Source: an uncultured Glaciecola sp.
GTDB lineage: Bacteria; Pseudomonadota; Gammaproteobacteria; Enterobacterales; Alteromonadaceae
Reading direction: 5' to 3'
DNA: 64,000 nt
Assembly: GCA_905479945.1 (NCBI GenBank)
Contig: CAJQOP010000025.1
Coordinates: 1-64,000, forward strand
Positions 1 through 64,000 of this stretch are shown here, in pieces. A model generated the notes under the pieces. That model was given only the letters and a program-made list of their open reading frames with translations, did not search any database and had not been told where the DNA came from. Within the stretch, counting starts at the first letter, position 1. Each line of letters begins with the position of its first letter. A program made the position numbers and the translations under genes.

Positions 1-2
1 CT

Positions 3-2231
3 CAATCAAAACAGGCAGAGACTGTTAATATAGTTTTACTAGACACTTTGTATTTCTATAGCTCTTTTAACGATGCTCACAAAGACGCGGTGTATAAAGC
101 TTGGGGCATAAAAATAGCCGATGGTATGAATTTACTTGAGATTATTCCCGAATCTGAAGAGCGCGACTTAGTACATAAAAATTTGGACCGAGCCCTAGCA
201 GGAGAAGTAATTTCACAGGTTAAGGAATACGGTGAATTTGAAAAGAAAGTATGGGAGAGTGTATATAGCCCTATGCGCTCCACTTCTGGAGAAGTTGTTG
301 GGATAAGTGTTTACTCAACGGACATATCAGAACGAATAAACCGAGAAAAAATATCCAAAGAAAGAGAACAACATCATATTTTTGATAATATGCTCGAGGG
401 TTTTGCTTTATGCGAAATTATTTGTGATGAGAATAATACTCCATACGATTATAGAATACTTCAAGTTAATAAAGCCTATGAAGCGCAAACTGGTATTAAC
501 GCCGGTGATATCGTTGGAAAAACAGTGCTTGATTTTTATCCTGATATTGAGAAATCTTGGATAGAAATATATGGTGATATTGCACTAACACAAAGACCAA
601 AGGTGTTTACTGATTTCAACCACAATACAAATAAATATTATGAAACATCAGCTTTCTCCCCCGAAATCGGCAAGTTTGCTTTGATTTTTAGAGACGTAAC
701 AGAAAGTAAGAAAGCAGAAGAACTGATCAGAAAACTCTCTCAAGCTATAGAACAAGCCGGTTACGCAATCATGATTACAGATAAAGAAGGTGTGATCGAA
801 TACGTTAACCAAGCTTTCACTAAATTGAGTGGCTATTCGTCTGAGGAGGCTATCGGGCAATCATCTGACCTCCTAAAGAGCGACGATCAGAGTGCTTCTT
901 TTTATGAAGATATGAGGATAACTTCAGCCAACAATAAAATTTGGCAAGGCAAGATCACTAATAAAGAGAAGGATGGTACCTTTTATCCAGTTATGTTGAG
1001 TCTGGCACCCATTGTAAATAATGATGGTGTAACCACTCATTTTGTTGGTTCTTATGCTGATCTTAGTGAATTGGAAGGAATGGAAGAGCAATTTCGTCAA
1101 TATCAAAAGATGGAAGCGATTGGAACATTAGTCGGCGGTATTGCACATGATTTCAATAATATGTTGGCAGGAATAACAGGCAATCTTTTTTTGGCGAAGG
1201 AAGCATTGGAAAACACGGAATATGTGGAAAACAAACTTGGTAATATTGAGAGTTTAGCATTTCGCGCTGCTGATTTGATCAAACAATTACTTACCTTTGC
1301 TCGAAAAGACCAGGTAAAAATGGAATATTTACCGCTGGTACCTTTTATTAAAAATACCTACAAATTTATTCACACATCGATACCAGAAAATATTAGTATG
1401 CATCTTAATATTAGCGATAATAACTTAGTTGTTAGGTGTGATATTACGCAGCTTCAGCAGGTGTTGATCAACTTAGTCAACAATGCACGTGATGCAGTTG
1501 AGAACGCGAAAGAACCTTCGATATTCATAGACGTCGAATCGTTTGATTGCGACGATGTCTTTATCGAGAAGCACCCCCTTTTCAAACGGGGAGAATATGC
1601 ACACATCAGCGTTACAGATAATGGTTGTGGTATACCAAAGCATCAACTTGAACACATATTTGAACCTTTCTTTACAACCAAAGAACTAGGCAAAGGGACG
1701 GGACTAGGGCTTGCGATGGTCTTCGGCGCAATCAGAACTCTCCATGCCCATATTTATGCAGAAAGTAGCGTAAATCATGGTTCTACATTTCACGTATATT
1801 TACCTTTATTTGGAGATAAAATAATTAGTAGTGATGCGCCAAATACTGAGGAACTCACGAAGGGACGCAGCCAATTAATTTTATTGGTTGACGATGAAGA
1901 TAGTATCCTTGAGATATCCATTGCGGTATTGAAAAGCTTGGGTTATCGGACATTGACAGCTTCAGACGGCTTAGAAGCGGTGAAAGTATTCATGGAAAAC
2001 AAGGATGATATCTCACTAATAATTATGGATGTTGTGATGCCGAAGCTTGGAGGAGTAGAGGCAGCAGCCCGCATTAGAGAAATAGATCCGAACGTTAAAA
2101 TTATTTTTAACACAGGATATGACAGGGGCCAATTGTTCTCAAATAAGGATTTACATAAACACACCGTTCTTGCAAAACCATATACTATTGAGGAACTTAG
2201 TAATTCAATAAGGGACCTGTTAGCGACATAG
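3..2231 (+). CDS. Hybrid sensor histidine kinase (PAS x3, HisKA, HATPase, receiver), 5'-truncated by window edge
   Basis: The reading frame is open to the left edge, so the TTG at 48 is probably internal and the true start lies outside the window. From the TTG numbering, PAS-like segments cover about residues 1-95, 110-225 and 230-345. The kinase H box is GGIAHDFNN (His near 367), with N box NLVNNARDAV, G1 box DNGCGIP and a GTGLGLAM box. A C-terminal receiver has VDDED, the phospho-acceptor in IIMDVVMP (Asp near 661) and AKPYT. No transmembrane segment is visible in this part. It probably autophosphorylates in response to PAS signals and passes phosphate to its own receiver. Signal and partner are unknown, and no separate regulator gene follows. 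Confidence 0.93.
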   Translation, partial: QSKQAETVNIVLLDTLYFYSSFNDAHKDAVYKAWGIKIADGMNLLEIIPESEERDLVHKNLDRALAGEVISQVKEYGEFEKKVWESVYSPMRSTSGEVVGISVYSTDISERINREKISKEREQHHIFDNMLEGFALCEIICDENNTPYDYRILQVNKAYEAQTGINAGDIVGKTVLDFYPDIEKSWIEIYGDIALTQRPKVFTDFNHNTNKYYETSAFSPEIGKFALIFRDVTESKKAEELIRKLSQAIEQAGYAIMITDKEGVIEYVNQAFTKLSGYSSEEAIGQSSDLLKSDDQSASFYEDMRITSANNKIWQGKITNKEKDGTFYPVMLSLAPIVNNDGVTTHFVGSYADLSELEGMEEQFRQYQKMEAIGTLVGGIAHDFNNMLAGITGNLFLAKEALENTEYVENKLGNIESLAFRAADLIKQLLTFARKDQVKMEYLPLVPFIKNTYKFIHTSIPENISMHLNISDNNLVVRCDITQLQQVLINLVNNARDAVENAKEPSIFIDVESFDCDDVFIEKHPLFKRGEYAHISVTDNGCGIPKHQLEHIFEPFFTTKELGKGTGLGLAMVFGAIRTLHAHIYAESSVNHGSTFHVYLPLFGDKIISSDAPNTEELTKGRSQLILLVDDEDSILEISIAVLKSLGYRTLTASDGLEAVKVFMENKDDISLIIMDVVMPKLGGVEAAARIREIDPNVKIIFNTGYDRGQLFSNKDLHKHTVLAKPYTIEELSNSIRDLLAT

Positions 2232-2354
2232 TGCTACATAGCGCGACAATATTCGTGGTTAGTTCAGTTGGCTGTTGTTAATAAGAATACTGGAAGAGTT
2301 ACCGATTTTGAAAGCCACGACCTTTCTAAACCCTCATTTAGTTTTACGCTGTAT

Positions 2355-3275
2355 TTACTCGGGACGCAATGAGGCTAGCTTCTTCTCTTTTTTCTCTTTG
2401 CGGTAGTGCTTGAATGTGTCAAAGGTAAACAATGCAAGAGCCGTCCACACAAAACAAAAAGTCACAAGTTGTCCTTTGCTCAGTGCTTCGTCATATACTG
2501 TTACGGCGAGAATGAACATTAAAGATGGACCAATATACTGAAAGAAACCTAGAGTCGAGTAGCGAATTCTTCGAGCTGCTGCTGTGAAGCACAACAAGGG
2601 CGCAGTTGAAACAACTCCAGCCATCAATAGCAACATATTGAGAGATGCAGGATTGCTAGCCATATCGGAAGTTTGGGTAGCAAAAAACACCCAATAAATG
2701 ATTGCTGCGGGCAAAATGAATGAGGTTTCGACAAACAAACCGGGCAGCGAATCAACCGGTACTGTTTTGCGCAATAAGCCATAAATACTGAAACTCACCG
2801 CTAGCGTTAGTGCAATCCAAGGCAAATAACCAAAATTAAAGATCATGATTGCCACACCCAAAATGGCTATACCAACCGCCACTTTCTGCGTCATACGTAG
2901 CGTTTCGCCTAAAAATAAGCGTCCTAAAAATACATTTAGTAATGGGTTAATGTAATAGCCTAAGCTCGCCTCAAGCATGAAATCGTTATTCACTGCCCAA
3001 ATAAATAAAAACCAATTGCATGCTAGCAAGGCGCTAGCCGCCATTAATGTAAGCAATACTCGCCTGTCAGCTAGAGCAGCTTTAACCTTTTTTACATGTC
3101 GCAAACTTACGATTAATACAACAAGCACCAACATCGACCAAACCACGCGATGCATTAAGATTTCGACAGGAGGAACGGCGGCTAGCGCCTTGAAATAAAT
3201 GGGTGCAATGCCCCACATAGTGTAGGCACATAAGGCAAAAATAACGCCTGATTTGACAGAACTTGTTTGCTTCAA
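2355..3275 (-). CDS. rarD: RarD-type EamA family transporter
   Basis: A 306-residue polytopic inner-membrane protein with about ten hydrophobic segments. The N-terminal pattern GVIFALCAYTMWGIAPIYFK and its length match RarD (about 296 residues in E. coli), an EamA/DMT-superfamily transporter annotated as chloramphenicol-sensitivity protein. The natural substrate of RarD is not firmly known. Translation begins at a TTG with an AGAG-type ribosome site 7 bases upstream; no ATG fits better. The C-terminus is a lysine-rich cytoplasmic tail. It is a single gene, with the toxin-antitoxin pair transcribed in the same direction just upstream. Confidence 0.88.
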   Translation of the reverse strand: MKQTSSVKSGVIFALCAYTMWGIAPIYFKALAAVPPVEILMHRVVWSMLVLVVLIVSLRHVKKVKAALADRRVLLTLMAASALLACNWFLFIWAVNNDFMLEASLGYYINPLLNVFLGRLFLGETLRMTQKVAVGIAILGVAIMIFNFGYLPWIALTLAVSFSIYGLLRKTVPVDSLPGLFVETSFILPAAIIYWVFFATQTSDMASNPASLNMLLLMAGVVSTAPLLCFTAAARRIRYSTLGFFQYIGPSLMFILAVTVYDEALSKGQLVTFCFVWTALALFTFDTFKHYRKEKKEKKLASLRPE

Positions 3276-3300
3276 TGCAGACTCTTTTAAGTAACGAAGC

Positions 3301-3714
3301 TTATGCTTCCCATGGATTGATAATATGTATTTTAATGTGCTTATAATCTGCCGGAGATCGCGTCACCAAAGTCATGTTGTTTGCCAGACAAGTCGCGGCA
3401 ATCATAGCGTCTCTCTCGTACTTCGGGTTAGCCACATGTAACGCGGCGCAATACTCTGCCATTTCAGCATCAAATGCAACAATTCTACCTTTAAATCCCT
3501 GCAAAACTTGTTTCTGAAACCAAGTGTTTAGTAGCTCACCTTGAGCTGCGTTAGTTTTGCGCTTTTGTAATATTGCCAACTTCAACTCCAACACACTTAT
3601 AGATGAGATATATAAATTGTAGACCTGTTGCTGATTAGCCCAGTCCACTAATTTTACGTCAAATTCGGTCGGGCTTCTCAAGGCAGACAAGACACTCGTG
3701 TCTAATAAAAACAT
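3301..3714 (-). CDS. PIN-domain toxin (VapC/FitB-like)
   Basis: A 137-residue PIN-fold protein, the usual length for VapC/FitB RNase toxins. Predicted metal-binding acidic residues are in place: FLLDTSVLS at the N-terminus, LELKLAIL in the middle, and RDAMIAA plus PADY near the C-terminus. The start ATG has a strong AGGGGA ribosome site. It sits 10 bases downstream of the antitoxin gene in the same direction, the standard antitoxin-toxin operon order. The expected activity is Mg-dependent cleavage of RNA, blocked by the partner; the RNA target cannot be read from sequence. Confidence 0.88.
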   Translation of the reverse strand: MFLLDTSVLSALRSPTEFDVKLVDWANQQQVYNLYISSISVLELKLAILQKRKTNAAQGELLNTWFQKQVLQGFKGRIVAFDAEMAEYCAALHVANPKYERDAMIAATCLANNMTLVTRSPADYKHIKIHIINPWEA

Positions 3715-3724
3715 AACCGTTCCC

Positions 3725-3970
3725 CTATATCGATTGAGTTACAGTGCTAAATTTTGGCACCACCAGCTCAATTCCGACAGTATTGGGTGCAGCCAACACA
3801 TCTGAAATCGTGCTATTTTTACCGGTTATTTCAAGATACTCATCAATGCTCATCATCATAAAAGACACCACTCCTCGCTCTGTAATTTTAACCGGGCCTT
3901 TTTTTGCTGCTCGCTTTACTGACGTGGGGTCTTGGTTGAATTGACGGCTGGTGAAAGTATCTGCGCTCAT
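3725..3970 (-). CDS. Phd/YefM-type antitoxin
   Basis: An 81-residue protein with the Phd/YefM pattern: a short basic N-terminal DNA-binding part (TSRQFNQDPTSVKRAAKKGP) followed by VKITERGVVSFMMMSIDEYLE and a C-terminal tail that would wrap the toxin. It precedes the PIN toxin by 10 bases. Such antitoxins usually repress their own operon. The upstream strip shared with recQ contains an AT-rich run with two TGTAGT-like half-sites on the minus strand (near 3998-4011), a possible operator but weak evidence alone. The ribosome site is weak. Confidence 0.87.
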   Translation of the reverse strand: MSADTFTSRQFNQDPTSVKRAAKKGPVKITERGVVSFMMMSIDEYLEITGKNSTISDVLAAPNTVGIELVVPKFSTVTQSI

Positions 3971-4121
3971 TTTTATTGCTCATTTTATATACATGTAACT
4001 ACATTACTACAATAAACTATCGAGTGCAAAAACAAGCGTAATGCCACTTGAGAAAAATAGTATGTCAGTACAGCATGAATTCAGAAGTAAAAACGCGTAA
4101 AATGCTGCGTAATGAATTTAA

Positions 4122-6026
4122 TTGAGATTTCTTTTGAGCCTAATAGCAGAAAAAACCGACGCTACCATCGCAAATGATGCCGTTACAGAAAGTGAACTAT
4201 TAAGTAACGATGCGCAGGGAACTGCTAACGATACATACCAACTTTGTGCGAAAATTTTAAAAGACACATTTGGTTATTCAGAGTTTAGAGCTGGGCAAAT
4301 GGAAGTTATTGCACAGGTGATGAAGGGGCAAGACGCTCTGATCCTATTACCTACCGGTGGTGGAAAATCACTTTGCTATCAGGTTCCTGCTCTGGCACTT
4401 GAAGGTATTACTATTGTGGTATCGCCGCTTATTTCTTTGATGCAAGACCAAGTTCAACAACTCACCGCACAGGGCGTTAAAGCAGCCTATTTAAACTCTT
4501 CTCAAGACGCTGAAGAAGCTCAACAAATTAGCGCACAACTTTACCGAGGTGAACTCGACCTGCTTTACGTTGCACCAGAACGCTTGCTGCAATCGTACTT
4601 TCTCAACTCGCTGCAACAAGTAAAGATAAGCTTAATTGCGGTAGACGAGGCACATTGTGTATCTCACTGGGGCCACGATTTCAGGCAGGACTATCGACAG
4701 CTTGGTCGCCTAAAATCGCATTTCCACAATGTTCCCTTTATTGCATTAACCGCAACAGCCGACCACGCTACACAGGTCGATATCCAACATCAATTGCAGT
4801 TAGACAACCCTTTCGTATTTAAGGGCGGCTTTGACCGGCCAAACATTCGTTATAACTTGCTCGCCAAATATAAAGGCTTTGATCAGGTTGTCACGTTTGT
4901 AAAACAGCAAGATGGCGCGGCAGGTATTGTTTATTGCAATAGTAGAGCAAAAGTTGACGATCTAACGCAGCGTTTGCAAAGCGCAGGCATAAAATCTGAC
5001 GCCTACCATGCAGGCCGCGATACTGCCACTCGCGAATTTGTACAAACCCAATTTTTAAAAGACGACTTGCAAGTAGTGGTCGCTACCGTTGCGTTTGGCA
5101 TGGGTATTAATAAATCAAACGTACGCTTTGTGGTCCATCATGATGTACCCCGAAGTGTTGAATCTTATTATCAAGAGACTGGCCGAGCTGGACGAGACGG
5201 CATGCCCGCAGAAGCACTTTTGCTATTTGACGAACGCGATGCAGCTAGAATTAAGCAGTGGATTTCAACTGGCACCGCCGCCGACAGATACGATATTGAA
5301 ATGCACAAATTCGAAGCAATGGAATCATTTGCCGAAGCCCAGACCTGTCGGCGTCAAGTGCTATTGAACTACTTCTCTGACTACCGGCAAGAGCAATGTG
5401 GTAACTGTGACATTTGCCTTGATCCACCAAAAATGTTTGATGGTACAACTCAAGCCCAACAGGTTCTTTCCTGCGTTTTCCGGCTAAAAATAGACACCTC
5501 TGTGCAATACGTTATCGATGTTCTGAGAGGAAAAAGTATTCGTAAAATCCTCGACAATCAGCACAATGAATTAAGCACCTATGGTATTGGCAAAGAGCAA
5601 TCGGATACCTATTGGCACAACATTATTCAGCAACTTATTCATCAAGGCCTATTACGCATAGACATGACGATGTCTGGTATCTTAAGAATAAATGAATCGG
5701 CTCGCACCATTCTAAAAGCTGAACGCTTAGTGCAACTTGCCGTGCCAAAATTGAGCGTAGACACAACTAAACGTAATAAGACTGAGCCAGTCAATATCGA
5801 TCGACAGTTGTTCGCAAAGTTAAAGCATTTGAGAAAACAAATTGCGGAAGAAGAAAATGTACCCGCTTTTGTTATATTTAGTGATGCAACTCTTGCTGAT
5901 ATGACTGAAAAATTACCAGCAAGTAAGAGCGATTTTATTGGGGTTAACGGCGTTGGTCAAACCAAGCTAGAGCGATATGGTCAAGCCTTCATATCATTGA
6001 TCGAAGATTATGTCGCGACACGCTAG
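4122..6026 (+). CDS. recQ: ATP-dependent DNA helicase RecQ
   Basis: A full RecQ helicase for DNA repair and recombination. Walker A is [13 protein letters not shown] (about residues 76-88), the DEAH box is [15 protein letters not shown], and motif VI is [10 protein letters not shown]. The RQC zinc cysteines are [10 protein letters not shown] and CGNCDIC, and a C-terminal HRDC domain covers about residues 550-625. At 634 residues it has about 27 more N-terminal residues than E. coli RecQ. No ATG or GTG exists before the helicase core. The start must be a rare codon: TTG at 4122, or TTG at 4134 with a GAGA-like site upstream. It is divergent from the toxin-antitoxin pair. Confidence 0.95.
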
Positions 6027-6138
6027 GCGCGTTTATGAACTGTGCACATGTTAGCGGCGTGCTTGTAAAAAATGCATTTTAAAGAGCTAGCGTTAATATT
6101 AACGACGGCATGTTCTATGGCCTGTTCAACTGTGTATA

Positions 6139-6173
6139 AGAAGCGTCCATATGTATGCTAACTGGACACTTCT
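6139..6173 (-). terminator. Hairpin after the glutathione S-transferase gene
   Basis: Eleven-base arms AGAAGCGTCCA and TGGACACTTCT flank a 13-base loop directly after the GST stop codon on the minus strand. The single mismatch becomes a G-U wobble in minus-strand RNA. The T-run after it is poor, so it is a weak terminator call. A perfect 14-base palindrome CGTTAATATTAACG lies at 6091-6104 between it and recQ. Confidence 0.4.
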
Positions 6174-6182
6174 GCACAGAGA

Positions 6183-6851
6183 TTAACTTGAAGCTTCGGC
6201 GTCTTGCATCATAGTCATAGCAGTTCTGTGGCTGTCTAAATTTCTTAACCGTTGAACATAAGCGGTCATATTCTTAAATGGTTTAAGTTTGCCTGCGTCA
6301 AATAGAGCTTCAAGTCCAAAACTCATTTGCACATCAGCTAGGGTTGGAGTATCGCCTACAAACCAGTCAGAGTTGGCCAACTTAGATTCAACAAACAATA
6401 AGTTTCCGTGAATATTTTTGCCATAGTAAGCATCCATTATTCCGTCAATAATCTTGTCTGCAATAAAACGAATAAAAAATGGGCTGACTTTTTCTCTGGC
6501 CTTTTCCAAAATCATATTAGCCACAAGCGAAGGCATGAAACTCCCCTCTGAATAATGCGACCAAAATTGTACATCGTTAAAACTGTCGGCATTTGCATCA
6601 GGCAACATGCCCGATTCAGGGAATTGTCGGGCAATGTAATCACATATTGCTCCTGACTCGGCCAATACCTTGCCATTGTGAGTCATTACTGGGGCACGCC
6701 CTAATGCGTGAATCTTCTTCAGTTCAGGGGGTGCTAAGTTTGTCTTAGCATCGCGCTTGTAGACTATAACTTCATATTCTGCGCCAACGGCTTCTAACAT
6801 CCATACGATGCGCTGTGAACGTGATTTATTCAAGTGATGTAATTGAAACAT
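6183..6851 (-). CDS. Glutathione S-transferase family protein
   Basis: The N-terminal thioredoxin-fold part starts MFQLHHLNKSRSQRIVWMLE, with the GST beta-strand pattern APVMTHNGKVLAESGAICDYI. A helical C-terminal domain contains the typical TLADVQMSF segment. The track starts 11 residues earlier, but ATG 6851 follows AAGGAAAG at good spacing and gives the usual N-terminus, making 222 residues. It is presumed cytosolic, conjugating or reducing electrophiles with glutathione; the substrate is unknown. It is convergent with recQ. A second, different GST lies at 42944. Confidence 0.88.
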   Translation of the reverse strand: MFQLHHLNKSRSQRIVWMLEAVGAEYEVIVYKRDAKTNLAPPELKKIHALGRAPVMTHNGKVLAESGAICDYIARQFPESGMLPDANADSFNDVQFWSHYSEGSFMPSLVANMILEKAREKVSPFFIRFIADKIIDGIMDAYYGKNIHGNLLFVESKLANSDWFVGDTPTLADVQMSFGLEALFDAGKLKPFKNMTAYVQRLRNLDSHRTAMTMMQDAEASS

Positions 6852-7010
6852 TATCTTTCCTTCAGCGACTATTCGCTGTTCCATAAACGATGGTAGATGA
6901 GCGATGCTAATTGATGTAAAAAAAATGATACATCGAACTGGCGCATTTAAGTCATCCTCTCTTAGCTATAGTAGATACTCAATGCCAAGCCTTTTAGATT
7001 AATATTACTT

Positions 7011-7388
7011 TTATTCTGGCTTCGGGTCGAGTTGTGCGTAGTAGGCTGACAAATCCGCAATATCTTGATCACTAAGCTTTTGTGCATGCGAGGTCATAGC
7101 GATATTTACTCGTTCACCAGAGCGAAATGCTTTTAGCTGTATCACTAAATATTGTTCTTTTTGGCCCGCTAAATTTGGGTATACGGGCACGTTTGAAATA
7201 CCATTAACGCCATGACACATGCCGCATACACCAGATAAGCCCTCACCTCTTTTAACATCGCCTTGTAAAATCATTTGGCCACAAGCCGATAAACTTAACA
7301 TCGAAAAAACTGCGAAGGTCATTATGCGAAGACTAAACCCCATTTTCTTCGTGTGTTTTGTTCTAATGGCAGCATTTATTTTTTTCAT
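7011..7388 (-). CDS. Small c-type cytochrome, probable lipoprotein
   Basis: A 125-residue exported single-heme protein. The start ATG has a strong AAGGAG site. A basic N-terminus and hydrophobic stretch end in a lipobox-like LSAC, so it may be lipid-anchored. The heme motif is CGMCH, followed by PNLAGQ and a distal Met candidate in IAMTSHA, as in class I cytochrome c553/c4-type domains. Probable role is periplasmic electron transfer. No oxidase gene is adjacent to name a partner. Confidence 0.87.
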   Translation of the reverse strand: MKKINAAIRTKHTKKMGFSLRIMTFAVFSMLSLSACGQMILQGDVKRGEGLSGVCGMCHGVNGISNVPVYPNLAGQKEQYLVIQLKAFRSGERVNIAMTSHAQKLSDQDIADLSAYYAQLDPKPE

Positions 7389-7450
7389 TATTAGCTCCTT
7401 TGTAAAAAACTAGCGTATATTTATAGCTATACTAATTCAAAAGAAACTGC

Positions 7451-8935
7451 ATGCAACTCTTTCATCACTATGCCACTGAACTCGCTGACCTTTGCAGTAA
7501 AGTCAGTCCTTTTCCTGTCTCACAAGCAAAAGTAATTATGGTCAACAAACAGTTGGCTGCAGAACTAGGAATCGAAGCAGAAGAGTTACAAAGCGATGCC
7601 TTGTTGTCATCACTATTTGGTAATGAAGGTGCTTTGCAAGCTAATAGTGTTGCTCAAAAGTACGGTGGCCATCAATTTGGGCAGTGGAATCCTCATCTAG
7701 GCGACGGCCGTGGTCTGTTATTAGGTGAAGTAAAATCAACTCAGGGACAGTTTTGGGACTTACATTTAAAGGGCGCTGGCCCTACGCCTTATAGTCGGCA
7801 TGCCGATGGACGCGCAGTTCTTCGCTCGACAATTAGAGAATACCTAGCGGGTGAAGCTTTACATGCTTTAAATATTCCAAGCAGTCGCTCATTATGCTTA
7901 CTTTCCAGCAAGGAACCTATTCAACGTGAGCAAAGAGAGCAAGCTGCGATGATGGTGAGAACATGCCAAAGCCATCTGCGGTTCGGACATTTTGAATATT
8001 ATCATCACAGCAATCAAGCGCAGCACCTTGATACCTTATTTAATTTCGCCTTCAAGCATCACTTTCCAGCATCTTTAGGTGCTGAGTCTCCTCACAAAGC
8101 CATGTTATATGAAATTGTTACCACTACAGCATTGATGATTGCAAAATGGCAAGCATACGGGTTTAACCATGGGGTAATGAATACCGACAATATGTCAATT
8201 CACGGTATTACATTTGATTTTGGACCTTATGCTTTTCTTGATGATTTCATTCCCGATTATATATGCAACCGCTCTGATCATTCGGGCCGGTATGCCTTTG
8301 ATCAGCAGCCAAGCATTGGCTTATGGAATTTAAATGCCTTAGCCCATGCGTTTACGCCTTACTTGCATATCGATGAAATTAAGTCTGCCCTAGGAACATA
8401 CGAAGATACCCTAGTTAGTGAATATCAAACACTAATGAAAACACGCCTGGGCTTGTATGAGCATGATATTGCCGACCTAGAATTAGCGAAAGAAGTAGAC
8501 ACTTTAATAGCCGAATGGATGAATATTTTGAAGGATGAAAAAGCGGATTATCACTTTTCATTTCGAATAATAAGTGAACACCTACTCTCTATTGAAGACC
8601 TTAAATTAAATAACATAGCAGATAATTTTGTACAAGCTGAAAGAGTAAGGCAGTGGTGTGTTAATTATCATGAAATTCAACAAAGCTTGATGCCACTGTC
8701 TAAACAGAGTTGGTCAGGCATTCAAGAGTTAATGTTGAGCGTTAATCCAAAGTACGTGTTGCGCAACCATCTTGCTCAAGAAGCTATCGAAGCCGCCGAA
8801 AATGGTGATTTCTCGGTGTTTGAAGCCTTACTTAAAGCGCTTTCATCACCGTTTTCCGAGCATCCAGATTGTAGTAGCTTTGCAAAACCACCGGCAGATA
8901 ATGACAAAGGAATTTCCTTATCTTGCAGCAGTTAA
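7451..8935 (+). CDS. selO: Protein adenylyltransferase SelO (YdiU family)
   Basis: A 494-residue member of the SelO/YdiU pseudokinase-fold family, which transfers AMP from ATP to hydroxyl side chains of proteins. The recognisable core includes YGGHQFGQWNPHLGDGRG, LKGAGPTPYSR and MNTDNMSIHGITFDFGPYAF. The C-terminus ends LSCSS, the bacterial counterpart of the selenocysteine-containing tail of eukaryotic SelO, with Cys in place of Sec. Family length is about 480. SelO enzymes are linked to redox stress. It stands alone, divergent from the cytochrome gene. Confidence 0.94.
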   Translation: MQLFHHYATELADLCSKVSPFPVSQAKVIMVNKQLAAELGIEAEELQSDALLSSLFGNEGALQANSVAQKYGGHQFGQWNPHLGDGRGLLLGEVKSTQGQFWDLHLKGAGPTPYSRHADGRAVLRSTIREYLAGEALHALNIPSSRSLCLLSSKEPIQREQREQAAMMVRTCQSHLRFGHFEYYHHSNQAQHLDTLFNFAFKHHFPASLGAESPHKAMLYEIVTTTALMIAKWQAYGFNHGVMNTDNMSIHGITFDFGPYAFLDDFIPDYICNRSDHSGRYAFDQQPSIGLWNLNALAHAFTPYLHIDEIKSALGTYEDTLVSEYQTLMKTRLGLYEHDIADLELAKEVDTLIAEWMNILKDEKADYHFSFRIISEHLLSIEDLKLNNIADNFVQAERVRQWCVNYHEIQQSLMPLSKQSWSGIQELMLSVNPKYVLRNHLAQEAIEAAENGDFSVFEALLKALSSPFSEHPDCSSFAKPPADNDKGISLSCSS

Positions 8936-9131
8936 GCTACTCGCCTTCGATAAAACGTGGATAATAAACAGGGTGATAATGCCTTTTGGTAATAAATTCA
9001 ATAATTTGAATATTCAAGTCATGAATTATTTTCCTTCACACTAGCATCGTTTTATGTCTACACTAAGCCTTGTTGAAAGACTAAGCTGTGATTTATACTT
9101 TAATCTACACAGCTGAAAACCGCGACTCAAG

Positions 9132-12059
9132 GTGGGAAAAGACATAGTGGAATTGAAACCAAGTATCGTTCGGTACTTATTTTTTATTAGCGTATTGATT
9201 ATAGCTGGGGCATGGCCGCAGTATACTTTGGCGCAGGAATCACTTACCTCAACAATAGCGGAAAACCATCCAAGCATTGTTGAGGCTAAAGATTTCTCAC
9301 GCTCTGTTAATTTGAGAAACATCGCGGATTTACATTACACAAGCAAAGGACTCTTGCTCTCAGATGTACTTCAGCTCACGCAGTGGGAACAAGCATTTTC
9401 ACTAGCGCTTATACCCGAAAATAGAGTCTTGTGGCTTAGATTCCAAATTCAAAACACTGGGAATAATAATGAACCGTTGATGTTGATTGCAGGAAATACA
9501 TTCATCGATCGAGTTGACGGATTCTTGGTGGATGAACAAGGCCGAATTATACAATCAATTCAACACAATAACGCGAACTCTAGTTCAACTAGTAGCAGTT
9601 TGCATGGCTTTAAAATGGCCATCGTTTCACGTCCGAATCAATTACTAAGCGTTTACTTGCGTATTCATGATGATGGCCCGGCTATGCTGCCTATTGAGTT
9701 ATGGAATGAACAGCGTTTTGAACAGCAAGACAACGTTCGCCTTATTTTATTAGGGGCTTTAAGTGGTGGCTTATCTTTACTAGCGACATACTTTCTCCTT
9801 ACCTACATGCTGAAGCATGCGCCAGCACGCTTTTGGTTTGCTATTTTTGCAGTCGCTTCAATGACAACCTTGCTTAGCGCTGAAGGTATATTACCAAGCC
9901 TATTTAACTTACCTGCTTTTGCTGCTGAAATAACCGCGTTTAGTTTAACCATTAGCTTATTTGCGGCGATTAAGATTGGGCGAGATATTTTTTCGCCGAT
10001 TTCTGTTTGGTGGTCGCGTGCCCATTACACTCTGCTAGTTGTGCCTATTGTTACGCTGTTTTTATACAATGATTTTTGGCAACTTATCGCAATACTAGCC
10101 GTTATTATCGTCTTTTTGTTAAGCAAATTATTTGCGACCCTCCTCTACCGCTCGAAAATAGATTTGCGCAGCACCATTATTTATTTCTGTGGCTGGATTG
10201 CTTTAGGCTTAGTTGCCGTGTTGGAAGCATCATCCTTTGTTCAAGGTACAAGTCATTTAGGAGGTTCAGCCGCCTTACCTTTTGCCTTTAATTGTTTTGG
10301 GATCATGCTGATTGGCGTAGCCATAATCAGTCGCGAACATTCAATATTATATAGGCAAGAGCATGAACAGGCTCAAGTTATTGCTAATTTGCAACACTTC
10401 GCGGATGTATTCGACAATAATGCTGAAGGACTATATGCAGCAAAATCTGACGGCACCCTATTGCGCGTGAATCCTGCCTTAACGTCACTTTTTGGATTTG
10501 ATTCCGAGCAAGCCCTTCTAGCAGCCTATAGTAAAATACACAATTTCTTTTCAGACCCTATTGAAGCCGACCTGCTATTAGGTGAACTTGCTGCTCAACA
10601 AACTGTGCTAGGAAAAGAGTTTAGAGGAAAGTGCACTAATGGGCGCGAGTTTTGGTTTTCAATCTCAAGCCAAGTGGTCAAAGCGCCAGGGCAGGCAGAG
10701 CATTTTGGTAGCTTGTTTGATATTACCGAGCGCCGAGTCAATCAAATTAATCTGCAATATCTAAATACCCATGATCAATTAACAGGACTGCATAATCGTC
10801 GTCACTTCTTACACTTGCTAGATGAAAAAATAAGCCAAAGCAATGCTGATGATACCAATTTTGCTCTGCTATATATTGACGTTGATCAGTTCAAAATAAT
10901 TAATGATACATGCGGCCATACTGCTGGTGACGTTTTTATTAAGGAACTAGCGCAGATGCTGTATGACGTGTTCGAACCAAAATCTGTTTTTGCACGCCTG
11001 AGTGCTGACGAGTTCGGACTTATTGTTGAATATCAAGATGAGCAAAAAATATCAGAAATAACACAGAAGATACTAAATAAAGTACGTGGTTTTGAATTTA
11101 AATGGGATCGCCACCGTTTCACTCAAAGCGTTAGTATCGGCATAGCTAAGCATGAACTCAATACAATTTCTGCCGAAGAGTTGTTGAGCTTCGCTGATAC
11201 CGCATGCATTGTAGCCAAAGAAAGCGGACGCGATAAAGTTCATGAGTATTCCAAAGACCTTGGCTCTAAAAACAACTATGAACGAGAACTTTTTTGGGTC
11301 AATGAGGTAAGTCGCGCACTGAAAGAGGACGCTTTTGAACTCTATTATCAGCACTATCGCCCACTAAATAAGTCGGACGAATCAGATTACTATGAAATTC
11401 TAATTCGCTTAAGAACACAAGAGGGCCATGTGACTGCCCCTGAATTCTTTATGCCTGCGGCAGAACGTTATAATTTAAGTAATAAGATAGACAAGTGGGT
11501 AATTGAAAGCTATTTCAAATGGCTCAACACGCACCCCGAGCATATGGACATATTGAATAAGTGTAATATCAATATTACCGGGCCGTCATTATCTGATGAA
11601 GATTTTCAATTTTTCTTATTGAATGCATTTGAAAAGTATCAAATTCCGCACGACAAAATTTGCTTCGAAATAACTGAAACCATGGCAATTATTAAAATGA
11701 ATGACGCTATTTCATTCATCAAACAGTTCAAGCAGCTCGGCTGTACTTTTGCTCTTGACGACTTTGGCAGCGGCTTCTCAAGCTATGGATATTTGAAAAA
11801 CCTACCTGTCGACTACGTTAAAATCGACGGTAACTTCATTCGCGATATTCTGTCCGACCCTATCGATCTTGCTATGGTGACCTCGATCCGAGACGTAGCA
11901 GATGCAATGAACATCAAAACTGTCGCTGAATTTGTGGAGTCCGACGACATCATGGTACAGCTTGGAAAAATGGGATTAGATTACGCACAAGGATTTTGTA
12001 TTGCAAAACCTGCTCCCTTAGTTGACTTTGTATCGTATAATGCACGTGACAGCCAGTAA
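9132..12059 (+). CDS. 7TMR-DISM membrane protein with PAS, degenerate GGDEF and EAL domains
   Basis: A 975-residue c-di-GMP protein. In order: a signal segment ending near TLAQ, a periplasmic DISMED2-like sensor (about 60-190), seven membrane segments (about 200-400), PAS (about 415-535), GGDEF (about 545-700) and EAL (about 720-965). The diguanylate cyclase signature reads SADEF instead of GGDEF and no RxxD inhibitory site is seen, so that domain is probably inactive or regulatory. The EAL domain keeps EILIRL, NITG, EITET, DDFGSG, VKIDG and VAEF, consistent with active c-di-GMP phosphodiesterase. GTG 9132 overlaps the AAGGTGGG site; GTG 9147 is an equally plausible start. Confidence 0.92.
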   Translation: MGKDIVELKPSIVRYLFFISVLIIAGAWPQYTLAQESLTSTIAENHPSIVEAKDFSRSVNLRNIADLHYTSKGLLLSDVLQLTQWEQAFSLALIPENRVLWLRFQIQNTGNNNEPLMLIAGNTFIDRVDGFLVDEQGRIIQSIQHNNANSSSTSSSLHGFKMAIVSRPNQLLSVYLRIHDDGPAMLPIELWNEQRFEQQDNVRLILLGALSGGLSLLATYFLLTYMLKHAPARFWFAIFAVASMTTLLSAEGILPSLFNLPAFAAEITAFSLTISLFAAIKIGRDIFSPISVWWSRAHYTLLVVPIVTLFLYNDFWQLIAILAVIIVFLLSKLFATLLYRSKIDLRSTIIYFCGWIALGLVAVLEASSFVQGTSHLGGSAALPFAFNCFGIMLIGVAIISREHSILYRQEHEQAQVIANLQHFADVFDNNAEGLYAAKSDGTLLRVNPALTSLFGFDSEQALLAAYSKIHNFFSDPIEADLLLGELAAQQTVLGKEFRGKCTNGREFWFSISSQVVKAPGQAEHFGSLFDITERRVNQINLQYLNTHDQLTGLHNRRHFLHLLDEKISQSNADDTNFALLYIDVDQFKIINDTCGHTAGDVFIKELAQMLYDVFEPKSVFARLSADEFGLIVEYQDEQKISEITQKILNKVRGFEFKWDRHRFTQSVSIGIAKHELNTISAEELLSFADTACIVAKESGRDKVHEYSKDLGSKNNYERELFWVNEVSRALKEDAFELYYQHYRPLNKSDESDYYEILIRLRTQEGHVTAPEFFMPAAERYNLSNKIDKWVIESYFKWLNTHPEHMDILNKCNINITGPSLSDEDFQFFLLNAFEKYQIPHDKICFEITETMAIIKMNDAISFIKQFKQLGCTFALDDFGSGFSSYGYLKNLPVDYVKIDGNFIRDILSDPIDLAMVTSIRDVADAMNIKTVAEFVESDDIMVQLGKMGLDYAQGFCIAKPAPLVDFVSYNARDSQ

Positions 12060-12144
12060 AGCGCGCGTTAAAAAGAGTCGCGCTGTTGTAAAAACACATT
12101 TCATACCCACATATCGCTTACCCTGAGGTCAACTAGCTAGTTAT

Positions 12145-12762
12145 ATGAGTAATCCATACACATCTTTTGAATTTGTTAGCCGTGCAAAACTTCCCACTAA
12201 ATTTGGGCAATTTGTTATTCATGGTTTTATAGACACTTCAAATAACCAAGAGCATATTGCCCTCTCGTATGGTGAATGGTCTGTGGAAGACGTTGTGCCT
12301 ATTCGAATTCACTCTGAATGTTTGACTGGCGATGCTCTTTTCAGTACTAAATGTGATTGCGGTTTTCAGTTGGAGCGGGCATTACAGAATATTGCTGCCA
12401 ATGGCGCAGGAGTCTTACTGTACTTGCGCCAAGAAGGTCGAGGAATTGGCTTACTCAATAAAATTAAGGCTTATAGTTTGCAAGATGAAGGCTATGACAC
12501 CGTTGAAGCTAACGAACATTTGGGTTTTGATGCTGACTTGCGTGACTACAGTATTTGCAAAACGATGCTAGACACTCTTAAGGTAAAGCGCGTAGAGCTG
12601 ATGACCAACAATCCTAAAAAGCTAAACGCATTAAGAGATATGGGTATTGACGTCGTTAAGCGCACACCAATAGACCATGGCATTACTGAAGCCAACAAAG
12701 GCTATCTCAAAACCAAAACTGAGAAATTAGGCCACACATTTAACACCGACCATTTAAAATAA
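12145..12762 (+). CDS. ribA: GTP cyclohydrolase II
   Basis: This is the first enzyme of riboflavin synthesis, opening GTP to the diaminopyrimidine. The 205-residue length fits stand-alone RibA. Zinc ligands lie in HSECLTGD and KCDCGFQLE. The catalytic region is LRQEGRGIGL followed by KIKAYSLQDEGYDTVEAN, and the conserved MTNNPKK is present. It is monocistronic here, without other rib genes. Confidence 0.95.
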   Translation: MSNPYTSFEFVSRAKLPTKFGQFVIHGFIDTSNNQEHIALSYGEWSVEDVVPIRIHSECLTGDALFSTKCDCGFQLERALQNIAANGAGVLLYLRQEGRGIGLLNKIKAYSLQDEGYDTVEANEHLGFDADLRDYSICKTMLDTLKVKRVELMTNNPKKLNALRDMGIDVVKRTPIDHGITEANKGYLKTKTEKLGHTFNTDHLK

Positions 12763-12843
12763 AATCCACCTGAATAATTGTGTTCAGTTTCGGTTAAGTT
12801 TACTTATAGTATAAATAGAGGTATCCAAGTAAGGGGTATCGTT

Positions 12844-14391
12844 ATGAATACGAATCAAAAAGTTAAAACAAGCAAACCTAGATTATCAGCAAGAGCAGCC
12901 AAAACGATTGGCTACACGGCTTTATTAACATTGTCGTTAACTGTGGGAATGCATTATTCGCAAGCCACTCCATTACAGGCTGAAAACGTTTATGGCTACA
13001 AACAGAATCAAACTCAAAATGAGTCTGATCAGTTAGATGCAGCGCTTGCGCCCATAGCCCTATATCCGGACTCTCTGTTAACGCATATATTAATTGCGTC
13101 TACCTATCCATTGGAAGTTATCGAAGCAGCCCGCTTTATTCAGCAGCATTCAAAGTTCGATCTCGAAGATTATGAAGAAAATGGCTTGAGTAAAGAAACT
13201 ATTGAAGCGATTCAAGAAGACGCGCTCGAATATGGCTGGGATGCTTCAGTTGTCGCATTAACTGCGTTTCCAGATATTTTGAACAACATGAGCGATGACT
13301 TAAGTTGGTTAAGCGATTTGGGCGACGCCTTTGAAGAAGACCAAGAGTTGGTGCTTAGCCGCGTGCAAAAGCTCAGAGAACTAGCTTACGACCAAGGTAA
13401 CTTACAAAATGACGAGCAGGTCGAAGTCGTTGTTGAACAAGAACAAGACACGCGGGTAATTGTTATCCAGCCACGTCGTCATGAAGTTGTTTATGTTCCG
13501 TATTACGACACAGCTTCTATTTATGGTCCAAGCTGGCACATTAATTCTTCATATCGCTGGTCGAGACCTTATTACGCTCGCAATTATCGCTACGGTCATG
13601 TGTACTTCTCGCCCGCTGCGTACATTGGTAGCCGATTGTTATTCGGTGGTATTCACTGGAGTAATCGTCATATTTCAATCAATCGAGATTGGTCGTATAG
13701 AAACGCACGCCACTATAGTTATAGGAATACTCACTATAAGCGTGTTCATCACAAAGAATATCAGCGTTGGAGACCAGCTAAGCGTCATACACGGCATGCT
13801 GAGCGCCAAAAATATGTAGGTAATCAAGTTGGCAGAAATACAAGTCACAAAGCGTTTAAGCGCAACAAGTGGGTAACTAACAAGCACAGCGAGTTTGCTA
13901 ACGTTCGAAGCTCTTATAAAAGCTCTTATAAAAGCTCTTATAAAAACGCTAACAGAAGCGTTTCAAAATCGGAAAATCGCAACGCTAAACAGCAAAAACT
14001 GTATAGAAAAAATGACAAAACGCTTTCACGCCAGGCAAAGCCTGCCGAAAGAACGGTAATTAGACGAAATGATAAGCAACTGAAGCAGGCCAACGTTAAT
14101 AAGTCTTCGCAAAAAGCGATCACTAAAACAAAAATAACAAGAGAAAAGCGCACTGCGCAGCAGCGCCAGGCATCGAAGCCACAACGCCAGGCATCGAAGC
14201 CGCAACGTCAAGCATCGAAGCCACAACGCCAGGTATCGAAGCCGCAACGCCAGGTATCGAAGCCACAACGTCAGGTATCGAAGCCACAACGTCAGACATC
14301 GAAGCCACAACGTCAGGCATCGAAGCCTCAGCGTCAAGCATCGAAGCCTCAGCGTAAAAGTACGCAAAATTCGAAAATGGCAAAGCGATAG
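12844..14391 (+). CDS. DUF3300 family exported protein with basic repeat tail
   Basis: The N-terminal half matches DUF3300 (YacH-like), with the segment LDAALAPIALYPDSLLTHIL and VVYVPYYD after an uncleaved or cleaved hydrophobic leader. ATG 12844 is preferred over the track start because AAGGGG lies 7 bases upstream. The C-terminal half is rich in Arg, Lys, His and Tyr. It carries three SSYK repeats, then nine heptapeptides QRQ(A/V/T)SKP. Such a basic tail could bind acidic polymers or nucleic acid at the envelope, but that is inference; the family has no settled function. Confidence 0.85.
   Translation: MNTNQKVKTSKPRLSARAAKTIGYTALLTLSLTVGMHYSQATPLQAENVYGYKQNQTQNESDQLDAALAPIALYPDSLLTHILIASTYPLEVIEAARFIQQHSKFDLEDYEENGLSKETIEAIQEDALEYGWDASVVALTAFPDILNNMSDDLSWLSDLGDAFEEDQELVLSRVQKLRELAYDQGNLQNDEQVEVVVEQEQDTRVIVIQPRRHEVVYVPYYDTASIYGPSWHINSSYRWSRPYYARNYRYGHVYFSPAAYIGSRLLFGGIHWSNRHISINRDWSYRNARHYSYRNTHYKRVHHKEYQRWRPAKRHTRHAERQKYVGNQVGRNTSHKAFKRNKWVTNKHSEFANVRSSYKSSYKSSYKNANRSVSKSENRNAKQQKLYRKNDKTLSRQAKPAERTVIRRNDKQLKQANVNKSSQKAITKTKITREKRTAQQRQASKPQRQASKPQRQASKPQRQVSKPQRQVSKPQRQVSKPQRQTSKPQRQASKPQRQASKPQRKSTQNSKMAKR
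13909..13944 (+). repeat. Three tandem 12-bp units inside the DUF3300 gene
   Basis: Three exact copies of AGCTCTTATAAA encode the SSYK repeats. In-frame units keep the gene open if copy number changes. Confidence 0.9.
14161..14349 (+). repeat. Nine tandem 21-bp units (VNTR) inside the DUF3300 gene
   Basis: Nine copies of a 21-bp unit (core CAACGCCAGGCATCGAAGCC) encode QRQASKP x3, QRQVSKP x3, QRQTSKP x1 and QRQASKP x2, followed by a broken copy QRKST. The unit is a multiple of three, so gain or loss changes tail length without a frameshift. Confidence 0.95.
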
Positions 14392-14479
14392 TTAAACTGA
14401 ATGTGGAATGGATTAAACAAGCAGTTTTGCGGTAACTCAAGAATTCGCTAACAAAGCAATGGGATAAGTTTGCCGCAGG

Positions 14480-14540
14480 CGTCTATGTATAAGCCAGATT
14501 AAGGGTACTAATCTGGCTTATACATAGACGTTTTTTATTT
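14480..14540 (+). terminator. Strong intrinsic terminator with a 22-bp perfect stem
   Basis: Perfect 22-base arms (left arm begins CGTCTATGTATAAGCC) surround the loop AGGGTAC. TTTTTTATTT follows on the plus strand. This ends the DUF3300 transcript and separates it from the convergent DUF2855 operon. The stem is longer than usual for an intrinsic terminator. Confidence 0.85.
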
Positions 14541-14564
14541 ACGCGTATCAAAGATCAAAAATGA

Positions 14565-15674
14565 CTAAGGCATACGAATAATCAAACCTGATTCCGGTGC
14601 AATTTTACCCTCGCAAACATCTTCAAAAATATCCGACATACCTTGTAAGCCGTCTATATCTGTCATTTTTAACCACTCTCGACTCTTTTCAAAAGAGTAT
14701 TTAAGATATTCTCCGCTCTTTTCTTCAAAGCCTTGCATACCCCATTCTTTAATTCTCTTTTGAAGTTGTGATGGTGCAAAAAAGAATTCACTGCGATCTT
14801 TAATAAAGTCAGGACCGCTATTTGTTTCCTTCCAATGAGTTACACCAACATTTGAGCAAAAACGCATGTTGTCACCTAAGTGCCTATGCAAATCATTGAG
14901 CACGCTGCCGTTACCCGACATGTCGACAATCAAAGTAGGCTTGCTAGCATCGATTTCGCTTATTTGGTCATAAGAAAGCGTGCGATCATAAGCACCTAAG
15001 CCCTTGACCATTTCTTTATTTCGAGTGGACGTTAACGCAACCTGGCTTGGGGCACTGCTATCGTTAGAGATACCATAAGCTAAACCAGTGCTGGTTTTGC
15101 TCGACGCACTCAACATGACAACTTGCGTTGCACCAAACCAATCATTGCTTTTGAAGAAGTCATATAGCGCAAATGAGGTTAAATGCAGTGGGTAAAGGAG
15201 CATGCGATCATCTTCGAACGCTTTTTCAGATGTTGCTGCTGACTCTACCTTGCGGTAAATATTATAGCCTACAGGCAATGCAGCGCGATGCGACGAACCA
15301 TCAATCCAAGCTGTAGGGCTAACTTTTGTCGGCTTCATAAGTAAATGAGATGCGGGTGGGAAATACCCAAACAGGCGTTCTCCAACAGGCACTTCGGCAT
15401 TGTTAGATTCAATAACATCTGCAAATCCCCAAACTGGTAATATACCCCAACCTGCTATGTCATCGCTTGTTTGCCCGGCGCTAGCGTGTGGCGGAAAAAA
15501 CTGCCAATAGCCTATTTGCTCGCCCACAACAGCATAGGTAATGTTATTTGCGGTGAGTGCAAATTTATCAACTTTAACCAAAACTTCATCATCAGCAAGC
15601 GTGCTGTTAGTCAAATCAACATCTATAATTCTGCAATTGGAATAGTTGCTTTTACTTATCTGAAATTCATTCAT
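14565..15674 (-). CDS. DUF2855 family protein
   Basis: A 369-residue protein recognised as DUF2855 from its N-terminal half, which includes LVKVDKFALTANNITYAVVG and IGYWQFFP. The layout resembles a medium-chain dehydrogenase/reductase-like fold (a GroES-like start, then a nucleotide-binding-like part around VVMLSASSKTSTGLAYG), but catalytic residues are not obvious. It overlaps the upstream flavin monooxygenase by 4 bases (ATGA), so the two are translationally coupled and likely act in one pathway. Function is unknown. Confidence 0.82.
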   Translation of the reverse strand: MNEFQISKSNYSNCRIIDVDLTNSTLADDEVLVKVDKFALTANNITYAVVGEQIGYWQFFPPHASAGQTSDDIAGWGILPVWGFADVIESNNAEVPVGERLFGYFPPASHLLMKPTKVSPTAWIDGSSHRAALPVGYNIYRKVESAATSEKAFEDDRMLLYPLHLTSFALYDFFKSNDWFGATQVVMLSASSKTSTGLAYGISNDSSAPSQVALTSTRNKEMVKGLGAYDRTLSYDQISEIDASKPTLIVDMSGNGSVLNDLHRHLGDNMRFCSNVGVTHWKETNSGPDFIKDRSEFFFAPSQLQKRIKEWGMQGFEEKSGEYLKYSFEKSREWLKMTDIDGLQGMSDIFEDVCEGKIAPESGLIIRMP

Positions 15675-17098
15675 GCAGTTTGTCCTTTTTGGATTGAAGC
15701 TAAATAGCCTTGCAGTTTCGCCATTGCAGGTTGTGCATTGTCCTTCATGCGCTTAAGTATCATCAACTTTTCTATATCATCTTCTTTAACCGAGCGAACC
15801 AGTTGGCTGAAACCGTCTAATCTATTGTTCAGCATCCATGTTCTTAAGCTCTCGTCTCTGCCCCAAATATATTGATTCATCATATTAGTTGCGGTTAGTT
15901 GTAACCAATCAAGATCGGCATTGGGCAGCGGTACAACGTTACAAAGTTTATTTCTTATCTCGTCGTTAGGATAAGAGGCCTCAACATGTGCAATAAAAGC
16001 AGCGCTGAATACCGGCTGATATGAACGTACAGTTTGCGGCGTTATCAAGCCCTCTTCGAATATAGGTTTTATTGCTAAATTGGATATCGCACTGGCAGAA
16101 CAATCAACATGGATGTGCTGAGCAGTTGTGGCTATTTCACCTTCTTGAAGTTGGATTTTGTCTTTACCAATACTTTTCACTCTGCCCATTCGAACGACAT
16201 TTTTGACGCGCCTCATTTCAGCAAGCTCCATCTTACTTATGGTTGCAGCATGAAACATTTTTGGCCAAACATTTTCGTCTAGCCTTAAGAATACACCAGC
16301 TTCTTCTAACCTAGAAAACATATCATTGATAGAAGTAGAGTTTGCTATTGCTTCCATTTGGCTCGCTTGGGCACCGATTGAACTGGTAAAAAATTCTTCT
16401 GTTGGCTGCGTGTTTTGACGGTCGGTTAACCACGCATCTCGGGGCATTATCCAAGTTATATCGTCAGGATTCACGCCATTTTCAAGCAGGAATATAACCG
16501 CATCGATACCGGTTTTTCCTCCACCCACAATCACGTAACCGGGTGGTGGCGTTACTATTTTAGGTAAATCATTTAGCGCAATGAAACGTACGCCATCTTC
16601 AACAGTAAAGTTAGGCGTATGAGTGGAAGGCACCGTGGTTTTCAAGTAAGTACAATCGACCGTTTTCTTGTTTACGTCCACATGATATTGCTGGCCCGTT
16701 AACATTGATTCGAAGTTACCATTGCCTTTATAGTCACACATTGGAAAATACTTAACGCGTCCCGTGGGCAGAAACTGTTCGCGCATTACGTTTTCAAAAT
16801 AAGCACTAATTTCGGCACCTGTGGCTAGCTCATTCAATCCCTTATTTAGGCCAACTTCATCTTTACAACCTTTGCTTAACTCTCGAGAATTCACACCATA
16901 AAACGTTGAAGGCTGATGCAAGGTCACAAATGGATAAGCGACATTCCAATGCCCCCCAGGTTTATGATGGCGATCAATAATAATAATATTGGCGTCAGTT
17001 TCCGTCAGTATTGTGTCGGCAAAAGCCATACCCACTGCGCCACTTCCAACAATAAGATAATCAGTTTTATGTGTTTTTATAGTCATTATTTTGCTCAT
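15671..17098 (-). CDS. FAD-dependent oxidoreductase, flavin monooxygenase-like
   Basis: A 475-residue flavoprotein. The N-terminal FAD-binding Rossmann motif is YLIVGSGAVGMAFAD, followed by the FMO-like segment PGGHWNVAYPFVTLHQPS. A second dinucleotide site is YVIVGGGKTGIDAVIFL, probably for NADPH. This fits a cytosolic NAD(P)H-using monooxygenase or oxidase; the substrate is unknown. It is first gene of a two-gene operon with the DUF2855 protein (4-base overlap) and is divergent from a TetR regulator. The intergenic strip holds ATAACGCTGTTAT (17157-17169), a small dyad that could be the operator, though this is weak. Confidence 0.85.
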   Translation of the reverse strand: MSKIMTIKTHKTDYLIVGSGAVGMAFADTILTETDANIIIIDRHHKPGGHWNVAYPFVTLHQPSTFYGVNSRELSKGCKDEVGLNKGLNELATGAEISAYFENVMREQFLPTGRVKYFPMCDYKGNGNFESMLTGQQYHVDVNKKTVDCTYLKTTVPSTHTPNFTVEDGVRFIALNDLPKIVTPPPGYVIVGGGKTGIDAVIFLLENGVNPDDITWIMPRDAWLTDRQNTQPTEEFFTSSIGAQASQMEAIANSTSINDMFSRLEEAGVFLRLDENVWPKMFHAATISKMELAEMRRVKNVVRMGRVKSIGKDKIQLQEGEIATTAQHIHVDCSASAISNLAIKPIFEEGLITPQTVRSYQPVFSAAFIAHVEASYPNDEIRNKLCNVVPLPNADLDWLQLTATNMMNQYIWGRDESLRTWMLNNRLDGFSQLVRSVKEDDIEKLMILKRMKDNAQPAMAKLQGYLASIQKGQTA

Positions 17099-17269
17099 TG
17101 GTGATATACAATTTCAGACCTTGAGTGCCTGAATATTAAGTGCTTGGTAGTTAAACATAACGCTGTTATAGTTGTCAACGTAATGTATCTTTTGTGACGG
17201 CCAATGTAACTCACCCTTGTCCGAGCCAATAAGTCACAAGCTACTATCAAGAAGCATTAGGAAACAAGA

Positions 17270-17938
17270 TTGAATCAAACAAGCCCGAAAAAGCAGTCAC
17301 TCTCTAAACAAATAGTAGACAAAGCTGAGGTCCCTATTAAAGCGGTAAAGTCGAGTAGCATACATGCCAAAAAACGTATTCTTATTGCCGCTTCGGATTT
17401 ATTTGCAGGCGGCGGTATAGGTGCTTTAAGCGTGAGGTCGATTGCTGACAAAGCGGGTGTATCAACAATAGGAATTTATAGCCACTTTAAAGGCAAGCAG
17501 GGCATATTGGATGCCTTGTTTATAGAGGGGTATCAAATGGTTTATGACACCATGGGGTTCTCACATCAAGGATTGTCACCTAAACAGATTTTACTTCAAG
17601 GCATTAAAGGCTATTTATTATTGGCGCAAGAATATGAGGGCCATTACCGTCTTATTTTTGGCGAGAATGGCAACCAATACACTCCCTCCGACGAAGCCAA
17701 GGAAATGTCATTAACTGCCTTTAGGCGTTTGGTAAAACATTCTTCAGTGATATTACAAGAAAACGCAGACTGGCAATTAAAACAGAAAATTGCCTTAGAG
17801 TTGTGGGCCTTTGTGCATGGATACGTAAGCCTCAAACACCATGCAAGCAGTGCGCTGATTTCCCAAGATCATTGGCATGATATGGCTGTCGATGGTATCA
17901 CAACACATATTGACGCACTCGTTGCAAAATTCTCGTAA
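17270..17938 (+). CDS. TetR/AcrR family transcriptional regulator
   Basis: A 222-residue repressor-type protein with an N-terminal TetR helix-turn-helix (ILIAASDLFAGGGIGALSVR then AGVSTIGIYSHFKGKQGILD). The C-terminal ligand domain has LWAFVHGYVSL, resembling the WHG class of TetR effector domains. A basic N-terminal extension of about 35 residues precedes the HTH. The start is TTG with AGGA about 8 bases upstream. Its divergent position suggests it controls the flavin monooxygenase-DUF2855 operon. Confidence 0.88.
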   Translation: MNQTSPKKQSLSKQIVDKAEVPIKAVKSSSIHAKKRILIAASDLFAGGGIGALSVRSIADKAGVSTIGIYSHFKGKQGILDALFIEGYQMVYDTMGFSHQGLSPKQILLQGIKGYLLLAQEYEGHYRLIFGENGNQYTPSDEAKEMSLTAFRRLVKHSSVILQENADWQLKQKIALELWAFVHGYVSLKHHASSALISQDHWHDMAVDGITTHIDALVAKFS

Positions 17939-18090
17939 ATTGACCACAATTATGAGGTACGGTGATCAATCGGTGCCACTGTTAGATGAAAACACAATTA
18001 GTTCGTCCATGCCTTTTGCGAGCGGCTCGTGATCGGCGGCTATTTAGCAAAAAATTTGTAATCAAAGAATGAACAATCGAAGGAATTAAA

Positions 18091-19338
18091 ATGGATCTTA
18101 CTTGTGACGCACCTGGACTAATGTCATTAGAAGAGGCAAAAAAACGAATTTCTGACCTTATTCCAATTGTGCAGGAACTTACTCTATTGCCTTTACAAGA
18201 TTGCTTAGATCGCATTTCGGCAGCAGACGTTTATTCCCCTATTGATGTACCTGGCTATAATAATTCAGCAATGGATGGCTATGCATTTAAACTTCAAGAT
18301 TTAAAAGAAAATGGTTGTGTGAAACTGGTTGGTAAGAGTTTCGCTGGCAACCCTTTTTCAAGAATACTGGGTAAAGGTGAGTGCATCAAAATCATGACAG
18401 GCGCAGCTATTCCAGAAGGCGCCGACACAGTAGTCATGCAAGAAAATGCGGAGCTCATAAACAAAGAACAGCAGGATTTCGTCTCTTTTTCTAGACACCC
18501 GAAAATAGGTAGCGCAATTCGCTTAGCCGGTGAGGATATTAAAAAAGGCAGCCGCGTTGTAAGTAAAGGAAAGCGAATTTGTGCTGCTGATATTGGCTTA
18601 CTTGCTTCTTTAGGCTGTGCTCAAGTGTCGGTTTATCGACAAGTTCGAGTGGCTATGTTCTCAACGGGTGATGAGCTTATGCGCGCTGGCGACAATTATG
18701 AAGCCCACCGTATATATGATAGTAATCGACCGGCCGTTGTCGCCTTACTTCACAAAATGAACTGTGATGTAATTGATTTAGGCATAGTACCTGACGACAA
18801 AGACCAGTTGAGAAAATTGTTGTCACGAGCAGACTTAGATGCAGATTGTGTTATCACATCAGGTGGTGTTTCTGTTGGCGAAGCTGACTTTATAAAAGAA
18901 ATTCTTGCCGAGTTGGGTCAGATTGATTTTTGGAAAATTGCAATCAAACCAGGTAAACCATTAGCCTTTGGACGCTTACCCAACAGTATATTTTTCGGCT
19001 TGCCCGGAAACCCTGTTTCAGCTTTTGTAACTTTCCATCAAATTGCGGCAGATGCCTTAAGGCTTATGTCTGGTGAAATTATATCACCCGCGCTAATTCT
19101 GCCTGCAATAGCTACAAGCTCACTAAAAAAACGCGCAGGCCGAACCGATTACCAACGAGGAATATGCTTTATTGACGCCACTGGGCAGTTAGTTGTTGAA
19201 TCTACCGGAGCGCAAGGTTCAGGAGTGTTTTCTAGCTTCTCTGAGAGTAATTGTTACATCATTTTAGAACGTGAAAGAGATTCAGTAGCTGCCGGTGAAA
19301 CCGTAAATATTCAATTATTTGATAGGCTGCTCGATTAG
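18091..19338 (+). CDS. moeA: Molybdopterin molybdenumtransferase MoeA
   Basis: Inserts molybdate into adenylylated molybdopterin in Moco synthesis. At 415 residues it has typical MoeA length. Motifs include YNNSAMDGYAF, IMTGAAIPEGADTVVMQE, ITSGGVSVGEADF, KPGKPLAFG and FGLPGNPVSAF. The ATG has AAGGAA 6 bases upstream. It is convergent with moaC-moaD, so three Moco genes sit together; moaA, moaB and moaE are not in the window. Confidence 0.95.
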   Translation: MDLTCDAPGLMSLEEAKKRISDLIPIVQELTLLPLQDCLDRISAADVYSPIDVPGYNNSAMDGYAFKLQDLKENGCVKLVGKSFAGNPFSRILGKGECIKIMTGAAIPEGADTVVMQENAELINKEQQDFVSFSRHPKIGSAIRLAGEDIKKGSRVVSKGKRICAADIGLLASLGCAQVSVYRQVRVAMFSTGDELMRAGDNYEAHRIYDSNRPAVVALLHKMNCDVIDLGIVPDDKDQLRKLLSRADLDADCVITSGGVSVGEADFIKEILAELGQIDFWKIAIKPGKPLAFGRLPNSIFFGLPGNPVSAFVTFHQIAADALRLMSGEIISPALILPAIATSSLKKRAGRTDYQRGICFIDATGQLVVESTGAQGSGVFSSFSESNCYIILERERDSVAAGETVNIQLFDRLLD

Positions 19339-19347
19339 TCGAGTCTG

Positions 19348-19593
19348 TTAACCACCGGTAACTGGCGGAAAAAATGCAAGTTCATCACCGTCTTTTACAT
19401 TCGCGCTTTTTGAGGTGATCGTTTGATTAAGTGCGATCAACACGTCTTGTTCTGCTAACAGCGTCCATGGCTCACCTTTCGCAATCAATTGATTCAGAAC
19501 GTCAGCAACTGTCTCTTCAACAGAAAGTTCATAGTCTAAGCTGCCGACGTCTAAGCGCTCTCGAAGGTAAGCAAAAAATCGAATATTAATCAT
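19348..19593 (-). CDS. moaD: Molybdopterin synthase sulfur carrier subunit MoaD
   Basis: An 81-residue ubiquitin-fold protein ending in the required Gly-Gly (FFPPVTGG), which is thiocarboxylated to donate sulfur to precursor Z. The N-terminus [13 protein letters not shown] is typical. It overlaps moaC by 4 bases, indicating coupled translation. The large subunit gene moaE is not adjacent, so it must be elsewhere. Confidence 0.94.
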
Positions 19594-20093
19594 TTTTCAT
19601 CTCGCTCCCAGAGTCCAGACTTGCCGCCCTCTTTTGTCATTACTTTAATATCACCAATTACCATACTTGGATCTGCCGCTTTACACATATCGAATATGGT
19701 CAAGGCTGCAATAGAAACGCCGGTTAATGCTTCCATTTCAACACCCGTGCTGCCCACTAATTTACACTCACATTTAATCAACACTCGGCAGTTCTTATCG
19801 TCAATCTCAAAGTCGACACTGACCTTAGACAACATGAGAGGATGACACAATGGGATGAGCGTGGGACATTGTTTTGCACCTTGGATGCCAGCAATTCTTG
19901 CAGTAGCCAAAACGTCGCCTTTCGCAATGTTGTTGGCTTTTATTAGTGCGAGTGTTTGCGCTGTCATTGATACAAAACCGGTCGCTATTGCCTTCCTTGC
20001 AGAAGGTATTTTGGCGCTCACATCGACCATACTGGCTTTACCGCCCTCATCGATATGAGTTAATTTGCTATCAGTCATGTATTCATAATCCAT
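19590..20093 (-). CDS. moaC: Cyclic pyranopterin monophosphate synthase MoaC
   Basis: Converts the cyclic 8,9-dihydro-GTP intermediate to cPMP. Family signatures are [28 protein letters not shown] and [23 protein letters not shown], with KEGGKSG near the end. The second Met (20078, [13 protein letters not shown]) gives the more typical N-terminus. Neither start has a strong ribosome site. It is followed by moaD with a 4-base overlap. Confidence 0.95.
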
Positions 20094-20127
20094 AAAACTC
20101 TATTACCAAATAGTTTAAAGCAAAAAA

Positions 20128-20170
20128 GGGGTCAGGGTTATTTAATCTCAGTTTAAATAACCCTGACCCC
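20128..20170 (-). terminator. REP-like palindrome acting as terminator
   Basis: Perfect 17-base arms GGGGTCAGGGTTATTTA and its complement flank a 9-base loop. On the minus strand the hairpin is followed by TTTTTT, so it can terminate the PanE-like gene before moaC. The GGGGTCAG...CTGACCCC ends resemble REP palindromes mobilised by RAYT (IS200-like) transposases, as known in many proteobacteria. No transposase gene is nearby. Confidence 0.75.
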
Positions 20171-20186
20171 CGCCGTTTCTTTTAGC

Positions 20187-21212
20187 TTACTTTTTACTAA
20201 TCACGTTTTGTAAGTACTCGGGGCTTAGCTTTGGTGAGCCTTGTTGCTTTTGCTCAGCATCCCGAACCAAATTTACAATGGCTTGATTCACTGGAGCCTG
20301 CATTCCTAAATCCATAGCCAAATTAACGATCTCGCCATTTAAATAATCTATTTCAGTCTTGCGCTTCAACTCAAAGTCTTCATACATAGAGGAGCGAGCT
20401 TTGGGGTCGATTTTTAATGTTGCACTAGCCACTCTTTTAAACAGCCAGTTGGGTAATGAGAGAATGAATGGCATTAATTTAGGTATGACCTTGCCGGTTC
20501 GAGCTGGCTTTATACCCGCAGCCTTCATTATTGTTAACGCTTCAGCAATAACTTTGGTCATGACTTTGCGGTATTCCAGATTGTTGAGTTGATCCAACAG
20601 AGGAACCCCGGATAAGGCATTTACTGAGTTATTCAAATTCATGATGAGCTTCCCCCACTGCACACCCGAAATATCATTGTGAAGTATTACCGGCAGTTCC
20701 GCTTTTTTTAAAGCCGCAAGTAAAGGCAATAGCTCATCCTCAGCAGCCTCAATAGCTAGATCACCTTCGGTACCACAATGAAATTGGCCCAAGCCATTGC
20801 CAAGCACATTAAAAGGCACCATGCCTTTTACTACTCTGTGCCCCGGAAGTAATGCCCTCAAAATCCGTACGTTCTGAATACCGTTTTGAAAACTAATGAT
20901 AACTGCATCGGATTTTGCAAATTCTAGTATAGAAGTCGCTGCTGCTTCAGTGTCCCCACTCTTAACCGTTAGAAAAATATAGTCCGCGTCACGCAATGCT
21001 TCAGTATTTGTGGAAAAGCTAATGTTCTGGGGTAGAAGCTTTTGGTGACGTCCTTTCCAATCAGTTACTAGCAAGCCGTGTTCTTCTAATTGAAGCTGAA
21101 TACGTTCACGGCCAATCAACACGGCATCATAATCAATTGCGATCAAACAACCACCTAAATAGCAACCAATGCTACCGGCGCCGAATATGCTGATTTTGGG
21201 CTTATCTGTCAA
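20187..21212 (-). CDS. Ketopantoate reductase (PanE/ApbA) family protein
   Basis: An NADPH-dependent 2-dehydropantoate 2-reductase family member. The Rossmann motif is ISIFGAGSIGCYLGG and the C-terminal domain has KLIMNLNNSVNALSGVPL. PanE makes pantoate for coenzyme A; several paralogues act on other 2-oxoacids, so the exact substrate is uncertain. The track start at 21320 adds 36 residues with a hydrophobic leader (LHLLLLVCYIL), implausible for a cytosolic enzyme. TTG 21212 gives the normal N-terminus MTDKPKISIFGAG and is preferred. A terminator-like palindrome follows. Confidence 0.82.
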   Translation of the reverse strand: MTDKPKISIFGAGSIGCYLGGCLIAIDYDAVLIGRERIQLQLEEHGLLVTDWKGRHQKLLPQNISFSTNTEALRDADYIFLTVKSGDTEAAATSILEFAKSDAVIISFQNGIQNVRILRALLPGHRVVKGMVPFNVLGNGLGQFHCGTEGDLAIEAAEDELLPLLAALKKAELPVILHNDISGVQWGKLIMNLNNSVNALSGVPLLDQLNNLEYRKVMTKVIAEALTIMKAAGIKPARTGKVIPKLMPFILSLPNWLFKRVASATLKIDPKARSSMYEDFELKRKTEIDYLNGEIVNLAMDLGMQAPVNQAIVNLVRDAEQKQQGSPKLSPEYLQNVISKK

Positions 21213-21332
21213 ACGAAGATACTCGCTATCTGTTATTTTTGCATGGCTAAGAATGTAACAAACAAGCAGTAATAAATGAAGGGAAGTCGTCATTAAACAT
21301 AGAATGCGATAGTTCAGCAATGCAAAGCTAGA

Positions 21333-21866
21333 TTATAAGAATTCCTGCCCCTTAGTTGGGTAAGTGAGTAAGTAGAGCAACACTAATATACCAACAACCG
21401 GTGCTAAGCTGATTAGCTGCCACCAAGGGCTCAGCCCAGCGTCACGGAGTCGCCTAGTGCAGGCGGCGATCCACGGCAGTAGAACTATTAGTGAGGCAAT
21501 TTGCATCGGCAAAGAACCAGCGGCATCGGCGATTAACTGAGCCAAAGCCAGCAACATTGTCACAGCGAGCGCGAACCACCAAAAATCGGCGCGAGGTGTT
21601 ACTCCGCTGAATTCGAGTCCATGCAATATACCTTCGCGTATTGCCTTGATGGCTGGTTCGCCGGGTGCAGGATCGACCAACAGAAGACTCTCGGCCGGTA
21701 CTTCAAAGACTGCAGCAAGTGCCCGCAAGGACTCCGTCGAGATCTTCGCGCCTGACTCAAGACGTTGAATGGTCCGCAAGTTTAAGGCACTCAGTTTGGC
21801 CAATTGTTCCTGTGACCATTGGCGGGCAAGCCGCATCTCTCTAAGTCGGGCGCTATTAATGTGCAT
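21333..21866 (-). CDS. XRE-family HTH fused to a DUF805 membrane domain
   Basis: Residues 5-62 form a Cro/CI-type helix-turn-helix (REMRLARQWSQEQLAKLS, IQRLESGAKIS). Residues 80-175 form a DUF805-like membrane domain with about three hydrophobic segments and the marker CTRRLRDAGLSPWWQL. It would be a membrane-tethered DNA-binding protein. Codons are visibly more GC-rich than in neighbouring genes, suggesting transfer. Signal and targets are unknown; self-regulation is likely but not shown. Confidence 0.82.
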   Translation of the reverse strand: MHINSARLREMRLARQWSQEQLAKLSALNLRTIQRLESGAKISTESLRALAAVFEVPAESLLLVDPAPGEPAIKAIREGILHGLEFSGVTPRADFWWFALAVTMLLALAQLIADAAGSLPMQIASLIVLLPWIAACTRRLRDAGLSPWWQLISLAPVVGILVLLYLLTYPTKGQEFL

Positions 21867-22177
21867 GGGTGCTCCTTGATATCATAAGTTAAGGCTTCCC
21901 GCCACTATACTCTGACATGCATATCATCCGTGACGACATGACCATGACATGGGTCCGACTTTGCGCTGTCGGGCGTTATCTTAGCCTCTTCTGTTGAGCA
22001 CCAATTGCGGACTCTAGCTATTTGAAGCATGCTCTTCAAGTAGATATCTTGTTGCTAACGACTGATTTTGCGCAACAATTATCACTAACACATGATAGTA
22101 ACACGCAGTTTATTTTACCCAATAATTTCTAAACCTCCTAAAAATCATGAGCTTTACACCCTTCCAGTATTTGAATA
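21867..22177 (+). other. Intergenic region, 311 bp
   Basis: This divergent spacer lies between the XRE-DUF805 gene and the hydrolase gene. Its left half is GC-richer like the XRE gene; the right half is AT-rich and could hold the hydrolase promoter. No convincing gene, RNA or repeat was seen. Confidence 0.6.
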
Positions 22178-23116
22178 ATGCTTGAAAGTCATCTATTTTA
22201 TAAGGCGATAAGCGAATTCATTAGGCAGATATTCATGACCAAACATCCATTTGGCGAAAGCAGCACTTACATCCTACCAAGCAAGAAAAATGAAAACCTC
22301 CTCGTCCGTAAATGGAATGCCTCAGAGACACCAAAGGGGATCATTATCGCAATTCATGGTGGAATGGCCCACTCAGGAGACTGGAACCTGCCGGCGCAGT
22401 TCTTCAATCTGAAGGGTTATGAGCTTCATGCTCTCGATCTTCCGGGCCATGGGACATACGCTGAGATGAATCCCGGTAAAAAGAACCTCCTCGATATTGA
22501 AACCTTCGATGTTTATTTGGAGCATGTTCATGATCTTGTAAAGTCCGCACATAATGCAGCGCCGACTCTTCCAATATATATTTTTGGTCACTCAATGGGT
22601 GGATTAATTTCTTTGCTTTACGGTTTAGGCTTGGGCAAAAATCAAACATTCATCCGCGGGTTTGGCATTTCTGCACCGTGGCTCAAAAACAAGGCTAAAC
22701 CGCCCATTCCAGGATTCGTCGTAAACTTTCTTGCGCGATTTTTTCCTACCCTGAGTATTCCTTTAAAGCTTGATTTGAGTCATTTGACTCATGACCAAGA
22801 AATATTAAAGAGGCATCAGGAAGACGTCGATTCTGGATTACGAGGCGGAGCGGCCACCCCTCGTTTCGCGATGGTCTCGCAACAGGCACAGGATAAATTA
22901 GTAACAGAACTCTCGAACTGGAAAGAATATCCTTTGGTCGTGGCGATCGCAGGGCTTGATCATCTGGCAGACGCTCAGTTCACTCAGTCTCAAATGCAAG
23001 GTATAAAGTCAGAACTGGTCCAATACCATTGTTACGAAGACAACCTTCATGAGAATTTTAACGAAACAAACCGACAGGACGTTTTCCAGTGCTTAAGTGA
23101 CGGCCTCAAAATGTAA
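22178..23116 (+). CDS. Alpha/beta hydrolase, monoacylglycerol lipase-like (Hydrolase_4)
   Basis: A serine hydrolase of the Hydrolase_4/serine aminopeptidase S33-like group. The oxyanion segment is AIHGGMAHSGDW, the nucleophile elbow FGHSMGGLISL, the acid probably Asp in GLDHLADA and the base His in NLHENFNE. Length is 312 residues from the first ATG. A second ATG at 22235 (MTKHPFGES) gives a more usual N-terminus, and neither start has a clear ribosome site. No signal peptide is seen, so it is probably cytosolic. Likely substrates are monoacylglycerols or other esters. Confidence 0.85.
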   Translation: MLESHLFYKAISEFIRQIFMTKHPFGESSTYILPSKKNENLLVRKWNASETPKGIIIAIHGGMAHSGDWNLPAQFFNLKGYELHALDLPGHGTYAEMNPGKKNLLDIETFDVYLEHVHDLVKSAHNAAPTLPIYIFGHSMGGLISLLYGLGLGKNQTFIRGFGISAPWLKNKAKPPIPGFVVNFLARFFPTLSIPLKLDLSHLTHDQEILKRHQEDVDSGLRGGAATPRFAMVSQQAQDKLVTELSNWKEYPLVVAIAGLDHLADAQFTQSQMQGIKSELVQYHCYEDNLHENFNETNRQDVFQCLSDGLKM

Positions 23117-23256
23117 CTAGAAATTCCTCGCCACCAAACCGAGCGACGAGATCTGTTTTGCGTCTTCATTTCAGTAAATTAGTAATAATTACCTAGAATG
23201 TCACTCTTAATTCGCTACAATATATTTATATTAGCGGGAACAACCGAAGGTCAATT

Positions 23257-24588
23257 ATGTCTTATAGCTTGGTAAACAAAATTTTCTTAATGGTAATAGC
23301 AATCGCATTAAACATGCCTGTTTTTGCCAAGAACCGCATTGATACCCAACGTCCTGATGCGCCTATTTTAGCTGCATATGGAAAATTTGATATCGGCGTA
23401 CAAACCCTAAAAATTGTTCATCCCGAACAAATAGATATAGTCAAAATCGATCCTGCTAAAGCAAAGCCAGACAAATTACCAACTTACGACAGGCCATTAA
23501 CACTTGAGATTTGGTATCCAGCGACACCCGGTAATACAGGAACTAACACGCTTGATGTATATTTACGTGATGGAAAGACCAAAGTTGAATTACATGGCAA
23601 GGCAGTACGTGATGCCATACCTTTAAAAAATACAAATAAATACCCTTTAGTACTAATCTCTCATGGTTACCCGGGCAATCGCTTTTTGTTGGCTCATTTG
23701 GCCGAAAACATTGCCTCAAAAGGTTATGTAGTAGTATCAATTGATCATACGGATTCCACGTATCGGACCTATGCAGCTTTTGCTTCAACCTTGATCAACA
23801 GGCCCTTAGATCAGCTATTTACACTTAATCAAGTGGCCATTCTATCAAAAGATGAGTCATCCTTTTTATTCAATTTAGTCGACACTGATAACACTGCGCT
23901 AATTGGTTATTCAATGGGCGCATACGGAGCTTTGGTTCTGGCAGGTGGCGGATTGACACAGCAAGCCGTCGATTATCCCTGGGCAGCACCACACAACACC
24001 CTAGCTATACACAAAAGCGATAGTGAGCAGCATAATTCCTTAGCAGACCCAAGGTTAAAAACGGTTATCGCCTTTGCTCCATGGGGGATGAATGTAAATA
24101 TGTGGGACAAGACAACACTCAAAGGTGTCAATGTGCCGACTTTATTCGTGGCAGGTTCGGTTGACGATGTTTCTGGTTATAAAAAAGGTATACGTGCTAT
24201 CTGGCAGGCGACCACAAGCGTAGAACGATCATTGTTAACCTTTGAGAATGCAAATCACAGCGCTGGCGCGCCTATGCCGGCTCCAAAAGAAGCCTATGTC
24301 TATAGTGAAGAGTTGGGTATTCACCTTAGCGATCACTACACGGATCCGGTATGGGACAGTGCACGCATGAACAACATCTCACAGCATTTTGCTACTGCTT
24401 GGCTAGAAAAACATCTGAAGCAGGATGCTTCTATGAATCAATATCTGCAGCTTATACCCAATTCGAATGACGGCCTGTGGAGCATGGATGAGCAGAACAA
24501 GGACAAAAACGATCACACTCACTGGGCCGGTTTTAAAGCCCGCACTGCCAAAGGTTTAAAATTTGAATCTCTCAATAAGGGTCAGTAA
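23257..24588 (+). CDS. Secreted dienelactone hydrolase-like alpha/beta hydrolase
   Basis: A 443-residue exported hydrolase with signal peptide MSYSLVNKIFLMVIAIALN...VFA. The core resembles predicted dienelactone hydrolase/PAF-acetylhydrolase-type enzymes: LISHGYPGNRFLLAHLAENI, nucleophile IGYSMGAYGALVL, a later Asp in VAGSVDDVSGY and His in ENANHSAGAP. AAGG precedes the ATG. It probably cleaves esters in the periplasm. It is unlikely to form an operon with the preceding hydrolase, given the 140-base gap. Confidence 0.82.
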   Translation: MSYSLVNKIFLMVIAIALNMPVFAKNRIDTQRPDAPILAAYGKFDIGVQTLKIVHPEQIDIVKIDPAKAKPDKLPTYDRPLTLEIWYPATPGNTGTNTLDVYLRDGKTKVELHGKAVRDAIPLKNTNKYPLVLISHGYPGNRFLLAHLAENIASKGYVVVSIDHTDSTYRTYAAFASTLINRPLDQLFTLNQVAILSKDESSFLFNLVDTDNTALIGYSMGAYGALVLAGGGLTQQAVDYPWAAPHNTLAIHKSDSEQHNSLADPRLKTVIAFAPWGMNVNMWDKTTLKGVNVPTLFVAGSVDDVSGYKKGIRAIWQATTSVERSLLTFENANHSAGAPMPAPKEAYVYSEELGIHLSDHYTDPVWDSARMNNISQHFATAWLEKHLKQDASMNQYLQLIPNSNDGLWSMDEQNKDKNDHTHWAGFKARTAKGLKFESLNKGQ

Positions 24589-24774
24589 GCTTAAACAAAA
24601 AAAGAGATATCGAAGCAGTAAAAAGCAGCTAACAATATGGGAATATTAATAAACGCGACTATCAACTCATAAAAATAGTGAAGCTGCCGCTATAGATAAC
24701 AGTATATTGGCAATTGATAACGGAGTGGTTATTAAAAAATATTCTACCTCAGCAAAACTGGAAATCGAACAATT

Positions 24775-25185
24775 GTGAACGATCCATCAAAAATTTTAAA
24801 GCAAATCAATATCCTTGTAGTTGATGATATGGAGCCAATGCTGAGCCTCATTAGTGCTTGCCTGAGGAAACTGGGAGTTGAAAAGTTAACGACGGCAAAC
24901 AATGGACAAAATGCTTGGAAGATCCTCAATAAAAATCGTATCGATCTTATTGTTTGTGATTGGGATATGCCGAAAATGACTGGGCTAGAATTGCTCAAGC
25001 TAGTCCGAGAGTCAGATGTGCACAAACACATACCATTTTTATTGCTAACCGCAACTACTGAGAAAAAATTAGTGCTAGAGGCTGTTCAAGCAGGCGTAAG
25101 TGATTATCTCGCAAAACCTTTCACCCCAAAAGAACTTGATTTTCGTATTATTAAATTACTCAGAAAAATCACTCTGAGTCGCTAG
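24775..25185 (+). CDS. Orphan CheY-like response regulator receiver
   Basis: A 136-residue single receiver domain with no output domain. The acidic pair is in ILVVDDME, the phospho-acceptor Asp in VCDWDMPKMTG, the switch Thr in LLLTATT and Lys in LAKPFTPKEL. It could take phosphate from a kinase elsewhere and act by protein contact, as CheY does. No kinase or chemotaxis gene is adjacent. The start is GTG without a clear ribosome site. Confidence 0.88.
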   Translation: MNDPSKILKQINILVVDDMEPMLSLISACLRKLGVEKLTTANNGQNAWKILNKNRIDLIVCDWDMPKMTGLELLKLVRESDVHKHIPFLLLTATTEKKLVLEAVQAGVSDYLAKPFTPKELDFRIIKLLRKITLSR

Positions 25186-25319
25186 GTTCAATAGCACCTA
25201 AATCCAAGGTTTTCACATAATGATATTTGGCACTGATGTTCTATAAACTAGTTGCCCTATTTACGCTGCCCTTACTTATATTTTAAGGTAAACGCGCTAT
25301 TGGGGCCAGTAGACTTACC

Positions 25320-26285
25320 TTAGTCTTTGATAACCAGTGTTGACTGGCGTTCTCTGTTTATATGCAGTTGAGTTACATCCGGCCGCGAATAGTGGCCAAC
25401 AGGATCGAAATTATGCCTCTCTTGTAACACTATTTGATGATCAATTTCGGCAACGAAAACACCTTCAACTCCTATTTGTGGCTCGATAAGCCAAGTACCA
25501 TCTGGAGCTGCAATACAAGAAGCGCCACTAGCTAAAATATCCGGTGCGTTCGCAATGATTTCATCATAGTGTGGCGTGTTTTTGGGAAAGTCCGTTGCAC
25601 GCATCAAACCTGAGACTGACAACACATAGCTGCGCCCCTCTTTTGCCACAAAACGGGTGATGTCATGTGTATTGTGCTCACCGCCTGGCCAAATTGCTAC
25701 GTGTAAGTCTTCGCCCTGCGCATACAAAGCGGCTCTAGCTAGTGGCATCCAGTTTTCCCAGCAATTCAGCGCGCCTAATGTAAAGTTGCCGATAGGAAAA
25801 GTTCGTAATCCGTGACCATCACCTTGTGACCATGTTAAACGCTCTTCGTAAGTTGGCATGAGTTTGCGATGCACATTGTCAATAACACCCTCTTGATTAA
25901 TATAAACAAGGGATGCGTATAAACTGTGGCCACCGCGATCAGTGGCTCGTTCTGCAATACCAACGACAACCGCAATATTAAGTTGTTTGGCTAATTTACA
26001 AAGCGGTGCTAAGTGACCCAACTCAATATTGACCGCCTGGGAAACATAGTGAGCGTGAATTTCTTTCTGCTTTGTTGAATTGAATTGTGCGCCGTTGGTC
26101 AGCTCTAACCAAAAAGGATAGCCTGGCAATAAGCACTCACCAAAGGTAACTAAACTCGCACCTTTATCAGCGGCTTCTTGCACCGCTTTCATAATTTTAA
26201 CTAAGGTTGCTTCTCGATTTAGCCAAACCGGTGCGATTTGAGCCAATGCTACTTTCATCTTTGAGTCAGCGCTTATCTCTGGCAT
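25320..26285 (-). CDS. Nitrilase (carbon-nitrogen hydrolase family)
   Basis: A 321-residue nitrilase-superfamily enzyme with the catalytic triad visible: Glu in TFGECLLPGYPFW, Lys in HRKLMPTYEERL and Cys in ALNCWENWMPLARAAL. The sequence around the Cys (CWENW) and the PTYEERLTW segment indicate the nitrilase/cyanide hydratase branch, which turns nitriles to acids and ammonia. The first ATG has AAGGTG upstream. It lies downstream of the ATP-grasp gene in the same direction, 106 bases apart, so it may share its transcript. Confidence 0.9.
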   Translation of the reverse strand: MPEISADSKMKVALAQIAPVWLNREATLVKIMKAVQEAADKGASLVTFGECLLPGYPFWLELTNGAQFNSTKQKEIHAHYVSQAVNIELGHLAPLCKLAKQLNIAVVVGIAERATDRGGHSLYASLVYINQEGVIDNVHRKLMPTYEERLTWSQGDGHGLRTFPIGNFTLGALNCWENWMPLARAALYAQGEDLHVAIWPGGEHNTHDITRFVAKEGRSYVLSVSGLMRATDFPKNTPHYDEIIANAPDILASGASCIAAPDGTWLIEPQIGVEGVFVAEIDHQIVLQERHNFDPVGHYSRPDVTQLHINRERQSTLVIKD

Positions 26286-26391
26286 GTGGTCTTTTCACCT
26301 TCTCATTTAATTTACGATTACAAAAAGATATGGCATCCGCACTGCTTGGTATCCGTGATGTTATATTTGCTGAACTGATTTATTCTTCGAA

Positions 26392-27258
26392 TTATTGAGC
26401 GAATTTATTCGCAAATACCTGGGCGAAAAATGTTGGTGATGAATCATCCATATTGAAATATAGACTCGGTTCAATCAATTCAACTTCTATTATCATAAGT
26501 TTGTCATTCAAAGAGACAATATCAATTCTTGCATATAGAGCATCTTCTGGAAGAGCTGCAATCGTCTTTTCAGCTAAAGCCAACATTTGCTCTGTTGGTT
26601 TTATACTACTTAATTGCCCGCCATGCTCTTCCTGCACTCGAAAATCACCCTTTGCAGGTTGTTTACATATTGCGTGGCTATATTGCGAGTCAAAGTAAAA
26701 AAGTGAATACTCACCCTCTTCAAGGATACTACTTAAAAAAGGCTGAATCATTGCAGAGCGGTTTATGTACTCTTCAACTATCTGACTTGATTTGGCCTTT
26801 GCCGTCTCTCTAGTGAGTCGATAGGTGAAGTCGGCGTTTGCACTGACGTAGGGTTTAACAACAACTTCGTTGGAGTTGAATTTACTAAAAGCCCGTTCAA
26901 AATCGGCAGCTTGTAGTTCATCAACCCAAAGCGTTGGAATAATTGGAACGCCTTTCTCTTCTAATTCTTTAAGATATTTTTTTGAAATGTTCCATTCAAT
27001 GAGTGACATTGAATTACATAATATGGCTGAGGATTGATGAATATTTTGAAGACAACTAAGGAATTCTTGGCAATGGACTTGGTAGTCCCAAGTGCTGCGA
27101 ACCACAACGACATCGTACTGATCCCAATTATGCTGTGTTTCATGCCATGACACTTCAACCGCTTCCCAACCCAACTCTTTTAACGGAGCTGAAAGCAATC
27201 GGTCATAAACAAAAAAATCTTCTAAATTATCAGTGCTTAAAATGGCTACTTTGCGCAT
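26392..27258 (-). CDS. ATP-grasp ligase, DcsG/RimK-like
   Basis: A 288-residue ATP-grasp protein. The N-terminal part includes VVVRSTWDYQVHCQEFL, and the C-terminal ATP-grasp part has VVKPYVSANADFTYRL and YARIDIVSLNDKLMIIEVELIEPSLYF with metal-binding acidic residues. The layout resembles DcsG (cycloserine synthesis cyclo-ligase) and glutathione synthetase-type ATP-grasp domains. An ATP-driven carboxylate-amine ligation is likely, but the substrate is unknown. The start ATG has AAGGAC 5 bases upstream and overlaps the preceding small gene by 29 bases. Confidence 0.83.
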   Translation of the reverse strand: MRKVAILSTDNLEDFFVYDRLLSAPLKELGWEAVEVSWHETQHNWDQYDVVVVRSTWDYQVHCQEFLSCLQNIHQSSAILCNSMSLIEWNISKKYLKELEEKGVPIIPTLWVDELQAADFERAFSKFNSNEVVVKPYVSANADFTYRLTRETAKAKSSQIVEEYINRSAMIQPFLSSILEEGEYSLFYFDSQYSHAICKQPAKGDFRVQEEHGGQLSSIKPTEQMLALAEKTIAALPEDALYARIDIVSLNDKLMIIEVELIEPSLYFNMDDSSPTFFAQVFANKFAQ

Positions 27259-27427
27259 CTAGGTCCTTGTTAACTGCTGGCTCGCTTTGTGATTTGAATT
27301 TATTAATTTGCGGCAAACTTGTTTGTATACCTGAGTTTACTTCACTATTTTTTGAGCTAAAAAGCACTGCAGTTATAATAATCACAGCGGCAACCATGAT
27401 TAACCACAAATTGCGTTTAAAATGCAT
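27230..27427 (-). CDS. Small single-span membrane protein
   Basis: A 65-residue protein with one N-terminal hydrophobic helix (LWLIMVAAVIIITAVLF) and a polar Ser/Lys-rich tail probably facing the periplasm. AAGGGA lies 5 bases before the ATG. Its last 29 bases overlap the start of the ATP-grasp gene in another frame, so the two are likely co-transcribed. It belongs to no family I recognise and could be an accessory protein of the ligase. Confidence 0.6.
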   Translation of the reverse strand: MHFKRNLWLIMVAAVIIITAVLFSSKNSEVNSGIQTSLPQINKFKSQSEPAVNKDLDAQSSHFKH

Positions 27428-27565
27428 AAAATCCCTTTTGTAACAAGTAAAATTCCGTCGATGCCGGCTGTTATTTCTTTAGCAAACCAGCTTCGAGCGT
27501 AAGAGTACCAAATTTTGTGTACTGAAAGCTATCTGATCAAGGTATTTCGAGCTAAGCTTTGAAGA

Positions 27566-28792
27566 CTAAAATTTAGTTGTTAACCAAAACCAAATTTTAT
27601 CTGCATCTACTCGGCCACCCTCACCAGTGTATTTGGCATATTTAATAGCGGCTGTATAGTGCTTAGCAAAAGGCTTAACGTATTGTAAGTTAATTTCTGA
27701 ACCCAAATCGTCAATTGATGCATTAGACTCATCAGCAGAGAAATCATGATAAGCAGCAAGCCATTTACCACCCGCTACGTTTCCTGACAGCGTAAATATT
27801 ACATCAACTAAGCCTTGACTGGGCGTGCCTAAAAATTGATCTGACCAACCGTTGAATTTGTGCAAAGTAGCCAATGGTGTTGCGAAACCAAAATTTCCAT
27901 TGTCAGAACCAAGAACTTCATATCCTAACTTAGCAGTAATTTTAGGCAATTTAACACCTACTTCTGCGAACAGGTAGTCAGCATCAAAACTGGTTCCTGT
28001 TAGCGAATTTTCGCTGCTTTGTGTTGCGTACTCAAATGAATATAAAAACGTAGTGTCGCCTTTTTTAGCTGCTTTCGTTCCGCCTCTAAAGCTAACACCA
28101 TAAGTATCGAGTGCGTTATCGATGTCGCTATCAACTTCCAACAGATAACTATAAGCGGTGAATGCCCCATAGCTTGTTTTGTAATTCAAATTCACTAAAT
28201 GATCTTTCGAATCTAGGTCGGCAGCTTCACCAAATATACGATTACGCTGGTTGATATAGCTGTATTGCACTTTCATTTTATCGTTAACTGCATAAACAAC
28301 AGTTGCCGCATCAAAGGTTTGTCTATCTTGACGCCAGCCAACATGGCCAACGAAGCGATGTCCGTCGAGTGCAATAACTTGACGACCCAATTTAAGCGTG
28401 AGCTTATCTTTTTTATACTGAACAAAAGCTTGGTCAAGTTCAGTAAACTCTGGGTCAGCAATAACTGAATATTGGCCCAAGTTATATGCTGTAGGGCCTA
28501 CAGTATAATCGCCTTGACCTAGAACGATGCGGTTGTCTTCTAGCTCAAAAGATACCGACCAGCCGTCTAAATCAGCGCTTGTGTAACCAAGTCTAGTCCG
28601 GAGTGTGAATGCGCTGGCATCGTTCAATGTGTTGTCTTGGGATACGTCTTCATATCTAAGATTGAAATTACCGCTCGCTTTGCCTGAACTCAATGCCTCG
28701 TAAAAGGAGTCTGCGGCAACTGTAGAAGCTGACATGCCGGTCATTAGTAATGCAGATGCAATAATTGACAATGAATACTTTTGTTTTCTCAT
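27566..28792 (-). CDS. Outer-membrane beta-barrel porin, alginate-export type
   Basis: A 408-residue exported barrel with signal peptide ending near STVAADS, alternating amphipathic strands throughout and the terminal aromatic residue of outer-membrane proteins (WFWLTTKF). The pattern LKLGRQVIALDGHRFVGHVG resembles the Alginate_exp domain of substrate-specific porins. The transported solute is unknown; no polysaccharide lyase or alginate genes are adjacent. Confidence 0.82.
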   Translation of the reverse strand: MRKQKYSLSIIASALLMTGMSASTVAADSFYEALSSGKASGNFNLRYEDVSQDNTLNDASAFTLRTRLGYTSADLDGWSVSFELEDNRIVLGQGDYTVGPTAYNLGQYSVIADPEFTELDQAFVQYKKDKLTLKLGRQVIALDGHRFVGHVGWRQDRQTFDAATVVYAVNDKMKVQYSYINQRNRIFGEAADLDSKDHLVNLNYKTSYGAFTAYSYLLEVDSDIDNALDTYGVSFRGGTKAAKKGDTTFLYSFEYATQSSENSLTGTSFDADYLFAEVGVKLPKITAKLGYEVLGSDNGNFGFATPLATLHKFNGWSDQFLGTPSQGLVDVIFTLSGNVAGGKWLAAYHDFSADESNASIDDLGSEINLQYVKPFAKHYTAAIKYAKYTGEGGRVDADKIWFWLTTKF

Positions 28793-29050
28793 GAGGTCTC
28801 TATTCCAGTGTTTGTTAATTCCGTTTTATCTCTTACACAAAAACTTAAGCAAAGCATAATAAGATTGCTAGTAAGTTAAGGTATCGGCCATTACTAATTT
28901 TTTTCGCGGTTTTTCTCAACAAATTGAAAGTACTGCGCTAAGCAGTGACAGAAAGCTAGTAATGAGTTGAGCCTGAATGGTAGGTCAGCGCGTTCGAACT
29001 TAAATAAATATAGAGACTATTATCATTCATACATATTCATGCTGCTTAAT

Positions 29051-29608
29051 CTAATGATTATTAATTGGCTCAATCAACGTAGTTGCAATGCTGAATATTT
29101 CGTTACTGTCCAACACCTTGCTCAACATCATCGACCCTTGCAACAATGATAATATAAACACTGCTTTATTTCGGGCTTTGACTGGCGTTGTGTTCGCGCC
29201 CTCCCGCTTTTCAATCGCTTTTTGTAACCATTGAATGTTTTTCAGAAAAAATGCTTTCGTATGCAATTTAACTTTGTTCGGTAATGCATCAGACTCAGCC
29301 CCAAACAAGCCACACAAACACATTTTTTGGTCAGCAATAAGTGCATGACGAAACTTGCCTACGTAATGTTCAATAGGGTCTTGGCTAAGCTTCACTAACT
29401 CTTCAGGATCTCCCAAAGCGCTGAGAAAATTTTCAGTGTAGCGTTTAGCTAACTCCGCGCCTAAATCTTCCTTTGTAGGAAAGTGATAATGTACACTTGC
29501 ACTTTTAATACCAACTTCGTTTGCCAATTCACGAAAACTGAAATTACTATAGCCACCGATTCTAGCTTTGTGTTCAGCAGCATTAAGCAGGGCTTCTCTT
29601 TTGCTCAA
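29051..29608 (-). CDS. TetR family repressor, NemR-like
   Basis: A 185-residue regulator with N-terminal HTH (FSFRELANEVGIKSASVHYHF) and C-terminal effector domain bearing KMCLCGLFGAE. The two close cysteines are shared with NemR/AcuR-like repressors that sense electrophiles or oxidants. It is divergent from the amine oxidase gene. A near-perfect palindrome in the gap (29743-29758) recurs before the cupin gene, so this protein probably represses itself, the oxidase and the cupin. Confidence 0.87.
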   Translation of the reverse strand: MSKREALLNAAEHKARIGGYSNFSFRELANEVGIKSASVHYHFPTKEDLGAELAKRYTENFLSALGDPEELVKLSQDPIEHYVGKFRHALIADQKMCLCGLFGAESDALPNKVKLHTKAFFLKNIQWLQKAIEKREGANTTPVKARNKAVFILSLLQGSMMLSKVLDSNEIFSIATTLIEPINNH

Positions 29609-29742
29609 AATGTATTTTGCCTTTGTAATTAACTAACTAAGGTCAATAAGCGCATGCTTTAAACCTAGCAATAAGACCTATTTCGAGCCCATATTAAAAC
29701 ATTGGGTTAGTTGTTACCTGTTTTCAAGGATCTTACTATACT

Positions 29743-29758
29743 TACCTATCAATAGGTA
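29743..29758. promoter_or_regulatory. Operator-like palindrome, copy 1
   Basis: TACCTATCAATAGGTA has perfect 7-base arms around a CA centre. It lies between the divergent tetR-like and amine oxidase genes, 38 bases before the oxidase ATG. The same motif recurs at 31038. Confidence 0.7.
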
Positions 29759-29795
29759 TTATTGTAGACCTATACTCGATTCAACAGGACAATAG

Positions 29796-30956
29796 ATGAA
29801 ACATTCAAATGCTAAAGTAGGCATTATTGGCGGTGGGCTTGCTGGTATTTATACCGCCTATTTGTTGCAGAAGAATGGCATTTCATTTCAACTATTAGAA
29901 GCAAAGCCTTTTTTAGGTGGCCGTATCTATGGCGAAGTAACGCAATCCGATGGCTACAAAGTAGACTTAGGGCCTTCATGGATTTTTCCACATCAACATA
30001 AAATACAACAACTTGTGCAAACTCTCGGGCTAAAATTGGTAGACCAGTTTAATCAGGGTGATGCTCTATTTCAGCGCAACGCAAACGAAACCCCGCAGCA
30101 GGTGAGCGGTCAAGCGCCGCCACCTATGTACAGGATTGCTGGCGGCACTACTCAACTGATTGAAACACTGGCTGAGCGCATACCAAGCAAACACATTGCG
30201 CTAGATACAACTGTATCTAAGCTAGAATTTGATGGTGAATGCTGGGGAGCTTATACTAGCAGCATGCAAGATCAAGAATGCTCAAGGTCTTTGCAATTCG
30301 AGCATATAGTTATCGCAATGCCGCCTAGGATTGCAGCCGACAAGTTGACATTGAGTTCAATATTTGCGAGCCAACTTTCTCCGACAGACAAACCTGAAAT
30401 CAACGCCACTTCACTTGAAAAACTACTTCATAAATTTACCAGCACACCAACTTGGATGTCTGCTCAAGCAAAGTTTGTAGTTATTTACAAAACTCCCTTT
30501 TGGCGCGAACGCGGCTTATCAGGCCAAGCCTTCAGTCATGTTGGGCCTATGGTGGAAATACATGATGCATCACATGAAGATGAAAGCGGAAAATCCGTAT
30601 ACGCTTTATTTGGTTTTATTGGTGTTCCATTTCCCCAAAGACAGCAAATAAGCACAGAAGCAATGAATAAGGCATGTACTGCTCAACTCGTGGCTTTATA
30701 TGGAAAAGACGCAAGTGAGTACCTACAAACCTATATCAAGGATTGGGGAACTGACTCTCTAATAACGTCTGTGTTAGATCAAACACAAGCATCAAGCCAC
30801 CCGCAAATCGAACTTAGGTCTGAAGAAGCATGGCTTTCGCAAGTGAAATTGCATTTAGCCACAAGTGAATTCGCGCAAAGTGAGGCTGGTTATATGGAAG
30901 GAGCCATTATTGCAGCCCAGAACGTAGTCAATCAGCTTGTATCAGACCGCTTTTAA
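29796..30956 (+). CDS. FAD-dependent amine oxidase family protein
   Basis: A 386-residue flavin amine oxidase-type protein. The FAD motif is VGIIGGGLAGIYTAYLL followed by FLGGRIYG and DLGPSWIFP. The C-terminal FAD contact is YMEGAIIAAQNVVNQL. No signal peptide is seen. AGGA precedes the ATG. Such enzymes oxidise amines or related carbon-nitrogen bonds with release of hydrogen peroxide; the substrate is unknown. Control by the divergent NemR-like repressor is suggested by the palindrome in the shared promoter region. Confidence 0.87.
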   Translation: MKHSNAKVGIIGGGLAGIYTAYLLQKNGISFQLLEAKPFLGGRIYGEVTQSDGYKVDLGPSWIFPHQHKIQQLVQTLGLKLVDQFNQGDALFQRNANETPQQVSGQAPPPMYRIAGGTTQLIETLAERIPSKHIALDTTVSKLEFDGECWGAYTSSMQDQECSRSLQFEHIVIAMPPRIAADKLTLSSIFASQLSPTDKPEINATSLEKLLHKFTSTPTWMSAQAKFVVIYKTPFWRERGLSGQAFSHVGPMVEIHDASHEDESGKSVYALFGFIGVPFPQRQQISTEAMNKACTAQLVALYGKDASEYLQTYIKDWGTDSLITSVLDQTQASSHPQIELRSEEAWLSQVKLHLATSEFAQSEAGYMEGAIIAAQNVVNQLVSDRF

Positions 30957-31037
30957 ATACGCTACAATATAAGCAGTCCTTAACAAAGAACTCTCTGTGT
31001 ACTTTTTGGAAGTGATTAAGGAAATAATTTATTTGAC

Positions 31038-31053
31038 TACCTATCGATAGATA
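31038..31053. promoter_or_regulatory. Operator-like palindrome, copy 2
   Basis: TACCTATCGATAGATA matches the copy at 29743 in 14 of 16 positions and keeps the inverted arms with one mismatch. It lies 67 bases before the cupin ATG. Confidence 0.65.
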
Positions 31054-31120
31054 TTCAAAATATTATTTAAATAAAATATGAATGATTTAATGGGCTAAGT
31101 AACAATAACTAGAGATTGAT

Positions 31121-31813
31121 ATGAAAATTAATGCAGATTTTTCTAAAACCGCTTATATGGATATTTCGATTCAAGATTGGATTGCGTCACCTATGCCAGG
31201 CGTTGAGCGAAAGCCACTCGATCGTGTGGGAGTTGAAGTAGCCCGAGCAACTAGCATTGTTCGCTATGCACCGAAAAGCACATTTTCGCCTCATGTTCAT
31301 AGCGGTGGAGAAGAGTTCATTGTGCTTGAAGGTGTTTTCCAAGATGAGCATGGTGATTACCCTAGCGGGTCATACGTTCGAAATCCGCCGCAATCTATGC
31401 ATAAGCCTGGCTCAGAGAAAGGTTGCGTTATTTTCGTTAAACTTTGGCAATTTCAAGCTGATGATAGGCGTCATGTGAATGTTATTATGGAAAAATCGCC
31501 CATCACTTTCTCGAATGCCGATGAAAGCATTGTTGAGCGCGTACTATATGAAGATGCTCATGAAAAAGTGAGCTACTTGAGCTTAGCCGCTGGGGTTGTT
31601 TGGCAAAGTGATTCTAAACAAGGCAACGAAATACTGATGTTAGAAGGAAGTGCAGTCTTCAATCAACAAAGTTTAGCTAAAGAAAGCTGGCTGCGCGCTC
31701 CTATAGGTCAGGCATTAAGACTGCAAGCGGGTGAAAATGGAGCGACCGTGTGGCTAAAAACAGGCAACTTACCCGACCTTGAAAATCAATTAAAAAGAGT
31801 AAATAACGCTTAG
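31121..31813 (+). CDS. Double cupin, ChrR-type, lacking the anti-sigma domain
   Basis: A 230-residue protein with a first cupin carrying metal ligands in FSPHVHSGGEEFIVLEG and SMHKPG, and a second, degenerate cupin. It resembles the C-terminal cupin domain of the anti-sigma factor ChrR but lacks its zinc-binding anti-sigma N-terminus. It is therefore probably an enzyme or sensor rather than an anti-sigma factor. The shared operator suggests it belongs with the amine oxidase, perhaps handling its product or oxidative by-products (inference). Confidence 0.82.
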   Translation: MKINADFSKTAYMDISIQDWIASPMPGVERKPLDRVGVEVARATSIVRYAPKSTFSPHVHSGGEEFIVLEGVFQDEHGDYPSGSYVRNPPQSMHKPGSEKGCVIFVKLWQFQADDRRHVNVIMEKSPITFSNADESIVERVLYEDAHEKVSYLSLAAGVVWQSDSKQGNEILMLEGSAVFNQQSLAKESWLRAPIGQALRLQAGENGATVWLKTGNLPDLENQLKRVNNA

Positions 31814-31838
31814 CAGCCATAACTGCTATTTTTCTTAC

Positions 31839-32090
31839 TCAGGCTTCAATATCAATACTACGACTTTCTTTGTCGTAACGACGATCTCTTCCCGAACGCG
31901 TATCTATCAACGGTTTAATTTTGTTCTTGCGACGGTCTTCTCTTTCTCGTTTGTCATAAATAAGTACATGCGAATTTGACAATTGCTTTGCGCTATCTGG
32001 ATCACTTTCAGACTTTTCGAGCAATCCTGCACTGCGTCTCGCTGGTTTTGGCCTATTGGCAATGATTGGAAACTTTGTAGGAATATACAT
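31839..32090 (-). CDS. Small basic hypothetical protein
   Basis: An 83-residue, highly charged protein rich in Arg and Lys, with two similar stretches, DKREREDRRKNK and RSGRDRRYDKE. There is no signal peptide or membrane segment. AGGAG sits about 8 bases before the ATG, which supports expression. I do not recognise the family. The RSGRDRR pattern occurs in several small uncharacterised gammaproteobacterial proteins. Confidence 0.6.
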   Translation of the reverse strand: MYIPTKFPIIANRPKPARRSAGLLEKSESDPDSAKQLSNSHVLIYDKREREDRRKNKIKPLIDTRSGRDRRYDKESRSIDIEA

Positions 32091-32199
32091 AGCTGTTCTC
32101 CTATTCTCATTGAAAATTGTTGACTGTGGTAAAGCGAAAAACGCTTTAACTCACTATCTGTAACGGCCGATGATTAGTTTTCTTTAATAAAACACAAAA

Positions 32200-33990
32200 T
32201 TAGGCTTTTTCAGCGGTAATTAAACTAATAATTTGCCAGCCAGCATCAGGCTCAAGGCCATTAGACGTCGTAAATAACACTAGCTTCCCATCGCCTTGAA
32301 TAGCACACAAAGGTAAACATCTGTCTTTGTATTCAGTTTTATAATCGTCATAACTAAAACTGTCAGACAATTTCGTCGTTTTGATACTAGCTCCTCTCGA
32401 TGCATATCCGATTAATTTTCCATAGCTAATATTATCGGCAAACAAGCCAAGTTTTTTTGAATAAGACTCAGAAACTTGATGGCTAGGTCTTTGCTCCTGC
32501 TCACCGTTACTTAAGCCTAGTACCGTTCCTTTGCCCAATTCATGCTCAAAATGATAAGTGACTAAAGGGTTGAGTTGCCGATACGGCGACATAACCAAAA
32601 CTTGACCAATGCCTGTTAGGTCGAGGTTCCTTTCTGCATGTTCCGACATTGGATTACCAAAATAAGTTGGTACACCGTCCATGCGCGCCAATTTGATTGT
32701 CTCCCAGTTAGTATCCGTTAGGCAGACAGGTATGTTGTGACTCATCAGTTCTTGCGCAAACATCCGACTAAATTGGCCGCCGCCAAAAATCAAATAACCA
32801 TTTGGTTCTGGCGCGCGCAAGCCTAAATATTCAGCAATCTTTGCACTGCTTAAGCTTTGCAAAACGACTGTCGCGATAATGATTAGGAAAACCATGGGCA
32901 CAAGTACCTCGGCTTGCGCATAATCTAGCGCTTCAAGCTTCAATGCGAATAACGCCGAAACTGCCGCAGCCACTATCCCGCGAGGTGCTATCCAGCTTAA
33001 TAATGCTAATTCTTGCCACTTTAGTCCTGTCCCAAAAGACGATAGAAATACTCCAATGGGACGAGCAACAAACATCACCGCGACAAGCACAAGTATTGAT
33101 CCCCACCCCACATTGAGTATGGCGTTTAGTTCAATGCGTGATGCTAACAAAATAAATAAACCCGAAATTAACAATACGCTAAGGGTTTCTTTGAATTCTA
33201 AGATTTCATCGACATCAACGTCCTTCATGTTGGCCATCAACATGCCCATTACTGTCACGGTTAATAAACCAGATTCATGGGCAATAACATTCGAAGCTGC
33301 AAACGCACCTAGCATGATCGTGAGCACAGCAGTATTGACTAAGTAATGAGGTATCCAATGGTGTCGCAAAACTAAGCCCAGAAAATAACCCACCGCCATG
33401 CCGATACCAAAACCCACACCAACCGTCAGGCCAAAAGCATATAGCGTATGGGTAAGAGCATTTTGCGCAGACACTATGTATTCAAAAACCAGCACTGCCA
33501 ATAATGCACCTATCGGATCAATAACAATCCCTTCCCAGCGCAAAATATTAGCGATATTTTTACTCGGCCTCACAGTTCTTAACATAGGTACAATGACTGT
33601 TGGCCCAGTAACTGTGACAATAGCAGCAAGTAAAAACGCCATTTCCCACGACAAACCTAAGGCAAAGTGAGCTGCGGGTGCGACCACAATTAAAGTCACA
33701 AAAGTACCTACCGTACAGAGATTTCTGACCATTGAGCCATGGCCGCTTAGGTCTTGAGTTCGCAGCGTAAGTGCACCTTCAAAAAGAATAATAGCCACCG
33801 ACAGTGACACAATAGGGAATAGCAAATCACCGAAAAGAGCATCGGCATCGATAACACCGGTAACTGGACCAGCAATGATCCCGACAATCAGCAAAAATAG
33901 TATTGCTGGAACGCGAATTTTGTAAGCAAAATATTGGCAAGCAATCGATAGCAGGCCTACGATCACTAATGGGACCATTAAATCGTCCAA
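32200..33990 (-). CDS. CPA1-type Na+/H+ antiporter with C-terminal nucleotide-binding domain
   Basis: A 596-residue inner-membrane protein with about 12 hydrophobic segments. The CPA1/NhaP marks include ILFLLIVGIIAGP and the ion-site segment GIVIDPIGALLAV. After the membrane part (about residue 400) comes a TrkA-N-like Rossmann domain (YLIFGGGQFSRMFAQEL), which suggests gating by NAD(H) or another nucleotide. The role is sodium or potassium/proton exchange for pH and salt balance, fitting a marine host. Confidence 0.87.
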   Translation of the reverse strand: MDDLMVPLVIVGLLSIACQYFAYKIRVPAILFLLIVGIIAGPVTGVIDADALFGDLLFPIVSLSVAIILFEGALTLRTQDLSGHGSMVRNLCTVGTFVTLIVVAPAAHFALGLSWEMAFLLAAIVTVTGPTVIVPMLRTVRPSKNIANILRWEGIVIDPIGALLAVLVFEYIVSAQNALTHTLYAFGLTVGVGFGIGMAVGYFLGLVLRHHWIPHYLVNTAVLTIMLGAFAASNVIAHESGLLTVTVMGMLMANMKDVDVDEILEFKETLSVLLISGLFILLASRIELNAILNVGWGSILVLVAVMFVARPIGVFLSSFGTGLKWQELALLSWIAPRGIVAAAVSALFALKLEALDYAQAEVLVPMVFLIIIATVVLQSLSSAKIAEYLGLRAPEPNGYLIFGGGQFSRMFAQELMSHNIPVCLTDTNWETIKLARMDGVPTYFGNPMSEHAERNLDLTGIGQVLVMSPYRQLNPLVTYHFEHELGKGTVLGLSNGEQEQRPSHQVSESYSKKLGLFADNISYGKLIGYASRGASIKTTKLSDSFSYDDYKTEYKDRCLPLCAIQGDGKLVLFTTSNGLEPDAGWQIISLITAEKA

Positions 33991-34176
33991 GTATAAACCT
34001 GCGAAAATTGATAAATCATGTTCTAGTTATAACCCAAAGCTATTTTTTAGTCTTGTGTAAATTATCTAATTAATGCTTGCGCAACAAATAGCTTAAAACT
34101 GATAACAAAAATTCATCATACTTTTAGGCGGCAAATGGCAGGGCACTGTTATTGCCAATTTTATATTTAAGTCGCT

Positions 34177-34398
34177 TTATCGTTCAGAATAAACAAGATT
34201 ACTATTCAAGTCTTGTATGAATGCAGCGCCCGAATCTTGCCCTTTATCATCCCTTAGCATCACACCCAACATAGCAACATCATTTTTCAATGCCACCTTA
34301 CCTCCAAGTGTATCTTTGGCGAAGCTATTCGCAGCGATTAATGCGAGCACCACACATATGTGGCGTTTGACCTTATATATTAATTTCACCAATTCCAT
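34177..34398 (-). CDS. Small exported hypothetical protein
   Basis: A 73-residue protein with a signal peptide (basic start, hydrophobic CVVLALIAANSFA, likely cleavage before KDTLGG) leaving about 46 mature residues. A GAGG site lies before the ATG. An opposite-strand ORF of similar size covers the same bases, but the ribosome site and signal peptide favour this strand. The family is not recognised. Confidence 0.5.
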   Translation of the reverse strand: MELVKLIYKVKRHICVVLALIAANSFAKDTLGGKVALKNDVAMLGVMLRDDKGQDSGAAFIQDLNSNLVYSER

Positions 34399-34460
34399 CC
34401 TATCCTCTTCAAACTAATATTAACCAAAAGCGGCGTATGAGTGCATGTACTTGCGCCTCA

Positions 34461-35741
34461 CTACCTAATATACTCGACCGTTCGGATTTGTACTTCTTGC
34501 TCGTTCTCTAGGAAAACAAACCCCACTACCATATGGAGCTGCGTCAAATCGGCAGTTTCAAACTCAGAAAGTGCAATATCGTATGTCTGCCATTCATCGC
34601 TGAGTATTATAGCGACTCGCGTTTCTGTGCCGTCGTCAGGATCTTGCGCATCTTTGAGAATAATCTTTAGTTCCTGCCCAGATATCGGTGCCTTAGCTTC
34701 TACTCTCAAGGTTTTAAAACTAGAATAGTCTTTGCTGGGCTTTTCAGTAAAAGCTTCTGAGGCAATTGTAAAATACTGGACACCCCAAGCCATGTTCTTG
34801 AAGTGGAAATTCAAAGCGTTTAACTCCGAGGAAGCCCATTTGCTACTGGACCCTGATTGTGCAAAACCCGTTTTAAAGAATGCGTAATTAGGACTCCCTT
34901 TTTGCATGACTTTGGGATATCCCTCAGTACCATTAAAATCATAAAAATCGACCAGTTCGCCTTTCGTAGAGCTGTCTAAAGACTTCAAATCTCTGTTAAT
35001 AAGTGAGACTATTTGTTCACCGATTAACCGGAGGTTATCATATCTTGCGGCCAACAAAGGTGCTACGGTGTTAGATTCAAGCCACGTTCTTAGGGTAGTA
35101 GGGTGTTCAGCAATATTACGGATTATGGCTTGTACCTCATCCAATTCATTCTCAAAATCGATAAATTCTGGTTGGTAAAATAAATAGTCATACTCAAAAT
35201 TAGCGTCTTGAAAAGAATTTTTCGCATTCTTTAACGAATCGTTATACTCAACTTCCTTCATATTAATTTCAAGAATCAAGTTATAGTATTGATAAATTAA
35301 GAATTCTAAATCTTCGCCTCTTAATTTATTAAGATAACCAGAGTTCTTAAGAGACTCATAAGCGCTTTGATCTGGTATGAAATAATCTAGTTCAAAAAGT
35401 TTGATTGTAGTGTTCGACAATAGCCAAATATCTTCAGAACTTAAGTACTTTTTTCCCTCAATAATTTCAAAAAGATAGGGGACTCTCGCGGCCATGTTAC
35501 TTCGTTTTTCTCGCAATGTTGTTAATTCCGCAATGTCACTTTTAATATTGCGAGATATACTTGTTAGATAGTCGTCTAATGACGCTTGATCTAACTTGTT
35601 TTGATTCCAATTATTAATTTGCAGAGCAATCAAGATACCTAATACAACTAGTACTATCTCACCAGTAGCATAAGCCAAATACTTACCTATTCGGTTGCTT
35701 TTGAGAAGATTCATTCTTATCTTTTTAAAAAATAATATCAT
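34461..35741 (-). CDS. DUF6090 family membrane protein with extra C-terminal beta domain
   Basis: The N-terminus (KSNRIGKYLAYATGEIVLVV then LGILIALQINNWN) is the hallmark of DUF6090: one membrane helix followed by a long helical periplasmic region. Most members are about 250 residues; this one is 426. The extra C-terminal part (about residues 270-426) reads like a beta-sandwich, galactose-binding or CIA30-like domain (FKTLRVEAKAPISGQELKII, EWQTYDIALSEFE). Function is unknown. Confidence 0.75.
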   Translation of the reverse strand: MILFFKKIRMNLLKSNRIGKYLAYATGEIVLVVLGILIALQINNWNQNKLDQASLDDYLTSISRNIKSDIAELTTLREKRSNMAARVPYLFEIIEGKKYLSSEDIWLLSNTTIKLFELDYFIPDQSAYESLKNSGYLNKLRGEDLEFLIYQYYNLILEINMKEVEYNDSLKNAKNSFQDANFEYDYLFYQPEFIDFENELDEVQAIIRNIAEHPTTLRTWLESNTVAPLLAARYDNLRLIGEQIVSLINRDLKSLDSSTKGELVDFYDFNGTEGYPKVMQKGSPNYAFFKTGFAQSGSSSKWASSELNALNFHFKNMAWGVQYFTIASEAFTEKPSKDYSSFKTLRVEAKAPISGQELKIILKDAQDPDDGTETRVAIILSDEWQTYDIALSEFETADLTQLHMVVGFVFLENEQEVQIRTVEYIR

Positions 35742-36015
35742 ACGGCTTTGTCTTCCTTGCGATGGGCACTAGTCTCTTGCTTACTGCTTTTATGTGGAGT
35801 AATCAATATAACGTTTTTCCTTTTAAACTGCATTTTTATCGTAAGTCAGTTAAGTTGAAAATATGATGCTGATTGTGACTTACTTACCTCAGAATATAGA
35901 ATACTCAAGCATCATGATGCTTCTCTTGTGTCACGCAGCAAAGTCAATAACGCTTTCTATCTTTATTTTAAAGAGTAAGGGACACATAACAAACTTTAAC
36001 TATTGGAGATTTGTA

Positions 36016-36215
36016 ATGAATGATGTAAAGACTATTATTCCTGAGCTTATACCCATATTATATCGACCTACGTTGATGCAGAAGTCATACGCCGAATAAC
36101 TGCTCCGATGGTGGGAGATATTTAAAATGAAGTGTTACTTATTTTGCTCGTATTGATCGCTATTTATTTACTGTGGAAAAGACAACAAGTACACAAGCTA
36201 GATGACAATTTTTAA
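36016..36215 (+). pseudogene. Decayed 3' end of a CusA/CzcA-type heavy-metal RND transporter
   Basis: Two frames together spell the C-terminus of an HME-RND pump. From 36016 the frame gives IIPELIPILYRP, like the LLPIMW stretch of CusA. After a frameshift, the frame from 36075 gives DAEVIRRITAPMVGDI, then one TAA at 36123. The same frame continues LLILLVLIAIYLLWKRQQ and stops at 36213. CusA/CzcA proteins end with V(M/I)RRIAAPMVGG...LLVIPAIYLLWKR. The rest of the gene is absent, so this is a remnant beside copC. Confidence 0.7.
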
Positions 36216-36245
36216 CCCTTTAACAATTAAATATCTGAGATAAAA

Positions 36246-36668
36246 ATGAAAAAGTATATCGCAATAATATTTGTAGCAATGACCAGTATGTCGGTATTTG
36301 CGCATACAGAATTGGCATCATCTGTGCCTGGCAATAATGCCATGTTAATGAAAAGTCCTGAAATGATTGAAGTGACGTTTGCAGACGATGTTCGTTTAGC
36401 GAGTTTATTAGTGGTCAATAGCAAAGAAGAAGTAATAGAAATAGACTTTGCACCAACAATGGAGTCAAGCAAGACATTTTCTTACGATTTGCCCATGCTA
36501 ACGGCAAATACCTACAAAGTGTCTTGGACAATTATGGGAGAGGACGGGCATAAAATGAAAGGTGACTTTTCATTTATGGTGCACGCCATGGACAAAATGA
36601 AAGATATGAAGAGTATGCACGACATGAAAGATGAAAAGATGGATGATACGCAGGAAAACGAGCACTAA
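36246..36668 (+). CDS. copC: Periplasmic copper-binding protein CopC
   Basis: A 140-residue protein with a signal peptide cleaved before HTELASSVPG, leaving the N-terminal His that is a copper ligand in CopC. Other family marks are SPEMIEVTFADDVRLA, VSWTIMGEDGHKMKGDFSF and a C-terminal Met/His-rich tail (HAMDKMKDMKSMHDMKD) likely to bind copper. It lies 13 bases before copD and probably delivers copper to or past it. Confidence 0.93.
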   Translation: MKKYIAIIFVAMTSMSVFAHTELASSVPGNNAMLMKSPEMIEVTFADDVRLASLLVVNSKEEVIEIDFAPTMESSKTFSYDLPMLTANTYKVSWTIMGEDGHKMKGDFSFMVHAMDKMKDMKSMHDMKDEKMDDTQENEH

Positions 36669-36680
36669 GAGGGAAATGTC

Positions 36681-37610
36681 ATGACACCAGAAGTTTGGAC
36701 AGCTTTACTTATACTGAACAAGTTTCTGGTGTACTTAGCTATAACCGCTGCGATTGGGGCTTCGGCAAATATGCTGCTATTTACCCATCACGATTTCATA
36801 TCAACTCGCTACGGTGTGGTCAGGCAATGGCAAACTAGCATTAATAAATATGGTATTTTATTTATTGTAATTGGTTTTATCGCTAACCTTTTTGACTTTT
36901 TTGTACAAGTGGGAAACATGTCCGAAAACGGTTTGAAGGGGATGTTTGAACCCATTATGCTCAAGATGCTTTGGGCTAGCTCAGTGGGCACATTATCCCT
37001 TATTAGAGCCGCAGCGTTTTTGTTATCGGCAGCACTGATGTTCTATGTGATAAAGTTACCTAATTCACTTAATAGCAGAACCAAGTTAGTTTTCTTTGGG
37101 CTATTCACTCTTTTAGTAATACTGCTATTAAGCGCCTCATTTACCCTTTCTGGCCATACCAACTCGCTTGGCTTTGGAAGTGTCACACTTATTACCTTGC
37201 ATGTCGCGCTGGCGTTTGCATGGCTTGGTTCCCTTGTGCCATTGATATATGCAAGCTACTCCTTCAATGACAATGAGCTTTATTTATTAATGGACCGGTT
37301 TGGCAGTTACGCGTCATGGGGAGTCGCTATTTTGCTTATTGCAGGCACAGTTATGTTAGTGCAGTTAGTACCAAGTATAGAGCTTCTTTTTTCAAGTGCC
37401 TATGGTCAACTCTTTATTCTTAAAATGATTGGCATGCTATTAATGCTTGTTTTTGCACTTACGCATAAATTTTTTCTCGTTCCTCACTTACTTCAAAAAG
37501 AGAACGGGCATATAAAACTGCGACATTCCATTATAGCTGAAGCCTGCATTGGTCTGCTCGTATTAATTACCACCAGTATTGTCACAACAGCCGTTGGGCC
37601 TGTAATGTAG
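36681..37610 (+). CDS. copD: Copper resistance membrane protein CopD
   Basis: A 309-residue inner-membrane protein with about eight hydrophobic helices and the CopD-domain patterns LNKFLVYLAITAAIGA, SFTLSGHTNSLGFG and TLHVALAFAWLGSLVPL. His residues in these helices are candidate copper ligands. CopD proteins are linked to copper movement across the inner membrane. It is co-transcribed with copC and probably the NTF2-like gene. Confidence 0.92.
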   Translation: MTPEVWTALLILNKFLVYLAITAAIGASANMLLFTHHDFISTRYGVVRQWQTSINKYGILFIVIGFIANLFDFFVQVGNMSENGLKGMFEPIMLKMLWASSVGTLSLIRAAAFLLSAALMFYVIKLPNSLNSRTKLVFFGLFTLLVILLLSASFTLSGHTNSLGFGSVTLITLHVALAFAWLGSLVPLIYASYSFNDNELYLLMDRFGSYASWGVAILLIAGTVMLVQLVPSIELLFSSAYGQLFILKMIGMLLMLVFALTHKFFLVPHLLQKENGHIKLRHSIIAEACIGLLVLITTSIVTTAVGPVM

Positions 37611-37657
37611 AGGCTCCGGCTAATCAATTTATCTACTATTTATTAAAGGTCAAATTT

Positions 37658-38143
37658 ATGAAACACATTAATCAAATCAAGTTGCTGACAATGTTCGCTC
37701 TTATTCTGTTGAGTGCATCAGCGTTTTCTCATGAAAATGAGGCGGATAAAGAAGCAAAACCGACGATGTTCTCCGGTCTTGAAACACCAGCGGGAAAGAC
37801 AGTATTAGCTTTTCATAAAGCGCTCGAAACGGGTGATGCACAAACTGCCCAAAGCTTGCTCGCTGATAATGTTTTGATACTCGAGGGCAAAGGTGTTGAG
37901 AGAAGCGCGCAGGAGTATGCAAGTCATCATATGCTGTCTGATATGAAATATTTAAAAGCGATGACAATTGAGTCTATTGAACACCATGTTACTCAATACA
38001 ATGCTATAGCAATGTCGATATCAAGAAGTAGCGTAAAAGGTATCTACAAAGATAAAACCGTTGACCGAATTGGTAATGAGACCATAACGCTTGAAAAGAA
38101 AAATGATAAATGGAAAATTACGCATATACATTGGTCCAATTAA
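37658..38143 (+). CDS. Secreted NTF2/SnoaL-like (DUF4440-type) protein
   Basis: A 161-residue exported protein (signal peptide ending near SAFSHE) with a cone-shaped NTF2-like fold: FHKALETGDAQTAQSLLADN at the start and KNDKWKITHIHWSN at the end. It follows copD by 47 bases, so it probably belongs to the copper operon. A role in periplasmic copper handling is inferred from position only. Confidence 0.82.
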   Translation: MKHINQIKLLTMFALILLSASAFSHENEADKEAKPTMFSGLETPAGKTVLAFHKALETGDAQTAQSLLADNVLILEGKGVERSAQEYASHHMLSDMKYLKAMTIESIEHHVTQYNAIAMSISRSSVKGIYKDKTVDRIGNETITLEKKNDKWKITHIHWSN

Positions 38144-38186
38144 TAGCAGATAGTTTGACTCGTCACGCAAACTAGATATTTATCGC

Positions 38187-38215
38187 TTCGTTTTCATTAC
38201 AAAAATGAAAACGAA
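38187..38215. repeat. Perfect inverted repeat after the copC operon
   Basis: Twelve-base arms TTCGTTTTCATT and AATGAAAACGAA flank a 5-base loop, 43 bases after the NTF2-like gene. There is no T-run after it, so it is either a weak terminator or a protein-binding site. Confidence 0.55.
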
Positions 38216-38455
38216 TGGTAACCCAATTATCATTAATGATTGATGCAGATCATTTACATCATCCGCCACCCCAGTAAACTTTTACTAGCGCTTTTTCGTC
38301 CATCGCTAACGACCCTAGATCCTTGCTTATTAGAAGTAGCGAAAAACGAGGTGCCTTACGATTGTTTAAAGCTATCGGGCTAAATAATCCCATCAACAAT
38401 TTTAGTGCTAGTGCCTGTTTGGCAGATGCTAGCAAGACATGATTAAAAGCAGGTC

Positions 38456-38486
38456 TTGACCTGTGAGCAACTCACAGGTTTACCAT
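38456..38486 (+). promoter_or_regulatory. MerR-type promoter with 19-bp spacer and metal-regulator dyad
   Basis: A TTGACC -35 box and TACCAT -10 box are separated by exactly 19 bases, the over-long spacing that MerR-family activators correct by DNA distortion. Between them lies a perfect dyad ACCTGTGAG-CAA-CTCACAGGT. The outer ACCT...AGGT ends resemble CueR sites. It lies about 70 bases before the MerR gene and should drive merR-copA. Confidence 0.8.
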
Positions 38487-38558
38487 GCAGTTGTTGTTAA
38501 TGCGATCAATATTATCTCATGAATTAAATGCGTGAACAAATTGAAAAAGGAGCCTGGT

Positions 38559-38987
38559 ATGCAGGTGACAGAACTAGCCGAATTATTCAGCATAAAAAAA
38601 GACACCGTCCGATACTACACGAGGATTGGTTTATTGCGTCCGTCAAAGTCATTGGAAAATGGTTATAAATTCTATAATAGGTCTGAACAAAGTCGTCTTC
38701 GGTTCATTCTAAGCGCCCGGGATTTAGGGTTCTCGATTGATGATATAGAAAAAATATTTTCAGAGTCGGATGAGGGTAAAACACCTTGCCCAACCGTAAG
38801 GGTGTTAATTGAAAAAAGGCTGCAAGAAACCAAACAACGATTTATTGAAATGGGAGAGCTGCGAGACCGAATGCAGAGCGCAGTCAAGACTTGGGAAAAA
38901 ATGCCGGACAAAGCGCCCTGCAATAATGTCATCTGCCATTTAATCGAAGATTTCGCGCTCGCACAAAACGATACACGAAAATCCTGA
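38559..38987 (+). CDS. MerR family metal-responsive regulator
   Basis: A 142-residue regulator with N-terminal winged HTH (VTELAELFSIKKDTVRYYTRIG), a dimerisation helix and a C-terminal Cys-containing metal loop (PCNNVICHLIE, with another Cys at TPCPTVR). ATG 38559 is chosen because AAAGGAG is 6 bases upstream; the track start adds nine residues. The C-terminal loop is closer to the CadR/PbrR/ZntR style than to short CueR, yet its target is a copper ATPase, so metal specificity is open. Confidence 0.88.
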   Translation: MQVTELAELFSIKKDTVRYYTRIGLLRPSKSLENGYKFYNRSEQSRLRFILSARDLGFSIDDIEKIFSESDEGKTPCPTVRVLIEKRLQETKQRFIEMGELRDRMQSAVKTWEKMPDKAPCNNVICHLIEDFALAQNDTRKS

Positions 38988-39033
38988 TGTGCGGACTTAA
39001 AAGAATACCTAACCATTCTAAACGGAGGGTTTA

Positions 39034-41409
39034 ATGAGTAATACAAACAATGACGAGAGTAAGACTAAACACTCATGCTGCAACAATAAAAAAGCACCCA
39101 GCTTAGACGTGGCAGCTAATAAAGATGAGTTTCAGCAAGAGGAGGCTGACGCTTGTACCATCGTTAACGCTAATGAAAAAGAAGAACATCATTTAATTAT
39201 TGATGGTGCTAGTTGTGCTAGCTGCGTCACTAAAATTGAAAAAGCACTGCGCGCTGTCAAGGGCGTGAAAAGTGCAGATATGAACTTCGCACAACGCAGC
39301 GTAATCGTTACTGGTAACGTTAAGGGCGCAAAGCTGATTACGGCAGTTGAAATTGCCGGGTATAACGCAAAAATAGATACCAGTGGATCAGAAGAAGAAG
39401 CGCTAGACGAGAAAGAAAAAGCCGATTGGCAGTATTACAAAAAGCTCATGCGAGACATGACTATAGCGCTGTTACTCGGCGTGCCACTGATGATATATGG
39501 CCTCATGATAGGTGAGATGACGGTTAACACCACGGGAGAGCGAATTGGGTGGTTGGCGGTTGGTTTAGCAACGCTTGGCGTGATGTACTTCTCAGGCAAG
39601 CATTTCTATATTGGCGCGTGGAATTCATTAAAAAATCATTCAGCCAACATGGATACGCTCATTGCATTGGGGACGGGCACCGCGTGGATATATTCAATGG
39701 TGGTCGTTGCAGTTCCAGAATTATTGCCGCAAATGGCGCGCCATGTCTACTTTGAAGCGACCGCCATGATCATTGGTTTAATTAACCTAGGTTTAGCACT
39801 TGAAGTAAAAGCGCGCGGGAAAACCTCAGAAGCGATTAAACGATTAATTGGTTTGCAAGCCAAAACCTCACGGGTGATTAGAGATGGCAAAGATATCGAT
39901 ATCCCCATAGAAGATGTATTGCTCAACGATTTAATTCGAGTACGGCCAGGTGAAAAAATATCTGTCGATGGGCTTGTAGTGGAAGGGCATACCGCGGTTG
40001 ATGAATCCATGTTAACCGGTGAGCCTATGCCCGTTGAGAAAAGTAATGGTGACAAAGTGGTTGCTGGCACTATTAATAAATCAGGTTCAGTTGTATTTAA
40101 AGCGACGCGCGTAGGCAAAGATACTGCGCTTGCGCAAATCATCAATATGGTTAAAAGAGCGCAGAATTCTAAACCACCAATAGGGCGTTTAGCGGATGTG
40201 ATTTCAGCGTACTTTGTCCCGGTAATTATGATTATTGCGGTGCTTAGTGCGCTAGCATGGCTAAATTTTGGCCCCTCGCCAGCAGTCGCATTTGCGATTG
40301 TGTCGGCGACCACAGTGCTGATCATCGCTTGCCCCTGTGCGCTGGGGTTGGCTACACCCATGTCGGTAATGGTTGGGGTGGGTAAAGCTGCAGAAGCTGG
40401 CGTGTTGATCCGAAACGGTGAAGCGCTGCAAACAGCGTCAAAAATAACCACCATGATCCTTGATAAGACGGCCACCATCACCGAAGGTACTCCAAAGGTT
40501 ACCGACATCTTATTAGCTGAGGGGCAAGAAAGAGAGCATGTATTAATGCTTGCTGCGAGTATTGAAGCGGGCTCTGAGCATCCACTGGCAATGGCCATTG
40601 TAGAAAGCGCTAAAGAACAAGGTATTGAAGCGCGTAAAGTCAGTGCTTTCGCTTCAATTGCTGGTAAAGGCGTAGAAGCGGTACTTGATGACCGTCAGCT
40701 TTTGTTTGGTAACGAAAAGCTAATGAAAGAACGCAACATAGACATTCGAGCGTTCATAGACAGAGCTCAAACACTTGCCGAAGATGCTAAAACCCCGATG
40801 TACTTTGCTATCAACAATAGAATAGCTGCCGTAATAGCGGTCGCTGACCCCATTAAACCAGACTCGATTGAAGCTATTAAACGCCTTCAAAGCAATGGGA
40901 TCCGCATTGTTATGCTAACTGGCGATAACCGCTTAACGGCAAAAGCCATTGCGAGCACAGTAGGGATCACAGAATTTGTCGCTGAAGTCATGCCAGAGGA
41001 TAAAGCGAACAAAGTCGCCGAATTGCAGAAAGAGGGCGAAATAGTCGGCATGACCGGCGACGGTATTAATGATGCTCCTGCTCTGGCACACGCCAATGTT
41101 GGTTTCGCCATCGGCACTGGCACTGATGTCGCCATTGAGAGCGCTGATATCACACTTATGCGCGGCTCACTGCATGGTTTAGCCGATGCTATCGCAGTAA
41201 GCAAGGCGACCTTAACAAACATCAAACAGAATCTGTTTGGCGCATTTATTTACAACGTGGCAGGGGTGCCTATAGCGGCCGGTATTTTATATCCATTCTT
41301 TGGTTTATTGTTAAGCCCCATTATAGCTGGCGCTGCTATGGCCTTCTCCTCATTAACGGTAGTAACTAATGCCAATCGCCTGCGCTTTTTTAAAGCACAA
41401 GACCACTAG
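39034..41409 (+). CDS. copA: Copper-exporting P1B-type ATPase CopA with variant DKTAT motif
   Basis: A 791-residue Cu(I) export pump. The N-terminus is Cys/His-rich (KHSCCNNKK), then one HMA domain with CASC, eight predicted membrane helices, transport motif [12 protein letters not shown], actuator TGEP, SEHPLA in the nucleotide domain and [11 protein letters not shown] hinge. The phosphorylation motif reads DKTATIT instead of DKTGTIT (Asp near residue 477), a rare change at a very conserved Gly. All other motifs are intact. It lies 46 bases after the merR gene and probably shares its promoter. Confidence 0.94.
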
Positions 41410-41421
41410 GAGTATTGAATT

Positions 41422-41775
41422 ATGTTTTGGATAAATTTAGCAGGAGCGGCACTTATCGTGCTTATTGTGTGGTGGTTTTGGATTTACAAATCCGCCAGTG
41501 TCGCCATCCAAGATGGTGCTATCGAAATATTAGTAAAAGATGGCGTATATCAACCCTCGAAAATAAGGCTGCCAGCCAATCAAAAAGCAACGCTCACATT
41601 TACGAGGGTAGATTCCTCACCTTGCTCTGAGTCTTTACAAATTCCAGATTTGGATATCAATGCAATCTTGACCTTAAACAAAAAAATGACTGTAACAATA
41701 CCGCCCACAGAACCTGGACAGCACGCTTTTCACTGCCAGATGAAAATGTATGTGGGTGAGTTGATTTTCGAATGA
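41422..41775 (+). CDS. Membrane-anchored cupredoxin-like protein
   Basis: A 117-residue protein with an N-terminal membrane helix (AGAALIVLIVWWFWIY) and a periplasmic cupredoxin-like domain (about 30-117). Copper ligand candidates are Cys in SSPCSES and FHCQMKMY near the end, matching the C-x-M arrangement seen in Cupredoxin_1 domains. It lies 12 bases after copA in the same operon and may receive copper from the pump. Confidence 0.85.
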   Translation: MFWINLAGAALIVLIVWWFWIYKSASVAIQDGAIEILVKDGVYQPSKIRLPANQKATLTFTRVDSSPCSESLQIPDLDINAILTLNKKMTVTIPPTEPGQHAFHCQMKMYVGELIFE

Positions 41776-41813
41776 GTCGCGCAATGCATAAGCATTCTTC
41801 AATTTCATAAACG

Positions 41814-41936
41814 TTGAAAAAACTGAGCGAAATTGCTGAATTTGGAGGGGAATATTTGGCTTACAAAGCACATGTGCCAATGTTTATTCCACGCATAGAG
41901 CAATGGAAGTCATTTATTAAGCAAGCCAAAATTTAA
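41814..41936 (+). other. Short ORF of doubtful status in a decayed region
   Basis: A 40-codon frame from TTG reads KKLSEIAEFGGEYLAYKAHV and onward, with protein-like composition but no recognised family. The whole stretch 41776-42180 has several short protein-like frames (for example GYDATHCDLDGIENIVI near 42000) broken by stops, suggesting a decayed gene or element rather than functional genes. Confidence 0.3.
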
Positions 41937-42180
41937 CTGTTAGATTTTAAGTGTAATGAAAAAAGGAGAAACAAATCTTACATATAGGCTATGACGCGAC
42001 CCACTGTGACCTTGATGGTATTGAAAACATAGTGATTTAGTCTGATTGACATTCCGATGGCCAAGAAAGACGCTAAACCATTAAACACTAGCAGAAAGAT
42101 TTAACGCAAAGTGTTGCGTCGAATAGTTATTACTAGCTTTGCCATCTATGCCTTGTTAACCCAAGCATAGAATATTTTTT

Positions 42181-42369
42181 TCAGGCTCGTAAGGAACAAA
42201 AAATTGTCACGCTGTGATAAAAAATCATGAAATACTTTTGCCATCGCATAGCGACCACAACGCAAAAGTAGTCAAACTCACGCTCAACAAATGTAGGTAA
42301 ATGTTTACCTTGTTCAGATAGGGTTTTTTTGAATTCCGGATAATGTCGTTCGACCGGTTGATATAGCAA
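42181..42369 (-). pseudogene. IS91-family transposase N-terminal fragment
   Basis: The minus-strand frame gives YQPVERHYPEFKKTLSEQGK, HLPTFVEREF and DYF. This matches the start of IS91-type transposases (HYP.F...L..QG..LP.YV.REF.DYL.CGRLEHGF). After DYF a shift to another frame gives LRCGRYAMAKVF, so the gene is both truncated and frameshifted. The rest of the element is missing. Confidence 0.55.
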
Positions 42370-42400
42370 GGTATTTTCTTGTCAATGCACATCTTGATGC

Positions 42401-42829
42401 TCAGAGTTTTTGCAAACTCTGCATTATCCACTGCTTGATCTGGGATTCATTCATACCGCCCGAAATACGGTCAATTTCTTCTCCTTTGTGGAAAAAAATC
42501 AAGGTTGGAATTGAGCGAATAACCGCATCAGCAGACACTGCATGTGCGTTCTCGGTATCCACTTTGGCGAATAAAATACCATCAGATTCTTTGGCTACCC
42601 TTTCAAATGACGGCCCCATTGCCTTGCATGGTCCACACCAGCTCGCCCAAAAATCGACAATTACCGGCATATGGTTTTTCTCAACATAAGGATAAAAACT
42701 ACTGTCATCTAATTCAACAGGAGCCCCGCTATAAATAGCGTCACTGCACTTTCCGCACTTAGCTCCAATATGGGTTTTGTCTTCTGGAATGCGGTTGGTT
42801 GACGAGCAATGGGCACAAACAATATGCAT
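42401..42829 (-). CDS. trxC: Thioredoxin 2 (TrxC)
   Basis: A 142-residue thioredoxin with the N-terminal zinc ribbon of TrxC (IVCAHCSSTNRIP and GAKCGKCSDA) and the active site FWASWCGPCKAMGP. It reduces protein disulfides in the cytosol; TrxC is typically induced by oxidative stress. It stands next to the copper region and is divergent from a GST. Confidence 0.94.
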   Translation of the reverse strand: MHIVCAHCSSTNRIPEDKTHIGAKCGKCSDAIYSGAPVELDDSSFYPYVEKNHMPVIVDFWASWCGPCKAMGPSFERVAKESDGILFAKVDTENAHAVSADAVIRSIPTLIFFHKGEEIDRISGGMNESQIKQWIMQSLQKL

Positions 42830-42943
42830 TGGTATTCCTTGGGTTCAAAAAAATGATAATTGACTATAAGCATTTGAATGTTGCAAATAATACAATAAAA
42901 CGCAAGAGTATGGGCCATAAACAAGAACTTATGAGACAACAAC

Positions 42944-43612
42944 ATGCTTAAATTATACGGATTCGACGTTAGTAATTATTACAACATGATCAAGTTAGCT
43001 ATGGCCCTAAAAGGAATTGAATACGAAGCCGTTATTACCTATCCCAATCAAACTCCAGAGTACTTGGCTATTTGCGCTACAGGCAAAGTACCAGCTTTGA
43101 GCACCGACGAGGGTGTGTTGGTTGAAACCAATGTGATCATGGAGTATTTGGATGAGTTGTCGCCTGAATGTCCGTTAATTTCTGGATCTGCATATGAACG
43201 CGCAAAAATTCGTGAATTGATGAAAATCGTAGAGATTTACATAGAATTGCCTGCAAGGCGCTGTCATACCGAAGCTTTCTGGGGCGTGCCTGTGCATGAA
43301 CAAACTAAGAAAGAAGTAAAACGAGCATTATTGAATGGCATTCAAGCAGTGTCACGCGCCGCATCGTTTTCACCCTACATAGCCGGTGATAAAATTAGTG
43401 CTGCAGACATCATGTTCCTATACTCGGCGAGTTTAGCCTCTTCCGTTGCGAAGAAGTTATTTGACATTGATTTACTAGCGGAAGCGCCCGGCGCGAAAGA
43501 GCTTATGGCAATACTCAAAGCGCTTCCAGAAGTACAAGTTGTTGCCAAAGATCAAGCTGCTGCTCAACCTGCTTTTAGTGCTTATTTGGCCAAAGCCTTT
43601 GCTAAACAGTAA
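42944..43612 (+). CDS. Glutathione S-transferase family protein
   Basis: A 222-residue GST: N-terminal thioredoxin fold (MLKLYGFDVSNYYNMIKLAM, GKVPALSTDEGVLVETNVIM) and C-terminal helical domain with GDKISAADIMFLY. It is divergent from trxC and only distantly similar to the GST at 6183. Substrate unknown. Confidence 0.87.
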   Translation: MLKLYGFDVSNYYNMIKLAMALKGIEYEAVITYPNQTPEYLAICATGKVPALSTDEGVLVETNVIMEYLDELSPECPLISGSAYERAKIRELMKIVEIYIELPARRCHTEAFWGVPVHEQTKKEVKRALLNGIQAVSRAASFSPYIAGDKISAADIMFLYSASLASSVAKKLFDIDLLAEAPGAKELMAILKALPEVQVVAKDQAAAQPAFSAYLAKAFAKQ

Positions 43613-43618
43613 ACGACC

Positions 43619-44509
43619 TTAGTCTAGGACGAGTTCCGTGTTGCTAGAAAAATTTCTAGTTTGCTGTGTCATTGGGTCAATAAATTGTAATTTTTGTGCT
43701 AATAATTGCAACGGTTTGCTGTAATCATCTGGCTTACTTGGCTGTAACTCTGGATAGTAGTTATCGTTTAACAGAGGCCAGCCAAGGCTTTGCATATGCA
43801 CGCGCAGTTGATGGGTTTTTCCTGTTACAGGGTTTAGCTCGAATAGGGCTTTGTCAGCTGAACTTTTTAGACAACGAATGTGGGAATGGCTGTTGGCCAC
43901 CCCCTCAACAATATGCATCAAAAATCTAGGCTCGGTTTTCTCCAACCGATTTTTAACTTCCCATTGTTGCTTGCTCATAGCAGGCTTGTTAATCGTGCTG
44001 GCGATGGCCTGATAAGTTTTGCTAACTTCACGTGTTTCAAATAGACGGTGGTATTGCTGACGTGAATTAGGATCCATCGAAAACAATACCAAACCTGCTG
44101 TGCCTTTATCTATTCGATGAACGGCTTGCAGTTGCTGGTTGCCGGTCTTATTGCGCAAGCGATTTTGCAGACATTCCTCAATATACTTGCCACCTGGTGT
44201 TACTGGTAAAAAGTGTGGCTTATAAGCAACTAAGATTAACTCGTCCTGAAAAATAATCTGTTCTGCAAAAGGAATGATTGGCTCACTTTCAAGCTCGCGA
44301 TAATAATAAACACGTTGCTGAGCAGCAAAAAGTGTTTGTGGCTTAATTAAAGATCCATCATGCCAATGAACTTTGCCATCAGCCATTCGTTGATGCCAAA
44401 CCTCACTCGTAATCGTCGGAAACTTTAGAATAAGAAATTCCAGAACAGTGCTTACACCTGGATTGTGTTGCGGTAAGCTGAGCTTGGACGCGGATTTAGC
44501 TATAACCAT
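43619..44509 (-). CDS. RluA-family RNA pseudouridine synthase
   Basis: A 296-residue pseudouridine synthase. The catalytic motif is VHRIDKGTAGLVLFS, with the essential Asp, and the C-terminal domain has PVTGKTHQLRVHMQSLGWPL. No clear S4 domain is visible at the N-terminus, which differs from RluC/RluD. The target uridine (rRNA or tRNA) cannot be assigned. Confidence 0.88.
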   Translation of the reverse strand: MVIAKSASKLSLPQHNPGVSTVLEFLILKFPTITSEVWHQRMADGKVHWHDGSLIKPQTLFAAQQRVYYYRELESEPIIPFAEQIIFQDELILVAYKPHFLPVTPGGKYIEECLQNRLRNKTGNQQLQAVHRIDKGTAGLVLFSMDPNSRQQYHRLFETREVSKTYQAIASTINKPAMSKQQWEVKNRLEKTEPRFLMHIVEGVANSHSHIRCLKSSADKALFELNPVTGKTHQLRVHMQSLGWPLLNDNYYPELQPSKPDDYSKPLQLLAQKLQFIDPMTQQTRNFSSNTELVLD

Positions 44510-44808
44510 ATTTGCACTCGTAGTTGACCCGATAAAAATTTTTTAAGTCTAAATTGACGGCTATAGTATATAACGTTTTGGCTTGACCAACTCGACACTT
44601 CGGCAAAGCAGAGCAGCATTGACTCAGTTTAAAGCTCGCTAATATTATTAAGTGGTCTTGTTCTCTAAAAAATTCACTATAAAATCACCCACCTTTTTGT
44701 AAAATTTACTCTGTGTAATTTTCATTGTGAAATTAGTCATAAAAATGCGCTATGCTCATTGTGTAGAAATTGCTAAGACTTAAATTGAGACACACTGGAG
44801 AATTCATT

Positions 44809-45261
44809 ATGACAATGCCAATCGCTGACACTAATCGCATCGAAATACAAAAACAAACAAATTCGCCAGAGCGAGCCATGCCTTTTTTCAATATTCGTCA
44901 GCATAAAGATTCAAATGTGCTTAACAGTTACTTCGAGCCGAGCGAAATATTAGACCAACACTTTGCATTACAAAACGGCTCGCACAAAAATGTTAAGCAA
45001 TACGTGATTTACTTCCGCCACATCATGGCATTTTTTGCAGACGGCAGTCATTGCGGTTTAGCTCAACCAAAACAATTTGTCGCTTTTGCCGGCTATAAAG
45101 ATACCCCAGAATCAATAGTGCTAAAGGAAAATAGCGTTCATGTCGAGTTAGTTCTTAATACTCGTAACAATGTAAATCAAGGTAAGAGCGTTATGCATAT
45201 TGAATTCCCTGTGCAAAGCACATTTACGTCTACTACCGATGACGATTACTTCGTTGAGTAA
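44809..45261 (+). CDS. Stand-alone protein resembling the inserted alpha/beta domain of malate synthase G
   Basis: A 150-residue protein; ATG 44809 follows GGAG at 8 bases. Residues about 55-115 follow the order of motifs in the inserted domain of malate synthase G: FALQNGSHKNVKQYVIY, then an FADGS turn, PKQFVAFAGYKD, and IVLKENSVHVEL. Malate synthase G has (from memory) ENGSYQDV, TPAQFVGYRG and LLKNNGLHIEL in the same order and spacing. The catalytic TIM barrel and active-site residues are absent, so it cannot be a malate synthase alone. It could bind or regulate one. A strong terminator follows. Confidence 0.6.
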   Translation: MTMPIADTNRIEIQKQTNSPERAMPFFNIRQHKDSNVLNSYFEPSEILDQHFALQNGSHKNVKQYVIYFRHIMAFFADGSHCGLAQPKQFVAFAGYKDTPESIVLKENSVHVELVLNTRNNVNQGKSVMHIEFPVQSTFTSTTDDDYFVE

Positions 45262-45303
45262 TATATTGATAAATACTGTTGATAAATACTAATCACACAG
45301 AAT

Positions 45304-45342
45304 AAGTGTAAATGACGCTTTGATAAGTCGTCATTTACACTT
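45304..45342 (+). terminator. Intrinsic terminator
   Basis: Perfect 14-base arms AAGTGTAAATGACG and CGTCATTTACACTT surround an 11-base loop, followed by TTGTTATTT. It ends the malate synthase G-like domain gene. Confidence 0.85.
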
Positions 45343-45483
45343 TTGTTATTTAGACTTTTTTGATTAACTGAATGCTGATATCACCGAGCGTATTCGCCTA
45401 CCTGCTCAGCAGAATTCATCCAGTCATGCTTATATTTTCAACAAATAATACTAACATATGAAAATTAATTGAGCATTGGGCTA

Positions 45484-45924
45484 CTAGTTAACTTCATCGG
45501 AAGACTCAATCCAACTCCGTTGAACCGCCATTCTAGCAAGGAGTAATAACCCTACCGCTATTAATGCCACCAAACCCTGCATAATTAAAACGCTTACACC
45601 CATCACACTAACCGCATCAACAATCACAAATATACCGATGTTTTGCAGCACTAAACCTATAAGGGAGATCATGAATAACATCGACGCCCACGCTTTTTTA
45701 AGCAGTAACCCCGCACAGCCTATTACACCTGCAAATACCGCTAACAATGATGCATAAGACGACCACATTGGGGTGTCGGCATACATTTGCTGTTGTTCCA
45801 GGGGAAGCAAGGCAATCGCCTCGGGTGTTATCATAAAATTCATTACAACCATGGCTGCGCCAAGTAAATTCCATAGTAGTGCAATAATTGCGACAATGAT
45901 GAACCAAATAGGTGCTTTAGTCAT
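45484..45924 (-). CDS. Four-helix inner-membrane protein of unknown function
   Basis: A 146-residue protein with four hydrophobic segments (starting WFIIVAIIALLWNLLGAAMV). ATG 45924 is chosen because GGAG lies 7 bases upstream; the track start adds 28 residues. Similar small proteins are common in marine gammaproteobacteria, often loosely annotated as sugar transporter-like, without evidence for transport. Not recognised further. Confidence 0.72.
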   Translation of the reverse strand: MTKAPIWFIIVAIIALLWNLLGAAMVVMNFMITPEAIALLPLEQQQMYADTPMWSSYASLLAVFAGVIGCAGLLLKKAWASMLFMISLIGLVLQNIGIFVIVDAVSVMGVSVLIMQGLVALIAVGLLLLARMAVQRSWIESSDEVN

Positions 45925-46117
45925 AGTGATCTCCAAAATTTGCTTAGCTAAATAAAAGTACTCAGCTTTTGCTGGGCTCTGAGCAAAGAATAGTGCCTTA
46001 AGCAGCAAATGTAAAAGTTATGTTATATGATGGCGTGAATACTACTTTTCTCGATGCAAGGCTATTCCCCTTTGAGAAGCGCTGTATCAATAAACCCCTT
46101 TAAACAATCCAAAAGAA

Positions 46118-47293
46118 GTGGAAAACATGGATACGTCAGTAGTTGATTCGTTGCTCTCTAGCTTGGTGGATGAGGGCTCAGTAGTAGGTACTTCAGCGCT
46201 AGTTTATGTAGCTGATAAAGAAGTTTACTTTGGTGCATTTGGCCAAGCAGATCGAGAAGTATCTAAACCTTGGAAGCGAGACACTTTAGTCAATATTTTC
46301 TCAATGACAAAGCCGATCACAGGCGTAACGATGATGTCATTGTATGAAGAAGGCTTATTTGATTTAGAAGCGCCACTTTCCAAGTACTTACCCGAGTATG
46401 CTGATGTAAAAGTGTTTGCAGGCTTAAATGACGATGGAACGCCAATACTTGTTGCCCCGAATCGTCCGATAAAGGTGATTGATATTTTTCGCCACACAGC
46501 CTGCTTTGGGTACGGAACGGAAGGCACACCATTAGCCGCAATTATGAATGCCAAAGCAGTTCTCGATCCGTCTAAACCACTCTCACAATTGAGTCAGGAA
46601 ACTGCAAGCATCCCTTTATTCGGACATCCTGGCGAACATTGGAAATATGGCGTAGCTGCTGATGTTCAAGCAAGATTAGCCGAAGTTGTTAGCGGCCGCC
46701 CATATGAAGAATTGGTGAAAGAGAGAGTACTCGATCCGCTTGGACTTTCGAACACGACCTACTTCGTTCCTGCTGATAAAAAATCAAGATTGTCTGCAGT
46801 GTATAATTTCAATCAGCCCGGTGTTCTAACTCGTACCCCAGATAATCAGGTATATGGTTTTAGCCCTGTAAAGCCAATTCAGATTAACGGCGGGCACGGC
46901 ATCGTTTCAACTATTGATGACTATATGCGTTTTGCTTTAATGCTACAAAATGAAGGTAGTTTGGACGGTATCCAAATACTAAAACCCGACACCATTGCTC
47001 TTATGAGCAAAGACCATCTTCCTGCAGAGGTAACTGATAAAGAATTTTTACCCTCAAAAGGACAAATGGGCTTTGGTCTTAACTTTGCTGTACGCATTGC
47101 ACCGCCAATTGATGATAACGAGCCCTTTGGTGTCACCGGAGAATTTTTCTGGGATGGCGCTGCAAGTACCTTATTTTGGGTCGACCCAACAAATGACGTA
47201 ACCGTAGTGTTTTTTACTCAGGTATTCCCTTTCAATCTAGAAATCCAAGCAAGATTCAGAAGAAAAATATATGAAGCGCTTGGTTATTGCTGA
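46118..47293 (+). CDS. Class C beta-lactamase-like serine hydrolase
   Basis: A 391-residue enzyme of the beta-lactamase class C/EstB-type esterase family. The nucleophile motif SxxK is SMTK, the Tyr motif is KYGVAADV (YxN-like) and the third motif is GGHGIVS, an HG form typical of esterases rather than true beta-lactamases. No signal peptide is seen, also arguing for a cytosolic esterase. GTG 46118 or ATG 46127 may be the start. Confidence 0.86.
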   Translation: MENMDTSVVDSLLSSLVDEGSVVGTSALVYVADKEVYFGAFGQADREVSKPWKRDTLVNIFSMTKPITGVTMMSLYEEGLFDLEAPLSKYLPEYADVKVFAGLNDDGTPILVAPNRPIKVIDIFRHTACFGYGTEGTPLAAIMNAKAVLDPSKPLSQLSQETASIPLFGHPGEHWKYGVAADVQARLAEVVSGRPYEELVKERVLDPLGLSNTTYFVPADKKSRLSAVYNFNQPGVLTRTPDNQVYGFSPVKPIQINGGHGIVSTIDDYMRFALMLQNEGSLDGIQILKPDTIALMSKDHLPAEVTDKEFLPSKGQMGFGLNFAVRIAPPIDDNEPFGVTGEFFWDGAASTLFWVDPTNDVTVVFFTQVFPFNLEIQARFRRKIYEALGYC

Positions 47294-47417
47294 AACGGAA
47301 CCTAAGGTAAATATAGCAATCGATTGTTACAGTATAAGCATGTCGAAAAATGCGGAATATGCTAGAATTACAAGTGAGTACTCCTGTAGCAATCTCAGAA
47401 AATAAAGGAAATAGTAA

Positions 47418-48359
47418 ATGGATATGTTGTTTGATTATATTTTCACCGTACAAGTTGCGATCATCGTTTTAGTTTTAGTATTGCTAAAAAGCAGTATTAA
47501 ATTTGTTCCTCAAAACCGCGCTTATGTGATTGAGCGTTTCGGTAAATTTCAGTCAACCAAAGAAGCTGGGTTGAATTTTATTATGCCCTTCATTGATCGC
47601 ATATCTGCCGATCGCTCTCTGAAAGAGCAAGCCGTTGACATTCAAGAGCAAAGTGCTATCACCAAAGACAACATCTCCTTAATGGTCGATGGTGTTTTAT
47701 ATTTCCGCGTAATGGACCCATATAAAGCAACTTATGGTGTAGAAGACTATGCATTTGCCGTAACTCAGTTAGCACAAACGACGATGCGTTCAGAGTTAGG
47801 TAAAATGGAATTAGATAAAACATTTGAAGAGCGAGATATATTAAATACGAATATTGTTACCTCGATTAACCAAGCCGCTGGCCCTTGGGGAATTCAGGTG
47901 ATGCGCTATGAGATCAAAGATATCATTCCACCTGGTTCTATAATGGAAGCGATGGAAGCACAAATGAAAGCAGAACGAGTCAAGCGCGCACAGATATTAG
48001 AATCTGAAGGTGATAGACAAGCTGCGATTAACAGAGCTGAAGGTGAAAAAGCCTCGGTAGTTCTCGCTGCTGAAGGTGAAAAGTCTGAGCAAATACTGCG
48101 AGCACAAGGTGAAGCATCAGCAATAATTGCGGTTGCCGAAGCACAAGCACAAGCAATCAATAAAGTGGGTGAAGCTGCAAATACTGAGTCAGGTCAAAAA
48201 GCGATTCAACTAGACTTAGCTACTAAAGCGATTGAAGCCAAGCAAGCTATTGCGAAAGAATCTAGCGTTGTATTGTTACCCGACTCAAGTACTGAAGCAG
48301 CGTCAGTCGTCGCTCAGGCAACAAGTATTATAAGTGCGCTAACTAAAAAAGGAGCCTGA
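47418..48359 (+). CDS. qmcA: SPFH/Band 7 membrane protein QmcA-like
   Basis: A 313-residue stomatin-like protein: N-terminal membrane helix, band 7 domain (FVPQNRAYVIERFGKF onward) and a long Ala/Glu-rich coiled coil (AEGEKASVVLAAEGEKSEQI). It forms oligomers in the inner membrane linked to membrane organisation and FtsH-type proteolysis. It lies 1 base before an NfeD gene, the conserved QmcA-NfeD partnership. Confidence 0.9.
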   Translation: MDMLFDYIFTVQVAIIVLVLVLLKSSIKFVPQNRAYVIERFGKFQSTKEAGLNFIMPFIDRISADRSLKEQAVDIQEQSAITKDNISLMVDGVLYFRVMDPYKATYGVEDYAFAVTQLAQTTMRSELGKMELDKTFEERDILNTNIVTSINQAAGPWGIQVMRYEIKDIIPPGSIMEAMEAQMKAERVKRAQILESEGDRQAAINRAEGEKASVVLAAEGEKSEQILRAQGEASAIIAVAEAQAQAINKVGEAANTESGQKAIQLDLATKAIEAKQAIAKESSVVLLPDSSTEAASVVAQATSIISALTKKGA

Positions 48360-48360
48360 T

Positions 48361-48825
48361 ATGGAATGGTTTGCTAACAACTTAATCGAAACAATATTAA
48401 TTATAGGTGTAGTGCTTTTAATCATTGAAATTGTGGTCTTAGGTTTTAGCACCTTTTTCCTATTCTTCACTGGCTTGGCTGCTGTAGCAACTGCAGCGAT
48501 TATGTGGGCAGGACTAATACCAGAGACTTACCTTTGGTCCTTAGCCTCCATTTCAGTATTCACTCTCGTCTTTGCACTCTTGCTTTGGAAACGATTAGCA
48601 AATATGCAAAAAGACGTTGACCATAAGCGGGCTGATTCCGACTTAATCGGTCATACCTTTGTGTTACTGGAAGACGTTGAAGCTGCCCTACCTATGAATC
48701 AAAAACCGAACTATCAATTTTCAGGTATTAGTTGGCACTTAAATGCCCATGAAGACTTGACGAAAGGTACCGTAGTTGAAGTAATCCAAGCGGATGTTGG
48801 TTCGTTGCTGATAAAAGCGAAGTAA
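48361..48825 (+). CDS. NfeD family protein (short, OB-fold)
   Basis: A 154-residue partner of the SPFH protein: two to three N-terminal membrane helices (IIGVVLLIIEIVVLGF) and a C-terminal OB-fold (about residues 85-154). It lacks the ClpP-like protease domain of long NfeD proteins. Immediate linkage to the qmcA gene indicates one operon. Confidence 0.9.
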   Translation: MEWFANNLIETILIIGVVLLIIEIVVLGFSTFFLFFTGLAAVATAAIMWAGLIPETYLWSLASISVFTLVFALLLWKRLANMQKDVDHKRADSDLIGHTFVLLEDVEAALPMNQKPNYQFSGISWHLNAHEDLTKGTVVEVIQADVGSLLIKAK

Positions 48826-48998
48826 TGCGAAGCTAGTCCTCAGTTTTAGTTAATGTAAGGTTTTTGTCTTTTTTCCAATGAGCAAAACGTTAAGTTAGTG
48901 AACCAATAATAATGTGACAAAAATACTCATTGAGTGTGCGATCTTATTTGAAGTTCTAAACTAAGCGATGATACGTTTATTATAATAAGGAATTAAAG

Positions 48999-49349
48999 AT
49001 GAAAAGTTTTATGTTTATATACGAAGGTGGCGATCCCAATTGGCATGCAACGGCGCCTGCTGAAGAAATGAAGGCGCTGATGGCAAATTGGGAACAGTGG
49101 ATGCAAGCACTTGCTGAAAAAGGTCAATTAGTATCAGGCGGTGAGCCACTGCATTTTAGTGGCAAGCGTCTTGATGCAAATGGTTTGGTTACTGACATTG
49201 CCGCCGCAGAATTTAAAGATCTGGTAAGCGGTTATTCTGTAGTAGGAGCCCATAGCGTCTCAGAGGCAATCGAGATTGCTAAAACATGCCCTATATTTTC
49301 AGACAGTAGCGTTAAAGTTCAGATTAGAGAAGTTATCCCAATGGAATGA
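48999..49349 (+). CDS. YCII-related (DGPF) domain protein
   Basis: A 116-residue alpha/beta barrel protein of the YCII/DGPF family, with MKSFMFIYEGGD at the start and a conserved WEQWMQALAEKGQLVSGGEP stretch. Such proteins are genomically tied to ECF42-type sigma factors, and here one faces it convergently. Its enzymatic role is unknown. Confidence 0.88.
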   Translation: MKSFMFIYEGGDPNWHATAPAEEMKALMANWEQWMQALAEKGQLVSGGEPLHFSGKRLDANGLVTDIAAAEFKDLVSGYSVVGAHSVSEAIEIAKTCPIFSDSSVKVQIREVIPME

Positions 49350-49383
49350 TTGAGTTGACCATTGGAACCTTTACTTTTGCTCG

Positions 49384-50688
49384 TTAAGTTCTGATAAATA
49401 ATGGCGACGTTTCGATGCTCTGTGTTTTTAATGAGCGTTCAAGTTGTCGCTTTAATCCCAACAATTCTTTTTCGTTCATACCTGCACGCTCAGCTTCATT
49501 GAAATAATGTTGCGCGTGCTCACTGCGACCATCCAATCCATTCACATAGCTCAACGCTGCATAAACTTGATAACTGTCTTTACAATAACTATTTGACGAT
49601 AAGTCTAATAATTTAGTTAAGGCTTCTTCAGTTTTGTTTGAGTGCGCCATTGAAATAGCTAAGTTAATCTCTACCATTGGCGAAGGTGAAACTCTCAACC
49701 ACGTCCTATAATGTAATTCGATTGCGGGCCAATCTGTTTTCATGAAATCGCTGGCCCGCAAATGCTCATGGGCAATAAGTGCTTCATATAAATATGGGCT
49801 ATCAAGTTCTCCTTTTACTTCCAAAGCATGAGATAACTCAGCGGTTCCTAGCATCGTGTGTTTATTTTTCCAAAGTGTCCTGTCCTGCAAGTTAAGCGGT
49901 ATCAATATTCCGTTGTCATCACACCTTGATTTCTGGCGCGCAAGATACAAATGCATTAATGCGACAAGAGAGTGGGAACCAGTAAGCCAATCTCGATGTT
50001 TCTTCAACAGCATATCTGCTAAATTTAAAGCTTCAATGCTCATTATGTTTGCTTCCTTTGCGGGATGCTGCTGAATATTCAAACCTTCGTTGAACAACAA
50101 ATACAACGCTCTGTGAAGAGAGCAAATTTGGTTGGCCGTTAGCAGCAAGAGATCTTGGGTGAAGCTGTGTTTTTTTAATTGAGAACGGGCTCTGTTTATT
50201 CTTTTTTTAGTATTATGCTCGCTGATTAACAAGGCTCGAGCAATTGCAGATACAGACATACCGCACACTATTTTCAATATAATAGGTAATAGATAGGCTG
50301 CTTTTAACTTGCTACAGGATAGCCATAACAGAAGCGTGAGCTGTTCGTCTTCAACGTTGTTTGGATATCCAAACTCCGTTTCCAATTTAGTTGGCAAGGT
50401 CCAGTTTGATAGTATTGCTGTTGGCAATGATTGCGCATATCGCGCTCGCACTTTGCTGCTTCGTAACATATCATAAGCTTTGTTTTTTGCTGTAAGGGCT
50501 AGCCATGCTGAAGGGTTTTCAGGGACTGAACTTGATGACCATGAACGCAATGCTTGTTCAAAACTATCTTGAACGATGTCTTCAACTAGATCCAAATTTG
50601 CTGAACCCAGCACTCGCAATAAAATTGCGATTAGTCTTGAATGTTCAGTCTTATAAATCCCTGATATTATGAGCGCTGCTTGATCCAT
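49384..50688 (-). CDS. ECF42-type RNA polymerase sigma factor with C-terminal extension
   Basis: A 434-residue ECF sigma factor. The sigma-2 region is LVEDIVQDSFEQALRSW and the sigma-4 region has CGMSVSAIARALLISEHNTKKRI. A long C-terminal helical, TPR/DUF6596-like domain (about 190-430) replaces an anti-sigma partner, as in the ECF42 group where it is needed for activity. The DGPF gene next to it is the usual partner, though convergent rather than downstream. Confidence 0.88.
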   Translation of the reverse strand: MDQAALIISGIYKTEHSRLIAILLRVLGSANLDLVEDIVQDSFEQALRSWSSSSVPENPSAWLALTAKNKAYDMLRSSKVRARYAQSLPTAILSNWTLPTKLETEFGYPNNVEDEQLTLLLWLSCSKLKAAYLLPIILKIVCGMSVSAIARALLISEHNTKKRINRARSQLKKHSFTQDLLLLTANQICSLHRALYLLFNEGLNIQQHPAKEANIMSIEALNLADMLLKKHRDWLTGSHSLVALMHLYLARQKSRCDDNGILIPLNLQDRTLWKNKHTMLGTAELSHALEVKGELDSPYLYEALIAHEHLRASDFMKTDWPAIELHYRTWLRVSPSPMVEINLAISMAHSNKTEEALTKLLDLSSNSYCKDSYQVYAALSYVNGLDGRSEHAQHYFNEAERAGMNEKELLGLKRQLERSLKTQSIETSPLFIRT

Positions 50689-50934
50689 CAGTCGAATTTC
50701 TTTTGCAAATGAGTACTTGGATTTGAATAAATATAGCAGAATTTAGTTAATATGTTTGTCGTTGAAAATAGTATTCTAAACATTGTGAATTCTGACTCAC
50801 CATAAGTGTGAACGACATTACATTTTGGTAATGTTGAGATACTAACATTATGTGCCTGATTGAAATAAAATAGAGTGTAATCGGGTCTGCTACTCACCCG
50901 AAAGTTTAATGTCCTAACGAGCAAAGAGGAAACT

Positions 50935-51384
50935 GTGAATAATTATCAAAAATCTAAAGAAGTAATTTCAACATTAACGGCTGAACAATTCAGAGTAACC
51001 CAAGAAAATGGTACTGAACGCCCTGGCACAGGCGAGTTATTAAATAACACCTCGCTTGGCATATACGTTGATATCGTCTCTGGTGAGCCTTTGTTCGCAT
51101 CATCTGCCAAATATGAATCAGGTTGCGGCTGGCCAAGCTTTACTAAAGCGATTGACCCAGTTAATGTAAACGAAATTACTGATACAACGCATGGTATGAC
51201 ACGTACTGAGGTGCGTTCAACTCATGGCGATAGTCACTTGGGGCACGTGTTTCCCGACGGGCCACAAGACCAAGGCGGCCTGCGCTATTGTATTAATTCT
51301 GCTTCATTACGTTTTGTACCCAAAGGCGAAATGGTAAGTGAAGGCTATGAAGCCTATTTGAATCAAGTTGAGGATATTTCCTAA
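50935..51384 (+). CDS. msrB: Methionine-R-sulfoxide reductase MsrB
   Basis: A 149-residue enzyme reducing the R epimer of protein methionine sulfoxide. Signature segments are [29 protein letters not shown] and [11 protein letters not shown], which holds the catalytic Cys. The two CxxC zinc pairs of many MsrB proteins are absent ([13 protein letters not shown]), so this is the zinc-free form. The start is GTG with AGAGGA upstream. Its stop overlaps the msrA start (TAATG). Confidence 0.94.
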
Positions 51385-51881
51385 TGGCAAATGAACGTGC
51401 AGTATTAGCCGGTGGCTGTTTTTGGGGTATGCAAGATCTTATACGCAAGCGCCCTGGCATCATTTCGACGCGTGTTGGTTATACGGGTGGTGAGGTGAAA
51501 AATGCAACTTACCGGAATCATGGCACCCATGCTGAAGGTATAGAAATTATGTTTGATAATGAGATAGTTAGTTATCGACAAATTCTGGCCTTTTTCTTTC
51601 AGATACATGATCCTAGCACTGAAAATAGGCAAGGCAACGACACCGGTGTTTCTTATCGTTCAGCTATTTATTATGTGTCTGACGAGCAACATGCTGAAGC
51701 CTTGAGAACAATAATTGAAGTAGATGCATCAGGATTATGGCCAGGAAAAGTGGTAACTGAAGTAGAACCCGCTGGTGATTTTTGGGACGCTGAGCCGGAA
51801 CACCAAGATTATTTGGAAACGCGCCCCAACGGCTACACTTGCCACTTTGTCAGACCTGACTGGATATTACCCGAGAGTTAA
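51384..51881 (+). CDS. msrA: Methionine-S-sulfoxide reductase MsrA
   Basis: A 165-residue enzyme for the S epimer. The active site is [10 protein letters not shown], with SYRSAIYY and [13 protein letters not shown] further on. It is translationally coupled to msrB, giving full methionine sulfoxide repair from one transcript. Confidence 0.95.
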
Positions 51882-51956
51882 AAGTAAGATTACAATAATA
51901 TGTGTTCTAACAATTTAACTAAAAAAATTGTCGAAACAATTAAACAAGGTACATAA

Positions 51957-53024
51957 ATGATTTCAAAAGCACATGTTATTTTGATTACGGCTTCCATAGG
52001 TATGCTTAGCGCTTGTGGGCAAAAAGTCGCGCCTGAAAAAGCAGAGGTCATTCGACCGGCTAAGTTGATTGAAGTAACTGAGTCTTCGAATATCAAAAAT
52101 TTCAACTTTCCTGCTGTTGTTGAGGCATTAAGTTCTAAAGAATTAACTTTTCAAGTTTCTGGGCAAATTGAAAAACTCAATGTGCGAGAAGGTTCAGAGG
52201 TTAAAAAAGGTGATGTATTAGCAACGTTGGTACAACGAGATTTCACAAACAAACTAAAAACGGCACAAACACAGTTTGATGCAGCAAAATTAGACTTTGA
52301 GCGCGCAGAGCGACTCATAGTAGAAAATGCCATTGCTCAGACGGTATATGACCAACGTTTAACCCTCTTGAACGTTACTACTGCGCAGCTAGACACTGCC
52401 AATAAAGCCGTGGAAGACACGGTTTTATTATCGCCGTTTGACGGTGTGGTAGCGGTCAAACATGCAAAAGAGCTTGACACTGTAGGTCCATCTCAAGCCG
52501 TTTTTACACTTCAGACTGAAGGTGCGGCCGAGGCGCGGGTAAAAATACCTGCGAGTTTAGTCACACATGCAAAACAAATTGTACCTATTGAGACAGTTGT
52601 GGTTTTAGACTCTGCTAGTCAATACGAGATACCGGCAGAACTTGTTGCTACAACTACTTTAGCCGATGAACGTTCGCAAACCTTTGATGTGCGTTTTGGT
52701 TTTACTCCGCCTGAAGAGTTAACCATCTTACCTGGAATGACGGGTGTTGTTAAAGTAAGCCTAAGATTAACCTCAGATGTTAAAAGTGCTGGGCAAATTG
52801 CCATTCCCTTAAGCGCAGTATTGTCTGATAGTGATGGCCAATTTGTATGGAAAGTAGATACTCAAACCATGACAGTTGCTAGGCAGAATATCCAAGTTGG
52901 CGCAGGTGTAGGCGAAACGCTGGCGATCGATGCTGGTTTGGTTGCAGGAGACACCATTGTTGGAGCGGGTGCTTCGTATTTGAACGAAGGCATGAAAATC
53001 CGCCGTTTAGAAACTAAAAACTAG
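51957..53024 (+). CDS. RND efflux periplasmic adaptor (membrane fusion protein)
   Basis: A 355-residue HlyD/AcrA-type adaptor. A lipobox (IGMLSAC) follows a hydrophobic leader, so it is a lipoprotein. The lipoyl halves are FQVSGQIEKLNVREGSEV and LLSPFDGVVAVKH around a short coiled coil (AAKLDFERAERL). It is first gene of a three-gene tripartite pump, 43 bases before the permease. Confidence 0.9.
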   Translation: MISKAHVILITASIGMLSACGQKVAPEKAEVIRPAKLIEVTESSNIKNFNFPAVVEALSSKELTFQVSGQIEKLNVREGSEVKKGDVLATLVQRDFTNKLKTAQTQFDAAKLDFERAERLIVENAIAQTVYDQRLTLLNVTTAQLDTANKAVEDTVLLSPFDGVVAVKHAKELDTVGPSQAVFTLQTEGAAEARVKIPASLVTHAKQIVPIETVVVLDSASQYEIPAELVATTTLADERSQTFDVRFGFTPPEELTILPGMTGVVKVSLRLTSDVKSAGQIAIPLSAVLSDSDGQFVWKVDTQTMTVARQNIQVGAGVGETLAIDAGLVAGDTIVGAGASYLNEGMKIRRLETKN

Positions 53025-53067
53025 AAAACTCACCAGACTTCAAGCTTAAAGCAACAGGAATTATTTT

Positions 53068-56000
53068 ATGAATCCAGGAATTTTTGCGATGAAGAATCGT
53101 TTGATAACGATCATTGTTATTCTTGCGTCGCTGGCAGGTGGTTGGAATGCCTACAAAAACATGTCTCGTTTTGAAGATCCCGAGTTCACCATCAGAACTG
53201 CAGTTATTATAACCCAATATCCAGGTGCCACACCTACAGAAGTAGCAAATGAGATCACCGAACCACTAGAATCAGCAATTCAACAAATGCAGGAAGTTGA
53301 AAGCTTGGAGTCTACCTCATCTGCGGGTTTATCAAGAATTAACGTAGAAATAAAATATGAATTCTCACCTTCCAAACCGGCTTTACAGGCTATCTGGTCA
53401 AAACTTCGTAACAAGGTCAATGATGCGCAGTCTGCGTTGCCACCAGGCGCCCTTCCCTCAATCGTAAACGATGACTTTGGTGATGTTTATGGCGTGTATT
53501 ATCTCTTAACAGGTGATGGTTACACCTACAAAGAGCTTGAAGACTACGCCAAAAAGTTGCGGACAGATGTGTTAAGTGTTGACGGCGTCGCAAAAGTATC
53601 CCTATCAGGGCTGCAAAAAGAAGCAATATACGTTGAAGTTTCTCGCGAACGAGCGGCAGCTTTAGGCCAATCGATTAATAATATATATCAGCAGCTTGAG
53701 AAACAAAATGCGGTCAGCCCAGCAGGTAACGTTCTGGCGGGAAATCGCCGCTTAATTATTCAGCCTTCAGGCTCAATTGATTCAGTTGAAGAAATCAAGA
53801 ATATGGTGGTTGCGACGGATAACGAAGGCACACTCCTCTATTTACGAGACATAGCCTCTGTTGAAAGAGCCTATAAAACTCCACTTACTGATGAAATTCG
53901 CTACAACGGAAAGCCTGCAATCGGCTTTGGTATTTCAAATGTAACGGGCGCAAATGTGGTGAAAATGGGTAACGCCATTGATACAAAAATTGCCAGCGTT
54001 GAGAACCAAAGACCTATCGGGATTGAAATTCATGAGTACTACCATCAAGGAAAAATTACCGATGACGCAGTACATAATTTTATATTAAATGTCGTAGCGG
54101 CTCTTGTCATAGTGCTTATTACCTTGTTTTTCTTCATGGGATTAAAGTCGTCAATTATCATTGGCGCGACCCTAGTCATTACTATTGCAGCAACACTTGC
54201 CACCATGTATTTGATTGGTATTCCTATGCACAGAATTTCCTTAGGCGCGCTTATTATCGCCCTAGGAATGTTAGTAGATAACGCAATAGTAGTTACCGAC
54301 GGGATATTAGTAGGCACTCAACGAGGTGAGAAGAAGCTCGATATCGTCAAGAAGATAGTTAGCCGATCAATTTGGCCGCTATTGGGTGGAACCCTAGTCG
54401 GAATACTTGCTTTCGCACCTATTGGTTTAGCGCCTGGCTCTACTGCCGAATATACTGGCCATTTGTTTTGGGTGGTGATGATTTCGCTAATGTACAGCTG
54501 GTTATTCGCCATTACAGTCGTACCATTCTTGGCTGATTTAATGTTTAAAGAAGTTCCCGCTCCAGCAGAGGAACCGAAAGACGGTAAATTAATGGCAGCT
54601 TATAAAGAATTCATGCGCAAAGTGCTGAAGGTACGCTGGCTACCAATTGGTGCAGCAGTAGCATTGTTCGCAATCTCTGTATGGGGTTTCCAGTTTGTGA
54701 AGTCTGGCTTTTTTCCAACTTCTACCACGCCACAAGTAGTGGTAGATTATTGGTTACCTGAGGGCACTGACATCACTCAGACCAAAGCCGACATGCTAAA
54801 AATTGAAGCCGAACTTATCACATACGACGGTATTGCAGATGTTCAAACCCTTATAGGTAAAGGGACTCTGCGCTACATGCTGGTATATGGCTCAGAGAGC
54901 GGAAACTCTGCGTATGGGCAATTATTGTTGAAAGTAGAAAGCTACGGAGCGATCGCAGGCCTTATCCCTAAAGTTCAAGCATATTTAGATGTAGCTTACC
55001 CAAATGCGCAAGCTAAAGTGTGGCAATTTGAATTAGGCCCAGGTGGTGGTTCGAAAATTGAAGCCGAGTTTAGCGGACCTGATCCAGCCGCACTGAGGCG
55101 TCTGGCTGATAAAGCAAAAGCGATTATGACAGCTGACGGTGGCGCAATTTCTATAAAAGACAATTGGCGACAGCCCGTCAGTATCATTGAACCCGTTTAT
55201 TCTTCAAACAAAGGGCGCCGTCTAGGTATATCGCGCCAAGATCTTTCAAGCTCCTTATTAACTAACTTTTCTGGCCGCTCTGTAGGTGTTTATCGAGAAG
55301 GTGATACTCTTATTCCGATCATCGCTCGTGCACCAGAATCAGAACGTCTCAATGCTGAATCAATCGGGCAAATTCAAATTATTAGTCCAGCGACGGGTGT
55401 TTCTGTGCCTCTAGAGCAAGTGGTAGATAGCATTAATATGGTATGGCGAAACTCATTGTTATTAAGAGAAGACAGAGTGTGGAGGATCAAAGCACAAGCT
55501 GATCCAGTAGCTGGAGACTTAGCATCTGATCTTCAGGGGCGTGTAAGTCCACAAATTGACGCAATTGAACTACCACCAGGCGTAACACTTGAGTGGGGTG
55601 GAGAGCTTGGCAATAGTAGTGAAGCCAAAGGAGATTTAGCCAGTACTATTCCCATGGGTTTATTAGCTATGGTTTTAGTTGTGGTCATTCTGTTTAACAG
55701 ATTAAGACAGCCCTTGGTGATTTGGTTAGTTGTGCCACTTGCCCTGATTGGTGTTGTTTTAGGGCTTGTTGTTACCGGCACGCCAATGGAGTTTATGGCT
55801 ATCCTCGGACTCCTCTCCTTGTCGGGTTTACTTATTAAGAATGCCATCGTATTGGTTGATCAAATGGATATAGAAATAGCCGAAGGAAAAGCAAGATTTG
55901 ACGCAGTGGTAGATTCAGCGGCAAGCAGAGTTCGTCCGGTAATGATGGGCGCGCTTACTACAGTGCTGGGAGTTATTCCGCTATTTGGCGATGCTTTCTT

Positions 56001-56124
56001 CAAGTCTATGGCCGTTGTATTAGTCTTTGGTTTGACCTTTGCCACAGTGCTTACCTTGATTGTTGTCCCTGCTCTGTATGCAGTAATCTTTAAAATTAAA
56101 AATTCTGAAAGTGAGGTGGTCTAA
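53068..56124 (+). CDS. RND efflux transporter permease
   Basis: A 1018-residue inner-membrane pump with the RND duplicate layout: two large periplasmic loops and 12 predicted helices. The N-terminus (FRFEDPEF-type segment SRFEDPEFTIRTAVI and YPGATPTEVANEI) is typical of HAE-like permeases. The proton-relay helix has ALGMLVDNAIVVTDG, one Asp where AcrB has two. ATG and the next gene's ATG overlap at its stop (56124). Substrate range cannot be read from sequence. Confidence 0.92.
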   Translation: MNPGIFAMKNRLITIIVILASLAGGWNAYKNMSRFEDPEFTIRTAVIITQYPGATPTEVANEITEPLESAIQQMQEVESLESTSSAGLSRINVEIKYEFSPSKPALQAIWSKLRNKVNDAQSALPPGALPSIVNDDFGDVYGVYYLLTGDGYTYKELEDYAKKLRTDVLSVDGVAKVSLSGLQKEAIYVEVSRERAAALGQSINNIYQQLEKQNAVSPAGNVLAGNRRLIIQPSGSIDSVEEIKNMVVATDNEGTLLYLRDIASVERAYKTPLTDEIRYNGKPAIGFGISNVTGANVVKMGNAIDTKIASVENQRPIGIEIHEYYHQGKITDDAVHNFILNVVAALVIVLITLFFFMGLKSSIIIGATLVITIAATLATMYLIGIPMHRISLGALIIALGMLVDNAIVVTDGILVGTQRGEKKLDIVKKIVSRSIWPLLGGTLVGILAFAPIGLAPGSTAEYTGHLFWVVMISLMYSWLFAITVVPFLADLMFKEVPAPAEEPKDGKLMAAYKEFMRKVLKVRWLPIGAAVALFAISVWGFQFVKSGFFPTSTTPQVVVDYWLPEGTDITQTKADMLKIEAELITYDGIADVQTLIGKGTLRYMLVYGSESGNSAYGQLLLKVESYGAIAGLIPKVQAYLDVAYPNAQAKVWQFELGPGGGSKIEAEFSGPDPAALRRLADKAKAIMTADGGAISIKDNWRQPVSIIEPVYSSNKGRRLGISRQDLSSSLLTNFSGRSVGVYREGDTLIPIIARAPESERLNAESIGQIQIISPATGVSVPLEQVVDSINMVWRNSLLLREDRVWRIKAQADPVAGDLASDLQGRVSPQIDAIELPPGVTLEWGGELGNSSEAKGDLASTIPMGLLAMVLVVVILFNRLRQPLVIWLVVPLALIGVVLGLVVTGTPMEFMAILGLLSLSGLLIKNAIVLVDQMDIEIAEGKARFDAVVDSAASRVRPVMMGALTTVLGVIPLFGDAFFKSMAVVLVFGLTFATVLTLIVVPALYAVIFKIKNSESEVV

Positions 56125-57585
56125 TGCCATTTACGAGAGCATCGTGCATAAGAAGGCCATTAACAACAAAACTGCCCGTTAATCAGCTTTTCAAAACAAC
56201 GGCTATAGCAGTCTGCATCGCCACATTAGTAAGTGGCTGTGCAACAAGCAGTTTATCTCGGGTCGAAGACGCAAAGGCAGCGACCGCTGCAAGCTTGCCC
56301 GATTTGCCGAGTCAGTGGCTTTCAATACAACAGCGTAATGGTGATGTAAAAGTCAGCTGGCTAGAAAAATTAGATGACCCAGCTCTGGAATCATTTGTTT
56401 TAGAAGCGCAAAAAAACAACCGTAATTTACAAGCAATGGCTGCCAGTGTTGATGGCGCTAGAGCACTCGCTAATCAAGCTGCCTCTTCATTATCTCCTCA
56501 GTTAAGCGCAAGCTTGGGAAATACATCTGGCGGAGCGCTTGAAGGAAGTGGCAGTAATAATTTTAATGTTGGTCTGCAAGCAAGTTGGGAAGCCGATCTT
56601 TGGGGGCGAATACGTTCTGGTAACCTTGCAGCTAAACAGAACGTAGTAGCGGCTGAAGCAGAATATAAGTTCGCGCAATATTCGCTTGCAGCTGGTGTCG
56701 CAAAAACCTATTTCGTTGCAATTGAAGCTAATAAACAGCTTGAAATAGCGCAGAGAAGTGTAGATACCGTAGTAGAAACCAATCGTATTGTGCAGTTGCA
56801 GTTCGACAATGGTTTAGCCAATCAACAAAATATATCCTTAGCCAAGGCTGATCTAGCTAGTGCACAAGATAGCTAGTGCACAAGATAGCTTGGTCTCAAG
56901 TAAGGCGGGTCAGCGAGACGCTACTCGCTCCCTTGAGTTACTTTTGGGAAGATACCCCGGTGCAGAGTTAAGCGTTGTTCAAGCGCTGCCATCTTTGCCA
57001 GCCGCTCTGCCTACTGGTATTCCATCACAACTTTTGGAACGCAGGCCTGACGTTGTCGCTGCTGAACGAAAAGTAGCCGCTGCGTATAATCGAGTGGATG
57101 CAGCTAAAGCCGCCAAGTTACCGAATTTGTCTTTGAGTGGTTCGTTGGGTGGTACGTCCAACTCTCTCAGTAATATTCTAAACCCTACTAATTTAGCATG
57201 GCAAGCAATAGGCAGTTTAGTGGCGCCCATTATTGATGGCGGGCGATTAGATGCACAAGTTGAAGCTGCAACAGCAGATCAAGAAGCCGCTGTTGCGGGC
57301 TATGCTCAAGTGGCACTGAATGCCTTTGCTGATGTTGAAAAGGCACTAGATCAAGGCTCGGTATTAAGAGAGCGCATGACGGCATTGACTACCGTACTAG
57401 TGGAGTCGGAAAAGGCATTGAAAATTGCCAACCTGCAATTCAATGAAGGCGAAATAAGCCTATTGGATGTGCTGATACTGCAACAACGAGTATTTTCGGC
57501 TCGCAGTAAATTATTATCCATCAACCGCGCATCATTAACGCAGTTTGTTGACTTAAATTTGGCACTGGGTGGAAGTTGGTACTAA
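56124..57585 (+). pseudogene. OprM/NodT-type outer-membrane efflux channel, frameshifted by a 16-bp duplication
   Basis: The gene is split in the track into 56124-56876 and 56860-57585. The first part has a lipobox (LVSGC) and OMF repeats; the second has the matching C-terminal half (PTGIPSQLLERRPDVVAAER). An exact 16-bp tandem duplication at 56855-56886 shifts the frame. Removing one copy restores KADLASAQDSLVSSK and a single 481-residue protein of normal length. In this sequence the pump lacks an intact dedicated channel, or the duplication is a sequencing or culture artefact. Confidence 0.9.
56855..56886 (+). repeat. Exact 16-bp tandem duplication
   Basis: AGCTAGTGCACAAGAT occurs twice in direct succession. 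Sixteen is not a multiple of three, so the copy breaks the OMF reading frame. Confidence 0.97.
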
Positions 57586-57743
57586 GGTACTTAGCTATTC
57601 CGCATTCCCAGTCATGCCTCGAAAGCGGGCAAGCAGTAAAAAAGTAATTTTAGCCAATTGATAATGTGTTTAAGCCTATGAAAAAAGCGCAAACAAAGAG
57701 AATTTCAGTAGTGGTATACTCAAAAATAAGAATTGCGTAAAGG

Positions 57744-58931
57744 ATGTTAGAAGTGAAAGTAGATGTTTTAATCATTGGCGCTGGTGCAGCAGGATTGTTA
57801 TGTGCTTCCAGAGCTGGTGCGCGTGGTAAAAAAACTATCGTGGTAGATCATGCCAAGAGACCAGGAAAAAAAATACTCATCTCGGGCGGCGGTAGATGTA
57901 ATTTTACTAACTATTATATTGAACCTGAGAAATTCATCTGCAAAAACCCCCATTTTTGTAAATCTGCCTTGAGCCAATATACCCAGTGGGACTTTATAGC
58001 TTTAGTTGAAAAATACAACATCGCATATCATGAGAAAACCTTAGGACAACTTTTTTGTGATGATTCGGCGAAAGATATTGTCTCTATGCTCATGAGTGAA
58101 TGTAAAAGTAATAACATAGATTTTAGTTTTCAAACTGATGTTGTAAAAGTAAGTAAAACCGAAACTGGTTATAGTGTTGAAACCAACAAAGGTAACATTG
58201 ATTGTGAGAGTTTAGTTATTGCATCGGGTGGACTATCTATGCCTAAGCTAGGTGCTACGCCGATTGCTTATAAAATTGCTGAGCAATTTGGATTGAGTGT
58301 ATTACCAACCAGAGCAGGCTTAGTACCCCTAACTTTACCTCTTGAACTAAAAGAACAGTTAGCCGAAACTTCTGGTGTATCTATGAACGTGGAAGTCACA
58401 TCTAACGATATGTCATTTAATGAGGGAATGCTAATTACACATCGAGGTTTATCCGGACCCGCAATATTGCAAGTCTCATCATACTGGGAACCTGGGGATG
58501 AAGTCTCCATAGACTTAGACCCTCAAAACCTTTTTAAAAGTTCCTTTGAAAATTTATTACCGGAGGAGTGCAATCAAACACTAAAGAATTTTTTAGCAAA
58601 TACTTTTGCGAAAAAATTTGTAGAAAAATTTCTAAACATTAGAAATTTACCAAATATTCCGCTCAAGCAATTAAGTCATAAGCAAAAAGAATTATTAGTT
58701 AGCTCAATAAAAAATTGGACTATAAAACCATCCGGGTCTGAAGGATATAGAACGGCTGAAGTAACAATAGGTGGTATTGATACTGATCAACTATCGTCAA
58801 AAACAATGGAAGTGAAAGATCATAAAGGTTTATTTTTTATTGGAGAAGCAGTTGACGTAACAGGTTGGCTTGGAGGTTATAATTTTCAATGGGCTTGGAG
58901 TTCAGGATTTGCTGCAGGTTCTAATGTATAA
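57744..58931 (+). CDS. BaiN/HI0933 family FAD/NAD(P)-binding oxidoreductase
   Basis: A 395-residue flavoprotein of the YhiN/HI0933 family. FAD-binding DVLIIGAGAAGLLCASRAG is followed by the family mark ISGGGRCNFTN. The C-terminus has FIGEAVDVTGWLGGYNFQWA. It is AT-richer than its neighbours. The cellular role of the family is largely unknown; one member (BaiN) acts on bile acids in gut bacteria. Confidence 0.9.
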   Translation: MLEVKVDVLIIGAGAAGLLCASRAGARGKKTIVVDHAKRPGKKILISGGGRCNFTNYYIEPEKFICKNPHFCKSALSQYTQWDFIALVEKYNIAYHEKTLGQLFCDDSAKDIVSMLMSECKSNNIDFSFQTDVVKVSKTETGYSVETNKGNIDCESLVIASGGLSMPKLGATPIAYKIAEQFGLSVLPTRAGLVPLTLPLELKEQLAETSGVSMNVEVTSNDMSFNEGMLITHRGLSGPAILQVSSYWEPGDEVSIDLDPQNLFKSSFENLLPEECNQTLKNFLANTFAKKFVEKFLNIRNLPNIPLKQLSHKQKELLVSSIKNWTIKPSGSEGYRTAEVTIGGIDTDQLSSKTMEVKDHKGLFFIGEAVDVTGWLGGYNFQWAWSSGFAAGSNV

Positions 58932-59310
58932 AGGTGGTTAGTGTTAATAAAGTTGGCTCATATGGGCTTTTTGTTTAAATAGGGTGCTGTCGTGTATGGT
59001 CTCCTTCAGTATAGCAAGTGCAACGATCTAACTACCTTGGACACTTAGTCAGACTCTTTAGACTTCCCTACTATTGTACTATTTGGCCTTGCGTTTGCAC
59101 TATTCCTGCGAGTAAGAAAAACTAAGTAATAATAATTGTGGGCACCACTGTTATATAAAGAAAAATCATTTCCCTTATGAAACTGGATCAGAAGCTTGAT
59201 AAGGGTTTATGCTTCCGGCACAAAGTGTATGTTTAACGGAAAAGCGATTTGATTCAACTCAAACCTGCACCAACGGCTAACGTTCACCTTTCAATACAGC
59301 CACAATTCAC
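58932..59310 (+). other. Intergenic region, 379 bp, with a sorting-signal-like remnant
   Basis: A short frame (59049-59129) encodes DFPTIVLFGLAFALFLRVRK and stops after TK. It is shaped like a PEP-CTERM-type tail: Pro, one hydrophobic helix, basic end. The frame is closed just upstream by TAG, so it looks like a gene remnant. A fragment resembling a signal peptide core (MVSFSIASATI) lies near 59000. The rest holds nothing recognised. Confidence 0.4.
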
Positions 59311-60165
59311 TCAGTAATCATTAACAAATTCATGCCAAATCGGATGACAAATTCTGTCGTACTCAATCATGCTACTTAGTAATGCTTGCCTTGCTGATGT
59401 GTCTACCATCTCTTTTGGTAATAATGGATCTTGATTGATTTGACGTATTACGTGTTCACCAATCAAAAAGGATTCTCTGGTCGCTTGTTTGACATCAAAA
59501 CCACTAAGTCGTTGTGCGCTTTTTTCCATCAGCGATACAAGCAGTACATACGTCTTATTTAACTCTTTAGGCGACCATAAAGACTTCGGATTGGTAGTCA
59601 GAGCGTAATTAAAATGATCGACTTTCATTAGAATGGCGTGTTCTTCAAGTCCAATTTCAACCAATCGAGTAAATGTTGCATCTGCTTCTTCTTTTAGGTT
59701 GTCTGGTCGACACCAAAGGTTTTTCTCAAGAGGTTTAAACCCCATTAGTCTGAACGCGCGCTCACGCTCACGGATACTTTGTTTACAGGTGCGCCCAAGG
59801 TGCGCGGTGTATACACTTAACCATCCGCCGTTCCACTGATCAACCATGTCGTGTGAATGGCGCCATTTTGCCGCAAGTTGATTAATCGATTTTTCGGTTG
59901 CGCCTACAGTGTAGTGCCCACGTTGTTGAGCTAATAGAAATCCTTGTTTGACTAAACGTCCAGCAGAGACTCGGATCGTTGCAGGTTCATGCGCAAACAA
60001 CTCACCCCAAGCGATCAATTGTTTGATTGACATGTATTTCAGGTTGGGTTGACTAAAGAGCGAGAGTAATAATCGATTTGACGACGGATAGTTAGATAAT
60101 ATTTTAGTCTGATAATAATTATCCAGTGATTTATCCACAAATGAACTCGGAGAACTAGCCTGCAT
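59311..60165 (-). CDS. PaaX family transcriptional regulator
   Basis: A 284-residue PaaX-like repressor. The N-terminal winged HTH has IKQLIAWGELFAHEPATIRV followed by SAGRLVKQGFL; the middle and C-terminal parts follow the PaaX layout (GGWLSVYTAHLG, RERAFRLMGF). ATG 60165 is preferred: the GGTGAG site sits in the end of the Rieske gene, 7 bases upstream. It is translated from the same transcript as the Rieske oxygenase and probably regulates it. PaaX proteins sense CoA thioesters such as phenylacetyl-CoA; no paa genes are present. Confidence 0.85.
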   Translation of the reverse strand: MQASSPSSFVDKSLDNYYQTKILSNYPSSNRLLLSLFSQPNLKYMSIKQLIAWGELFAHEPATIRVSAGRLVKQGFLLAQQRGHYTVGATEKSINQLAAKWRHSHDMVDQWNGGWLSVYTAHLGRTCKQSIRERERAFRLMGFKPLEKNLWCRPDNLKEEADATFTRLVEIGLEEHAILMKVDHFNYALTTNPKSLWSPKELNKTYVLLVSLMEKSAQRLSGFDVKQATRESFLIGEHVIRQINQDPLLPKEMVDTSARQALLSSMIEYDRICHPIWHEFVNDY

Positions 60166-60169
60166 AATG

Positions 60170-61327
60170 TTACTCACCACTAAGTTTAGGTAATCGTTCA
60201 AATTCTTTCGCTAGATGAGCATGCAAGCGAACAATGGCAGTCTCAAATAAGCCAAATTCTAAAAATGCGTTCGCCCCGCTTGCCAATCCTCGTTGCGCAG
60301 ACAACACTATCTCCAGATCTTCAATGGCGCCTTTTGCCGCAAATTTTTGTCCTTCAAAAACAGCATCAAGCTGTTTAGTTTCGTTCTCGCCAATATCGCT
60401 GACAAGATAAGAGTGTTGCCGAGTCGTTGATTCATCGATTGGCTCAAGGATAACCACTTGCATACAGCCTGGAAAAGTTGAAATCACCACGTTTGGAAAC
60501 AAATGATACACATACGTCAGTCGCCCATTTACGTTGATATTAGTCTGTTTTTTATGCCTTAATCCTTCAATAGATTGGTAGGGAAATGCCACACGGCTGT
60601 TTTCACCAAAGGTTTCGATTACGGTGAGGTTATCGTATTGCACTGGGAAGAAGGTGCTTTTGTGGGTTTGCCGAATATGGTAACCCTCCAGAGAACTTTC
60701 GAGATGTAATTTCCAATTTGCTTTTACTACTTGGCTACCTGAATTCAACAAACGGTAACCATCAGGTATCAGTTTTGGTACAAACGAAACATCCTGCTCC
60801 ATGTTTGCTTGGGAATGTTGGTTGATAAACACCAAACCATTGCTTTCATAACACGCTACAGCAACCAACCCTCGTGTAGCTTTATCAACATCAGGAAACC
60901 CATGCTCGTGAGGAATACTTTTTAGACTTCCGTCAAGACTATATGCCCAACCATGATAGGGGCAAACTAAGGAGCGGGCGCACCCCTGACCATTGACCAG
61001 TTGAACCCCTCGATGTCGGCAAGCATTTCTAAAAGTACGCACGTTACCGTCTAATCCACGTATCGTAATCAATGGCATGCCTGCTACGTCACGAGCAACA
61101 TAATCTCCGGGCTTGGCCAATGCGCTCGAAGGACAAAAAACAATGGTGCGGTTTTGCAGAATTCTGAGCTCGGCATCTAATCGTTTTTTAGAACGGTAGT
61201 TATCAACGGGCTCCTTCCACGTTTGTTTGCCCTTATCTGTAGTGCCATTGTCGATATGAACAAAAATCCTCTGCACCACTTCCGCGTCACTCAATAGTTG
61301 ATTTTGAACATTTGTATTCTCTGTCAT
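60170..61327 (-). CDS. Rieske non-heme iron oxygenase, alpha subunit
   Basis: A 385-residue oxygenase. The Rieske cluster is bound by CRHRGVQLV and CPYHGWAY. The mononuclear iron site is in LESSLEGYHIRQTHKSTF with two His and a later Asp. It resembles single-component aromatic or quaternary-amine (choline/carnitine-type) oxygenases. No reductase gene is adjacent, so electrons must come from elsewhere. It is first gene of an operon with the PaaX regulator. Confidence 0.9.
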   Translation of the reverse strand: MTENTNVQNQLLSDAEVVQRIFVHIDNGTTDKGKQTWKEPVDNYRSKKRLDAELRILQNRTIVFCPSSALAKPGDYVARDVAGMPLITIRGLDGNVRTFRNACRHRGVQLVNGQGCARSLVCPYHGWAYSLDGSLKSIPHEHGFPDVDKATRGLVAVACYESNGLVFINQHSQANMEQDVSFVPKLIPDGYRLLNSGSQVVKANWKLHLESSLEGYHIRQTHKSTFFPVQYDNLTVIETFGENSRVAFPYQSIEGLRHKKQTNINVNGRLTYVYHLFPNVVISTFPGCMQVVILEPIDESTTRQHSYLVSDIGENETKQLDAVFEGQKFAAKGAIEDLEIVLSAQRGLASGANAFLEFGLFETAIVRLHAHLAKEFERLPKLSGE

Positions 61328-61710
61328 TGTTATCTCACAAGTTACATAAACAAAACCACATTATACTTATAACACAATTCTACACATTAACTAAAATTAA
61401 GTTATAAAATTTATTTCTATGATATTTGTAATGTTATTTTGAGGGAAAACTGACGGTGACAAGAAATGTTGCAAAACTCTTGCAGAGTCGCAATGAACGT
61501 TAACACCTAATTATTCAGACAACATATTTATGGGATTACTCACATTCAGTAAAAGAGCTTTGGCGATCAGCCGCTATTTAAAACAAACCATTATTTTAAG
61601 ATAATAGGCGATGCTGGGTAATGAATACACTTGAATTGAGTGAGAACTGTGAATAAAGAATAGCGGTGAAATTACAAAGGGCGTCACTAATGAAATGACG
61701 CCCTAGAAGT
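61328..61710 (+). other. Intergenic region, 383 bp
   Basis: This is the upstream region of the Rieske operon on the minus strand and the 3' flank of the protease gene. It is AT-rich near 61330-61450, where the Rieske promoter is expected. The only definite structure is the terminator at 61678. A 24-codon frame near 61530 looks like chance. Confidence 0.6.
61678..61704 (-). terminator. Terminator-like hairpin after the tricorn-like protease gene
   Basis: Perfect 9-base arms AGGGCGTCA and TGACGCCCT flank a 9-base loop, 6 bases after the protease stop on the minus strand. The tail TTGTAATTT is only moderately T-rich. Confidence 0.65.
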
Positions 61711-64000
61711 TTACCGAGACCGCTTAATTTGCTTTAGCAGTTCATCTACTGATCTTTTTAGTTGTGGATCGATGTTACTCGCCTTGTAACCCGGTGGATT
61801 AAATACCTCAATGTCAGGTTTAGCGGGCACAAAATCCATATTTTCGCCTGACTCTTTTACCCACCAACCTCTAAACGGCATGCGCACTCTTGAGCCATCA
61901 ACCAAGCCATAAGAACCTGTGCTAATAACGGCGCCAAACGTGGGGCGACCCACTAATTTACCCAAATTAAGCGCTTTATATGCATGTGAGAATATTTCTG
62001 CATTTGAGTAACTGTTTTCATTACTTATGGCAATTGATGGCTTTGTCCACGCCGACAATGGCAAGCGTTCAGAAAATGGGTAGGTGTTTTTGAACTTGCT
62101 ATGTTCTTTTTCGAGATCTTTGGCTGCACCACGCGGAATGGTGTAAGAATGCTGTTTAACACTCAGCACGGCCATTAGGTAATCGGTTGTCCAGCCGCCA
62201 CCGTTATAACGAACATCAATAACAATGCCTTCTTTTCCGTGACCTGCTGCCATTAGCTCCCGCTCAAAGCGTTCAAAACTACTCCAGTTCATGCCTCGTA
62301 TGTGCAAATAGCCTAAACGGCCCTTGGAATATTTATCGGTGAGGGTGCGTCTTTTTTCAACCCAATCATCATAAAGTTGGCTACTTAAACTTTCAGTTGG
62401 CCAAATAATGACTTCTCTTGATGCAGCTTGCTCAGCAGAAGCAAGTTTCGCTGCAGGTGATTGCACGCTCAGCAACACGGGACTATTAACTTGGTCGGTC
62501 AATAAAGAGTAAAGATTATGCTCAGAAACAGCTCGTTGATTAACCTGGGTAATAATGTCGCCAACGTAAAGCTTACTTTCTTCTCTGTCTGAGGGGCTGC
62601 CTGCTAAAACTGAGCTTATTTCAAATCCAGTTTTTGTGTGCAGACCCTCTGCGCCAATTAAGCCTGTGCGTTGAGATTGCGTTTGTTTAGGATTTTCACC
62701 TATGGATAAGCCCATATGGCTGGCATTTAATTGGCCGAGCATCAGATTGAAGATGTATTGAAAATCTTCTTTTGTGGACGCTTTTAAAGCAATAGGTTTA
62801 TACTTTTCACGTAAAGCGCTCCAATCCTTACCATGGAATTTCGGATCGTAAAATCCGTCGTTTAGAGCTCGCCAAGCGTCATCGAATATTTGTTCGCGCT
62901 CACCTGCATGATCAATAACAGTTTGCGATGAGACAGCCAAATTTTCAGATTTGTCGTCTTTGGTGGCTACTCTTACCATTTTACCACCTTTGGTCAGCGC
63001 AAAAACGTATTTTCCTTGCTCCGCTAAGACCAAATTTCTTGGCTCTACATCACCTGTAAGAATTGTTTTCCTGTCTTCGCCATCCCACTTTATTTTATAA
63101 AGGTTGCGCTCAATTTCGAAATTTTGTCGCCCTGAGCCACCAATGGTGTAATAAACATGCTCACCTTTTTTATTGAACACCAGACTAGTTTCATTGCCTG
63201 TATAGCGCGTTACTTGCTGCAATCGCTTGTACATACCGTCAAAGTCGATTTTTACTACGATAACTTCTTCTGCGGCATTATCTTCAGTGGCGTCGTCTTT
63301 ATCTTTGTTGTCAATTTTATCGCCTTTTGGGCTGTCGTCATTTTTTTCCGTGCGTCTCCACTCTTCTTTTGAACGCTGCCAATCTTTTTTAGTTAGCCAC
63401 GCAAACCAGATATCATAGTCACCATTGTTGCGCATCGAGCTAAATCCAAGTTTACTGCCATCGGGGCTCCATACTGGATTAATGTCGCCGCGCGGATGCA
63501 TGCTTACATTGACCGGCGTTTGGCTATTGTCAGCGGCATGGATGTAGATTTCTTCATTAAAATTAAGATCTGATAGTGAGTATGCCAACCAACGATCGTC
63601 AGGTGACCAAGTAAGGCCTGAAGGCGAGTCCCAGCCGTCTAACAATACTTTGCTATCACTGAGTACACCTTGCTCATCGATATTAGCCGTAATTAATCCG
63701 CCGCGCCCTTGCAAGTATGCTATACGCTTACCGTTATGTGAAAGTTTCGGTGCGAGTTCGTCTTCTGCCGATAAACTAATTTGGCTGACTTTGTGTTTTA
63801 AGCTCTTAAATAAACTGGGTTGCTCAGCATCATCTGAACTGAGCATGTACAAATCTTTATTGCCAGCGCGATCTGATACAAAAATCAGCGCATCGTCGTT
63901 TAACCAAATTACATTTTCGTCACGCGCTGCCCCCTGAGTTAGACGAACGCTGCGGCTGTCTTCTTTATCGTTTCGAGTCACATAAATATCACCGCGTAAT
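61711..64000 (-). CDS. Tricorn-like S41 protease, 5' part beyond the right edge
   Basis: The frame is open past the GTG at 63981 to the right edge (upstream codons read LRGDIYV), so the N-terminal part is missing. The visible order is beta-propeller repeats (about residues 1-340; VWSPDGSKLGFSS), helical C1 (IFDDAWRALNDGFYDPKFHG), PDZ (about 460-520) and S41 core. The tricorn catalytic set is visible: Ser-His in NASHMGLS, nucleophile Ser in SNENSYSNAEIF, Glu in WVKESGENMDF. A long Asp/Lys-rich insert interrupts the propeller near residue 210. It would be a large oligomeric peptidase; location depends on the missing N-terminus. Confidence 0.92.
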   Translation of the reverse strand, partial: LRGDIYVTRNDKEDSRSVRLTQGAARDENVIWLNDDALIFVSDRAGNKDLYMLSSDDAEQPSLFKSLKHKVSQISLSAEDELAPKLSHNGKRIAYLQGRGGLITANIDEQGVLSDSKVLLDGWDSPSGLTWSPDDRWLAYSLSDLNFNEEIYIHAADNSQTPVNVSMHPRGDINPVWSPDGSKLGFSSMRNNGDYDIWFAWLTKKDWQRSKEEWRRTEKNDDSPKGDKIDNKDKDDATEDNAAEEVIVVKIDFDGMYKRLQQVTRYTGNETSLVFNKKGEHVYYTIGGSGRQNFEIERNLYKIKWDGEDRKTILTGDVEPRNLVLAEQGKYVFALTKGGKMVRVATKDDKSENLAVSSQTVIDHAGEREQIFDDAWRALNDGFYDPKFHGKDWSALREKYKPIALKASTKEDFQYIFNLMLGQLNASHMGLSIGENPKQTQSQRTGLIGAEGLHTKTGFEISSVLAGSPSDREESKLYVGDIITQVNQRAVSEHNLYSLLTDQVNSPVLLSVQSPAAKLASAEQAASREVIIWPTESLSSQLYDDWVEKRRTLTDKYSKGRLGYLHIRGMNWSSFERFERELMAAGHGKEGIVIDVRYNGGGWTTDYLMAVLSVKQHSYTIPRGAAKDLEKEHSKFKNTYPFSERLPLSAWTKPSIAISNENSYSNAEIFSHAYKALNLGKLVGRPTFGAVISTGSYGLVDGSRVRMPFRGWWVKESGENMDFVPAKPDIEVFNPPGYKASNIDPQLKRSVDELLKQIKRSR

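Follow-up and report, generated by a model that had tools for sequence, protein, structure and literature searches.

The gene at positions 44809..45261 (+) of the window, the 64,000-nucleotide stretch of Glaciecola DNA analysed here, encodes a 150-amino-acid protein that is a free, barrel-less alpha/beta insert domain of malate synthase G (MSG), of the type-2, regulator-linked lineage. The protein is homologous to MSG and has lost its catalytic part; its family is matched one to one by an operator, linked to a regulator and found together with other malate synthases, and the gene is under purifying selection. The explanation that best covers the whole, to which we give slightly less than an even chance, is that a type-2 MSG lost its barrel and that the insert domain was kept in the circuit of the regulator. 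An enzyme piece has apparently been retained for a non-catalytic job. For the MSG insert domain, evolution has here run the dissection itself, removing the catalytic part at least twice and keeping the insert under selection together with its own regulator.

Sequence and predicted fold of the fragment

The open reading frame begins with the ATG at 44809 and its stop codon ends at 45261, as originally predicted. The ribosome site, which had been called good, is GGAG (44797..44800, +), 8 nt before the ATG, and the leaders of the orthologues also carry GGAG or GAGG-type sites. The strong terminator that had been claimed stands in part: a 3′ hairpin (45305..45341, +) folds with −23.7 kcal/mol over 75 bases and is a likely transcription terminator, but its T run is poor and a consensus terminator scan did not list it. 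The long promoter region of the same prediction holds a predicted 37-bp operator, which had been overlooked. The closest relatives of the gene in named genomes are from Glaciecola.

PF20658 (MSG_insertion) is the sole Pfam family in the 150-aa protein, with 53.5 bits (E 2.8e-14; gathering score 24.8) over residues 46–106 (44944..45126, +), which form the core of this family and the end of the first insert segment. In a phmmer search against the PDB, residues 47–132 align with residues 173–257 of E. coli MSG (E 2.8e-7); the MSG-like motifs noticed earlier are in register with the enzyme, and the resemblance is far above chance. PF01274 and PF20659, the TIM barrel and the C-terminal domain, gave no Pfam match in the protein, and a search of the window DNA for the N-terminal and barrel/C-terminal parts of MSG found none, in agreement with the predicted absence of the catalytic barrel.

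The alpha/beta domain of E. coli MSG is reportedly made of two insertions into the barrel. Residues 139–150 of the window protein (FTSTTDDDYFVE; 45223..45258, +) correspond by alignment to the end of the second insert segment, where FTSTTDDDYFV aligns with FNCKDGEEYRL of full MSG, and they are fused directly to the first segment; in full-length type-2 MSGs, 80–90 residues of barrel and linker separate the two retained parts. Since the last twelve residues represent the FNCKDGEEYRL segment, the ends of the two insert segments are joined and the intervening stretch is missing. As judged by this alignment, the window protein is a two-part MSG alpha/beta domain from which the barrel segment between the parts has been deleted. 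It terminates at the equivalent of EEYRL, upstream of GRSLL..RNVGHLM, DEERRT, DRTGDE and MEDRAT of type-2 MSG. The catalytic Arg/Glu/Asp/Asp residues, which we take to lie in the barrel and the C-terminal domain, all align outside the retained parts, and malate synthase activity is not expected of the fragment.

The structural model of the fragment has a mean pLDDT of 69.7, with residues 41–115 well predicted, strands at 137–141 and 146–149, and a low-complexity stretch (residues 1–39, pLDDT below 50) that is predicted to be disordered. A fold comparison, proposed earlier as a check on the relationship, returned malate synthase G for all 50 of the PDB matches listed by Foldseek, the best being 1p7t_A (E 1.6e-7, probability 1.00). 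The fragment thus resembles MSG (GlcB; TIGR01345; PDB 1d8c, 5oas, 1n8i) in the sequence and predicted fold of the alpha/beta insert, but has none of its N-terminal domain, TIM barrel, C-terminal domain and catalytic residues. These comparisons bear on the idea that the free domain is a sensor or buffer of a small molecule (acetyl-CoA, glyoxylate or a related compound) with no protein partner. The PrpR-like control described below would fit a metabolite-responsive circuit of this kind, but no ligand-binding family besides MSG appears among the Pfam or PDB matches. In addition, the substrates in solved MSG structures sit in the barrel and the C-terminal domain and the insert domain is not known to contact them, which counts against the idea; we regard it as improbable.

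The protein had been taken for an orphan, which it is not. In NCBIfam it matches NF006511/PRK08951 ('malate synthase', 190 aa) with 122.3 bits (E 2.1e-35), below the cutoff of 173, followed by malate synthase G. The members of NF006511/PRK08951 are also free, barrel-less MSG insert domains in the same clade as the window gene, so the fragment family is already named; the Shewanella/Vibrio-type short forms (L040, L041, L042, L043 and L044) exceed the cutoff. The window protein differs in that it matches 127 of the 190 positions, is shorter and is encoded away from the regulator's side. Truncated genes (open frames up to 360 aa) number 58 in 46 of 296 genomes sampled evenly across the order, and the window genome contains two further MSG relatives. 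The name 'malate synthase' is misleading for NF006511/PRK08951 because the catalytic part is missing. Catalysis-free members in public plasmid records are labelled 'malate synthase' (as in NZ_CP141289.1 and NZ_CP099918.1; H6 and H8) or 'hypothetical protein', and genes of this short type that carry the former label cannot be that enzyme.

The operator and the DUF3612 regulator

The predicted operator (44698..44734, +) is composed of three 9-bp direct repeats with a 14-bp period: TGTAAAATT (44698–44706, +), TGTGTAATT (44712–44720, +) and TGTGAAATT (44726–44734, +). It shows 0 mismatches to a consensus that was derived from the regulator/MSG-fragment intergenic regions of other genera. The repeats are TGTRAAATT-like, and the pattern TGTAAAATTyACnnTGTrwAATTnnnnTTGTGAAATT is common to all intergenic regions inspected. 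Shuffles of the window give an expectation of 0 such sites, and a scan of 61 relatives gave 25. Across the 296 genomes, 85 sites were found in 73 genomes, each upstream of an MSG-domain gene of its own at a distance of no more than 1.5 kb; no site in these genomes lies away from MSG-domain genes, and a reversed control pattern gave no match. All 58 truncated genes carry the operator, as do 27 of the 89 full-length MSG genes, and the window gene has kept it despite relocation away from the regulator. This match of operator to gene family in 85 of 85 cases offers a precise and cheap test of what the insert domain does, and it gives the so far undescribed DUF3612 family a putative regulon.

The gene of the regulator, 512 aa with HTH_3 and DUF3612 domains, is located on another contig of the window genome (G000:C3), divergent from a second truncated MSG gene that encodes 334 aa; the window gene has no DUF3612 gene adjacent to it. 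A divergent DUF3612 gene also flanks the short forms of other genera and full-length type-2 MSGs. In named genomes (Glaciecola, Opacimonas, Shewanella, Pseudoalteromonas, Rheinheimera, Arsukibacterium, Reinekea, Colwellia and Motilimonas), the regulator is directly adjacent in 75 of 80 related loci, the five exceptions being four relocated Glaciecola orthologues of the window gene and one Arsukibacterium locus with a truncated regulator. In Arsukibacterium perlucidum (L112 5369–5587), residues 8–80 are the only part of the regulator found next to the short gene and its intact operator, either through truncation or through an assembly fault. DUF3612 occurs in 72 of the 296 genomes, and all 72 bear a site; the agreement is 72/73, and the single site-bearing genome without DUF3612 has a site with 3 mismatches. 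The DUF3612 regulator probably binds the triple-repeat operator. A proposed −10 element, TATGCT (44751..44756, +), read from the sequence, follows the third repeat after 16 bp, and a TAtgCT/TAgaCT-like element occurs at the same distance in many regulator/MSG intergenic regions. This spacing would place the regulator as an activator, the direction of control being a proposal.

The top six Foldseek matches of the regulator model (mean pLDDT 69.7) are to M. tuberculosis PrpR (E from 3.5e-8, for 6cyj, to 1.3e-7), and the model also matches IrrE/PprI. Four cysteines, C379, C497, C503 and C509, are invariant with the spacing C-X5-C-X5-C, compared with Cys363 and C-X2-C-X4-C in MtPrpR. In MtPrpR, a [4Fe4S] cluster controls the binding of CoA and short acyl-CoAs, and together with RamB this protein governs the methylcitrate cycle and the glyoxylate shunt (PMC6765138). 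The DUF3612 regulator resembles MtPrpR/RamB (PMC6765138; Paracoccus RamB, PMC10370305) in its N-terminal HTH_3, a weak IrrE-like match, a predicted fold closest to that of MtPrpR and probable aceA/aceB targets, and perhaps in its conserved cysteines. In contrast to these proteins, it ends in a DUF3612 domain (NCBIfam RamB score 20.6, cutoff 700), its predicted operator is a triple direct repeat, and the gene that it consistently appears to target encodes an MSG insert domain. The structural model suggests that the DUF3612 regulator may sense CoA or acyl-CoA.

Outside the order, the regulator gene faces aceB-aceA, aceA-MSG, or a 137-aa fragment with aceA after it, and the operators there are variants. 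Nine genomes, eight of the Vibrio family and one of the Shewanella family, carry a form of the operator with two repeats upstream of aceB in their aceBA loci (L212 4874–4896, L213 4804–4826, L214 4991–5013, L215 5593–5615 and L226–L230); in Glaciecola it is not found there. The position of the regulator beside aceA/aceB in other orders, together with the two-repeat sites at aceB, ties it to the glyoxylate shunt, and the reading of the DUF3612 protein as a glyoxylate-shunt regulator is well supported by these gene arrangements. A lone two-repeat operator-like site (L232 4872–4894, G056) is intergenic, with no MSG, aceA or aceB gene near it.

Truncation, selection and co-occurrence with other malate synthases

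Whole-genome search of the window genome gave three matches: the window gene, the 334-aa truncated form (G000:C3, L049 8039–9043) and an intact 762-aa type-1 MSG, glcB (G000:C5), the full-length gene for which a search had been advised. The 334-aa copy, which retains an N-terminal part and, in degenerate form, the start of the barrel but is devoid of the catalytic stretches, is conserved beside the DUF3612 regulator in several Glaciecola with low dN/dS. It is 55% identical to the window gene, and glcB is 30% identical. A tree of the insert domain, built on 81 columns and with many open forks, separates type-1 MSG from type-2 MSG and the truncated insert domains (SH-aLRT 96). The window gene clusters with four Glaciecola orthologues (support 98), then with the short forms of Glaciecola HTCC2999 and Opacimonas, still beside the regulator (97), and then with the short forms of Pseudoalteromonas/Colwellia (83). 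The 334-aa Glaciecola forms cluster with a full-length type-2 MSG (86), apart from the window clade, which indicates that truncation occurred at least twice and that the window genome holds two of its products. Descent of the window gene from the genome's own type-1 glcB goes against both the tree and the identities. A frameshifted or broken full-length MSG was also considered and rejected, as no barrel sequence was found next to the window gene, nor next to the short forms at the named loci. In G486, outside the order, a 188-aa MSG-insert protein (L250 1306–1872) on a very long and insecurely placed branch occurs in the same genome as a full-length type-2 MSG.

The fragment gene is under purifying selection. 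Between the five close Glaciecola orthologues dN/dS is 0.07–0.22, values that are rough because synonymous sites are near saturation and that are still far below 1. Together with the conserved operator, they bear out the original view of a functional gene. They also effectively refute the notion of a decaying remnant kept by chance beside the regulator, for which one could cite the truncation itself and the low-complexity, disordered N-terminus: the 58 truncated genes all keep the operator and an open frame, and the relocated copy too has its operator. Type-2 and truncated forms, but not type-1 MSG, conserve residues Y68, H71, A74, F75, F76, G83 and A92. A binding surface that has nothing to do with the barrel would be expected to show such a lineage-specific set.

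All 46 genomes with a truncated form contain another malate synthase, AceB in 40 and type-1 MSG in 18. By contrast, 20 of the 27 genomes with an operator-bearing full-length MSG have no other malate synthase and 7 do (46/46 versus 7/27, Fisher p 2e-12, uncorrected for shared ancestry). Truncated forms and operator-bearing full-length (type-2) forms never share a genome among the 296. The survey of the short form that had been called for also bears on the earlier suggestion that the fragment regulates or competes with MSG. Full-length MSG is missing from 28 of the 46 truncated-form genomes, which argues against an MSG partner as a general role. The intact type-1 MSG of the window genome and a fragment directly after glcB in one Vibrio-family genome (L043) would be compatible with competition, but the lineage-specific surface is unlike that of type-1 MSG; as a general role it is refuted, and what is left of it we consider highly unlikely. 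E. coli MSG is a monomer. In nine Vibrio-family genomes a further short copy does not lie beside the regulator (L043 8502–9074; L235–L237 and L240–L245); this copy in L043 directly follows the type-1 glcB and in L236 lies more distantly from it.

Proposed origin and role

We propose that the ancestor was a type-2 MSG in a glyoxylate-shunt operon with aceA, opposite a dedicated PrpR/RamB-like DUF3612 regulator. The presence of another malate synthase (AceB or type-1 MSG) would have made the type-2 barrel redundant, and the barrel would have been deleted on at least two separate occasions, sparing the insert domain together with the operator and the regulator. The regulator would then turn on the fragment gene from the triple-repeat operator, and the fragment would tune the regulator and, through it, aceBA in some genera. 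Acting as a partner or feedback subunit, the fragment may modulate the response of the acyl-CoA-sensing regulator to acetate or fatty-acid carbon. The copy in the Glaciecola window would be a second, relocated member of the regulon.

What the fragment constantly accompanies is the regulator, and not MSG, AceB or any single kind of AceA; this speaks for a co-regulator. That the domain was kept because it acts with the regulator is a reading that we hold tentatively, at a little below an even chance. The window genome carries the operator at its two MSG fragments only, with none above threshold at the aceA/glcB locus; half-sites TGTAAAATTTAC elsewhere in the genome (C43 and C114) do not extend to a second repeat. 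The circuit there has therefore no visible output except itself, and this scarcity of other Glaciecola targets counts against a co-regulator. So does G337, outside the order, where the regulator accompanies aceBA with no MSG domain at all, which indicates that it can work without the fragment. With still less confidence, at roughly one chance in three, we suggest that the MSG insert was a regulatory module already communicating with the PrpR-like regulator within the type-2 enzyme, and that in many marine gammaproteobacteria the enzyme was lost more than once and this module alone was kept, as a dedicated co-regulator protein.

The gene order around type-2 MSG also bears on a possible but rather unlikely alternative, in which the fragment modulates the activity of a shunt enzyme that is not MSG but AceA (isocitrate lyase), the most plausible target, or AceB. 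The type-2 insert would dock onto AceA for substrate hand-over, the free domain would preserve this contact, and the regulator would only set the level of the fragment. Isocitrate lyase comes after type-2 MSG, and the two genes adjoin in 5 of 5 inspected loci; a 137-aa fragment of G576, a genome outside the order, lies directly between the regulator and aceA, all in one direction; and a target outside the regulator would explain a regulon of fragment genes alone. However, the isocitrate lyase found with type-2 MSG is the 530-aa kind, that of Vibrio-/Shewanella-type aceBA is a kind of about 440 aa with 27–28% identity, and the fragment is mostly encoded far from aceA.

The open-access literature, to which the search was confined (subscription papers lay outside it), yielded no paper naming PRK08951 or DUF3612. 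Within that search, the reductive origin of the fragment, the regulon of one operator and one family, and the partner with its PrpR-like fold are apparently new. A V. cholerae transcriptomics list contains a hypothetical protein, VC0735, between malate synthase A and isocitrate lyase.
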